The position numbers and the translations under genes are program-made. The notes beneath the pieces are model-generated. The model was not told the origin of the DNA, did no database searches, and saw nothing but the letters and a program-made list of their open reading frames with translations. From Polytrichum commune (taxonomy: Eukaryota > Streptophyta > Polytrichopsida > Polytrichales > Polytrichaceae): DNA of 64,000 bases. The stretch spans positions 50,855,554 to 50,919,553 of the forward strand of contig OX485803.1 of assembly GCA_950295325.1 (NCBI GenBank). The letters run 5' to 3'. The number at the start of each line of letters is the position of its first letter. Position 1 is the stretch's first letter. Of the stretch, positions 1-64,000 are shown one piece after another.

Positions 1-529
1 TCACAGGAAGGTAAGTGATACTAAAGCCCTCTTGCTGCAGGTGTCGACATGAATCAAGGACGCATTTGTGTTCCGTTTGGGTTGTGATGACATGCTTTTT
101 CTTCTCCTTATAGAAATGCATTACTCCTTTGATGGCCACATTGTTTGCTTCTGTTGCCCCAGAGGTGAAGATGATTTCCTTGGGGTGAGCACCTATTAAA
201 GATGCAATTTGTGCTCTTGCCGTCTCGACAGCCTCATCGCTCTCCCACCCATACATGTGAGTGCGGGAGTGTGGATTTCCATATTGGTTGAGGAAGAAGG
301 GCAGCATTGCATCAACAACGCGGGGGTCTACAGGAGATGTAGCCTGCATATCGAGGTAGAGAGGGCGCCCAACCATCTCCACACCTTTTATCATGAACCC
401 TATGTTTGATGCACTTGCTGTAGTTGCAGAAGACGATGCGTTCACTGAGTATTGATGATGTTTTGAAGGACTCTGGAACTTTGGTCGCAGGATCCTTGGC
501 CCAAAGGAACCGCATGAGCTTGTTGACAT
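1..529 (-). CDS. NFS1: Cysteine desulfurase NFS1, mitochondrial (5' part)
   Basis: Removes sulfur from L-cysteine with pyridoxal phosphate to feed mitochondrial Fe-S cluster assembly. The frame is open from ATG at 529 to the window edge (176 residues) and has no intron. Residues about 1-55 are Ser/Arg/Lys-rich with few acidic residues, as in a mitochondrial presequence. The mature enzyme follows: [19 protein letters not shown], then [16 protein letters not shown], then the cofactor-binding SGATEANN loop, then [16 protein letters not shown] with the conserved His. The PLP lysine and active-site Cys lie beyond the edge. A second ATG about 50 codons further in would leave almost no presequence, so 529 is preferred. 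The family is clear. The exact start is less sure, because the frame stays open a short way upstream. Confidence 0.93.
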
Positions 530-2817
530 GCATGCTAGCCATAGTTGGGCAATGCTTACTTTACCTAATACCCTCATCTGATTATGCTCACTCCACCAAT
601 ATATGGACTCATTGGTTTCATACACATTATGAAAATGAATTGCTGAGAATGAATTGAAGAGACAGCACTGAAATCGAAACCTCCTTGATGTGATGTATAG
701 GCTGGTGCTTTTCTGAGCATGGCTTTGCCAATCTCATGTGAGCAGGCAGTTAGCTTCCCATTTAGAAGCTATATACCTTGAAAGTAGTAAATCATTTGCC
801 CCTTTGTAACAAACATCCAAGTTGTGGTTTGCCTGTTTCTTCACCATTTTGCATGATATATTCCTCATCTACTCTTCCACATGGCTGCTCTAGTAGTTGA
901 AAACCAAAGAATATGATCCCTACTATGCTCAAATTATTTAGTCCATGTCGGCAACATAGGAGGCAATGTAGGGTTTGCATGTATCTGCAGGTGGATCCTC
1001 TCAAAATGTTGCAGTTCAAATTTCTGTGTTGATTGGTGTAGTTGTATGAACATACAACTGTGCTCCGTAAACCCGTTTTGGATTCACTTATGAGCTTGTG
1101 GCTATGCTCAAGGTAAAGCATCACTCATTCACGCCAATCCCCCTAGACTGGCGTCATCTCTCTCTCTTGTATGAACATACCCAAGGGCCAAGGATGGCAA
1201 TATGCCACCAAGAAACCTTCAGCTGATCCATGTTTGTAGATAACCATGTGCCCTTTCAGAAAAATTGAAAGACCTTGCAGATGGTGCTTGAAGAGGGCTT
1301 GAATTTAGATCTTACTAATTACCTTGCATGTTTACCATTTCAGCCTTCGAGTACCAATGTAATGTGAGTCTCTTCATCAATGGCAACTCATCATGTGTTA
1401 ACTCTTATGTAAGTGAGTCTGTTCCGTTTCATGTTTGACACCTGCTTTTATTTCTGTGGTTTTTCTTGATGAAGCTCTTCTTTCTCTCTTCCATGATTTA
1501 TAATAATATTATATCCACTTCAATGGTTACAAAAAAAACAAGTAATGAAAGTGGAATCAACTGTCTATGCTCCTATGATACTGAAGTTTCAAGGTGTCTT
1601 TAACAAATCTGCGATCTTTCTTTCCTATAAATAAATGAAGATGATGTTCCTTTCAAATTGAAGTCTTCTACTCATTTCAGTGTGGACAATCAAATGAAGG
1701 TAACGGTTCACTTGTTCCCCATGTTGCTGGTAGACATGTTGCTCTCTATATGTTCCCATCATTAGTATTACCTCATGTGTCAAAATCGTCCTGATATTCT
1801 TCAAATTTTACCACAAGATGCTAAGTATCTACATGCTACTGAAATTTGTGGAAAGGAAAAGCATTAAAATATGGTGTTATCCATAATTATTGCATCATGT
1901 TGGTAAGCTAAAGTTGGCCAATGGTTTACTCACGAGTAGTTGTGACCTCATTTTTCCCACAGATGCTCATAAATTTGGTACCCATTCTATCCTTGTATTT
2001 GAAATCTGAGCCATGCCCATAAGTGAAGTTATTTTTCACGGTCATCAATATCAAATGCAATTGACACTTAGACCCACACAATACCAACCAGAGCCGAAAA
2101 GACATGGATCCAAAGTTTACAGTCTTTGGTTGTGAAGAGGCACCATTCCAATATGTTTAAGCGATGAGCATTAATATAGGTGGTGGTTAAGCACAATGAT
2201 AGCCCTACCATGGCCAATGAGCTTCATGTGAATCTCTTTGCAGCCTATAGAATATCCAGGAAGGGACCATGAAAAATGGCTAGTGAGTTGGAGACATCGC
2301 ATCTTAAAACTGAGCTAAAACCAACACTTAGGTTTTGCAAGAATTCTTGTATAATCATGGACATGTGAAAGGGTGCGAGGACATAGGAAATGTGTGGCGG
2401 AATGGAGAAGAGGACTACGGGAGTTGGAACTTTTGAGAAAGTGTTGCCAACATTGGATATGTTAGGAACATTTTCATATTTTCTAGAATTCAAGATCAAT
2501 AATTGTTGGTGAATTGCATGGAAAGAATTGTAGAAATTATTGTATGAATCAAAAACTCACAATGGGAGGGAGAGCAATCAATATTCAAGTGGAAAGATTT
2601 GCAAACACGACAAGATCAATGATATTGAGATCCCTAGAAATGAAATATTGAAAAGATAGGTCTCAAGGCAATCAAAGTGACATTGATGACCTAGCTAGCA
2701 ATGGTAGGATCTTCTTGACCAAGTTGTTGGTACCATAGAGTAGAAGGAATGTGTGGTATCATGAAAGAGAACATGCGTAGAGATACCAACTTCAAGAGAC
2801 ATAGAGAAATGACAACA
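530..2817. other. Intergenic region between divergent NFS1 and XRCC4-like genes
   Basis: About 2.3 kb separates the two start codons, which point away from each other, so it must hold both promoters and 5' UTRs. It is AT-rich with short poorly conserved frames. I saw no convincing gene, repeat pair or RNA gene in it. Confidence 0.5.
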
Positions 2818-5800
2818 ATGGCATCTAGAGAGAATGAGACATATACAAAGTTGGAGCTACAAGATGGTGAGAACTCACAAGAGACCCAGATTCTATTTGT
2901 GAAGGGTACATGGTATCCAACACATTTCTGGCTCTCTGTTCTGGATGGCCAAGACACTTGGACATTCAATGGTAAGGTTCAAGTCTTCTTTTTAGACTTA
3001 GGTATTCAAGTTGAAAGCATGTGGGTTATATTTCCTTCAGGTTCGTGTAAAGAGACACATTCTTGCATTATTTATGTAACAAGAAACTAAGCTAAGAGGA
3101 ACATAGACCATTTTCAAGGCCTAACAAAAATGAAGAGATTCATTTTTTTTCATAAACCTAAATTGGTATAATATGGGGAACATACATAGAGAAGAATGAA
3201 CAATTTATAGCACTTGGGTTATTGGCAGCTTCAATGGAGTTTGTGGCCCATGAAGCAAGTGAATGGGGAATTGGAGTGGAGGAGTGGTTGGACAAATTCC
3301 AAATGCATTTGAGTCATCAACACTCAAAGAACAACTATGCCTTCATAAATGTTGGTGACAATTCCAAAATGGCAAGTCCTCCATGTATGTTACCTTTTCT
3401 TGTACATGATTCTCGTCGTGCACAACTTGAGATGTTGATAGTCGTAATTTTGGGAGTCTTCAATTGGGGTTGAGAATGGCTTCACAATAGATTCAAAAAG
3501 TCATGTGGCAAGGGCAATCAACAAATTTAATATTGAAATATTATAGTTTTGAACTATGAATTTACAAAGTTGTGACTTGATGCTCATCTTAACACAACTT
3601 AATGTCAAAGTTGAAGAACAATGTTGGAGAACAATGTTGAAATCAGTATTATCGAAGGAGCCCATGATGATGCAAGGGTATAAATTTGTAGTTTATAGAT
3701 AAGGGCAAGAATGAGAACATGTGGTATAGCGCACACAGGATGTGTTAAGAGAGAAAAACATAGTGTATATACAACATCAAGCAGGGATTGGTTTGCGCTT
3801 TGACAGCTACAGTGTTCCATCTACAATGAAGTGCGACATGAAAGGCAAGTGGTGAGCTTGTTGTTGGACAAAACCACCAGATGTGGACAAGTCGCCTTTG
3901 AAATACTTGGGCTTTTGGTGGACACAAATGCAAAACAAAATGTATGCACCAATCTTATATATTTATGATGGAGAACCTGTAACCCTAAAACGTGAGTTCA
4001 TAACACTTTATAAATAGATTTCCAACACTTTGGACTAGCCAAATATAGTTTAATGTGAAATTCAAATTTTACCATGACCCAATATCTTGTCTCATGAACC
4101 CAGCACAAGGTGCATGTGAATGTCAAAGGTTTTCTATTTTTGTGGACATAAAAAACCATTGTTGGGTTTTGACTTGAACGATGTCAAACAATTTCATATC
4201 TCTTAAGGCTATAGGAAACTAGCTTTGTATCATGTTGAAAATTCTCTTTGGGACACAAAGTTGACATGCATGCACCTTGCTAAATGCAAGAGCTCTATAA
4301 AGTTGGATATAACTCACTTGAAATCAAATTTTAATCTTGGAAATGCCATTGTGAAATAATATGTAATCTTACTTTATTATTTTAGGCGTGAAATCACCTT
4401 TGGATATCCATAAACTTGTGGAGTTATTATTTCCACATGTCCCCTCTTATAGGATATGATGAAACCGATTCATGAAAATAATATATGTGCAGGAGGAGTT
4501 GGCCCGGAAGACTCGTGACATTCAACGGATGGTAGCAGAGATACGTGAGCTTAGGCACAATCCCAATGAACACATCAAAATGGAACACAATATATCTACG
4601 GAGATGTACTACCATACTGGTATGGCCCATGAACCAGCATACAACCTTAAGGAGTCACAAAGCAAATGGCCAATCTCTAGAGTCACTAGTCTAAGCAAAG
4701 ACTTGTCGGTTGGATACTATGTTGAAGAAGTGGGCCACGTAGACAAATCTTTAATCGAACATCTTGCTCAAGATGATAGTTGGGAAAACATCCAAAATTT
4801 GGCAAACAAATCAGGCTATCATAAAGATGATCGACCGTATCTAGAACCACAAACAGGACGACAATACAGTGGACACACAGGAGATTTGCAACAAGATCAA
4901 AAATCTACCAAAATATCACATTTAGGGTCTCATCAATCCGTTGCACTCAACAGAGAGCCTTCATCAAAAATCAATAACCTACCAAGCCGCCCTAATTCAA
5001 GATCCAATTCGAGGAGAACTTCATGGAATGCACTTGATTCGACATCTGGTAAAAAATCAAACACTATAATATAAGTGCTATGAGCAAAACAACATAGTGA
5101 AAGACATCCATTATATTGCAAGAAGGGTCTTTGAATATAAACGTGTAAGGCATTTTGCTAGTCTTTTTGTACACATCACGAGTGTCAATATGTCTAACAT
5201 TCCAACCTCAAAAGGAAGATTATGTTGGAAAGTTTCATACATTCATGATCAAAACACAATGACTCTTTGAAGATTACCCTAGATTTATGTAGTCCAAGGT
5301 CGAGCTCAATCAAGGTTATCGTTGTATGAATCAGCTCAACAATCTTCAACACCAAGTTGGAGCCGAACATCAACATCAGAGAACAAGATTCAACCAAAGC
5401 AAGCTATGTTCCTCATTACTGATGGTCGAAATATAGATGAAGTGACTTCAGGTGTGAAAAGAAATCACCGATCAAGGTTATTATCACATGCATATCTACA
5501 ACAATGTATATTTTGATAGGCTTTTTGAAGCAACAACTAGGTTTAGAATCAACGGAATATAAACATGTTGGTTTCAATATTCAACATAGAAGGACAATCA
5601 CACCTATACTTAAGTGTGATGAATCATTGAGAAACCTTACTTTCATCTAGTGTTGTAATGTAAGGGTCCAAATGAAGCAACCAACTCAAAAAAATCTCAT
5701 CAAATTACTTTATATTGTTTAGGTCAAAATCCAAACATGATATGTATTGGAACCAAAACCGATTTCATTATTTATTTTACTTAATGAATGTGAGAAAATT

Positions 5801-8800
5801 TACACATCATGATGTCTTAATATGCAATTGATGGCAGAAGACAATTCCATCTCCGCAAATCATTCAAAATACAATTCATATGTTCCATCCCAACAAAAGA
5901 TGATTGAGGATTCTCACAAATCTACGACTTTTGGAGAAGAGAAGGAACCTCAATCAAGGTTGTCAAATACGTCATTATCACTATCTATGGCTGAGAATTG
6001 GAGCTTAGAGCCACCCGTACTAGACAATGAATATCAAATAAGAGAAGCTTCTCACTTCAACTTTGACGGCCAAGGTTCAAGGGAAGAGGATACAAGTACG
6101 GATGACAATTTTCAATCAAGACACTCCCACACATCCACTAGACAAGTGATGGAGTCTAGGATGAGTCAAAAAAATATGCAATCATCAATGAAGAATGACA
6201 AGGAAGATTTTGGAGAAGAAGCATCTCAAGATCATAGTAGACAAAATGGAGGTCAAAATCAAGATATTTCTTCAAGAGCACAATCCCATACTAAATATGA
6301 TCCATCTAAACCAAATTATCTAGACACACAAGCCAAGTCCAATGTTGTGCATCAAGACCTAAATTCCTCAAGCTATTCAACGCGAATTTCATTTGGCCCT
6401 CAACAATTGGTCGGTTCACATAAATCAAACAATCCATCATATGCAAGGCCTCAAAGCCAAGAAACATTAGAGATGCCAATTCACGCAATGAAATTATCAT
6501 ATCATGAACCTGCACGAGAATCAATGATTTCTAAACCTCAACAAGTCTCAACTCAAATGAAGATTGTCATGAAATCTAATAATAAACAGTCAATGACGTC
6601 ATTATACGATCTAGAGCAAAAACACTCAAATGGAGTAGTGGATGCAAATTACATCACTACAAACCCTGACATGAACAATGACAAATCAATATCATTCCAA
6701 GAACGTGAACACTCAATGACAAGCGACGCCCTTTATGAAGGTGAGAATGATCAAAAAAATATAGAAATTCCCGTACTCAATATTGAAGACAAAGATGATC
6801 AAATAACAACAGGGCGACCATATACTAGATTTTCAAAGAATCAACTTCAAGGGAATGCTTCCATATCACAATCCCGCTCTGAGCATCCACCATCTACAGT
6901 ACATCACAATGAACTACCGATCAGAATCACTCATTTAAGATGGGGTGTTAATTCAACTTCGGACCCAAGATGGAGGGAACCTAGTGAACCACCTGAAATT
7001 GTGGGTGTATTGAGATCAAGCACATCATCTTATGCAAAACCTATCAACCAAAATTTAACAACTATCTCATTTGCGAATGAAGAGCAAAGAATTGCATACA
7101 TTCCCCCTCAAGGGTTGAGGAGTGAATCGACAAATGTCTTGGACATATCAACATTGGATGACGAAAGGATAAACATAGACCCACCAATGCATTCAACACA
7201 AACATCTGCTAGACCATCAGGGGTACACCAAGAGTTTCATGAACACCATGAAATGGTAAGGTTTTCTATGCACGACACAGAACAAGATTCACATCGATGG
7301 TACAGTGGGCATCCAAGAGGACAAAATCAAGGAGGTGCCTCGAGAATGCAATCCTATGTCGATAATCCACAATCCATTTTACACCAAGGAGATACTCCAT
7401 TGAGAACCAGTCATGTAACTTGGGGCCGAAATCATATGCAAGTCGAAGGTTCAAGAGAAGTTTCAATTCTTGATACTCAAACATCTCGTCCATTCGAATC
7501 AAGGACATTGTCAGCTTTTGGGAATCGAAACTCTAGCCAAACCTCACACAATATGACAACCTCTAATCGGAGACCAACAACTTTTGACAAAATTTCTCAT
7601 GTTGAACAAACAATGGATGATGCAGCACATGAGACTCACAGAAGGGGTGACTCAAGTACTTCAATCATCCCTCTTGAAAAAACTGTGACTGACAATGAAA
7701 ACACGTTGGAGCCTTCAACACAAGGAAAGGATACTAATTCAAAACCATCATCCATATCAGAAGCTCTACAATCATTCGCTGAGAATTTGGGCCTGGTATC
7801 TCCAAAAGTAGACGAACAAAAAGAATCTAAAGATACTACTCTAGCCACAACAAAGGACAACAATAAGAACTATCAAGACTCTACAAATTATAATGAGCAA
7901 CAAATATCATACAGGGGACCACAACAATCAATATCACACACGACTCAGACCATGTATCATGTTGATGATGATGAGAACAGTTCAAGTTTGTTCTCAACGT
8001 ATTATGAACCTCGTGAATCTATAGTTGTACCACCAACTCAAGATGATAGAATCGAATCAACAGGACCATTGCATACCACAGATGACAACTCCACCACAAA
8101 GAGTTCAGTAGAAAGTGTGTCAAGTGAACCATCAACATCAAGTTTTTTCAGTAGACTATCATTTAATCCATTTGCTCATAAATCTTCTATTTCTAAGGAA
8201 CCTATCCCATCAGAGGTTGAAGATGAGCTGAGAAAAGAGTTGCATCGAACTCTTGGTAGGCCATCAAAGTCATCAAGTATTGGGCCAAACAACACCCAAG
8301 ATGAAACAATTGGTTCAAGAAGAACATCGTTAATACGACTTGACAATGGTGAGGTGGTGGATCGAATAGCATATGAAAATGCTCTGAAAGACAATGAGCA
8401 AGGAATAAAGTCTAGACAAACATCCTCTTCCAAACTTGATGAACCGGATCAATCAAGACCATCAACATACAGATCAACTTTACAGTCATTCGCAGAAAGT
8501 TGGGGCTTGATATCTCCAAAAGTAGACAATGTTAATGAAGAACAAGAAATCATACATACTAATGCAGAGGACAAGGCTAATAAACCTTCAAATATCATCC
8601 CTCCAATTGGCCAACAAGCATCATACAAAGGATCACCCTCTGAAGAACCAAAGGAGGGTTATGGAAGTGCCATGATCCTTTCAAAAATGTCACCATGGTC
8701 TTGGATGAGGGGAGAAACTCAAAGAAGATATTCTGTGGACATAATGAAACAAAAACCAAAAATACAACAAAGATATTCACATAATACACTTCCAAGGTCA

Positions 8801-9544
8801 GATACATCTTTTTCAAGGCAATCCATACAGTTCAAAGATGATAGAATGATTAATAAACCATCTTTCTCAACAAGTTCAAGGAGCCTAGGAAATTCTACAC
8901 CAAACACAAATTACAATAGGGCATCACAAAGTCCACGCACATCACAAGCTTCACCTAGAAATCAACAATCAATTCATTTTAGAGAAGATAATGAAATCAA
9001 TACACAAGTCGCATCAAATAATCAAGACGATGGCCCAGATGTTGCTTCTAGTTCCCAGAGATCATCTTTTGACAAGCATGAGAAGAGCTCTCTCAACGAA
9101 AGAGAAGTTGAAGATCCTCACAATTTTGAGTACAACGTTTATGATGAACGAAAACTTACTCCGTATCCAATGAGTTCCTTGACTACAGCGTCAAGCTTGA
9201 AAATGTCGCCACTTGCCAAGCAAAGTATGAACAAAGAATTTGACCAGACAGGTGTTGCTTGTGATGAAGATACTATACAATGCACAGCTAACATCCGTTT
9301 CCTTATCCCAAAAAAATCAAGCTCATCATTGGCAGAGCATGGCCAATTTGCTTCTCGTATGTCAAGAGCCAGTAGTCCTCAGGTAGAGAGGTTAGGTTTA
9401 AGGCCTCCCGCAGAGGAACCATGGTGTCCTTATTGCAAAAGTCCCAAAGAAGATCAAAATGTAGGTCAGGAGATATCACTTGGGTTGAGGTTTAGTGGTA
9501 AGAGCAGACAAGGTCAACAAAGGCAAGTCACAAGAGGGGGCTAG
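2818..9544 (+). CDS. XRCC4-like protein with very long disordered tail
   Basis: Proposed exons: 2818-2971, 3229-3371, 3813-3941, 4493-5048, 5335-5451 and 5838-9544. They join in phase to 1,601 residues and end in TAG. Exon 1 has the plant XRCC4 head signature (YTKLELQDGE, then FVKGTWYPTHFWLSVLDG). Exon 2 continues it (ASEWGIGVEEWLDKF, then YAFINVGDNSK). Exon 3 carries ILGLLVDTNAKQN where XRCC4 has its ILDFLMDAN-like helix. Exon 4 opens with a coiled coil (EELARKTRDIQRM) resembling the XRCC4 stalk. XRCC4 is the scaffold for DNA ligase IV in non-homologous end joining, in the nucleus. Plant XRCC4 is normally about 250-270 residues. Here about 1,400 residues rich in Ser, Asn, Gln, Thr and His follow, without recognised domains, ending near PWCPYCKSPK. 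Intron 2 has a GC donor. Exon 5 has a weak acceptor and exon 3 limits are tentative. The 3.7-kb last exon without a stop in AT-rich DNA argues strongly for coding. Head and tail could still be two genes. Confidence 0.72.
3372..3812 (+). other. Probable GC-AG intron of the XRCC4-like gene
   Basis: After the conserved VGDNSK segment the exon ends AAAATG, followed by GCAAGT, which is the exact consensus of the minor GC-AG intron class. No GT nearby gives a usable donor. Reading through gives unrelated residues and a stop at about 3473. The acceptor at 3811-3812 (CTACAG) keeps phase 0 and leads into the helix-like exon. Confidence 0.5.
7760..7814 (+). repeat. Internal protein repeat, copy 1, in the XRCC4-like tail
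   Basis: Encodes ALQSFAENLGLVSPKVD. The second copy about 714 bases downstream differs at only a few residues. About 30 residues further on, both are followed by an ISYRG / ASYKG motif. This is the clearest conserved module in an otherwise low-complexity region. Confidence 0.7.
8474..8527 (+). repeat. Internal protein repeat, copy 2, in the XRCC4-like tail
   Basis: Encodes TLQSFAESWGLISPKVD, matching copy 1 at most positions (LQSFAE..GL.SPKVD). Conservation of hydrophobic, Trp/Leu and Pro positions within low-complexity sequence suggests a short binding motif rather than random drift. Confidence 0.7.
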
Positions 9545-10259
9545 AGACTTGGTTTATTGGTCTCATATTGAGATCTAGGCAATACTTACCACATCCACCA
9601 CATGCTTAATTGCGGGAGGACAAGAAATAGAACACAGATAGGATGAAATTTTGATCTACATGTTGCCTCTAAAAAGATGGAAAGGAACAAGTACTAAATC
9701 CTTATCAAAGATTATGAACAAGTCTCTCAAAGATGGTATTCCTAAGACCAATCGAATGGCTATAGAATGACTAGGATATATAGGTAACCCCTCCCATGTC
9801 AAACTTAACCTTGATTGCAGTCATTTGTAACCATCACTCCTACGACTATTGTGTTAGGCATACTATTGAAATACTTGTTCAACGAGACAAGTGAGCTGAA
9901 ATCACAATACAAAAAAATCGTCGGCCTTGGTGAAATATATAGACAACAATGAGCCAAATGAACGAAAGGAGATCTAACGGTTTTCATGTACATGTGGCAA
10001 ATAGAGACAACTTGATTCAACCTCAAGAAATCAATAGTCAATTAATGTATGTAGGGTAGGTTTTCGTGATAATTTATTTTTATTTTTTCCAACTTGTTAG
10101 ATTGAGGTCACCAAGGATCACTCACTGAATGAAAAGGTTGTGTACATTTTATGGTAATACTAACAAGACATGAGACTGCAATTCAGTCTAGATTATACAG
10201 TGGAAGATTTATATGAAGAAATCTTAGACTACACCCAAAAGAAAAGAAAATAAAAGGGT

Positions 10260-10261
<2 letters not shown>
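9545..10261. other. 3' flank of the XRCC4-like gene
   Basis: AT-rich non-coding sequence that should include the 3' UTR and polyadenylation region. No gene or structured repeat was recognised before the CA microsatellite. Confidence 0.4.

Positions 10262-10300
<39 letters not shown>
10262..10300. repeat. (AC)n microsatellite
   Basis: Uninterrupted dinucleotide AC repeat of about 19 units, flanked by purine-rich sequence. Such a pure array is likely to vary in length between individuals. Confidence 0.97.
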
Positions 10301-10302
<2 letters not shown>

Positions 10303-10568
10303 AAGAGAGCGAGATACAACCGATAATCAAACACATGTCATGTAATTTAATATAACCAGAAACTGAACAGGGAGGTTCTTCTCCGGGGGAAACAGCTTCT
10401 TGCAACTCAATATCCTCACAATAAGGTTACAATACTCAGGGTTACACCACCATGATTTTAGTCAAAATTTGCCATTTACGTCTTTTTGTCCTTGGCCAGA
10501 TTATAACACATCTAGCAAACCAATGGTCTCATGCACCCAACTTCCATGCTATCATTAGATTGTTTATT

Positions 10569-11092
10569 GGAATTTAGTGTCACGTGTGCACTACTTGCAA
10601 AGGGCCTAAACTAGATGCCTACAGGTCTCAAAGTGTTATGTTTGCTAATTGCTAATACAATACTATTCCTCAACATAGGTATCTATTTTAAGTGGAATTT
10701 TTTTTTCACATCATGACATTTTGCGTACCACATTAGATACTTGGGATGATAGTTTTGCATTTCAGTATGCAAGAAGAAGATAAAACTGAGCATAATAAAA
10801 TGGCAATGTGTGATATGTTTACATTTAGTATGCAAGAGTAAGATAGTTTTGAACATGTTAATGCCAAGTGTCATTTGTGTGCACTTCACTCAACTTGTAG
10901 ACCATTTTATAAAATAGTCATACACCTCATAACATTATCGAAACATACTCTTGCTAAGATATTAGTAAGCACACTTATTGTCGAGTGTCGTTCAAGGTGA
11001 CACTAATAATGAAGTTGTTGGTCATTAGTGCAACCTAGCATACACCTCAAAATAGAGTAAGTGACACTATTATGCATGTGACATTAAATACC
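10569..11092. mobile_element. Non-autonomous TIR element, family 1, copy A
   Basis: About 524 bp. Starts GGAATTTAGTGTCAC and ends GTGACATTAAATACC, an imperfect terminal inverted repeat. The interior aligns along its length with the copy at 32627-33136 (shared blocks such as GATAGTTTTG, AGTATGCAAG and CACCTCATAACATTAT). It has no coding capacity, so it would need a transposase in trans. Confidence 0.75.
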
Positions 11093-14000
11093 ATAAACGT
11101 TGTAATGGAGTTCCTTGTGTTTATATGCCCATGTGAAACGTTGGCTTCCAATTTGACTTGTGAAACACACAACCTGTTCACAGCAAGTCCAGCATTGCTT
11201 GAGGATCTTAAATATTACTAACATACATGCAGATTCTATGATTTATGTCTGCAAACATCCTCTAACGCGACTCGAGTCTACCATTTCAGGAATAAAAAAT
11301 GCATTAACAGTGACCTAGTCACAGCATCAAGTGGATTTGCAATAAACCTTAGAGTCAGTGTGAATGTTTGACAAATTTTCATCTAACGTAAACCTTCAAA
11401 GCCAAAGTGTCACATGACGTTTTCAAAAACAAAACAAAATGGCAACTGACATGTACATTCGATTCTAGAATGGCATCTCAACTTTTGATTACACAATATT
11501 TTGAAAACTAATAATATAACTAGTAAAAATGTATGCTTGATTCGTAAACAAAAACCTATCAATCGAGCGTAAGTATCTTTTGATCTCGCACATTTCTCCA
11601 AATGTTGAAGCAGGGAGGCCAATCCATTGCATCCACCTCAAGCCCATAAAGAGAGACCTACATACGAGAGCATCGAGGGTCTTCAAGTTAAACCTATTAT
11701 GCAAGTGGCTTTTATTGCATTTTGCTTTGAAAATCCTCGCTCACAAATAGTTATACTTGATGGAATGAGTATAGCCTTTTGCTAAAGTTGCATAAGTTTA
11801 GGCCAATTTGTATACCACTCCAGATTGCTACCACAAAGACGCCAAGCCTCAAATATTGTTTTGTTCTCACACTCATGTCTAAGTGTTTCCCTAAATTTCA
11901 AAAGTTCTCCCTTACACATGTCATTTCTTCTATAATGTATGGAAACTTCAACAATATCCTTTCGAACCATAGTTCAATATTTGATTCAATCACTATCATC
12001 ACTTGGATAATGATGAGGGCTGAAAAGTTTAGTTGCATTGAAAATTGGAAGGTATGGGAAATGATCATTCAAAGCATGAACAATTTTTTGCACCCAAAAG
12101 CATGCATTGTTGTAGTTCATTAGGCCCATCAGTTGATAATGCATGAATGATATGATCTCATGTATTGTTTTCATAACTCAATTAAAGATTTTTTGTTAAT
12201 TCTCTCAAGATTTCTCAAGTGTGTAATCTAGTGCAGAGTTCTCCAATTGGTATGGGATTTATTTAAGTTGCTTATTAGTACAAGTCACTTCAATTTCTAA
12301 AGTGTCAATTGACATGTGATTGTTTTCTTCGCGTGTCACACTACATGTCGAATTTTAAACTGTGTGTATCAAATCACATGCAATTATTTTTGTGCAAGTT
12401 TCTGTGTCAAATGCCAAAAACTAGCAAAAGCTTTGTCAAAAATACATACAACTTAGAGTTGGGCTTTACTCAATGGGAATTTTTGTCAAGAATATGCCAC
12501 GTCTAATTTCCCATTGGTTGTTTTCCATACATCATCAATCATTTTTTTGGGCCACTTGAGGTGCATGCTCAGAGGTAGTGTTTAAATTCATTGAAGAACA
12601 ACCTATTTTTATTCATTGAGGGCCAAACTCATTGTAGCACTTTTTGACATGCCAAAATAAGTTTGGCCCTTAGTGAACCGATGTGGAGTGTTCTTGTTAA
12701 ACCTCCACAATGCCGTCAAGCATGCACCAAAAGCTCACCAAACAAAAATTTGGTTTTGTATGTAAACATGGTCTCACCATGACCAAAGTGAAGGTACAAT
12801 AAAGAAAGAAAAGAAAATAAGGTCATGCATAGCCCAAGATGGGTGAGTTTGTTTGCCAAGATCAAGGACCATGATTGTAGGGCACTAGTTTGACATGCGT
12901 TGTCTTGACCCGTTGCACCGGTGCATAGATGATTACAAATCACATCAACTTAGGTGCATGCCACACGAGAGCCAGAGGAAGTTTTACAACTTCCTCCAAC
13001 ATGGCACTTTGCTTGTAAAAAGTCTCCTTTTCCTTGTTTTTCTCCTTATACTGTGGAATTCCGGGCACTAGTGCCCGGTAGTTGCGAACTACATTTATTG
13101 TGCCATGTCACTCTACTTTATTGCCAAGTAGATCCCGAAGCAATATCCAAAGAAAAATCCAAAGCTAAAAAGTCATTGTTGCCACTCCCCATACTTCCTC
13201 TCATGTGGCAACCACTTGCTCATTTGAACCAATGCTATTCATCCAACTCACTGCCGTTCATGCAAGTTTCCTCCCGTGTGGTTTGGACCTAATCCCCCCT
13301 CCCATGGTCCCCAGCAATCCGAGCCAGGCTAAAACAGTGGGCAATGATGAGGAATGGTGGGATGGCAACCTCACCCAATACCACCACATCCATCACATGT
13401 GTATCGTATATTAAATAGCGGAGGATGGTTAAATGCCTACTTTTTAAGAGGGGGACCGTGTTGGAAAGCAAGTGACCTCATTCAAAGTGGATCGGTGCCT
13501 GGTTTTTCCATAATTTGCCGATTGTTGACTATCATGTGTGGCACCACAGATACATGTGGCAGGGTGGGGTGGGGAAGAATGTGCCATCCAATTTGTGTGC
13601 AATGTAAGAGCACTGCAACATGTTTATTTTGTTTCCAAGTAAGTTAGTAGCAATGTTTGGTAACAAATGCATGGAAGGAATCATGAGGGAGTTGTATTTT
13701 GAGGGTTTTAAGTACTCTAGGTGCCATCATTTATGATCATAAAGCAACGACTTTGTGGGAGGGACATAAGTATGTTGGCGATAATTTGTATGGGCTATAC
13801 ATATGGTTTTGAGATGTTGATATGCTTAGTAGTGTGGTTTGAGAGGAGATGAGGACAATTACCAGTTGTTGGCTCTGTCTATAGGACAGAGACTATGCAT
13901 CAACTTCTTCGTTTCAAGAGCAAATTTCCTAACCACTTTGTGTTCACACTTGAACATTACTTGTTCTTGTTATTTTTGGTCCACTGTATTTAATGTGGAT

Positions 14001-14476
14001 GTTAACTATAGTTTTTATATATATATACAAGTGCTCCCTAGAATGCATTGAAAGAAATCTAGTTAACTATAGTTGTTTCGGTAGTTCTTGATTATTTATT
14101 TAAAAAAATTTGGGTGATAAATGAGTAGCTTCAATCCTTGACCTGTATTTGAGAAGAAGATGCACACAATCCAAGAAAGGTTTGGTATAGTGAATAGCCA
14201 TGAATTGGCATGAGCAAAGTGGACAACTACAATTATAGTCTTTCATAATAAAGGACAGAGCCTCACAGTTCTACCGTTTTCTTGTTTTTTTAGTTGCAAA
14301 AGGGAGAAACCGTTTTCTTGAGAACTTGGCATTTTTGATAATTGCCCATGTATTTGACCAAGACAAAGTTTTAGTATTTGAGTGATTTGGACATCCAAGA
14401 TTAGTTAGAGTCCCAAACAATTGTACCATTTGTTAACGGCTATGTCAGCTGAACCGAGTGATGTCAAGTAACCGAC
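11093..14476. other. Repeat-poor intergenic stretch
   Basis: Only short unconvincing frames on both strands. A slightly more GC-rich segment at about 12950-13600 has open frames of about 100 codons with no family resemblance. I see no gene here that I can support. Confidence 0.4.
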
Positions 14477-14841
14477 TACGCTAAATATGATATTTAGTGT
14501 CACATGGTATTTAATGTCACTATGGTAACTTTTCATAATGACACTTCTTATGAATAAGTTCACAAATACTGTCATGGATGATGGATGAGTTCATCCATTG
14601 GCCCAAACCCTACCTTCTCTTGTCATCAACTTGTGAGGAAATATTGTCATGGATGATTGAAATTTGGATGAAAAAACAAAGTAATTGCAACACTATAAAT
14701 CTATAATCCCCCAAAATATTTACAAGGAATGGCAAATAAAATGGTGTTAACATTTAGTGTTGGTGACACTATACCGCAGTTTACAACTAGTATTGAGCAA
14801 GACAATTGGAACTGGTGACACTAAGTATCATATTTAGTGTA
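14477..14841. mobile_element. Non-autonomous TIR element related to family 1
   Basis: 365 bp bounded by 27-bp terminal inverted repeats with two mismatches. The left end (14477-14503) reads TACGCTAAATATGATATTTA then GTGTCAC. The right end (14815-14841) is its reverse complement. The TATTTAGTGTCAC core is the same as in family 1, but the interior differs, so it is probably a related subfamily moved by the same transposase. Confidence 0.75.
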
Positions 14842-16660
14842 GTTTACAACCACCACTCAGCTATTTCAGCTATTTCGTCAAACCGCGAGGATAAGGTCGC
14901 AAGGGGCTCGCCGGAGACCGCATTAGCCGGAGGAATTTTGGGCGTTTAAGAAAGCAAAGCAGGAGAAGGTAGGTAGGTAGTTAGTTAATCAGACATAGAC
15001 GAGGTAATGCGAAAGAGTCCCAGCTATGGCGTTTTTCCAAGCCCCTCTGATTTTGAAGTAAAGGTAACGTGTTTGTACTCATGGTTGTGGCCACGTTCGT
15101 CTCATGCCCCCATCACACCAAACTTTCCATCCGGTTCTAGCCGTGAAATTGCTGAGGATTATGTTGAGAAATAGATGTTGGCCCGCCACCTTTTCACATT
15201 ATTACAACCGGAGATGCTGATGAATGGTGCCAGAAGTAACCAGTGTGATCAACCCCTCATAGTCCAGTTGTCCTCTTACGATAACTGCTCATTAAGGTTT
15301 TATCTTGAAGGATTCGCAGAAGCCTCTCCGAGGAGACCACACCAACCGATCGACTAAGTCGTAACAGGACCCGGCGTTCAATTGACGTACCCAACTAACA
15401 CCATTTTTGGTGGATGTTATTATTGGAGAGTTATTTGTCTACATTCATGTTTGTTTTTTTGTTTTTTTGTTTTTGGAGCACAGAAGGCCCTTGATCACCT
15501 GGCTAGATTTCTGTCAAGTAACCTATGTTGATGTTTCATAATGTTGCACTACTTATGAGTGAGTTGGTTTATTATTCCTTTTGGAAGTACCTATTGAGGT
15601 TGCAAATGCAACGCTCATGTTGTGTGGAAGTGGGTGTGCTTGCTAGCCAATATGGAATTATTGTATGTCATATAAAGTGAAATGGAGGTGAGGTAGTGTG
15701 GGGTTTTGTCAACACTGTATATATCATTGTGTAAGGTGGACATGCCTTAATGCAACACTAGATGTAGTCTTCAGGGGGTGCACTCATTGTTAAAAGTATG
15801 GACCCACGTGGGTGCACAAAAGGGGTATTAATTGTGCCTAGAGGTTATAAAATATACATAAGGTGTGGGTATTATTTATTCTAGCTTTGTAAATGTACTA
15901 GGGCATATTATTCATATAATCATAGTTGTATTTCCACCTTTAGGCCCATTGTCAATTATAATGAAGTGGGTAATCTACAAGAGGTCCAAATGAATATTTC
16001 ATCCAATATATGAACCACAATCATTCATGAAATTTAAGGTTTAGGACGAGAGGGAAAAACCAGTTTTTGGAAACCCTAAAGATTTCTCATTATGAAGCTT
16101 GCAGGTGGAGTGAGGATGGAGCTCGTAGACGGTTCTTCTTCTCTTCTTCTGCTTGCTTCTTGTTTTGCTAATGAGGTTGTTGCTGCAAATTATGGTGTTT
16201 TGGGGGCCATCGTAGCATCACTATTTGAACATCGGTTTGTGGTGCCCATCTTCATCTTCAACATCAACAATTTCCAACTATTACCTTACCTCTACTTCTA
16301 CATTATTACTTACACCGCATTTCGGTTTAACCGAGTGGGTTAGTGTTTCTCAGTGATGGTCATCGCCTACTTTTGTTCATATTGAATATGAGAACAAAAT
16401 CGGTATATGTTTTGTCAAGTCAGCGGCTCCTGCAACTCCCAACTTTATTATTCAGGTGTGACTCACATTGTCCAAGGATAGGCTCATTAGAATTAAGTTT
16501 GTTAAGTTGTATGTTAAACCTAAAGTTTGACTATCTAGAGCCGGGGATAGTGTTTATTCATTGATATTGGAATATTATTGTGTGGTATTGTTTATCTCTC
16601 TAGGAGTAGTTGAAGGAGTCAAGAAAAGAGGCCGCCGGGGGGCGGGGGGTAAATAAATAA
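14842..16660. other. Intergenic DNA with a small GC-rich patch
   Basis: A GC-rich patch at about 14880-15060 precedes a 60-codon open frame at 15175-15357. Another open frame at 16092-16343 begins with a hydrophobic leader-like stretch. Neither resembles a family I know. Runs of T at about 15450-15475 make a low-complexity tract. Confidence 0.35.
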
Positions 16661-16689
16661 ATAATTGGCCAAAACATTAACTACCAAGA

Positions 16690-16990
16690 CTTGGTGTTTG
16701 GGAAGGTTCTATAGGATGCAACGTAAAATTGGCAATAGGTGGGTTTAGTATCGACAACCAATTGACCTCTTAGTCCGGCCTTCCAATATGGAAATAGGGC
16801 TATGTTGGTTTCAAAATAAGAATGGATGAATGTGGACCTATGATTTGATGAATTATTTAATGATAGAGTTATAAATCATCATTGCATTAGTTGTAATGAC
16901 TTATATTGTAAAAAAAAATTTGTATGAGTCACATCCAATGGATGAACAAGTGTTCAATGATTTCATCAATGATAACTAAATGTGTCTTGC
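16690..16990. repeat. Dispersed repeat family 4, copy at 16.7 kb
   Basis: Aligns with 38496-38800. Shared landmarks in order: a TTTGGGAGGGTT-like start, CCAATTGAC, a GGACATTGG-like segment, a run naming GTGGAC then TTGATGA, a GCATTAG block and ATCTTCAATGACTT-like ends. Both copies are diverged and have no intact coding frame. Class unknown. Confidence 0.55.
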
Positions 16991-17109
16991 TAAGAGTCTT
17001 TTATCATATTTTTCCCATAATTTGGGATATATACACGTGTTTGGGTTCTAATTGATTTCTTTATTTTTCACTTGTGTGTGTATTCAAGGGGATTTTCTAG
17101 CTATGTGTT

Positions 17110-17214
17110 TGTATGTCTATTTTTTTATGAGGGGGAAAATCTTGTATATTAGAGTATTAATTTCATGGTCATGCACGCACGTGTTTCTTGATTCTAACAA
17201 TGCGTGCACCCTCG
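17110..17214. other. Short flank before the family 2 copy
   Basis: Low-complexity T-rich sequence. Nothing recognised. Confidence 0.3.
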
Positions 17215-17390
17215 AGACTTAATCAAACATGTAGATTTGAGTGGTATGTGATTAGGTAAGGATCTAAGGATGGACACTAGGAAGACATGTTTAAAAGAGA
17301 TTAAACTACATGCTGAAACTATGCTTACCGTTTAGTCCCAACAATCAACATGATTAGGAACCTATACGATCACTTAATGAACTAGAGAAT
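17215..17390 (+). repeat. Dispersed repeat family 2, copy at 17.2 kb
   Basis: Shares the block GAGTGGTATGTG then GATCTAAG.ATGGACAC then AGACATGT with copies at about 23.7, 46.2 and 61.6 kb, and inverted copies at about 27.5 and 51.4 kb. Short, AT-rich, without coding sequence and often inside introns, as expected of a SINE or short TIR element. Its ends are not resolved. Confidence 0.65.
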
Positions 17391-17892
17391 TTTTGTTTTG
17401 ATAATGAAATGAAAATGCTTTTAAAGTCTTGGGAGCCAAAAGGCTTATGGGACAAAAATTACATCTAGATGATGTCAAACCAACTAATTTCCTAGAATGG
17501 TAGAGTGCAATAGCCGCCCTAAGATAGAGGCTAATATCAACTTGATGGTCCAATTGAAAAAAAGACCCAAGACTCCCTAATACTACATTTTCAAATAGTA
17601 ATTGAAACTTATGTCTAATGGAGTTGTATAGGGGACACACCAACAGGTGTGCCTCATTTTCAACTACATTTTAAAAGCAAAAGTGGCATAATCTATCAAC
17701 CATAGAGATTGGGATAGTCAACCACCATCCAATTTCAATGGGAAGTCTATGATTCAAGGCGTAGTAAGCAACAATGATACTATGTGGGGGTGGTGTCAAT
17801 GGTTGCTTTAAGTATAATTCACATTCGTATTTGAGAAAATCCTTGAGGTGGAGGTAATCTTGTTCTTCTCCGAGAGATGAAAAAAGCTCCAC
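17374..17892 (-). pseudogene. Non-LTR retrotransposon remnant (C-terminal part)
   Basis: On the minus strand an interrupted frame reads RLPIEIGWWL, then RLCHFCF, an in-frame TAA, then NVVENEAHLLVCPLYNSIRH and further residues. The arrangement C-x2-C followed by H-x4-C with CPLYNSIR is typical of the zinc-binding segment after the reverse transcriptase in plant LINE-type elements. A homologous copy lies at about 32.4-33.3 kb. The stop codon and truncation show it is dead. Confidence 0.6.
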
Positions 17893-18735
17893 TCTTTAGC
17901 AAAGCCTCCTTGAGATCACCAAATGTGATTTTTGATGGTGTTGGGATGTCATGGGTTTCCCATTGAGATAGACCCCATGATGCCTTTCCACATGGTTGTT
18001 GAGTTGTGGCGGGTGTCAAATCATGTTCGGCAAGTTGCTTGACTAAGTAACCAAGAGGAGGGTAGGTGGACAAGCCGTAGTTGAAAACCTATAGTTAGCT
18101 TGAATGCATATTATTTCATGAAAAGTCCTCCAAATTCAGCCAACAAAATATGATAGGTTGTCAAAAAAATCTAGTTTGATGTGAGACATCATATGCATCC
18201 TACTAAACAAGATATTCATATGAGTTCTGAAAAACTAAGGCATATGGTCAAGGCAACAATTTGATTTGCTAATCATGTATTGATTGTGTGTTACATATCT
18301 TATGAGAAGAGGGTGCAAAGAAAGAAGTATCCCAATAACACATCTACCTTAAAACAAACAATGGACTTGACAGTATCCTGGAGTGCTCCACTTCTCTCAT
18401 TAATTGAAAGCAGCAAAAACAAATATGTAAATTTAATGCATTCAGAAAGCAGATGATCTTATTTCTGTGGAGATATTGCAAATTATTTCGCATACAGGGA
18501 ACTTTATGTAAACAATCCTTGAGTAATCATAGGTGCTACTGTCACAAAAGCCTTCCCTCCCCATTTGCAATGAGTTTGCTTAAATTGAGATGACGACATC
18601 CATATAAATTAAAAACTCCATGGAGCAGTTAAAAATATTTAAAGGTTTCTGGTACACACTTTTAGAACCAGACGTCTGAGATTCAACCACCATGTTGCAA
18701 ACTGCATTCAGTGATGATTCCAGCATTCCAAACAA

Positions 18736-19148
18736 TCAACCATGTCTAGCTTTCAAGATTATTTCTAATCCTAGACTATACAATAACATGCAATTTGAAC
18801 ATCTGCAGTCAGGGTTCAATCCTTCCCAAATGAATCTGGATTGAACAAACAGAACAAAGTTGAAAACTGTGCAACCTCTTGACACAAGTAATCCGATGTT
18901 GGCATCTAGTGCTGAGCTGAGCATGTCACGGCCTGAGATTGGGGGTCACAAGAGGAGTGCTTCGAAGATGGGCATTAGATGTCACCATTGAATTACCTGT
19001 GTCAAGAGGTTGTACAGTTTTCAACTTTGTTCTGTTTGTTCAATCCACTTTCATTTGGGAAGGATTGAAACCCGACTGCATATGTACAAAGTTCATGCTT
19101 AGCTCAGGCCTGGACTCATATCCAATTCAAGCCACATTGCAAAATTGA
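18736..19148. repeat. Long inverted repeat (hairpin-forming)
   Basis: A left arm (about 18736-18918) is the reverse complement of a right arm (about 18962-19148), with a spacer of about 40 bp. The best-matching core includes TGTGTCAAGAGGTTG, TTCAACTTTGTTCTGTTTG and TCATTTGGGAAGGATTGAA. Identity looks near 90% over about 110 bp and falls outward. Transcribed from either strand it would fold into a long near-perfect hairpin. It lies about 0.8 kb beyond the murA stop codon. Confidence 0.8.
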
Positions 19149-19948
19149 AGCAGTGCACGTAACCACAGTAAATACTGTGACAACTTGAGCATCATGTGAA
19201 AAACCACTTGAGGAGACACAAACACTAGAACCTCCTTTTATTTTGCCACCAAACATAGAACAATTTTGCCCAGATGCAAGAGAATGTGCTCTTTGCCAGG
19301 GGTAGTAGTTTACATACAGGGAGCATGACAACTCCAAACTCCACACCACACCAACATTGTTTTGGAGGGCTCCTCCACCTCTAAGAATTTGAAACCTCAG
19401 TTTCAACTACAACAAAGTGGAATGGTACACGTGCCAAAATCTCTACAACGCCACTCTCTTTCAGGAACACTTTTGAACCTCTTGAATAAACAGGGTGCTA
19501 GTAAGAGCACATTGGCCCAGAAAACAAATCAACATAGCTCTTTTTGCCTCTCCAAGTAAAGTTAACTTCAAGTCTACCTGAGTGTGGATGACCTCCACAC
19601 AAACAATGAAGTAAAAACTCAGATGTATGCATCAGTCACAATTTCATGGCAGAAAAATACACGGTCTAGCAATATCTAGACAAGAATCAGCACCCTCTCA
19701 ATGAACGATGGACTCATCAGACGTCAACCCATCTAACTCAGATTCCGTTGGTGGGGAACAGACCAAGAAACAAGGGTATTGGTGGCTATAAGATACATCC
19801 TCAACCTTCCATCCCAAAAAATAAGAATGTTTTTTGGCAATCTGCAGAAGCTCTCCGCCTCTCACTTGGTGAGAAGTTTGCTGCCCTCTGAGATGTGGTT
19901 TGCCAAGAAGGGGCAAAAAGAAAAGTACCAATTTCTTCCATTCACATG
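19149..19948. other. murA 3' flank
   Basis: Contains the expected murA 3' UTR on the minus strand. I could not pick a single polyadenylation signal. Short open frames here show no similarity to known families. Confidence 0.4.
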
Positions 19949-22900
19949 TCATAGTATCAACTCTGAAGGAAGGTAGGGTATCCTTTCTATCGAAGCACCA
20001 AGGAGTTGCAATTTTTGGTCAAGCTTCTCGTACCCACGATCAATGTGGCTTATGCCTGCTATGTGAGTCGTTCCCTCAGCTGCCATCCCTGCTAGAACTA
20101 GGGCTGCGCCTGCCCTCAAATCAGTCGCCAATATGGGAGCACCCAAGAGTGAGCTGCAATTGTACAGCACAACCACATGAGAACAGGGAAAAAGATTTCT
20201 TCCAAGGACAAGAATACTCCCACTAAGGGGCACTTTACACTGGAGCTAAAGGGCCTGTGACCATTGAAATCTAAAACCTCCCATTGGTGGAATATGCCTG
20301 GGCACTTTACACTACACTCAAAGGCCCGTGGACAACCAAATTCAATTCTGCATAGTATAGCCTTTGGATGAGTTTCAAGGACCCTCACAATTTCATGTCA
20401 GGACCCTTGGCTATATTGTAAAGTAGCCCTAATTGTAGCCAATATCCCCAATTGTAGTAGGTTCCATCAGAGGTGGTGGATGCAAAATAAATCACCTTCA
20501 GACATTAGACACTTTACAGTATTATTGCAACAACTGAACAAGTCCATCCTTGCATAATATCTACATAAAAGCTTGGCTGCACATAAAGTATCTTGGGTCT
20601 TGTGGGAGTGAAAAAGGGTAGACGTCATAATAAATACCTGCCCTGATCCTTGCCTCTGATTGATGCTACGTTCTTACTCACTTGCACATGAGCTCCAAGT
20701 TTTTGAAGCTCCTCAACTGCATTGACCCATCACTATAATTCAGAAGACTTGGCAATACTAAACCATCAGGTGAACTTTTCTTATACAACAATATCTGCAA
20801 GGGAAAAAAAAATATGGACATAACAAAACAACACAAATGTGACGGGCTCTTTGCATGGGATCATACCATGACGCATGCGGCCTTCAAAGACCGTCTCCTC
20901 CAAAATACTTTCACCATGGCAGGTGGTCAACAGGGACATGAGCTGTGGTTGCAAGTCAGTAGGAAAGCCTGGGTAAGGGAGTGTCCTTGCATCACAGTTC
21001 CTGAGCACTTGAGAACAATTTATCTGCAAGCACCAAGCCGTCACTTTCAAAGTCCATTTGCACAGATGATTTATTATATAGAAATATAACAATAAGAATA
21101 GAGAAATTAACATACCAATTTAAAACCCAATCCAGAATTAGAGAATTTGTATATTCAAACCATGTTGAATGCATTGAAATTATGATATCAACTTCTATAA
21201 TTCTGGTTTATAGCAATTCAACATAAAAGTCCACTTTTAACAATGGACCTTGCTGCATTTGGGTAAAGACAAAAATTTAAAAACAACAAATAGATTGCTT
21301 GTAACTATTTTTGTACATATAATTACTCAAGGAGTCAAACCCAGACTCAAGACAACAAGATTAATGTAGACCTCCTGTTGCAACTGGGTGATCCAAGCAC
21401 TTATGAGTTGCCTACTTGCAGGTGACAGGGTATGGCAATCAGATCACCAATCAATAAAATACAAACAACCACATTCTACAGGGTCCCAGAAACCATTTAC
21501 AAGATGGTGAAGCACTGGCCTTGCTCAGTGCCAGGTATTTAACTTCTACTCTCCACTAAAAGAAGCTGACAAAGTACAAATACATGGGCATAGAGATGAA
21601 GAATAGAAAGAGAGTGGTCCTACCTTAAGAGAATTCCACCTTGTTTGCTGTATCCGGCAACCAATCATGCGAAGCTTGTCCACTACTGATGACATATGGT
21701 TAGGTATGACCGGACTCATGGAGATGGTGGATCGTGTGATTGCTGCTGCAATCAGGAAGGTGCCTGCCTCAATCCGATCTGGTATAATCTGGTACTGAGT
21801 ACCATGAAGTTTTTTTTTCCCTGTGATACTCAGAGTGCTGGTTCCAGCCCCTTCTATCCTTGCACCACATGATATCAAAAAATTTGCAAGATCTACCACT
21901 TCTGGCTCCTGCACAACAGATTAGCACAGAAAGTTTTTAGGTGTAAGATAGACAATCTTGTCTTTCTGAAGAGCTGCATACACGCATGTCTTCTGAAAAC
22001 AATTACACAACTTAGATAACCTTTCCAGTACCAAATGTATTTCATCCATTCCGCATGTCCACCTCTTGCTTTTCTCTGCCTACTGTTCTTGTGGAGTAAA
22101 ATTGACCTCTGCAATTGCCTATCTTCTATTTCACTCATGGTCTTCTGCTCTTCGAATTGTTGACATAATCACCATGAGAGCCCTCAACAGAGCACATGCT
22201 ATCTTCATCAGAGTATGGTCTCTACTAGACATAGAAAGTTTCATCTAGGCTATTGAATACTGGGATGCAATGCAAAGAACTAAAAAACAAACACTGTAGG
22301 TCCAAGCTACCACAACACACCCAAGTATATGAGGGTGGTTAACAAATAACTACATTGGAGAATTTTGAGAAGAGGATCCTAAGTCGAGATGCTTCACAAG
22401 GGAATTTGCAGATGATGATGTCATTATTTACAGTAAGACTAACCAAGAGTGGGGCTGACATAAAATACTCGCACCTTCAATGGCCAAAACTCAATACAAA
22501 TAGTCTCCTTGCTTACATATAGAGGTTCAATAAGCCCAAGTTATTCTTTCTGATAAGGGCTTCATTTCAGAGGTTCATAGCCTCAAAGAGTGTCTCATGG
22601 AACACTTCCCAAATTATGTACAAGATAATCAATACAGGATGAAAAGACAATACTACTAACTTCACCTATTGCAAATGTGCTGATCTCTGAAATCCATTAT
22701 AGCTGAGTAGAGGTGCTGTTTGAACTAGTATATGTTTCAAGACAAGCACAAAAAGATTCAAACACCAAGAAAATAAACAATTAAGTGATGACATCCCAAA
22801 GCATTCAGCTGTACCATGCACTTCTTACTTCTCACATACCACACAAGTTCTCATCATCAATTCTGTCGAGTATGTCTCTCATGTTTGTGAGTTCAATAAT

Positions 22901-25831
22901 TATATGTATGTTTAACATCAAATAAGTGCAGAAGAGTATAAAAGAGGTAGTAATCTGGGGCAGGGCTGCAGAAGCAAATAATCCAACGCACATTAGCCTC
23001 ATTCTCAGCTCAATTTTAAAGTTCCCTTATCTCTTGTGGCATCAACTTCTTTTACAACGACCTATTTGGTCTTCATATCAGCACTAAATCCAATACCTGT
23101 CCCAGTCAGGGATGTGGGTTCTTCCTTGGTTAACATTTAATGCCCCAGCCACAAACTGATACTTGATGTCACTTGGAATACAGGAATTGCATTCAAGCTT
23201 ATATTATCAAAGAGCCGCACAAGACTAGAGGATGGACAGAAGAAGCTCCGATGCGCATGGAAGAAGAGGATAGACTTTTTCTTTGTTCCTCCTCAAGATG
23301 ATCGCTGGATACTCTTCATTGAAACGTGGTTTCCATTAAGACTTATCGTGCTGCCCTTACCATGCAGGACTATGACACCATCCCCTACAGATGGCTGGAA
23401 ACATAAGTTTAAGGAGACAAACCGTTACCTGGGCAACATTTGATAAGGTGGTTTGGCCTTCTGCAAGAGCAGAAGCCATCATAAGAGTTTCGGTGGCCCC
23501 CACGCTGGGGTAATCCAAGCAGAATTTGCCACCAACAAGGTGCCTTCCATTCAGTGCCCGAGCATGTACTTTGTCTTGCCTGCAGTCAGATGGGTCTGTG
23601 AGTGACCCACAAATTCTGATGTTATTCTCTCACTAACTGACACCCAAGAGTAGACACCCACATAAGGATTGGGGTCACGTGGAAGGATCCAGCTCAGTAT
23701 GATTGAGAATTTCACTAAGGTAAGCGGGTCTAATTCAATTACTTATCTTAACCAGACACCTAGATCCGAGTGGTGGGTGGTTAGGTGCAGATCTAACTAC
23801 AGACACCAGAAAGACATGTGTTTAAAATAGAGTGGATTATGTTCTCAAAATTGATAATCTTTCTAGGCTCAATAGTGAACAGAATTGGGGATACACATGT
23901 GGCCTCCTAATGGCTCACTGTTAGTAGACTCTGATAATTCATAACAATTCGAGATTAGATCCAAACTGCCTGAGATTGATCCTGGCTTTTCAGATACATT
24001 TGCGGATGCACAGAAATTTCAACCTCGTCAATCCAAGTAGTTTATGAGGTAGCAAACAGCGAAGTGTAACCAAATAAGGTCCATCTACCTTACTGGCAAG
24101 GGCTGCATAAATAGACATTACAGCCACTCGCAAGTGACTACAGGGGTGCTTGTCGATCACATCAATTGCAAGGTAACCGATACTAAGGCCCCCTTTACAC
24201 TAGACCTCAAGTTGTGAGCTTGAAGATAGGAGCCTTCTCATTGGCAGGGAGCCTGTTGTGCAAACTTGTTCACTCAAAACAACTTTACACATGAGCTTTC
24301 CACTTGAGAGCTTAAGACTTTTTACCGGACTTACAATGATTAGATAGCGCCTTAATGGATCCCATCTAGAACAACTACTACGACAAGATCTCGGTCAAAA
24401 TCCTAAGCTACCTCCTGATAGCACAAATGGGACTTCATTCTAGGAGGTAGCTTAGAAAACAAATCACACATGCGGCAATAGCCAGATAATGGCAAGTCAT
24501 TTGACCAGAGCCATCCACAACAATCTTCTGCATGAAAGAAGCCACTTTCCACAACATCCCCAATGACTGACTTTATCAGTTTCCGACAGTGGATCCTCGT
24601 TTTGAGTTTCTGCTAATGATCTCCAGAGGTAGCGGGAAGACTCGAGCCAAGTGTTGTATAGCATGTAACATACTAAGACATCAATGTCGACACAAGGAAA
24701 CCAAGAGAGATAAGGCAAAACCCTTATGTTGTCCATTATGATTGGCAACCTTGTCTTTCACTTCAGACTCGTGGAAAGAGCACCGATGACACTGTTAATA
24801 AACGTTATTCAGCATAGAGAGGTGTCCAAGCTCACATAAAACAACACATAAATTTCATATTAAAAAATTGCAGGGGAGAGAGAGCGGTAGATAGAAAAGC
24901 CATACCTGATTACAACCTCGGCACCCAAAGCTTCTAACCCCCGCACATGGAGATCAATTGGACGTGCGCCAATGTTGCAACCTCCGGGCAAAGGCACCAC
25001 AGCCTCTCCTTTCCGCCCTAGAAGAGAACCCACCACAAAAAAACTGGCCCTTAGTTTGCGCACTGTTTCGGCACATGGTTCCACTGATGTCAAATCGCTT
25101 GCATCAATCAGGAATCCAGCTGGGGTTTTGTGTATCTTCACCCCAACAGATTTCAATACTTGGAACATCCGGCGGATGTCATGTAGGTCAGGAATCATCT
25201 GAAGGCATACTTGTCCTTCGGAGCAGATCGCACCAGCCAGCACCGCCAGAGCAGAGTTTTTCGCCCCCGAAATTCGAACCTCCCCCGAAAGAGCTCTTCC
25301 TCCTTCAACTTCAAAGCACTCAACTATTGGTCCGGGCCGGAAAGGATTCACCTCCGTCAGCTCTTGGCTACTCAAACTGGAAGAATTTTTGGAGGAGAAC
25401 AATGTGTCTGCATTGCTCTCACCCGTCCTATGTAATGCCAAGTCGTTGTAATTTGGGGATTGCAATCTCGGGGTGGTTCGGGGAGCTTCGAGAATGACCT
25501 CGGTCGCAGTTCCATTCTCGCTGCTGCAAATCGGAGCCCTCCTCCGCCTTCTGGAGTCATTGAAAGACTTGGTCTTCCTCAAGGAGCTCTCCAGGCCAAC
25601 CCTAACCCTAGTGGAAGAAATGGTGGAGCATGGCTCCTCGTTCCGCTCCACATTGAAGGAGCGTGTGAATACATGCACTCCAAGTGTTGCATGATTTCGT
25701 AGAGAGTTGTTAGGTTGTGGAGGGGATGTTGATGATGAATAGGAAGGCCCCTGGTGCAACCCACAACTCTTCTTGGCGAATGTGATGGGCGCCCAGATGG
25801 CCTCCATTAAGCTAACTCCCGAAGAATGCAC
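19949..25831 (-). CDS. murA: UDP-GlcNAc 1-carboxyvinyltransferase MurA, plastid-targeted
   Basis: First committed step of peptidoglycan synthesis: transfers enolpyruvate from PEP to UDP-N-acetylglucosamine. Minus-strand exons in order: 24906-25831, 23429-23579, 21624-21908, 20867-21023, 20638-20716 and 19949-20153. All have GT-AG borders and consistent phases, giving 600 residues and TGA. Residues 1 to about 165 are a Ser/Arg-rich extension absent from bacterial MurA (about 420 aa), read as a chloroplast transit peptide. The catalytic core is intact: SGAKNS with Lys191, RKLRAS with Arg261, [16 protein letters not shown] with the PEP-binding Cys285 (bacterial Cys115), [19 protein letters not shown] with Asp477, and [14 protein letters not shown]. 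An alternative start is Met9. No mutation suggests loss of function. Introns hold TIR elements at 20226-20430 and about 24186, and a family 2 copy at about 23.7 kb. Confidence 0.94.
20226..20430. mobile_element. TIR element, family 3, in murA intron 5
   Basis: Begins AGGGGCACTTTACAC and ends GTAAAGTAGCCCT, an imperfect inverted repeat. It shares interior blocks (GGCCCGTG, CCTTTGGATGAG) with copies at 31739-32324 and 57385-57571. Lies between the last two murA exons. Confidence 0.65.
23725..23900 (+). repeat. Dispersed repeat family 2, copy in murA intron 1
   Basis: Shares GGTCTAATTCAATTACTTAT, then a GAGTGGTGGGTGGTTAGGTG-like block, then AGACATGTGTTT with the copies at 46.2 and 61.6 kb. It lies in the intron between the first two murA exons, opposite in strand to the gene. 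Confidence 0.6.
24186..24310. mobile_element. Fragment of TIR family 3 in murA intron 1
   Basis: Starts AGGCCCCCTTTACACTAGACC, similar to the left end of the elements at 20226 and 31739, including the following TTCTCATTGG segment. No clear right terminus was found, so it is truncated or strongly diverged. Confidence 0.45.
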
Positions 25832-27469
25832 AATCTGGATACGTAGCTCTCAAATTTTCAAAATCGACAAAGAAAGACTACCAAGAATCTCTTCACAATT
25901 TTGAATTGGAAAAAATTGAGCAATGGTGCTCAAACTAAAACATCGTCAAGAAACACACGATTCAAGATCGTACTCCCCCCGCATCACTATAATCTTCACG
26001 TGAGCTCAAGCATCCAAAATAGCTGCCCCCAACAACCTTGCGACCAGAAATGCAGCTCCTGATTGTGAGGGTTGCTTATTACTACTGCATCTCAAACCCT
26101 GCCCAATAAGTACTCCGCAACAATAGCCAAAGCGACACCAAACAGCCGTAATTTACATGCCTGGAAGAGGAACTCAAACCCAATACAGAAGCTCTACTTA
26201 AGCTACTTCCTTGACCTCCACCGTATGAAGGAACGAAACAGTGGTCGCAGTCTTTGGTCCAAGTGGCCAAACACCAGAATCAATAAAAAATCTCTTCACC
26301 TCCGTCGTATGTCTTGACAGTGAGTCAATGGCAGCTACAATGCAAAGACAGTACTACGAGGCTTGGACACCATGTCATTTATAATTCGATGAGCCGAGCC
26401 AAGACACTTTGAATACTAACTTATAGCTTCACGTACTACATACTCACATGAAATGATACTGCCCTTGGCATATTCCCCTGTCGCAAAATTCATTGACGAG
26501 GTGTCCATGAACAGCCAGATTCTTTTTACCTCATCCGGAAGTCATGCAGACCCTCCCTAGAGAATGCTGCCACCTAACTTCCATCCCATCAAATCCCGCT
26601 CACCTCAGCACAAAAACAAAAAGAAGGGGGTGGCTAGGCTCTTCCACCTCCAAAACTCGCATCCAATTTACGAGGTTTTGGATCAGCACACGCACAGCAC
26701 GCTACGAATCTATGCACAGGGGCAGTCAAAGCAAGAATGTCGTGCCCTACAATCGGGCGTCACTCATTGATGGATGAATGACAGCCCCCGAACAACGACC
26801 ATCTCTCGAGATTCTTCTGGCATAACCCCAAAACCCCAAACCCAACAAAAAAATTAAAAAAAAGGTTCACCGTGAATCCAGCAGTTAGCGTAGCAGTGGC
26901 TGTGACGATGCAGGGAGGAAAGATGATAAAGATAGGAGCGAGTGACCATCGACAGTCTTGAAGCTCTAAAGCTTCTTTGAAATCTGGAGTTGATGAAGCT
27001 CAAGGAAGAAGGATAAGGGGGCGGTGCGCGCGCGAACAAGAACACTCCCCTCAGACGAACCACCTCGTTCGTTGTGCCTCCGTCGCACTCTTCGTAGACG
27101 ATTCGTGCGTGCCCTCTCGGTCTCGTTCGTATTGTCGTTTCCTCGTTCGCTTGGGTGGTGGAACGAGAAGGGCTGGTCCGGGATTCCTCGTTCATGGTTG
27201 GCATTCATTTTTGATGATGGCCCTCCTTTCCTGGCTCAACTACCGGTGTAGTAGCTTGCTGCAACACTAATTAAGGTATGTGGGTGTTGTTTGGTTTGTT
27301 TTTTTAATGTTCCCCAACCTCTACCAGTCAAAATTTACGCAATGAAACTTGTGTTGCACTAGTAAATGTATGATGAAGTAGGGGAAAATTTTGGATTGAA
27401 ATTTGGATCTCTCTTGATCTAGCTATGATTATGGAAAGTGCATGTGTGTTGATTTTGTGAATGAAAATC
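25832..27469. other. murA upstream region
   Basis: Holds the presumed murA promoter and 5' UTR, transcribed leftward. A GC- and CG-rich patch at about 26990-27200 is out of keeping with the AT-rich surroundings. Open frames on both strands there are arginine-rich artefacts of CG content. No TATA element or other gene could be fixed. Confidence 0.4.
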
Positions 27470-27610
27470 TAGGTTCTCACAAATATGTTGACTATTGAGT
27501 CTAGAATGATTGGTAAATTCTTGATCACGTAGTCCAATACTTTTTTCAAATAAATGTCTTGTTGGGTTTCATTCTTAAAACACATATCACTCATATGTAG
27601 GTCTCCTTTG
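27470..27610 (-). repeat. Dispersed repeat family 2, inverted copy
   Basis: Contains TTGACTATTGAGTCTAGAAT, then GTAGTCCAATAC, then AATGTCTTGTTGG, the reverse complement of the block GGACTA..CTCAA...GAGCTCAATA found in the direct copies. Similar to the inverted copy at about 51.4 kb. Confidence 0.55.
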
Positions 27611-27680
27611 AGATTAAAATTAAAAAAACCAAACAAGGCCAGCATATTTTAAGGTTCAATGAAACCAACTACATTTTTAT

Positions 27681-28540
27681 GATATTTAGTGTCATGTAGA
27701 TTATTTGCAAAGGGTCCAAATTAGGTTGCTAAAGGCTTCTAGGAATGTCACTTTCACCAATTGAATGACATTGTTCATCAATATAAATAAATTTTTAGAG
27801 TGAATGATTTGTTCTTGTATGAAATTTGATGTAGCGCATTGGAGTGCTAGAGATTAATGTCTTTTTTGGCTCCATGGGACCAAATTGCACCAAAAACAAC
27901 AAGTTAATTTTCTTCCATGTAAAAACTTGAACACTTCAAAATATTGTTAGTAAAAAAATTTAATTTGGACCCATGTGTATAAACCCAACATGATAATTGT
28001 GCATCAAATGCCATCACCAACATATTGGCCATGATAACTCCCACCTTGTGATCTAAGTTCAAAATTTTAGAAAAAAAAATTGCAACCTATTGCCAACTTT
28101 TTGATTTGGATAAAAACAAACAAAAACCAACTGACATTCGTCATTAAACATTGTGTAGTCAACATGCAAGTACTTGTAAAACCAACACAACATACCTTAC
28201 TTGAGATGAAAGGTTTGTATATTATTATGCAAGAGAAAGATATTATTGACTGTATATATATGGCGAGTGGCATGACTTTTTTTTTTCATATACAATAAAA
28301 TTAGATTATTGAATATAGTAATGTCAAGTGTCATATGTTTATACTTATGATCAACTTGTTGACCACTTTATAACCTAGGCGTAGACCTCTTAATGGTATT
28401 GAACATGCTAATGCTAAAATATCAGCAAGCACACCAAAGCAAAGTGTCATGAGGTTACATCAATTATCAAATTGTACTTATACTCAGTAGTGGTATGGCA
28501 TAACATTGAGTGTCAAATCTTTAAACATAAATATCAAACC
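27681..28540. mobile_element. TIR element, family 1, copy B (degenerate)
   Basis: Left end GATATTTAGTGTCATGTAG with the following TTATTTGCAAAGGGTCCAAA block matches copies A and C. Downstream blocks (AGTGTCAT, CAACTTGTTGACCACTTTAT, TATCAGCAAGCACAC) also match. It is about 350 bp longer than copy C and its right end is strongly decayed, so it probably carries an insertion in the middle. Confidence 0.6.
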
Positions 28541-29601
28541 TAGTTAGTAGGTCACCTGACCTAGCCACATGCAATTTCGACTTCAACTTTCACTAATTGG
28601 GACACAAAAATTTATCAAGAAATTTAAGGTCATGACTTATGAGTAGTTACCTATTAGATTTGTTAAGTAAAATATGTGTCCCATTATAAACAAGTTGCTC
28701 ATAAATGGGAAGGTGTGTTCATCCACAAAGATTATGACACTAAACATGGACTTTAACAAACAAAACATTTCCCTTTGTTCATACCACTTAGAGGCCTTAA
28801 GATGTGAATAGTTTCAGTACTAAGGCCACTTGTAATGATCACAAATTGTGTCCAATCATGTCAGGCCCCATGCAACAAGGCAAGTTGCTCACCCAACATA
28901 CTATCTCAGGGTTTTTTCATATTAGTTTTCAAATTGCTTCCAGTAGCAAAACCCTAGGTCCAACCAACTTGTATGTTGTTCACCCTTGCACAGTGAACTA
29001 TACGTAGGTCCACTACTATATCATTTTACAAAGATGACCCAACATAAATGGAGATGTTTTCTCTTCCAAAATTATCGGCACACAAAAATACAACACCCTA
29101 TTGTTGAGCAATGTTATTTTATAATGGCTACTAGTAATAACAACCTTGCTCAAAACGTCGTAAACCGTTAGATTTCAATTCATCGTGGCATGGAATTCAT
29201 TAAGGCGAGGGACCAAGGGACCACCACCAAAGTGGATGTGATGCCATGCCTTGATTTTAGTTAGTGTTGACTTGGTCGGGGGTCGTAAGAAGTCATATGG
29301 GGCAAGGTGGACCCTCGCATTGGCTATGTAGGTAAGTTAGTACGAAGAAAGGCATGTTGTGTGCGGCTCGCCTGTGACTTAGATTTTCCCCTTTTGAAGG
29401 ATTTTGTACGGACCATTCTCCTCTTCCATTCGCGTCACATGGGCATCATATCCATTAGACAGCCGTGCCTTTGCGTTGGAAAACAACCATTTGTGTTCAA
29501 GAAAGTCTAATTTTATGCAGGTGTTTTTCGGTTTGTTGTTTTTTTTCCCTTATTCTCCATCTTTTACATCCTCAATTTTGTGTCATGTTAGCAATTTTAC
29601 A
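28541..29601. other. Intergenic DNA, nothing recognised
   Basis: AT-rich sequence with only short chance frames. No repeat partner was found in this window. Confidence 0.35.
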
Positions 29602-29829
29602 TGACATTATTCAGATCCATAACAATGTTACGTGTGACTGACAATATTCCACAAAATATTCTCAGATATTCCCACATTCAGACTGAATGTGAGGAATATC
29701 CGGGAATGCTCGTGGAATGTTGTCGGTCACACGTAACACTGTTAGTTTGAATGTGGGGAAATATCTAGGAATATTTTGTGGAATAATGTTAGTCTTGCAT
29801 AACATTGTTACGGATATGAATGATGTTAT
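29602..29829. mobile_element. Foldback element with a third internal arm
   Basis: An outer left arm (about 29602-29680) is the reverse complement of an outer right arm (about 29748-29829): TGACATTATTCAGATCC matches the end GGATATGAATGATGTTA with few mismatches. Between them at about 29683-29745 lies another diverged copy of the right arm (both have GAATGTG..GGAATAT and CACACGTAACA-type blocks). No coding sequence. It has the compact form of a foldback or MITE that has partly duplicated. Confidence 0.7.
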
Positions 29830-31738
29830 GTATGATGAAGCATTAACAACAATGATTGAAAATTGGACCTCACATGATTTACTTATATATGGTTATTGGA
29901 AGGCTCCCGTTTGTTGGTTTCTCAACTAAATACACATGTCTTTCCAAACATGTTTACTATTAAGTGTGGAGTAATTAGATAAGTTTTGAGACATAGATCG
30001 CACTCTTTTCAACATGTGCCTTTGTGATGTTTGTTCTTTGATCCTCACTTAACTACACAACAATCAAATGTGAGTGTCTAACTGGGAAAATAACCGAATA
30101 ATATATGGATGCTTTAGGTTCACAACACATTCTACTCGCTTGGGGTTCACGACCTCTACATATATAAACTCTTCCATTGTGTATGAAGGGGCTCTATGAA
30201 AAATAAGACCTTAATAAGTTGACAACAAATTCATTCCAACATGATTCCTCTATATCAATTCAAGATTTTTGATGCCACCATGGAGTCATTCTTGTTCAAC
30301 AGTGGTGGATTACTAAAATTTTCCTTCACAACCATTTGAAAATGTTTGTGTGTCAATGCTCCACGGAGCACAACCCCGCCATGCATTCCTCCTCTATGAA
30401 TTTCCTCAACTTCATGTGCAACGTGATGTCGATATCCATGTCACCAACCACAAAACATTTGTGACAGATGCTTCAAAATACTTGAGAGAAGATCCCTCGT
30501 CCTCAAAGCCATGCCAACAAACCCAATTCAATCTTTAGTCAAATGAAATAACACACAAACTAGGTCCCTAGGGAGAAAACCTTGGATTGCAATAGATGCA
30601 CAAACATTTGTGGTTGGGAATAGAAGATGTAGTGTTGAGCTTGCAGCAGCCGAGGTGCATTGTTTGACGGAGACTTGTGAATGGTGGCCTCTACTGCCTT
30701 CCCACTAGGTTTAGCAAATGCCGCTAACTTATCGATGACACTACACTAATGCCTCCACTTGGCCCTTGCCATCGTCAAAGTGGGCCCACACCATCCCGAC
30801 CACTGCCATTGTCGGATTGGCCCCACAACGCCATGGTCAAGTCCTCCGGTAAACAAACTCCACCCCTCATAGCCTATCACAATTTTGGCCCCGCCAAATT
30901 TATGTAGCCTAACCCCTCCCCCCCGGGCCAATGCCTCGGATCATACTCCACATATTATTTTGCACAAATGCATATCATGCCTCACAATATTATATAAAAT
31001 ATTTTTTTATTGTCATGTATTGTACCAATTACTATAATGCTTTTGCACTCAAACATGTCACATTTGGATGTGTTGTGAAAACATTATATATAAACGAACA
31101 TATGCATAGATTGGATAACCAACATACAAAGAGTGGATGATGAGCCGCATGGTCAGGAGCATGGGATCATCCACCTACTCGCAGTTGGTTTTCAATCATA
31201 ACCGATCAACTCGTGAAAAAATATGAGCATTATGGATGATATCATGCCATATGTGAATGAAAAATTCACAACGTGTTCTTGTAACCCTTTTTGTTCTTGG
31301 ATGAGCAATCAAGTTTTGAATACTAACTTACACGGGTACATTGAAGACATGTTTCCTCTGCTTGGTGACAAAGGATTGGACATTAGTTGATGAGGCCATG
31401 CAATTTCTAAAGTGGACCAATGCCGTGGGAGCCCCAGTGGCATCCAATCCAATACCCACCATTTCCCTGCACCAGGCAGGTGCCAGGTAGGCCCCATCCA
31501 AAGAGACTATGACAGCTGGAAGCTTCTTTTAACGTGGTGACTTGCCACCTGGCACTCTTTCCACCTCACGATCGGCACGTGGCAGTGCCCCATGCAGCCT
31601 GCTGGAGTTTCCGATCACAATGCCTCTTATGCTTCACATGCTTTGCACACTTCAAAGTGGTTTGCTTCAGCCTTGATAACTTAGTTGTTTTTTATTTGGT
31701 TTTTCCCCCCATATTTAAAGGAGTCTAATTGTTGTTTC
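29830..31738. other. Intergenic DNA with one short dispersed repeat
   Basis: A segment at about 31132-31230 (GAGTGGATGATGAGC then TCATCCACCTAC then CAATCATAACC) matches about 51031-51130. A GC-rich patch at 30750-30930 has no recognised content. No gene is supported. Confidence 0.4.
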
Positions 31739-32324
31739 AGGGCCGCTTCACACACAAGACTGAAGGCCCGTGACCATTGCAATCTAAGAGCTCTCATTGG
31801 TCGAAACGCGGAGACCGTTCAAGCTCATTGCTCACAGGAAGGTGAAGGCTTAAAGGCCCAAAGAAGACTTCATGGATGATAAGTCTACATGGAGTCCTAC
31901 ATGGCGGACTATGGATAAGGTTTCATGGTCTCCCAAAATTTTCATTGCAAATTCGTCATAATTTTCGACGCAAATTCCGGAGACCATTAACTTTTTTAAT
32001 ATTATTTCCATGAAGACAAATTTTAGGATAGATTGCAAGGCAAATTCTAAAACATATTTCACGATAGACAAACACCACCAAGTAAATCTCTTAAATTGAT
32101 AGAGTTTGAGGCATATTATATTGAACCAAATCCTCCCCTCTTTATCCGCCAACATAATATGCAATGGTCCCGCAACATGGTCCATTCTCACTTCACACTA
32201 TGCTTGAGGGTCTGTGACTACATAAAACGGCTTTCCCAACACCCATGGTACGGCCTTTGGATGAGAATCAAGGGTCCTCACCATTACAAGGTCACGGCTC
32301 TTGGCTCACGTGTGAAGTGGCCCT
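31739..32324. mobile_element. TIR element, family 3, full-length copy
   Basis: 586 bp with long terminal inverted repeats: left AGGGCCGCTTCACACACAAG and right end CTCACGTGTGAAGTGGCCCT. Similarity continues inward to a shared GGTCACGG/CCCGTGACC block (about 37 bp in all). The right half matches 57385-57571 closely (CAACATGGTCCATTCTCACTT). No intact frame. I could not identify a clear target-site duplication. Confidence 0.75.
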
Positions 32325-32404
32325 AAGTCCAACATTTAATACGGTACAATCATATTTTCCCCTTGTATATTTCTCGTGCCAACACAACCCGTTTCGGAAT
32401 TTCA

Positions 32405-33300
32405 TATGAAATGAATTGAAATCGATTTAAAGTCCAAGAATCCAAAAGGCTTGTGAGAGTAGAAATACATCAAGATGTTGTCAATGAGGTTAATTCTCTA
32501 AAGTAACGGAGTGTAATGACCTTAATAAGATATAGCTTAACATCAACTTGATGGTCTAGTTGGAAGAAAGACTTGAGAGCAAGGTAGATGCATCTCAAAA
32601 GTTACCTTTTCCAACTACATCATTGTGGTATTTAGTGTCACATACATTATTTTTGAAGAGCCTAAACTAGATGCCTAGAGGTCTCAAAATATCACGTTTG
32701 CTAATAGCCAATATGATATTAGTTGTAAAAAAAAGTAATTTTTTGAAGTGAACAAATATTTACATTATGACATTTAGCACATTGGGATACTTGAGGTGAT
32801 AGTTTTGTGTTTTAGTATGCAAGGGGAAAAAAATATATTGAGCATACCAATGGCATGTGCTATGTGTTTACAATTTAGTACACAAGAGGAAGATATTTAT
32901 GAGCATACTAATGTCGTGCCATTTGTGTACACTTTAGTCAACTTGTACCCATTGTGTAACATAAGAATACACCTCATAACATTATTAAACATACTCATGC
33001 CAATATTAATAAGCACACTTGAATCCCAAGTGTCATGAGGTGACATTAATGATGAACTTTGTTGATCATTGGTGTAACCTAACATACGTCTCAAAATAGG
33101 GTAAGTGACACTATTACACATGTGACACTAAATACCATAAATGATTAAATGAAGTTGTTGAATGACATTACAACACAAAGTGTGCTTCATTTTCAACTAC
33201 CTTTCATAACAAAAATGCAATAATCTTTTATCCCTAGAGATTGGGATAGTCAACCACTGGCTAATTTCAATGTCAAGTCTATGATTACCATATAAGATTA
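32405..33300 (-). pseudogene. LINE-like remnant split by a TIR element
   Basis: The flanks on both sides of the TIR element at 32627-33136 align with the uninterrupted remnant at 17374-17892 (AAAAGGCTTGTG, AACATCAACTTGATGGTC, then AGAGATTGGGATAGTCAACC). This copy is therefore the same LINE-like debris with a later insertion. It is too diverged to translate for any length. Confidence 0.6.
32627..33136. mobile_element. TIR element, family 1, copy C (best preserved)
   Basis: 510 bp. The ends are a perfect 16-bp inverted repeat, GGTATTTAGTGTCACA at the left and TGTGACACTAAATACC at the right. No coding capacity. It sits inside LINE-like debris that is continuous at 17.6 kb, which confirms the boundaries by comparison with the empty site. 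Confidence 0.88.
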
Positions 33301-34108
33301 TTTATTAGACTACCTTGAAGATGAATTAGTGACAACTAAATTTATTGCTAGTGGTTTTGTGGGTCTCCCTATATATTTGTTTATTGCTTGACTTCAATGT
33401 AATAGGTAATGCACTCCCCCTCGTATATTCCCGAATTTAAAGACCCAAGGATAGATGTCAATGGCTCTAATAGGTTGGAGAAACGTAATGCACTCCAAAT
33501 ATGTGGGGGTGCAACCGCATAAAATAAGGATACCTCAAATTACAAAGGGAAATACGCCCTAGGTCTTTACATATAGTTTTTTCCTTCCCAAAGTTTTCTT
33601 CATAACACTCGGGGAGGTGACTATTGGAATTTTAGAAACCACGTGAGATAAAAAAACAAGGCCTATTTAATTCGTTGAGGATAGAATTTATAAATTCGTT
33701 AGATCTACCATAGCATTGGAAATATGTCCCCTACATGATTATATGTAAAATAGGGTGGTGAATAATTCCTTCATTTTAGTAATCAGTAGAAAAAATAGGG
33801 TTATAGATATTGGATCCCCCTAAAAGTGTGTAGTAGGATCAATAAAATAATTATGGGTTTGACTACTTGGATGAAGAGTTGTGTAGTTTTTGTCCAAACT
33901 TGAATGAAGTGCGTTAGTATGGAGGGAAATGTTGTAGGATTTTTTTGGGGAAGGAGTGTTATGACTTCTCAACGGCCATTGGGTTTTGCAATGGCACGAT
34001 TTTAGGGTTTGGGCAAGCACAGTGGCACAAAGGCGGTGAGGCGTTCAGGTAGGAGGTCTTGTGTTGTGAAGTGTGAAGCGGTGGAGTGTGGCACAAAGGC
34101 GGTAGCGT
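33301..34108. other. Intergenic DNA with a diverged repeat
   Basis: About 33600-33790 resembles about 51790-51910 (CTCGGGGAGG / CTCGGGGGG, then a GTGATAAAAAA-like block and a segment naming TTCATTG/TTCGTTG). No gene. Confidence 0.3.
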
Positions 34109-34345
34109 TCACACAAGGTGTTTCACGAGCGCCGAAGATTCGGCTTGCATCGCTCTTGTGCGGTAAGAATCAATTTCAAACCCCAACTCCTTGATTTCCT
34201 CCTTCCATTGCCTGTCTTTCGACGACATGCTACTAATTTCTCTTTGAATGTAGGAATTCTCCTCTTGCAATTTCATCACTATCTCCCGAAGCTCCCGTTC
34301 TTCTGCCCTAACCTTGTCAAGCTTCATCACCTAGCTCGACTCTCT
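34109..34345 (-). pseudogene. Isolated coiled-coil exon fragment
   Basis: The minus strand encodes a heptad-like Lys/Glu-rich segment (KVRAEERELREIVMKLQEEN followed by more of the same to about residue 55), bounded by stop codons and without clear partner exons. It looks like a real coding exon in composition, unlike its surroundings. It may be a gene fragment carried here or an exon of a gene I could not assemble. Confidence 0.35.
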
Positions 34346-37300
34346 CTTTGCAAACTCGTATGTAAAGACCTTCATATTTGAATGCTAAAGGCGGGAATTC
34401 ATGGTGCATTGTAGTGGGTGTTATAGCAAAGCACCCTACCGTGTATCTCGAAGGTGACGAAGTCAATTTGCAGAAGTCAGTTTTGGAACAACTTTTGATG
34501 AATGTTATGGTGGTGTTAAATCAGGATACTGAGGCAGCAACTCGTGCACGCTTATATGGTGGTCGACGTAACGGCACGGTGCGGATATGAATATTCAAAT
34601 GTTGAGGTGGAGTTTACCAAGTCACAACTGAGGGTTTATCTTCATGCAATAAAAATTCCAAGGAGCGCTGTAAATGTTTCATGTGAACATATAACATATA
34701 TGGTGGCTGCTGAAATATGCTTTGTGTCCAATTTCATTCACCTCAAGGTGTACCCCACTTTCACTCCCTTTGTCAGATGTGTCCTGTCAAAATTTATGTT
34801 GATGAGGGAAATTTATGTCTCCCAAGTTTTTTCTCATTTGTGGTGCATTGAACTCGTACAATTCACGAAGAGGATGCAAATGTGACAACAAATGCACTTC
34901 ACCCAGGCTGCACAAAGATTGGGCTCGGTTCTATGAAGGGGTATCATGTGATCAAAAGTAAGCATCACTCTCTCTTTCCAACAAACATTTGTTCTTCAAT
35001 TAAATGTATGATTGTTGGGAGTATAAAGTTGTTGTGCATGTCTAAATTTATATTAATCTATTATTCATTCAAATGCTTGAATTCGCTAGTGAAAGAATCA
35101 TGTGTACCATGAAGCAGATCATGTGTGGGACACTTGGTTAAAGACATGCTTAAGACTAGACCTTACAAGAGACAAATTATATTTGATCAAAAGTGTGAAA
35201 GACATAGTAAAGTCTGATCCTCTTCCCTTCCACTAGCTTAGCTGCTCTTTACCCAAGGAATATAGAGCGAAATCAAAGTATTTTGCAGCATGTGAAGTAG
35301 TGCCCTCAAAGTGAATATGTACACTCTCAAGTAATGTGACTCCTCTAGTGTGGAAAAAACAATGTGAGATGTGGAGTATAAAGTTTCTAAAGAATTGTGC
35401 TTAAGATTGACCTCGACTTCTTTGTATGCAATTAAGTGGACATGGATTATTTTTCCAATGGAAACCTCAATTGTTGTTGAGGAGTATTTTTCATCATTGT
35501 TGTATCATGTACAATGTCAATACCATAGGTAAAGATTCTTATGTGTTGAAAATCCTTGTTGAAGTGACATGTAGTAGGAGTTAGGGGGTTCAACGTGGAG
35601 CTTTTAACTATATAGCAACCTTAGTGGTTGCAGTCCATTGTGTGAACTGTCGATTGGGAACACTATTTTGGAGTCACAAGGGGCTATTTTATTTATTTAT
35701 TTTTAATAAACAAAAATTTAATGTCATTTTTTACCCAAAAAAAATCTCTTATGTTCTATCATGGGCATCCTACATAAGAGAATGTAAAAATTTCCTTGGT
35801 TAAAAATTTCATTTCAAAGTAAATGGTGATAATGCTGCGTAATTTCACACAACAATCCATATGAATTCCAGTAATTGAAGTAGGTTCTCCATATTTTCCA
35901 TAGAATGTACTCTACAAAGATATCATATGCAATGTCCATCTTTCCTCCTACATGGTGCAGACACATCGTGTCATGTTGCAACAAGTTCTGCCCTGAATGG
36001 AGTTTTTGGCCAATATTCTCAAGATTGTAATGAGTGGGTAACTTGCGAGCACATTGTAGAAGTTTAGTGAGAAGCTCATCGCAAGCAAACTCACCAAGTA
36101 AAGTTCAAAGACCCTTAAAAGTATGAAGGTGATGTATAAGGTAGCCACAAGAAGAGCAAAATCGTCTATGTATTGTGGAGGAAGAGCATTTATTTATTTA
36201 TTAGGTTGTTATTGAAGTCCTTGAATCATATGTTCTAGGAAAATTGTTGTTTGTGAGAGGCATGGTGTGTTGTGGTAGAGTAAGAGTGGTAGATTTTTGC
36301 AGCTTCTGTGAACACTGGTATAAGTAGTCGATATGTAGGATTGCACGTTGTGACAAGTGAGTGAAGTTGAGTTTGGCTTCAAAGCTGCAACCTTTACATG
36401 AGGGGCGACTTAAATAGGTTGATATTTGCATACCATAGTTATTTATCAAGTAGTGTTCTAGTCATTTAGTTAGGTTTTTCAGTGCAATAACCATTTGGCT
36501 TCCTCAATGTATATGTGTAGTACTTGGTTAAAGAGTAGTGCGCACCAATGTCAAAATTTGCGAACAGATGGAGCAAGAGACAAGTTGCCTAGTCACATAT
36601 TTGTAGACGAAGATGCTTCCGTCCAAGCAATGATGTTATTATCCTTAACATGTCCCATTGTTTTTGACCCAAAAGTAAGATTTCCCTAGAAGCAATTATA
36701 ATATGGGGCTACTAAACGCATGGGGGCTTGGAGGATCACCTTAAAGATTCATAATTGACTGGAAGTGTCAAAGGATTTTCAATACGGCTAGGTCTTTCAA
36801 TTTCCTACTACATCACTGTTGTTGTTATCAAGGTTATAATTCCATCATAAGCATTCATGACCTACTGATTGTGGACTCTTCAGCTCATCTTTCCGATCTC
36901 AATGCTAGGTCTTGGTGACATTGTCATTCCTTGTATGATTCCAGACTATGGCCTACTTTGTGCTTTAAAACTATAGTGACTTAAGACTTTGCTGAAGATG
37001 AAGTATCTAAGCTATGAGCAATCTTTTGTAGATTTTGAGTACAACTGGCTACGAAGCTCTTCCTCAATCCATTTGCAATTGGACAAGAAATGTGTGCCTG
37101 ACTGTAGCCAACTAACTTCAATTATGTTTAAGTTAGATAGTTTTTCTTAATGATGGACCAACTTAGATTTGGAATGATTATATGCAATTGTGATGTATGT
37201 CAGATATACAATGGAAATGATCTATTTGATATGACTTGTCTATTTTTTGCATGTACCTAGATGGAGGTTTCTATGAGGTTGCTACTCTACGCAATATTTG

Positions 37301-38495
37301 CAGATGTCAGAACCTAGACCAATATTCTCATTATTTCATCATGGTGTTATTTTTGTAGGTATTTTTGATGAACATGTTCAATTCTCTAAATCTAAAACTC
37401 TAGTTTTCAAGCCATGGTGAGAATTAATGTGGCTTGTGGTTCATTTTTCATCAATTTTTGTTGTTGATCTTACTTGTCTTGCTAGTAGTATCCAATATGC
37501 CAACCTTTTATTAATTGCCCTTTTGTTACAACAACCTTTTGTAGATGATTGATGGTGCGCTATAGCATTTGGCAACCTCACTGTGGTAGACTCGGAGGAT
37601 TACGCTTTGCCTTGGAGGAAGACACGGTGGAGTGGTTGGAGACTTCGAAGGTTGCCCTTCTCATGCCAACAACTAGTTTTAGATATTCGTCGTCATTGGT
37701 GTTTAACCTCATAATTTATGAGTCTTATCATGACATTATAGAGGATGTTGAACATGTGTCTTGATAGTATTGGAGGGTGCATAGTTATATCCTAACCCTT
37801 CTCATTGTAAATATTTGGTATAAGGTTTGAATGGAACTATAGTTGAATGTGTTTGTGAACATAATTAAAGTAAGTATTTGTAATTTTTGTATTTAGCTTT
37901 CTTGTATTTGAATGCAATTTTTTTTTGAAGTAGATAGTTGTGCAAAATTTCATGTTTTGTCACAATTGATTATATTTCTTGTTTTGTTCTATCCGTGCTT
38001 ATAACTTGTCTATGTTAGCTTGTATATTTTGTTATCTCCATGTTTATTGGTAAACCTTTAATTGGTATCCAAGTGCTACTGGTTGTGTTTTGAATGGTAC
38101 TTTGAATAGTTTAGGATTGGTATAACTAATTGAAACAAATTGAATGACAAGATGGGTGGTATGGAATGTTTTTTGCTCACATAGTCGATTTTGCAGTGCT
38201 ATAGTATTCCGTCCATTATTTGGTACTTGTACGATTTATAAACAAAATACGGTGCCAAAAATCAATCTCTCTAAAAAATTACAAATAAATATATGGTGCT
38301 AAAAAATATGTCAAAGTAGCTTTATATCTACAAATAGGGAGGGAAAAAATATTGAGAGGTACATAAATATCCCCTCATTAAATACCCCGTTATCGCATGT
38401 GGTTACAAAACATAAGGGGGTGTGATCCCCCCCGAGCCTAAAGCTAGAATCGTCAAAAATGTGGTAGACCATAAACATGAGCTCCAATTAAGGTT
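34346..38495. other. Long intergenic stretch
   Basis: AT-rich with only short frames. No gene, RNA gene or repeat boundary could be supported. Confidence 0.35.
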
Positions 38496-38800
38496 TGGTT
38501 TGTTGGGAGGGTTTATAAGATTCGTAGAAAATTTGGTATACGTTGGGTGGAGTATAGGGATCCAATTGACTTGATGGACTGTCCATCAAACATGGACATT
38601 GGCTTATGCTCGTATTAAAAAGGTCAACATCAAGTGGACTTACGATCTTACTAATCATTTGATGAAAAACTTCATATGATCTTACTAATCTTTTGAAATA
38701 ATAATTGCATTAGCTTCTAGAACATAAATTGTAGACTTAGATGCTTATAAATTACATTTAGGGGATGAAACAATCTTCAATGACTTTATGGGGAATGCTA
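38496..38800. repeat. Dispersed repeat family 4, copy at 38.5 kb
   Basis: Partner of the copy at 16690-16990. Shows the same order of landmarks, including GGGATCCAATTGACTTGATG against the first copy's CCAATTGACCTCTTAG, and the later TAATCATTTGATGA / GATTTGATGA blocks. Non-coding. Confidence 0.55.
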
Positions 38801-41210
38801 GGGTTTTGCATTTCGCACATGATAGGGGTTGATTGTTATTCAAAAGCATTTTGCATATTTATGTTAATGAGTATATATGTATGTAATTTTTTATGTATAC
38901 ATATTATCACTTGTATTTTTATCATTGAAATTGTATGTGTATTCTTGTTTTACAAAAAAAACTTGTATATAGGGGCTTTTTAAAGTATCTTGCAAACACA
39001 CATGGTACTTGGTTTTATTGAAAGGTGCACCCCCGGGGCTCGGTCATGAGCTTCATATGAGCATTTTCAGCAAAAACGTAAGAAAAACTTCATAAAAATA
39101 AGACAACATTAGTTTGCCCAAATATTTTTTAGGTGTGTTCATTGTATGAAGACTTATGACACATATCAAACCCATATTGGAATATAAGCATTATATATAG
39201 AGTATGCACAATATTTGTTGATGATATTGAAAACTTGTCATTCAATTCATCAAAGATGATATTTTGTTTCTTAACATCATACATACATAATCATGATTCT
39301 TGGTGATACACAATGTACTAAATTTGAAATAAATATGATGCATTTCTCATTTCTTTTGAATTATTTTAAGTTTAATGCTTTGGAATTTTCTTTTACATAA
39401 TTTTAACTTTTTATTATATTTTGTTAATTTGTGTGTATAGAGAAAAAAATCCCTACGACTCTTTTGCAGAGATAAACATCATTCATTTGAAGATTGGAAG
39501 GCACTAGATTTCATGAATATAGTGATCTCGTTGAAAAACCATACATTGGTTGGGGGGTTGACCATGAGCTCAGTGGAGAACCCTATATAATATGGTTGAC
39601 CCAAATCCACTTTAATTCAAAACATCCTTATAATGCTCTTTAACAGCCTTATCCTTCAAAGTAATCAACGACACCCTATGTTGAGTGATTTATGGTATGA
39701 AATGGAATGACATTGATATCCATAATTAATTCTTATTGTTCTCCCATCCATCCGCGACTTTCTGGGGACGTTGCAAGTTCCTACAGACATTCAGACTTTG
39801 CGACTACGGACAAACGCTGATTCAGGAACTTGCTCATTTTTCTTTGTTGAGTGACATTAGACTCCGAATCAGCAGATGTGGGCAAGAATCTGGATTCTCT
39901 CAGTCTAAAAAAATTAAACCGGCTTCGAAGCAATTCACAAGTTTGCATTTCTCTGTGTCAACCAACCACTAGGGTGCCTGAATCAAGTGATTAAGAGTCA
40001 AGACCAGCGTCTACAAATTCACTCCAAGCGTCTGCAAAATCGGAGGATTCTTTGAGATCATCAGCCGTTCTTCTAGAAACTAAAAACATATAAAACTGGG
40101 CCATGGTTGTTGCTTAGTTTGCCATGAAAGAATTGCACCATACAGTGTACAAGAGGCTAGAGGAGAGGTTTTGTGCATGTCTGTAACAAAACTGCACCTT
40201 GGTGGATTATTGTCAAAATTTTCACCCTGGATTGTGACAAATAATCTCTACTTGCGATGTCTTTTGTCATCCAGAGCTGGAGGAGATCAGCCCATCTATT
40301 TTGGTAAGCTAGATTCTTGACATCATGATCTAGTCGTCATGTAAATTGACATCGAACCCTTTCAAACCTGTCTCCTGAAACCGTTGCAGAGTTATGTGTT
40401 TGGTCCTAGATTTCTCTACGAAGGTTATCCTCCTGGACGAATCTTTGGTGATTGTGAACAGGAATGCACTTGTCCAGTACCTTGCAGCAAGGTAAAACCA
40501 TTTCCGAACTTGATTGAATGCCTAACAGAGATAGGGTTACAATTTGAAATTTTTGCTTCTAGATATTCTATAGTTATTAGACCTAAGGGCTGAATTATGA
40601 GTTCAATCAATGTTGGACGAATCAGTACCTAGATTTTGATGTAGCTCTGAAAATATATTGAAATCTCAAAGGTAAGCATCAACATAAAATTCTGGTCACT
40701 TGCATTATAAGATGTGCATAAACTAGTATATAGATGGCTAGAACGTTGACATCAACATCATTGGAATCTTGCGAGGATTGTCAAAACTAGAAAGAAAATC
40801 TTCAAAACTTGCACATAGTAATAGAAAGATAGCCACTTGTTTACATTTTCCTGATCTCAAATAAATTGACCTCACCTGGCATGTCTATTCAGCTGTGTGA
40901 CTCTCTATTCCTCAAAAGAAATCAAGAAGATGCTCCTCTCTCGGCTAAAACTGATTTGAGCTGGATTATTGTGATATTGTTATATCTCATCACAGCTCTA
41001 ACCCTAGAACTCAATCATGTGATGATGTTACACTCTGGTGTACAACAAAAGATTAATTAAGTGTGACTATATCCTCTCATGTAGAAATTATAACTGGCAT
41101 GTATTCTACGTGTAACTTTTGGTGTAATGTGGAGTCTCTCAAAATTGTGTTGAACTCATGAATGGAGACATGAAGTTCCTTGCCAATGAAATCCAAGATA
41201 GGCATCACAT
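38801..41210. other. Intergenic DNA with one exon-like segment
   Basis: At 40390-40491 an open segment on the plus strand has an acceptor-like GTTGCAG before it and AAG-GTAAAA after it, and would encode a Cys-rich piece (FGDCEQECTCPVPCSK). I found no neighbouring exons, so I do not call a gene. Confidence 0.3.
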
Positions 41211-44200
41211 TTACCATCCTCCCCTGGTATGCAAGCTCCTCTGCCACAAGACAAGGTGATAGAAATCATTCATAAGTACTCAATACCAAGTAAGATTAAT
41301 TGGAGCTTATTGCTAGAATTGACTGAAAGAAGTCATTTCAATGAAGTCTCCGTGTTGTTGTGTTCAATGTGGACGGAATGGCATTAATTAAATAGAACCA
41401 ATGCATAAGACTTTCCGTATAGTGTCAACCAGGTTATTCAACTGGCACTATAATATACAACTCTTGAAAATCAGTTGAATCATGTAGTTTCAGTGAACAA
41501 TTTAATCTGGAGGTTTCTAGTGGTACTTTTAAATTGGTGCTCCTTATATGTGTTGCAAATTTATGAGATTTTCCCAAATTTTCGGTTGAAGACTTTGTGC
41601 CATGGATGTTATACCAGGAATTCTTGCAAGATTTGAGCACAAGTTTATAAGCATAGCCTTCTCCAATTTTCCTCCACCTTCTAGCCACCTGCATTTAATA
41701 TGCACATGCTCTGTGTTACTATCATTCCCACATGGAATTCAATACTTGTATAAAGAGATCAGTGCAAGGTCTCGGAAATGGCATGAGCCTAGGGATCCTT
41801 TGGAGCCTCTTGGTCATGGAATTGCACCTAGAGAAAGAGTACGTTTACAGCCAACTGCCACTTTGTTAAAATGATTGATTTTAGATGCAGATTTTCTTGA
41901 ACCCTAAATGCCTTAGCTATGCAAACTGGGTCCACACAATATTCTTGTATAATAGTCTTGCATTCTAAGCAGATTACTAGGTGGCGACCCAGTTTGGATA
42001 GCTTAGGCATTTTAAGGGTTACAGATAAACAATGAACAGGGAGAACCGGCTGCTAGTTACAGATGAACCGGTTGAGTTTGAAATAACCTGTTGAAGTTCA
42101 AGACTTTAGGAGAATTACTCATCATTTTATAGGAATCTATGGTATATGCCCCACATTAATAAAGAAAAATCGAAAGATGCCAACATGTAACAGGTTGGAC
42201 TTGGAAACACTAGGATATCGACCGATTATGCCCAAAAGTCTCCCCGGAAACTGTAGATAAATGTTGGATTACATATTTGAAGTGTTATATGTAGACGGGC
42301 ACTTGTATTGGGATTTTGTGGATGTTCTTAAGCAAGTCTACTTAACATCCATACTATTGAAACCATACAAGATTTTTCAAGATGGGTGCAATAAGTGGAT
42401 TTAATAGAAGGTGACTGTCTAGGGTGGCACCCAAAATGGCCTCTGCAACCTGTAAGCATTTAATGGTTAAATTGGGTATCTTTGTCAATTTAGCAGATAT
42501 CCACCATCTCTGGGTACACTGTAAGTTTCACTCACTCTTTGAGAAAATAAATGAGAACGTCCACCAAGGGATCTGCCACTGGCTGCTCCATGATGAATGT
42601 TGCAACGCGCGAATAGAAGCGGTTAACACTAAACACCACACTTTTCCAGAACGGTTCAGGTTGGGGTTGGCGAGCCACATAATGTGCCTCTGCAATTTTC
42701 CTGCAGCGGAAGAATATAAATAACACCTTGAATCCTTCAAGTCTGGAATGTATCTGCGGTAACCTCCAAATTCCTTATGAATGACTACGAATTCATGATG
42801 ACATCCAATACCATCATGTTTGAATCTGTGTCGTCTAGAAATACTTACCAAATGTAGGCTGTGTTTGGACCATAGCGGCTAAGGAATTCAGCCATAACCT
42901 TCAACATTTTATTGGCCACCTGCCATGGACGAGGAATTCAAAACTATTGAGACGCATATATTTTGGAAGCCCTAGTACAATAATCAAAAAACATAAATAG
43001 CTAGTGCAGCTCTTAAATAGTGCAGATCTAGTGTACTAGTACTTCTGACACAATTATTTATGATCAACATGTCCAGTCCATTGCACTTAATCTTCATACT
43101 TGTCATAATTTGCAACATCAAATGTATCATGGCAATCAATGCGGAGCTGTGTGATTTCTAAGGTACATTCTATGGTGGACCTCATCCTATTGAGACATAC
43201 CTCGGAAGAAAAAAGTGATGAAGCCCGAATACGTTCTCGGCGATCCATGCGAGCAGAAAGCTTTTGTCACAGATCTTTTTCATGTTTTAGCCTCAATGTC
43301 AAATTAGTTTTCTTCCACTTAAACACCTGCAACATTAGCAGATTATACTTTCTGTTTCAATCGGTCACTCTTCTATGTCCAAAATGGATCAAACTCTCCA
43401 TATTGACTTCAAAGTGGCTTTTACAACCAGTTCATTATACTGTTCTCCCACTTTAGTATGACATGTTTGGGAAACACAAAAAAAAAGTCGTATTATTGAG
43501 GTGTCGTCTTCTCATTAATATGACAAATAGCATAAAGTTGTCACATTATTGAGTGAATACGAAAACATAAGTAATATGAGCTTTAAAATGTATACAATGA
43601 GTTTAAGCAATATAGATGGTATGAAATAATAACTTATAACATTAAACAAATACAAATATTATCAAGAACTCTTGAAATAGGATTCCAATGATCTTTGGTG
43701 TTGCCTACCCAAGTTAGCAATTGTCATCTTATCTAAATTCCCTACTAACTTCTAATAATTTCATTAACACCAAAATATAAGAGTTTTCTGATAAGAAACT
43801 AAACAACAATGATGCATGACGTTTAGCATCAAGATATTGGTGATACTATATCATTGTGTACAAGGCAACATACTAGGCAGGAGACCACTCTAACGATGTC
43901 CATTCTACACTAGTAACCCTAGTTATCATTAACTTCCCAATGATAAGTGAAGTTCCTAAGTGAAAATGGATGTATTTTAGATGTAGATAACATAGATGAA
44001 AGGAATTTTAGCATTAACTACCTCTTTAATATGACAAAGTGGAGATTTTAAATGTCGCATTGTCGAGTGTCGTAGTCGTATAAAAGAGGGAGTTTTGAAC
44101 TTAAAAGTTTGGTCTTGCAGAAATGTGTCAGAATATCAAGGGTGTCGTATAAATGAGTGTCGTATGAACAAGGTTAGCAAATACAAATGAAATCACAGCT

Positions 44201-47200
44201 CACCATCATATTGTCTGTTGAAGAAACCCGTTTCGGACCTGTAGGTCTTTTCTTTTGAGATTTCTGCCTCCATCACCATTCACATGACAGCCCAAAGGGT
44301 CAACTTCCATGCAAGGTGGTGGCAAGCAATTTTTGTGGCTCATCACCATTTTATTGAACCTCTAATGATATGTTATTCAATCAAGACTCTTCTTTGCATG
44401 ATGAGGTTTGTCAAAGGACCTCCCATTCAATGAGCTTTGTATAAAGGGCAGGGGGAGCAAGGGGGACTCTAGGAAAAACTTCAAGGCTTTGAGCCTTTAT
44501 GAGCATGTCCACACTCATGGAGCCAAATTGAGAATTTTTTGTCTCATGGTGCCCCATTTGCTCCATGAACAACTTCGCGAGATCAATGTTAGCATGGACT
44601 TTATTCATTAACGTTAGAAATTACAGAATGTGTAGAAGCATGGTACCATGGGGAGAAATGGAAATAAGTCCTTTTATTAATACCACAGGGTATCATGGAT
44701 GTATTTAAGGAAACTTTCGTTTATTTGGTGGGGAGAGTTTTCTAGAGTAGGATCTGATGTGATGATGTCAGGTGGATTAAAGCACTGTCCATAGCCATTT
44801 TCCTTGACCGAAGTTATCTGCAATTAAACTACACATCTGAATTAGTGTGGCTTACAATATTCATCATTAGCCCCACGTACATGATCTTGATATCACTGGG
44901 TATCAACCATAGAAGGTGGCATGGGACACCTGCTGCTACATGAAAGTCATAGATGCCATTCTAATCATAATTAACAAGGGTCACCACTGTAAATGCCACA
45001 CTAAATCACATGTATACCTTAGCGTAGTTACTGAGACTGGAACCACCTTCCAATATCATGCTTACCGTACAGCTCTTCACGGACGATGACAAAGCTGATG
45101 GGCTTTGTTCGGATGATGACCTCTTGGAAAGTCGAGAACTCTTCCCCATGCTGCTCGTTGCAGTGGCCTGCATAATAATACCACCACTAAAAAAGTATTA
45201 TATAAATATTCTAAACCAAGGTCATATAACTATTGTAAGCTAAGGTCAATTGCAAGCCTTTAACTGTAATGAATAAGTACATATAATGCTTCAAGTCACT
45301 GATGTTTTACCTTGCCAGCAGGCGCTATAAGCTCCACTCTGCAGGGTAGGAACCTCATGGTGAGAAGCCCAATCGCATCAATCAAGTTTAAACAAATATG
45401 TCCTTGCTAAAAGACCACATGTTTCTGGATAATTCATCAATTCTTCCACTTTGTCAGGAATCCCATACTGGAATGTTGCCTCATTTTCTGAAGCTTACTT
45501 CATTAGTGGTTAGGCAGTGTAGTAAGAAGTGCCTGATATGTGTGGCTAGATAAAAATAATCAACACAAATAGTATATGCAGTTCAAGCAAGTATATAACC
45601 GATTTACTGTGCCCTAGTGCAATGAGAAGTATGAACAATCATGGCAACATTATGCACTTGGTTGCTGCGACATTAAACTGCTTTCTCAATTCCTTGCACT
45701 GAGTAATTTGTGGTGGGCAGTAATTAAATTAGGCAAGGATAGATATGTCTGTTGATGATATCTTCTCCACTGTTTCATCAAGACCAAGGATACATCCCAT
45801 GGGTAATTAACTACCCCGGCTCCTTGTATAATGGAAGCACTTCACCACCTTCACCGAGAATAAATTGATCCCCTGCCAATAACAAACAGTTGCGTTTATT
45901 TTACTGTGTGAAGATTTATGGTTTGCTAGGTCCCTGATTGAAACTTGATTCATTAGCACTAGTACGCCTCCCCCATGCTAAAAGAGCAAAAGGGAAAGAA
46001 AAAAACAAGGGTTCAACATCATGACAGAAATTCAAGTACTCCCTGGCCACATGGCTCAGGGTGTAAACTTGTGGCTGCACCACTGCAAAGTAGTCCTCTT
46101 GAAGAAAATTGCTTCCTTCTATGTATGCTACAGTATGTGTGCACACAACAACCTTCCATTCTCAAGCATCAAAGTGTTCAATGACTAACCTATTTGGGGG
46201 CTATTTTCCCAAACGTAGGTGGGCCTAATTCAGTTACTCATCTTAAACATACACTTGTATTTGAGTGGTATGTGGTTAGATGTGGATCTAAGAATGGACA
46301 CCAAATAGACATGTGTTTGAAGGAGATTGGACTAAGTCCTCAAAATGTGTTAACCATTCTGAGCTCAATAGCCAACATAATTGGTGACCTATATATGATC
46401 ATTTTATGAAAAAGAGAATCTTCGTTCTAATAGTAAATAATATATTCATATGAGCTCAGAAAATTATGAGGAAAATGGCTATGGACACGACATGGATTCA
46501 CTAATCATCTCACAATAATTTTATATTCTACAAGAAATGGGTGCAGAGCTCAAATTGTCTGTTTAAGGCCTGCTTACCTTACTCATTATGGGCAACTATC
46601 CACAGGTTGGTTCAAATTCTCCTGCAAGTGGGGCTTCCTCCCATGGTTCACATGATTAAATGAACCAACAACCAATATGAGATTTTATTTTTTCGGTTTC
46701 CAGTGCCCTCATTTAACAGCCCCAGGCATTGCAACTCTAGAAGGGCCCTTAATATTCAGACGTGCCTTCATCAATTGCAATTACCTTCAATAGGGGCCAC
46801 GGACAATGACCTTGAAATAGACCGTATCATTCCCTCTCGAAGCTCTTGGAAGTACATACCAGCGTACTGCATAAACAACAAAACAAAAGCACACTCGGAA
46901 AGATTAATCAGTTTACAGACTCGAGCATTGACCTCAAGATAGGTGATACAAGCAAGTGTAACAATTGATCTGAACCTTAAATTAAATGCAGGATTACCTT
47001 GATAAGTTTGGTGATATCATTGGAAACCTGAAGGTGATCTTTGGGAAACTTTGCATGGTCCAAATCTGAAATGGTATTATTGTGTGCAATCAAGCGGTGC
47101 CCAACAATTATGTACACACTCAAACAGGTAGAAGAGAAACTAACACACACACACACAATTTATTAACAGTTGTAATACGTCAGAGTTCGTGTCTTTGAAA

Positions 47201-48642
47201 GAACTGTTCTTGATAGGGTTTTATTCAAGTCATTTAAGTAGCTCTAAGGTATGTGCCCTTATGTGGTCACTCTTCTTAATCAAACACCTAAATTTTGTTT
47301 AGTACCTATACGGCAAGGCTTGTACTTGCGAACAAAAGACGCCTCTTATGATGAGACTCTGTGCTTGGAAAATAGACACCATTCTAGATTCACTTCCAAG
47401 GACCTATGCAATCACTCACTAAAGAGAAGAAGAACTTGATGTTGACCTCTCCTAATGTTTGCATCTCAACTGAGACTTGAATTGACAATATACGTGATTC
47501 GCAATAGCTAACTGGATGAGACAATTCCTAATTCAATATAACTGCCAAACTGCATGCGGAGTCGGAAATGCCCACAATGTGGCCACATGCATTCAGCAAT
47601 TGAGGTGAAGAAACATCAACAAGTGCACCTAGATTACACATGATGAGTTTGGGATGTGGACTTCAACAATTATAGAATCGGATAAGTACTGTACTTAAAT
47701 AGGGTTAGGGTTTAAGGAAAAGAGCACCGCGAGGAAAGAGAAGCCCCATCTTCATAAGCATTTTGTCCATCTCATTGCTCCGCCATGCAAGCGTCAACTT
47801 CTCTTTCTTGATCTGCGACGCGGACTTCCGCTTCGCTGCTGCCTTGGGATGCTTCTCACCCTCACGAGCGGAAGAGATGACGTGATTGGGGTCGGCGAAG
47901 AATTTGAAGCTGGCAAGCTTGTTTGGTCCATCGAGGCTGTAAGGAGCCTCTGGCATTGGCGTCTGCTGCAACGGATTGACGTTGGGGACGCCATGGCATT
48001 TGTAAGGTTTTCCCCATGACGCCCACACTCCCTGCTGCTTTCTGCATATTGCCGAAGATTCAACCAAATTCATACTCAAGCTCGAGGAATGTCGAATCGT
48101 GTCATCAGCAAAATTTTGGCAAGTATGTTCAAATCTTGTGTGATTCATTAGTAGTAGCACCCCTCTCCCATATCAAAAAAGATATAGCAAAGGAAAAGAA
48201 AACAAGGGATCCACGTCTTGACAAAAGTGAGATTAAATGCAAAAGGAAAAGATGACCTCTTCAAGAAGGTTGTTGTGTTATATGTGTGCACATAGCTGCC
48301 TCCCATTTCTCAAGCATCTAAAATGTTACGGTGACTAACTTCCTCACTCCAAGCAACTTATCCACATGTCGGTTCAAGTTCACCTGCAAAGTTGCGCTTC
48401 CTCTCCGCGATTCACATGGTTAAAGGAACCTACGACCAACAGGTGATATTGCATCCTGCTTCTAATGCCCCCATTTTGAAAAACCTCCATCTCACATTGG
48501 GACCCTTATGGAGGAAAGGGCTATGACCAGGGGTAACCTGAATTGCCGTTTGGCTGTTTTGCCGATGAGTTCCCGAGCGACCTCCTCTTCCTTGCTTCCT
48601 ATGGTACTTTGCACAAGTGTGGGAGACCGCCGAACCTCAGGG
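41211..48642 (-). CDS. Unidentified multi-exon gene with one in-frame TGA
   Basis: Fourteen exons chain on the minus strand with consistent phases: 48538-48642, 47728-48041, 46998-47065, 46785-46866, 45815-45872, 45311-45338, 45066-45167, 44684-44817, 44239-44338, 43201-43326, 42849-42919, 42536-42700, 41746-41827 and 41211-41240 (stop TAA). Typical pieces: GVWASWGKPYKCHGVPN, a Lys-rich segment, YAGMYFQELREGMIRS, GDQFILGEGGEVLPLYKEPG, a Ser-rich stretch, QKLSARMDRRERIRASSLF, VANKMLKVMAEFLSRYGP and FWKSVVFSVNRFYSRVATF. I do not recognise the family. Exon 43201-43326 holds an in-frame TGA at 43267-43269 although codons on both sides remain coherent. Either the gene is inactivated or that exon is skipped or read through. 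Alternatively, if the donor at 44684 is not used, a first gene ends at TAA 44677-44679. Earlier exons probably lie at 48.8-49.9 kb. Microexons and short exons are individually weak. The chain of phases is the main support. Confidence 0.58.
41901..42020. repeat. Short perfect-looking hairpin in an intron
   Basis: AAATGCCTTAGCTATGCAAA then CTGGGTCC (about 41908) is the reverse complement, with one or two changes, of GGCGACCCAGTTTGGATAGC then TTAGGCATTT (to about 42013). The loop is about 45 bp. The flanks AACCCT / AAGGGTT extend it. It lies in the intron between exons 41746-41827 and 42536-42700 of the unidentified gene. It could be a very small MITE or a small-RNA hairpin. Confidence 0.7.
45940..46740 (+). 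repeat. Dispersed repeat shared by two introns, interrupted copy
   Basis: Aligns with 48148-48490: a start like TTCATTAG then CCTC.CCCAT, then AACAAGGG, then TATGTGTGCACA, TCTCAAGCATC and TGACTAAC. After an extra 380 bp it resumes with CAACT.TCCACA and GGTTCAA.TTC.CCTGCAA. The extra piece (about 46197-46575) is a family 2 copy, so family 2 inserted into this older repeat. Confidence 0.65.
46197..46575 (+). mobile_element. Dispersed repeat family 2, inserted copy
   Basis: Matches 61643-62010 over most of its length (GTGGATCTAAGAATGGACAC, ATATGATCATTT, AAAGAGAATCTT, TATTCATATGAGCT, GTGGGTGCAGAGCT-like end). The matching empty site at about 48330 delimits it to roughly 380 bp. No coding frame. 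Short length, intronic sites and no clear inverted ends suggest a SINE-like element, but no pol III promoter is certain. Confidence 0.65.
48148..48490 (+). repeat. Dispersed repeat shared by two introns, uninterrupted copy
   Basis: The empty-site counterpart of 45940-46740. Includes CGGTTCAAGTTCACCTGC, which resembles a tRNA-type B box, present in both copies. It lies in the intron between exons 47728-48041 and 48538-48642. Confidence 0.6.
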
Positions 48643-48771
48643 CTAGTAAATGCCTACACCAACATCAAAGATTATCATTAATGCGCTTATACTTAGAACT
48701 CATAAGAGATCGTTCTCCTTGCAATTTGTTATAGTTATTTAAAGGACATTAACAAAGGCTTCCAGTTAGAT

Positions 48772-48981
48772 TAGCAGTCGCACCAGAAGGAGTTGCCGGA
48801 TAAATGGGTTTCTGGCCGTGAGGGCTCTTATCTTGAATTTGCGTTCCCGCATCCGCCTCCCTAATTTTTTCATCGCAGGGCTAGGCTGGGAATTGGCACC
48901 CCCTTTCTTTGCCTTGAGATCCTCCTCTTCCACGTCTACGCCTTTGAACACAGGCGGTGCCTCTTTGATCGTCCTTATAAT
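48772..48981 (-). CDS. Probable upstream exon of the unidentified gene
   Basis: After a good acceptor (TTTTGCAG) the minus strand is open for about 70 codons with a gene-like charged composition (KEAPPVFKGVDVEEEDLKAK, then KKLGRRMRERKFKIRALTAR). A candidate donor after CTTCTG leaves phase 0, which does not fit the acceptor I chose for 48538-48642 but does fit an alternative one just inside that exon. The link is therefore unresolved. Confidence 0.4.
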
Positions 48982-49618
48982 CTGCAAAACCCTAAATCAT
49001 GATTTCAGGTCAGTCACTGCTGATTTCCACAACTGCCACAGAGCAATGCCTCCACTCCCTTAAGTTGCATTGTGACCTAATTTCCTCACCTGCTATCTTC
49101 ACTAAGAAGGGTGACAACACACCTAAGCATGATATTGCCTTAGGTAATCTTCAAGCCGTGACGTAAAATGTTGGCTTACTTGATCCACGTCGTATTCTTC
49201 ACTAAGAAAGGTGACAAGACACCTGAGCATGGCCGACTAAGCCAACCTAAGGCGACTTGATGTTCCAAGAAATCTTCGAGTTGAACCGGAAATCTTCGAG
49301 TAAATTGTTGTGAAGGATTTTTTCATAGCTGGAAGCCTCCTCGGCAGACTTGAAGGTTTAAGGCTTTAGCCCAAGCGATCCTAGCATAGTCAAGAAGCCC
49401 CTACGTGCCATATACGTTGGTGCACTTTCTCATCCCATCTAGGATTTATTAAGCTCAAATCATTCCTTTACAACCAAATCAAATAGTACAAAGGGTCACT
49501 GCCCAATTTTAGAGAATTCATTTTAGAGATTTGTTCCAAGTTGTGTCTAAAATAGAACAGGAACGAGCTCACAAGCTTTACAAATAACGCGACGAATCTG
49601 ATGATTCAGTTGCTGCAT

Positions 49619-49942
49619 TTACTCTTTTGATTCTTCTCTTCCGAGCTCGCTTCCGTTTCTTCTCTTCCGAGCTCGCTTCCGTTTCTTCTCCTCCGAAGAC
49701 TGGGGATAGGTCAAGCCCATTCCATCTGTCTTCCTCCGAATCTCTTCGCTGGCCCACGAATCCCTCCCAGACTCCACCGAAGAAGGCACCGAATATTGGT
49801 GCAGGCTAACCTCCTTCTTTGATGTTCCCCCTCCAGAGTTTGTACGTGTGTGCCCATCCCCTAACTCTTTTATTGATGATTCCCTTGTAGCCTTGAGGCT
49901 CTTTTTCTTCAGGAGGCTCTTCTTCTTCTTCGGCATTGTCAC
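49619..49942 (-). CDS. Lys/Ser-rich open frame, possible first exon
   Basis: 107 codons from an ATG at 49942, beginning with a Lys-rich run (PKKKKSLLKKKSLKATRESS), then VSLHQYSVPSSVESGRDSW, and ending in KKRKRARKRRNGSE-type repeats produced by the tandem repeat at 49631-49682. It has a nuclear-localisation-like composition. It may be the N-terminus of the unidentified gene downstream. A second overlapping minus frame (to 50015) is rich in Glu. I cannot decide between them. Confidence 0.3.
   Translation of the reverse strand: MTMPKKKKSLLKKKSLKATRESSIKELGDGHTRTNSGGGTSKKEVSLHQYSVPSSVESGRDSWASEEIRRKTDGMGLTYPQSSEEKKRKRARKRRNGSELGREESKE
49631..49682. repeat. Tandem repeat, 26-bp unit, two copies
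   Basis: TTCTTCTCTTCCGAGCTCGC then TTCCGT occurs twice head to tail, followed by a partial third TTCTTCTC. It encodes the basic repeat at the end of the minus-strand frame. Confidence 0.9.
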
Positions 49943-50015
49943 CTATGTTGTTTGATTCCCGTGAGGAAGTTGTGACACCAGATCCACTCGGTTCTAATGG
50001 TTCATGGCTCCACAA

Positions 50016-51409
50016 GCAATTTGATCAATCCCTGTGAGGATCAGCAAAACCTGCAACTCTGGCACTACAATTACCATGTCACCAAAAACAACCGCTGTCC
50101 AATTTCATACCTTGAAACACAGAAGGTTGAATCGCCAGTCCTAATTAAGATGGAGTTGCTGTACCGCAGGATGGATTCTACCAGGAATCATTCAAGTGCC
50201 ACAAAAATGCCAGGTTCGGCGAATAGATCGTACATCGCTGCATCAACCGAGATACTGTACTACAGGCGAGTAAAATTGGTGGCCTGCATTAGTATCGTTG
50301 CAAAATTCGCCAAAAGAGGAATTATTCTGCAACTCATGCTGCATGCAAAGATTTCAGAATGACCAATCACCAGATGTATTTGCAGGTAGCTTTGAAGGAA
50401 TGTGAATCTTAAACCCCACTTGTGATATATGAAGGGAAGCCCACCATGAGCTGTTCACAAATCACCTGGCAGTATCGAATTCTCGCAAATCACTTAAAAG
50501 CTTCAGAATCCAATTCCATGGCCTCCGAGAAGATGAAGGGCGACAAATTATTAATCCGCCAGCTCGTCACAGCATAACATCGCCACTACTGGCAAATAAA
50601 TTCTGTGGAGCTGAATTATTCAGTATTCCAAGCGACACAAGGTGGACTTCCAACCGCCCTGCCAATAATGATCGAAACTGCCGCCATCTCTATTTCAGTA
50701 ACTGAATCTACCTACCTCGCCTAGCTTGCGCCGCTTCATCATCCTCACTACTCGATTAGTTCTGCCCAGCTGCTTGGCTCTAGATAGATAACCTCTTCAC
50801 CCTTCACCTTTGGTCATAGACTTGAGCTCATGTGTGAACCCGGAATTTGGATCCTCATGTGTAGAGATTGAATCAGGATTCATCTGGGAATTTTTCATTG
50901 GTGTGGTGTGGTGTGAGGTGAGGTGGCCTATAAATAGATGATGTAAGAGTGGTGCTATTTCTCCACATCATGGACATCGAATTGGAGGAGCAACAAAATA
51001 TGGGCTAATTTAGATAACCTACGAGAGGAGAGTGGATGATGAGCTCCAAAGTGACAAGTCATCTACCTACCCGAGTTGCTTACCAATCATAACCAGTACG
51101 TTCATGAATAGAATTTGAGAATTATTAAATGAGTGATTGGTTATGCACACGTTGATGTCAACATATTTGTGTTGCAAGTGAGCAATTATAGGTGTTGCGT
51201 TGCTTCCTAAGTTTCGATGATTATAAGGTAGATGGGTCTTAATTGGTTACTTTTTCTTACTTGCCCACTTCTTCTGAAACATGCAATATGCGATTAGTAC
51301 AAGATTGTTAGCAAATGTAAGTCGAGGCCACAGCTACTTTCCTTGTGATTTTTAGAGTGTACATATGAATATCTTACTCATTATCAAAGTGATTCAAGAT
51401 TTTGGGGCT
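50016..51409. other. Intergenic DNA upstream of the unidentified gene
   Basis: Likely contains the promoter of the leftward gene. About 51031-51130 is a diverged partner of about 31132-31230. A 121-codon plus-strand frame at 49997-50362 resembles nothing known. Confidence 0.35.
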
Positions 51410-51580
51410 CATTAAATGATCATGTAGATTTCCCTTATTATGTTGATTATTGAGCCTAGAATGGTTAGTCACATTTTAAGCATGCGATCCAATCTTTATT
51501 AAACACATGTCTTTTGGGTATCTATTCTTGGAGCCACACCAAACCACATACACTCTGACCTCCCTAATATCATACATATG
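51410..51580 (-). repeat. Dispersed repeat family 2, inverted copy
   Basis: AATGATCATGTAGATTTCCC, then TTGATTATTGAGCCTAGAAT, then AAACACATGTCTTTTGGGTA, the reverse complement of the direct copies at 46.2 and 61.6 kb. Confidence 0.6.
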
Positions 51581-52245
51581 CAACCAAAGTGCATGTAATA
51601 TAAAGGAGGTTTGCAATGTTAATAAGGATGCGCGATAATAGAGAATTAGTGCAGCATGTGACATTATGGGATAAACACAAAGTCAACATTGCATTGTTGA
51701 CAATAATGACAATGTGATGTGTGTGAGCGTGTTGGTTTGAATTCTTTGGTGGATTGTTTTAATGTCAGATTCCGTGATATATGAGAGGGACATGTGACAA
51801 CAAGGAGCTCGGGGGGTTCACTGGCGAAAATCGTAGAACGACGTGTGATAAAAAATAGGGTCTAATATATTCATTGTAGATAAATTTTGTAAAAAACTTA
51901 CATATAATATAGGGGTTTTTAAATAATGAAAAAAATTACATGTAAAATACCGTCACATATAAATAGTGAAAAAGGATTACATGTAAATTACCATCACATG
52001 TAAAATATCATCACACCTTTATTTTGAAAAATACCATACCTTATAATCTTTTCTGCAAGGTAAATAGCCCCCCAATAAATAGGTCCCGAACGCACATGTA
52101 TGCAAAATATAAGAGGGAGTGACCCCCCCAAGACAAGGAGAGAGATTTAAATTGTTCCCATCTATCCCCTAGGGTTTCAAGATACAAGAGAGGGAGTGAC
52201 ATTAAAGAGAGTGACATTATGGAGGTTAGGGTGTACCACTCACAT

Positions 52246-52786
52246 AGGTATAGGTGTCCGATTAAGACAAGTAATTGAATTAGACACACGTCTACACCTT
52301 ACGCCGTAAATTGTCAAAGGAGTTTGTGGCAGTCTTGATTGCAACGCACTAGGGTTTCGACCTAATTCGGCTGACGCTAATTGTAAACCATGAATCTTCT
52401 CTTTGCATATTGATGGCTCCCAGAGGGAGTTCGAATGGCGAAAAATCACACAAGGATTGTGAAGGCAAAATCGGATTCGCTCCGAATTCGAGGTGAAAAG
52501 GAGGATGGGAGGTGTCGAGGTATAGGTGTCCGATTAAGACAAGTAATTGAATTAGACACACGTCTACACCTTACGCCGTAAATTGTCAAAGGAGTTTGTG
52601 GCAGTCTTGATTGCAACGCACTAGGGTTTCGACCTAATTCGGCTGACGCTAATTGTAAACCATGAATCTTCTCTTTGCATATTGATGGCTCCCAGAGGGA
52701 GTTCGAATGGCGAAAAATCACACAAGGATTGTGAAGGCAAAATCGGATTCGCTCCGAATTCGAGGTGAAAAGGAGGATGGGAGGTG
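52246..52786. repeat. Recent tandem duplication, 272-bp period
   Basis: Positions 52246-52514 recur at 52518-52786 with no difference I could see, separated by 3 bp. The unit includes AGGTATAGGTGTCCGATTAA, GTTTGTGGCAGTCTTGATTG and CACACAAGGATTGTGAAGGC. Perfect identity among strongly decayed repeats marks a very recent event. Its start also resembles the reverse complement of the family 2 leader. Confidence 0.93.
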
Positions 52787-55209
52787 AAGACATATCTAAG
52801 CACTTACATCACAATTAGATACCTTTGCCCGGCTATGTTGATGTTGTTGGATTAGGTACATGGAATGGCAACTGGGGGATTAATTTAGTGCTATATTCGA
52901 GGGCGGAGGAATTACACATGAGATTAGTGTGGCAAATGCGAGCTCGTGCAAAGAGAATGCGTTTTTATTGACAATCTGCGCAATTTTGACTTTGGAATGC
53001 TTTGACGATTTGAGAGCCATCCATAGAGATGCTCATTGCAAAATCGCTACATGAGGATTTGGGAAAGGAAGCCTCTCGAGTCCCAATTTAACTTAAAACA
53101 TGCAAAGAATCGGTTCAATGCACATTTACTTACCGTGAATGCTCCATGTCGTGCCGATGCCGGCGGTAAGCCTATGTGTGGTTATAGCTTGGGGGACTAA
53201 TGGAGCATGGCACCAAATTAAAGTGGCTAGAGGTGAAACACATTAACTATGTATGGTAAGAGTGTACTTGTACAAAGGACATGAGAGTCTATAGATAATT
53301 GTAGATGTCAAGTTCTTGCAAAACCGGGTGATGATGTTGTGTTGATTGAAGTATCAGGGCAGTGACCATATTTTATTTTGGAATTAGGTTTTGACAATCG
53401 CCGTAGAGGCATGTGATGAAAGTTGCTTAAATGAGCCGGATGTCAATGGGCACATCGTCATCGGACTCACGGAACCGCCTATCAAGTGTTTGTAGTGTTG
53501 CTTACATACCATGGAATCCAAAATATGAGCATAGCATTTTAAAGAAAATATGAACTTAAAATTATGATTTTTTGGAGCTTGCTAGTATGTGTGATTGCAA
53601 TAGATGTTTTATTATTGTTTTTTAAAATATAGTTTTCTTCCCAATGCCAAGTTTATTGTAAGATGACAGTGGTTCCAAAACCTAATAATGAAGGCATAAT
53701 TCTTCTTGGATGATATGGACTCAGCTAAAATTTGAATTGCATGAACCTTCATTAGTAAATAAAAATTTGAGCAATTTTCAGTTGTTTCATGATTCAAAAT
53801 AAGAAGTGATTGGATCCCAAATGCCACCAAATATTGAAATTAGCATAAATGCAACCAAGGGATAAAATGTTGAAGAGATTGTTACAAAGAAAGAAGAACA
53901 TGTTAAGAAGTTAAGGATGTAAGATATCAATTTCGAAATCAAATTGAGCACTTAAGAAGAAGACAAAGAATGATGTCATTGTATTGGGTGATTCGGAAGG
54001 TGAAGAAGAGACTCCTATTAAATGGCAAGGTTATAATATTGAAACCCTCATTGTGATCTGAGGTGATATGGATTTATTTATTTTACAAACTCAAAAAATT
54101 AAAAATGCAATAGTTTATGTGAAATAAAATGTGAAAATTTCAAAAGGTCATATATATCTAGATTGGGCCAATTGGGTCTTTTGAAATGTTTTGTTATTTG
54201 CCTCTTACTATGGGCCTTCATTCCCCCTCATTGTATAATTAGTGTTTGGTGCACGAGTGGGCAATTGAACTCTAGACCTCACAGCTTGCGCCCAACATCT
54301 TTTTGACAGCTTAGATCACCGAGTCTTTTCTCTCAAGTTGATACACTTTTGGACATATCGTATTGTATTCAATGCTAGTCTATTCCAATTTTTAATTTTA
54401 TATGTGGGTGAGAATGGATTATATTATAGTTTTTAGTATTAGTGTACTCTAATTTTAGTAGTTGTACTTGGGCATGAGTGTTTAGATTAAACTTCATACT
54501 TGTATGATTTGAAGTTTGCGTAATTTTGAAAGGACCTAGTTGGTTTATAAAAAGAAATACAAAATCTTTCTAATTAAATGCAAAATGATAAATATTCAAT
54601 ATTAAATTTAAGAAAAGATAAATATGAATGTCAATATTATAAACATATGAGTATGTGAACTAAACAACATACAAATGTGGTTAATCAAATACTAGCAAGT
54701 GCTTAAGAGGATGATCTATAACGATACATTCAAGACATGCAACATAATTCATGTGAGGAAATTACTACAAAAAGATTACAAAAAATAAGAGAAAATAGAA
54801 TAATTAATGAAACAAGTAGTCAAAATTTTTTCATGATAGTATATTTTCATGCTACAACAAATTTATTGGAAATATAGATGCTCATATGACAATATTAATA
54901 CTAAATTGTAGTTAGTCAATCAATAATATCAAATTCAATGTTTATATCATAAATTCTTATATTTTTAAATTTTCAAGCTTAATTTGTCATGATATTTTGG
55001 CTATTGATTTATATATTTTTGTGGATTTTGAAATAAATCTTCATTTTTTAATTAAGAAAGTTTTAGTCTCTTTGTCAACCTCATCACATCTTTCTAGATT
55101 ATTTTGTGAACTAATGATGCCTCTTACGTCTACTATAGCTATCATTTTAACCCTCATTTCTTGTGTTTCCTTCAATGACCTATTCTATATTTATTATTGT
55201 AATTATATT
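52787..55209. other. Intergenic DNA, nothing recognised
   Basis: Increasingly AT-rich to the right, with no supported gene. The plus-strand open frame at 54997-55398 is partly antisense to the transposase remnant that follows. Confidence 0.35.
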
Positions 55210-56223
55210 TTTTCTTCTTCTATCCATTCCTTATTAAATATGTCCTTATTGATTCTATACATATTATGTAGCACAATATGTTTAGCAACTTTATCAATCA
55301 TATGTCGTAAAGGTGTAATAATCCATTTCATAATAATTCTCCATCTTTCCTTTAGAATCCCAAAAGCATATTTTACACACATACGAGTAGAAATATGAAT
55401 AAAACTTCAATTAGCTTCATAATCTTCTAAACCCTTTAATCAACCTTTGAATGGGTTGTAAATCCATAGCCACATTAGATATGCGCAATTTTTTATTAAC
55501 TTATAAGGTAAAAAAAATATTTTATGCTATCTCTTTCAACTTTTGTTAGTTGAAATAATGTCCAACTGTGTATGCTCCTTGCCCATCTACACTTGTAATA
55601 ACAAATTTTTTTTTGTCAACAATACCTTGTAGTAAAATGAAATGGCTTTTGATGATAATAATTTTATCCTCTATTTATAAGTACAAGAATTAAAATGTGA
55701 GCAATTGCTCCGATAATATGAAAACTCCCATGAAATGCCTCGATTATTATACTAAGATTGTAAACCAAGTTGGATTTGAAATTTGCACAAAAATGCATTG
55801 CAAATGAATTCTTATCAATCTATGAAAATTTCTCACAATTTTTTGAAATTGTACTTTTAGCCATTCCACATACCTTTCCTATGCCACACAATGTATTTCC
55901 ACTCCCAAGTCTATTTTTATTTTATTGATATTGCAACTCTATTCTCAATTGAAATTGCATATCTCACATGTGTATGCTTTATTTGCAAATACATACCTAA
56001 TCTCTCACATAAAAACTTGAATGTGGTATGAGATATACGTGTTATTTGGTTGAACATTTCTTCCATGAGAGATCCCCACCAGTAATCTATTGGTGAACCT
56101 TATATTTCTCTCAAATGCCCACACACTATGATCATTAATATCATACTCTCAAAACAAATGATAAAAATTAGGGCATTTTCTCATTCTTCATTAAGTGCCA
56201 ATGCTTGCATATCAAACACATAT
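55210..56223 (-). pseudogene. Dead PIF/Harbinger transposase
   Basis: Minus strand, with several frameshifts and stops. N-terminal part: RISHTTFKFLCERLGMYL then AISIENRVAIS, like the helix before the catalytic domain. Then MAKSTISK, FHGSFHIIGAI, YYHQKPFHF and LLQGIVDKKKF, matching the first part of the DDE nuclease. C-terminal part: AFGILKERWRI, PLRHMIDKVAKHIVLHNM. These motifs in this order are those of the plant Harbinger nuclease family. The usual aspartates are missing or out of frame, so it is inactive. It is cut on its 5' side by a solo LTR. Confidence 0.7.
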
Positions 56224-57219
56224 TGTTGCGCACCTCTCCTTGAGGAGTGCCCATGAGACCATGGGCACAAGGGGGACCCTAGAGTGACACCGGGACTTGT
56301 GATGCCATAGGTGAGAGGGCGCAAGTGATCCTAGTGTGGGTGAGGGCCCATGGAGTTGAGAACGCCTCCCACCCATGGAGACTAGGAGTCACAAGGGTGA
56401 GGCCAGGAGCATTGGGTAGCTTATGGCGTCCATGTTCTAGAATGTTCAAGAACTCCCCAATCGGAGGTGTGAGCTAGGAGATATGGCAATTTGAGTGGTG
56501 CACTGCCTAGGGACCGCCCAACACTTCAGGGGCGTTGTGATGGGACAATAGTGACTTGGGAGTGGCGCGTAAGACTGCCGAGGTTAGAATAGCCATAACT
56601 CCTACGATACTTGCCCGAATGGGGCAAGTGAGGAGTCTATCGGCATTTGCGCGAAGAGTAGATGTTGAAGAACTAGTCGCTTGATAAAATTGGAGATTGT
56701 ACAATGAAGTTATGGAGGTTTGAAGCTGTTGGGGGGCTCTAGCCCCAATGGCTAAGGGAAAACGTTTACGTGGCCCCAATTCTTAGGAGAGAGATAAAAG
56801 GTTACTTGACGGTGGGGTGGGGGCTTTGCCTAAAGTCCTAGAGGCTTGTATGGGGAAGCGGCTTTGCTGATCAACCCCGCCCGTTGTAGAACAACACTAC
56901 CTCCATGGGCATTGGCCCAACGTGAGGGCAAAGTTGCTAAGTATGCTTTGGACTGTTATAATGTTGCTCCGGCAATGTGGTGACCAACTCAAGATTGGAC
57001 TTCCATGAATGAAAGTCCGCACCTAATCATTGGCTACCTATGAAGGGGAGAGCCCCAAATGCATGTGTAGAACAGGTTGGTAACCAAACTATTAGCTTGG
57101 AGGTTGGTATGGGAAGCTAACCATGCGTGTGTGGGATGTGCATGGTTAGTGCTCGTGACACTTGCTAGAGTTGTGAAACGGTGAAAATAAGTTAAAAGGA
57201 GTTAGCAAGGGTCGTGACA
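56224..57219. mobile_element. Solo LTR of an LTR retrotransposon
   Basis: 996 bp beginning TGTTGCGC and ending GTGACA, flanked on both sides by the 5-bp direct repeat CATAT (56219-56223 and 57220-57224). TG...CA ends plus a 5-bp target duplication are diagnostic for LTR retrotransposons. No internal region or second LTR is present, so it arose by recombination between two LTRs. It is clearly more GC-rich than its flanks and interrupts the Harbinger remnant. Confidence 0.8.
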
Positions 57220-57384
57220 CATATTGCACAATCATACGCAAATACCAATATAAAGCCAATGCAACAAGAATCATCCCTCATCCCTCAAGATGATACATCT
57301 TGCTCTTCTTTCTTTCCTCACTAATGTAAAACTCAAAAAGAGAATAAAAAAAGGAAAAAAATATAACGAATGGGGTAGGGCTGC
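57220..57384. other. Continuation of the interrupted Harbinger element
   Basis: Sequence right of the LTR resumes the AT-rich character of the transposon remnant. No terminus was identified. Confidence 0.35.
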
Positions 57385-57571
57385 CCTTTTTCTCCACTAA
57401 TAAATTATGCAATGGTCCCTCAACATGGTCCATTCTCACTTGAGACTATCCTTGAGGGCCCGTGACTACACAAAATGGCTATCCCAACGCCCATGGTACG
57501 GCTTTGGATGAGAGACAAGGGCCGTCACCATTACATGGTCACGGCCCCTGGCTTGTGTGTGAAGTGGCCCT
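57385..57571. mobile_element. Right-hand part of a TIR family 3 element
   Basis: Closely matches 32140-32324 (ATGCAATGGTCC, CAACATGGTCCATTCTCACT, CCATGGTACGGC, ending GTGTGTGAAGTGGCCCT). The left terminus is absent, so this copy is truncated. Confidence 0.7.
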
Positions 57572-59546
57572 TACCTTGGGGTCGAGAGATGGCGAACACT
57601 GGTAGGCTGTAGACAGATCATTGTAGCCTATCTTCGGACAGAGAGCTTTCTTCCATCTACCAAAATTCAATTGAATTCTCAATGGAATTGTTCTTAGGTT
57701 ATCCCGTTAACCTAAGAAAAATGTTCCATTTGCAGTGGAACCTACATAGGCCACATAAGAATGTCATTAGGTTTCTCTTGTCCCTGCAACATAAGTTAAC
57801 CTAAGTTATTCGTTACACACAAAACCCTGTCGTGCGGATGAGTGGCGATGGAGGTGAGGTTGCAATTTGAGATGTAAAACAGAGCAGCTGCTGTCTCGGA
57901 GATGGTGGCATCCAACTTGGGAGAGATGGCAAACATCGGTTGGCTGCAGATCAAATTAGCCAAGTGCCAAAGCGGACATGGATGGCCCGCCTCCGCCTGT
58001 TTAGGGCCGGGTAAAGCCCAAGACCGCGCCACGAGAAACCCGCCTAGTTCGGCGCTCAACGCCCTTATTAGGTCCAACTGCTTGCTCGATTTCATCATGT
58101 GGGATGCGTCGCGGGTTACGGCGAGTCAGTGTCCAATTTACCCTCTTCTAAGTGGTGGGCTCCATCCGCACTCTATGCCCCTCCCGGATCCTACGAACGA
58201 ACAGAAGAGAGGAAAGGAGCCTTCTTCCCTACTCTTTGATGCACTTCTTGGCCGCCTCCGGGCGCAAGAACGAACTAAGTTAACTCATTCCCTGGAATTT
58301 TCTACTCTTCAGAAGCCTGAGGATCAGACTCAGTCTCGCAATGAGGGAGGAATGTTGCAGGGAAAGACCGATGAGTGTGGATGGAGAAAGTTAATTTTGA
58401 TCTTTCCGAAAATTCTTGGATTGATTCTATTGCTGCTGAAGAATCTTGGGTTTAAAAAAAGCTCAGGTGGGTGTCCGAGGAGCGTTTGTGAGATGATGGT
58501 AGTTTTGGGGTTCTCTGGGAAGGATGTGGGTATCTTCATTGAGAAATGAATCCGGGAAGAATTTTTGAGTGATATTTCCTTGTATGGCGGGGTAGTCAGC
58601 GAGTGCTGGGGATATGAAGATTTATCCTTCTCAGTGGTGTACTTGGCGAGTGACCGATCTAGGAGGTAGGTAAACTGAATATGGGATTTCCGATGTTACC
58701 TTAACGAGGGCCAGATGAGGCAGGAGAAATTCTGGGTGTAGGACTTCTGTATTTCGGATTTCGGCGGTGTATCTCCCCGTCTCACTAACTTCGATCGATC
58801 CTCCTCTCCCTCAAGTTTTATTGGGTTTAGAGAATTCTTGTGTAGGAGGAGCATCACTTACTATTTTGAGGGCGCGCAACACATGTGGAACAGAGCCAAG
58901 TTAAACTGCCGGGAAGGCCTTATTGTAATTCTTTCGTGGGGTTTATGTTTCCAAGTTCTCTCTCTCGGTGACATTTCTCTAGGAGTGGGACATTCCAGTT
59001 TTTTTGGATTACGAAGGGTTTATGAATCTGTCCAACAAACTTCGTGGCGCATTTATTTTTGTGCATTTTACAGATGCACAGATTGAGATCCATAGTTTTC
59101 TCTATCTGTGTCCTCTGTTTCTCACTTACCTTGAAACATTTTCTCTGGAGATTCGTCTAAACCCTTCCCAAAACCCCCCAATTCGGATCATTCTCTCCGA
59201 CTTCACCGCACCTCCCAGTGAGTGGAACAAGATTGTGATGTATTGGACGTGGAGGTGTCGTGTGTACGTGTGTGTTGGATGTCGAATGCTTGTTGCACCG
59301 CCCACATTTTTCCTCAAGTCTTCAAGAGTAAACAAGATTTACTCGAATATAGCAACATTGGCGGTTGATTCGTCCCTGTGTCAATTGCCTTCCGGAAAGA
59401 CAAGGATGTTTGTAGTCGCCAACACGGCATCGAAGGGTTTTTGGGGTTTAATATAGCTTGTCGAGTTCTATGGAAAATCTGAGAGCCCCTGATGCTCTCA
59501 TATCCAGCTATTAGAGACAGGAAAGTAGAGATCAGCAGTTATAGCC
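57572..59546. other. METTL13 upstream region with two long open frames
   Basis: A 215-codon plus frame (57902-58549) and a 150-codon plus frame (59004-59456) occur here without any family resemblance or splice context. A block of about 40 bp near 57583 (GAGAGATGGCGAACACTGGT) recurs diverged near 57922 (GAGAGATGGCAAACATCGGT). The METTL13 promoter should lie at the right end. Confidence 0.4.
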
Positions 59547-62500
59547 ATGGTGTCGGACGTGCACAGAGAATCTGCACTCCCCGGCAAACTACACGAATTC
59601 CAGGAAGTTGAGTATTGGGATTCTTTCTTCAAGTTGCGGAGTGGGCGACCCTTCGAGTGGTATGGCGGCTGGTCGGATTTGCAGAGTTGCCTGTCAATGT
59701 TGCTACCGAAATCCAACAACAATGCTGCAGCGCACATCCTAGTGGCAGGCTGCGGCAACTCTGCCCTCTCTGCACATCTGTACGATGCAGGTTGGCCACA
59801 GGTCACCAATGTCGATTTCTCCAAGGTCGTCATTGAAGAAATGCTGCGGATGCATGTGCGCTCCCGCCCTCTGATGCGCTGGCTTGTGATGGACTTAACT
59901 CATTTGCAGGTCTGTAAACCTTCACTTCTCTGAGGGATGAAGGAAAGTATGTATCTTTTCTTTGCAAAATGATTTTGGAAAGTCTTGTCTTTTTGAATCG
60001 ATCTACACTTGGGACTCAAGCATGATGAGTACATCCTAGTCTTGAGATCGACTGGAAACAGCAAATTATGTTGATATTTCAATTGAACAGTAACGTTGAT
60101 GGTCTTTAATGAAGTTTTATTGATCATATGATTCTATTTATATATCAATTGACGTCTGGTCCAGATATTTAGGATCAGATTCAGGCTACACCTTTTATTT
60201 CAATCAGTGTCTACGACATTGGTTCTGGAGCAGCGTCCATATTTTTGAAACTGGTGTGGTGCACTGTAATTTGAAGTCAACAGCAAATCCGCTACCAAGA
60301 TGATCAATGTGCATCGTGAAGTAAAGTGATGTTGTCACAAATTTGTTGACTTTGGATCTCACACTTCAGATTAAATGATGTCTAATGACAAGTGGCTAGC
60401 CTATTTGGTCCAGTTCAATTTCTAAGTAACTCTTACATTGATGTGGTCCACCCTAATTACTGTGCATGCAAAATAGATGTTCAGACTGATTGAAAGTAGT
60501 GTAATGGGCGATTCTCTATGGGTGTGTTCGGAATAGTCAAACCACTATCAAGTACCCAAAATGTAGAGTGGAGTTTGACTGTGTTGAAATTTGTGCAGGT
60601 TTACTTTGTGGAAAAGGGTGAGAAAATGAAAAAAATTTCATCTGAATTTTGAAGGGGTGTTCATGCATGCAGTTTTCAGATAATCACTTTGATGTGGTTC
60701 TGGACAAAGGTAGTTTGGACGCCTTGATGGGTGAAGTTGGAGAGAGCTCAGTCGCAGCTGAAAAATATCTTCATGAGGTCTCTACTCCTCCATGCCACGT
60801 ATCCCTTGTTTAAAATTTATTTCATGACGGCCCTCTAGTGATCCTTCATATTTTCCTTTGATGCTTTCTAGTATTTTGGGCTTAGAAAAAACTTGAAACG
60901 AAGTTGGATTCAGGACTGCAAACAAGGAGTCATTTCTTCACAGGCATTGTTCTAAGCCTTAGTTCAACAGATAATGACAAGGACTAACCAAAAAACAAAG
61001 CTTGAAGCAGCTCTCTTAAGATTATAAGATTTGTTCACTCTTTGTACTGAAGGTATATGGAAGTAGTGCATAATTTGGATAGGAAAATGGTAACCAGAGG
61101 TGAAATTGGTTGGGGTAAAAACAGGTCAAACGAGTCCTTCGACTGGCTGGGAAATATGCATGTATCACCCTGGCTCAAAACCACGTCTTAGGTATGCATC
61201 ATTCTGAACTCACTAATTTACAGAAAAAGGGTGTCTTCCTGAGTACTCCTGTTTTCAAATCTTTATTCTCCTTCAGCGTTTCTTTTTAAATCCAAGTTGG
61301 CATTTCCAAATGCTAACTAAGAGTAATATGTTCTGGGGTGTATATGGAAGCAGGGTTGCTACTAAAGACCTTCAGGCAAGGCTGGCTACTAAATATCCAC
61401 AAAGTCCTTCTGGTATCAGATGATTCCCATTTGCCATTACAACCCTTTCTTGTTTATGCAATCAAATGCAGTGAGAAAGACTTGGCGCCTGTGAAGTGCT
61501 TTTTTGGTAACACCCCAAGTCAAAGTATAGATTCTCAGGTAAATGCCATTCTCAAGAACTTCTATCTTTTCAACAGAGTATGTGGAGAGGGTCTATTTAA
61601 ATGTGGAGCCCTTGATTGTCTCAACATGTCTTTGATATAAGTTAGGCGGCCTAATTTGGTTAATCATCTTAATCAGATGCCTATACTTGAGTGTTGTGTG
61701 GTTACCTGTGGATCTAAGAATGGACACTAAACAGACATGTGTTTTTAAGAGATTGGGCTACATGCTCAAAATTCGCTAGCCATCCTAGGTTCAATATCAA
61801 CATGATGGGGGGCACCTATATGATCATTTACGAAGAAAGAGAATCTTTGTGTTGATAATGAAGATATTCATATGAGCTTGGAAAATAATGAGGGAATTGG
61901 CTACAGCCTTGGTTTGGACTAGCTGATCATCTCATAGTAAATTTGCTTGTTTAATATTCTAAGAGAAGTGGGTGCAGAGCTACACTTGTCTATCTTAGGC
62001 CCACTTACCTTAGGCTTGTGCAAAATTATCAGCTGTTTGAACTTGCCATTTGGGTGTGCAGATGCAGTCTGTTGTTAGTGCAATTCAAGAGGAGAACAAG
62101 CTACGCAGTGAAGGAGCTATTACTGATATGTCAGATCTATATGGTCAGCTCCACCAAGGCCGTAGGACTGTAATAAAGCTGGGAGGGCACTATCCTGCGG
62201 TTGTCTTGGACGCAAAACCTGATGCAGAGCCTCCTGTGCTGCGGTGTGGAGTTTTTCTGGTGCCCAAGGTAACTCAATTGCACTTGGCCAGGAATGTAGG
62301 GTCTAACCCATGGGACCTGCCACCCTGAATCCTGCCTTGCTTGGCCCAGTGATCCTCGTATGACAAGCTAGAAAGTTAGGTTTCTAAAGGCTGACCCCAC
62401 TCTTTAAGCATGTAAATTTAAGCGTTAAGAAGACTTGGTTGACTTTATGCATAAACTCTCAAGTTCAGCTTTTAGCCAATTCATGTGGAGTTTGTTTTGA

Positions 62501-64000
62501 AGACTTTATGTACTATTGGAACCTCAAATTCAACAAGTTTTAAGCATAGGCTGCAGCATATCAGTTATGACAGGAAGTTGGGTGTGATGGACAGGGCCGA
62601 GCACATGAGTGGCTGTTTTCATCAGAAGGAGGGCAGTGGCAGGTTATTGAGACCGCACAAGCAGGTCGGCTCATCCTGGTAGAATGACAATAACCAATAT
62701 ATCTTTTGTTACAACATTTTCAGAGAGGAAGAATCAACAGCTGTTCATTGTTTTGTTTTTGTATTTCTTACATTCTTTAACTTCAATGTGATCCAAGTAC
62801 TGTCCAGCTACAGATGTCTGAATATAACTAACTTAGAGAACATAATGTGTCAATGTGGAAATCTATTATAGCCAGGACGGGTTTGTGATTCTAGGGTGTT
62901 GGTATCTGCAGGTCACTCTAGATGCTCAACAGACAGATAATATGGACTACATCAAGGTATGCATTTAATCAAAATAAAACTGTTCAATAAATATCCCAAT
63001 CCAGCATGATTCATCAGTTTGCAGTACAGGGAATCTGTAAAGAATGCTGTCATTCACTGTATCGGATTGCATCATTTCTCAAGTCAGTTTGGCTAATTTT
63101 GGGAATGCCTTGTGACAAATTGCAAAACAGGATATTGAAAGTCATGTAGAATCACTTCTGATGCACTGGGTTTTTTTTTTTCTGAATTTTAGAGCTGGTA
63201 GATATAGTCGTTTGTAGTAGATTAGAAAGCATCTGATTATGGTGTTTGTTACCTTTGCAGCAAGAATTAGCTCCTCTGGTCAAGCCATTGCTCCCCTTTG
63301 ACTGTCGAGATTCAGATACAATTCCGTAAGTTCATGACTATGGCACTTCTTGTTGCAAAGTCCCAAGAAAATTTATTCCCTCAATTTACATCTATTGCAA
63401 AAGCTGAAAAGATTGTGGACTTGTGTATCTTGGCCAGGTATATGACTACAAACGATGCTCTAAATCAAAGGGTCCTTCTGGAAGAGGTGAGCCATAGAAT
63501 CTACACTATGAATCCAATATAGTGTTGGCCACATTATTCATCATCAATCCACAAATGATCCTTTGACACCATAAGCATTTGACTAGGTATTTTTGGGACA
63601 TATTGTTGTCCAGTACAGTCTTTTCTCACTATTAGTCTATTACTGTGGGCTACATGGTTTACCATGAACATATATTAATACAGGTTTGTATATTATGTGG
63701 CATAGACAATATACAGTGAACCAGCAGTGTTATCTTTTATATATGTGCTATGTGTATGTAATGTTGCTCTCGCGACTTTTTTTGGTGATCACAAGATGCA
63801 GTGTATCATGTTTGATGTTGTGTATAATGATTGTGATTACAGGTAGAGTCCTCTATGACTGGTACAATTCATGTAGAGGAGGTGGTGATTCTAGAGCAGG
63901 AAACAGTTGCTGGGAGTTCTGAAGGGTCAAAGCCCAAACATTATAGACGACTTGTATTTCGCAGAAATCCAAATTTAATCCAGTCAGAGGCCTCTTTAGT
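59547..64000 (+). CDS. EEF1AKNMT: eEF1A lysine and N-terminal methyltransferase (METTL13-like), 5' part
   Basis: SAM-dependent methyltransferase. The animal homologue has two catalytic domains that modify the N-terminus and a lysine of translation factor eEF1A. Exons: 59547-59909, 60673-60777, 61125-61191, 61354-61538, 62062-62268, 62574-62678, 62912-62956, 63261-63325, 63438-63486 and 63843 to the edge, all GT-AG with continuous phase. The start ATG has a good context (GCCATGG). The first domain is complete: VEYWDSFF, HILVAGCGNSALSAHLYDAG with the SAM-binding GCGNS at residues 68-72, NVDFS with Asp90, VMDLTHLQFSDNHFDVVLDK, GSLDALMG and TLAQNHVLGLLLKTFRQGW. The linker follows (GRAHEWLFSSEGGQW, IPYMTTNDALNQR, then SSMTGTIHVEEVV). 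The second domain lies beyond the window. No damage seen. Confidence 0.94.
61643..62010 (+). mobile_element. Dispersed repeat family 2 in METTL13 intron 4
   Basis: Matches 46197-46575 nearly end to end: GCGGCCTAATTTGGTTAATC, GTGGATCTAAGAATGGACAC, ACAGACATGTGTTT, TTCATATGAGCTTGGAAAAT and GTGGGTGCAGAGCT. It lies in sense orientation within the intron between exons 61354-61538 and 62062-62268, only about 50 bp from the acceptor. Confidence 0.7.

Follow-up and report, generated by a model that had tools for sequence, protein, structure and literature searches.

XRCC4 is usually regarded as a dedicated partner of ligase IV. We know of no member of the XRCC4 superfamily, whether XLF, PAXX, SAS6 or CCDC61, with a tail near the length of the one described below. 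The excerpt of PMC7267773 drawn on here gives the superfamily a head, a coiled coil and a C-terminal low-complexity region, all features that the present protein resembles, and states that its heads and coils form dimers, which are able to build higher-order assemblies. In Physcomitrella, the canonical XRCC4 gene Pp3c1_38430 is reported as raised 149-fold in an extract from work on breaks induced by bleomycin (PMC4990234). Another article (PMC8803787) mentions a further XRCC4-like gene of this moss, Pp3c14_21160, as not differentially expressed. The latter is like the gene described here in that a plant without flowers is reported to have XRCC4-like genes beyond the first, a likeness that we draw from its description only. 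Among the best matches listed in our literature searches, no title or abstract opening pointed to a plant XRCC4 with a long tail.

The window analysed here is the whole 64,000-nucleotide stretch C1:50855554-50919553 of the 408-Mb genome of Polytrichum commune. A preliminary description of this DNA had proposed that an XRCC4 head is joined in frame to a disordered tail of about 1,400 residues, and when we translated the six-exon chain listed in Table 1 it gave 1,601 residues with no inner stop. The N-termini of two paralogues, L001 (C7:28.1M) and L002 (C2:68.3M), align to the same methionine as the start of exon 1. The donor of intron 2 is GC (ATG|GCAAGT), and we regard it as credible because introns at the matching place fit in paralogues and in the canonical XRCC4 gene of the same genome. 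The borders of exon 5 are unsure, with alternative in-frame acceptors at 5293, 5299, 5305 and 5380 and in-frame donors at 5424 and 5505, and exon 6 has an alternative start at 5841. The frame of exon 6 is free of stops from 5813 to 9544 (1,243 codons); 300 sequences of 3,707 bases simulated at order 2 yielded stop-free frames of up to 249 codons, and the open frame of exon 6 is thus far beyond chance. Elsewhere in the window, positions 1-560 on the minus strand read like an exon of what is presumably a cysteine desulfurase gene, and the stretches 10568-11112 and 32626-33156 are 77% alike and perhaps belong to a dispersed repeat.

Table 1. Positions in the window of the predicted exons, tail repeats and tail motifs.
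Feature	Position	Strand	Content	Evidence
Exon 1	2818..2971	+	Start codon; XRCC4-like head, first half; end phase 1	Pfam XRCC4 on composite
Exon 2	3229..3371	+	Second half of head; GC-AG intron after it, phase 0	Pfam, L001 alignment, introns of paralogues and canonical locus
Exon 3	3813..3941	+	End of head and linking helix; end phase 0	L001 alignment, paralogue introns
Exon 4	4493..5048	+	Short stalk (to about residue 165), start of disordered tail, most of R1	L001 alignment, R1/R2, HMM
Exon 5	5335..5451	+	End of R1; 5' border possibly upstream	Repeat alignment, splice-site scan, HMM
Exon 6	5838..9544	+	Ser-rich tail (1,234 full codons), then the stop codon	Open frame, translation, simulation, codon-position GC
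Repeat R1	4760..5414	+	Residues 232-354, spans intron 4	Ungapped to R2; HMM
Repeat R2	6128..6496	+	Residues 464-586	Self-comparison, HMM
Repeat R3	6677..7051	+	Residues 647-771	Ungapped score of 109 for R3/R4, against at most 62 in 12 whole-tail shuffles
Repeat R4	7157..7528	+	Residues 807-930	Self-comparison, HMM
Motif M1	5951..6031	+	SLSMAENWSLEPPVLD	M1/M3 ungapped score 68
Motif M2	7739..7819	+	LQSFAENLGLVSPKVD	M2/M3 ungapped score 101
Motif M3	8453..8533	+	LQSFAESWGLISPKVD	Self-comparison with M1, M2
C-terminal stretch with CPYC	9410..9538	+		Relative at C1:45.726M has stops

The assignment of the N-terminal residues to the XRCC4 family was borne out, as residues 26-104 of the spliced composite match the Pfam XRCC4 model PF06632 at 44.6 bits (E 1.5e-11, cut-off 26.2). 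Neither the XLF head (PF09302) nor the SAS6 head (PF16531) was listed for this composite at E up to 1, so that among these models the head sides with XRCC4 and differs from XLF and SAS6. When the window head alone was compared with PDB chains it gave three weak unrelated matches, none to XRCC4. A profile built from four heads of this genome, the canonical XRCC4 head included, did recover XRCC4: 17 of the 18 PDB sequences that it matched at E up to 1 were XRCC4 or XRCC4 chimeras. The charge-hydropathy line places the head, by a margin of 0.005, just on its folded side, and a head tree of six rows was saturated and gave no firm branch. The linking helix and a short stalk were also found as described before. 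Searched at E up to 1, residues 1-367 did not match the stalk model XRCC4_CC (PF21924), and a proline follows the stalk at residue 166.

Several comparisons bear on whether the exons belong together. Residues 1-157 align by tblastn with the intronless paralogue L001 at 34% identity over 160 columns, crossing junctions 1/2, 2/3 and 3/4 with no frame break. In the paralogues at C3:16.54M and C7:13.46M, introns of phases 1, 0 and 0 fit the three matching places, although the borders were picked by eye and this is a fit and not a blind test. In the canonical XRCC4 locus, introns fit where window introns 2 and 3 lie and intron 1 has no counterpart; the chain read there uses one of several open acceptors.

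The same protein could in principle be read as two genes, a short head protein encoded by exons 1-4 or 1-5 and a single-exon Ser-rich protein. This arrangement would make use of the in-frame ATG at 5831 as a possible entry to exon 6, whose frame is already open at 5813, and of the stop at 5074 that ends the frame of exon 4 if it is read on without splicing. The product of exons 4 and 5, however, contains a repeat of which exon 6 has further copies. Residues 232-354 align with residues 464-586 in the self-comparison of the tail with an ungapped score of 87, which none of 300 shuffles reached under any of three schemes (best 64, 64 and 69), and exon 5 in the proposed frame contributes 40 of the 87 points on the same diagonal. 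With an HMM made from the exon 6 copies R2-R4 alone, the exon 4-5 product scores 18.7 bits and exon 4 alone 14.7 bits; a composition bias of 10.2 bits goes with the hit on exons 4-5, but the best of 1,000 decoys of the same composition still reached only 9.0 bits. The repeat thus ties the head to the tail independently of transcripts, and the tail would already begin in the head gene. The exon phases fit, and at C3:16.54M and C7:13.46M the head exons likewise precede long low-complexity exons. Junction 5/6, on the other hand, gained no support of its own, as residues 320-372 score 37, a value equalled by 80 of 500 shuffles; residues 320-450 score 78 (best shuffle 67), but the matching residues lie mainly in exon 6. 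This junction is placed by its splice signals and the open frame, from which the splicing of intron 5 is predicted. We judge the two-gene arrangement unlikely. As far as sequence can establish it, the observation that one gene joins an XRCC4 head in frame to a long tail is confirmed, through the open chain, the repeat common to exons 4-5 and 6, and the signals and frame at junction 5/6; that exons 4-6 form one unit appears less firm than the joining of exons 1-4.

The same genome contains a better candidate for XRCC4 itself. A short protein encoded at C1:40.56M matches PF06632 at 37.7 bits and XRCC4_CC, which we take to be the ligase IV-binding stalk, at 38.2 bits on an inferred chain (35.0 bits for XRCC4_CC in another run). 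Known plant XRCC4 proteins are several times shorter than the window protein, and the C1:40.56M locus fits this. The window protein resembles canonical XRCC4, both Physcomitrella Pp3c1_38430 and the C1:40.56M locus, in its PF06632 head, and the latter also in the places of introns 2 and 3; it differs from canonical XRCC4 in its length of about 1,600 residues, its repeat-built tail and the lack of an XRCC4_CC match. On these grounds C1:40.56M, rather than the window gene, is the canonical XRCC4 of this genome, and because the window protein fails the stalk test while a better candidate exists, the window gene is probably not the XRCC4 orthologue. The earlier suggestion that a plant XRCC4 had grown six-fold was not upheld. 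The model of the XRCC4-binding part of ligase IV (PF11411) had no match in this genome, nor in any of 14 control genomes, and a search of the genome for XLF was likewise without a match, as it was in its controls.

The C1:40.56M locus also weighs on the possibility that the window protein is a working XRCC4 of non-homologous end joining (NHEJ) with an enlarged tail, acting as an end-joining scaffold or a condensate platform. Its XRCC4-type head, the shared places of introns 2 and 3 and the higher-order assemblies attributed to superfamily members in the excerpt of PMC7267773 would all suit such a protein. We nevertheless consider it very unlikely, given the short XRCC4 with its XRCC4_CC match elsewhere in the genome, the window stalk that lacks this match and is followed by proline 166, and a tail that is not enriched in SQ/TQ sites (20 sites against 22.9 +/- 4.0 in shuffles, with 1,602 of 2,000 shuffles as high). 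The preliminary idea of an end-joining scaffold with a flexible arm is on this account retained in part: an arm or platform is a reasonable proposal, but a role in end joining has become less likely. An SQ/TQ cluster-domain protein, considered as a separate identification, was not supported by the same count.

XRCC4-type heads occur at further places in the genome. A Pfam XRCC4 search found four (C1:40.56M, C7:28.1M, C2:68.3M and C7:13.46M), which is a lower bound, as the search missed the window and C3 genes, whose heads are split. Besides the window gene, four loci with diverged heads carry or adjoin a DUF3444 domain, namely C7:28.1M, C2:68.3M, C7:13.46M and C3:16.54M. At the first of these, positions 2727-4925 of L001 encode head and DUF3444 in one uninterrupted 747-codon frame, an unambiguous fusion. 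In L002 the two lie in neighbouring frames; at C7:13.46M (L004 and L008) the head is followed by long low-complexity exons and, about 7 kb further, a split DUF3444; and C3:16.54M (L006 and L007), found through its DUF3444, has the same layout. At these three loci DUF3444 stands 1-8 kb past the head, a layout which suggests that head and DUF3444 are joined there too. A genome search with the first 367 residues of the window protein recovered four of the five other head loci, C7:13.46M at an E of 0.076 only, and missed C3. At C7:13.46M one frame contains near-tandem 'EEAPIRNRDxRNGG' repeats, and a 38-residue match of 68% to the stalk of this paralogue lies at C6:21526733-21526846, perhaps a diverged gene or a fragment. 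The spliced head of C7:13.46M reaches the XLF cut-off (25.3 against 24.6), and a SAS6 head is present at C2:49.62M; SAS6 together with DUF3444 would suit a land plant whose sperm are motile.

The window gene shares with these loci a diverged head, a low-complexity stretch after the stalk and the lack of an XRCC4_CC match; no such match was found at E up to 1 in L001, L002, the C3 model (240 residues) or the C7:13.46M model (236 residues). Its head introns in phases 1, 0 and 0 fit two of the four DUF3444-linked loci, C3 and C7:13.46M, while the heads of L001 and L002 are intronless. In contrast to these loci, the window gene has no listed DUF3444, as none of the eight DUF3444 matches listed in the genome falls within the window, and for this reason we do not place it among the genes that combine an XRCC4 head with DUF3444, despite the similar head introns. 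Nor could similarity between its tail and their linkers be detected: all six comparisons with the linkers of other XRCC4-head loci, made after removing stop signs from the linker translations, fell within 100 shuffles each. Between the C3 and C7:13.46M linkers, one of four comparisons exceeded the shuffles (64, best shuffle 58). Judged by its head, the window gene is a relative of genes that carry a C-terminal DUF3444, with an architecture that would appear distinct. A full-text search of 5.39 million articles found none that contained both 'XRCC4' and 'DUF3444'.

The tail comprises 1,436 residues, rich in serine (15.5%) and then in Glu, Thr, Gln and Asn. The charge-hydropathy line puts all ten of its blocks on the disordered side, in agreement with the disordered tail proposed before, and the tail would be expected to be disordered in vivo. 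None of three tail pieces matched a Pfam family at E up to 10, and no family was found for exon 4 or exon 6. In the self-comparison, ungapped segment pairs score 109, 101, 87 and 68, against 44-62 for 12 whole-tail shuffles; these segments define four degenerate repeats of about 120 residues each (R1-R4) and three versions of the motif LxSFAExWGLxSPKVD (M1-M3). Seven short patterns were counted, among which RxxS/T (33 against 19.3 +/- 3.9 in shuffles) and SR (25 against 13.3 +/- 3.3) stand out most; SP/TP is below the shuffles (13 against 19.0 +/- 3.7).

The window gene might alternatively be an XRCC4-head gene in decay, its DUF3444 gone and its tail drifting free of any function. Besides the lack of a listed DUF3444, the tail bears no selection signal: differences between its repeats are spread nearly evenly over the codon positions, giving no sign of constraint beyond the open frame, and the GC content of exon 6 by codon position is 0.451/0.435/0.286, the low third-position value lying under that of the introns (0.306-0.363), which gives no indication of selection on codon use. 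Among the genome matches listed, exon 6 has a single relative, L005, a dead fragment on the minus strand of the same contig at C1:45.726M, which retains parts of the tail and the 3' flank, most of the tail being missing between the two matched pieces. It matches the C-terminal stretch of the window tail at 58% over 60 residues, with two TAG stops, and in another alignment at 70% over 43 residues. Differences by codon position are 12/66, 14/68 and 14/66 in the C-terminal coding stretch (119/633 in the aligned flank) and 6/28, 3/29 and 1/28 in a second, small coding piece, and this comparison between window and L005 yields no usable selection signal. Decay, however, does not readily account for 1,601 codons that are still open with usable splice sites, nor for a tail that is repeat-amplified and not eroded, and we hold it to be improbable.

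With slightly better than even confidence, we favour the reading that the gene is a diverged XRCC4 paralogue, most likely encoding a dimeric scaffold with a repeat-built tail of 1,436 residues and probably not binding ligase IV. We infer the function of the window protein along these lines. The head and stalk would pair two chains and perhaps build larger arrays. The tail would have grown by internal duplication, as its four degenerate repeats and three motif copies suggest, and each tail would offer putative partners a series of docking motifs together with many RxxS/T sites. Ligase IV would probably no longer be held, and ligase IV end joining would have been left behind.

One canonical XRCC4 and at least five loci with a diverged XRCC4 head, four of which carry or adjoin DUF3444 and one of which is giant-tailed, point to reuse of the head as a general scaffold for dimerisation. 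The XRCC4 head alone, as a basis for annotation, can mislabel such genes as end-joining factors. According to the portion of PMC6453930 drawn on here, DUF3444 stands at the end of the DNMT3 methyltransferases in P. patens and in further streptophytes that do not flower, and a chromatin role for the DUF3444 members is therefore thinkable. More tentatively, and with rather more doubt than conviction, we propose that in this plant the XRCC4 head was recruited from ligase IV into a scaffold family outside NHEJ, usually with DUF3444, and that the window gene traded its DUF3444 for a huge repeat-amplified arm. If this is true, the XRCC4 head would be a module for chromatin scaffolds in addition to its part in repair.
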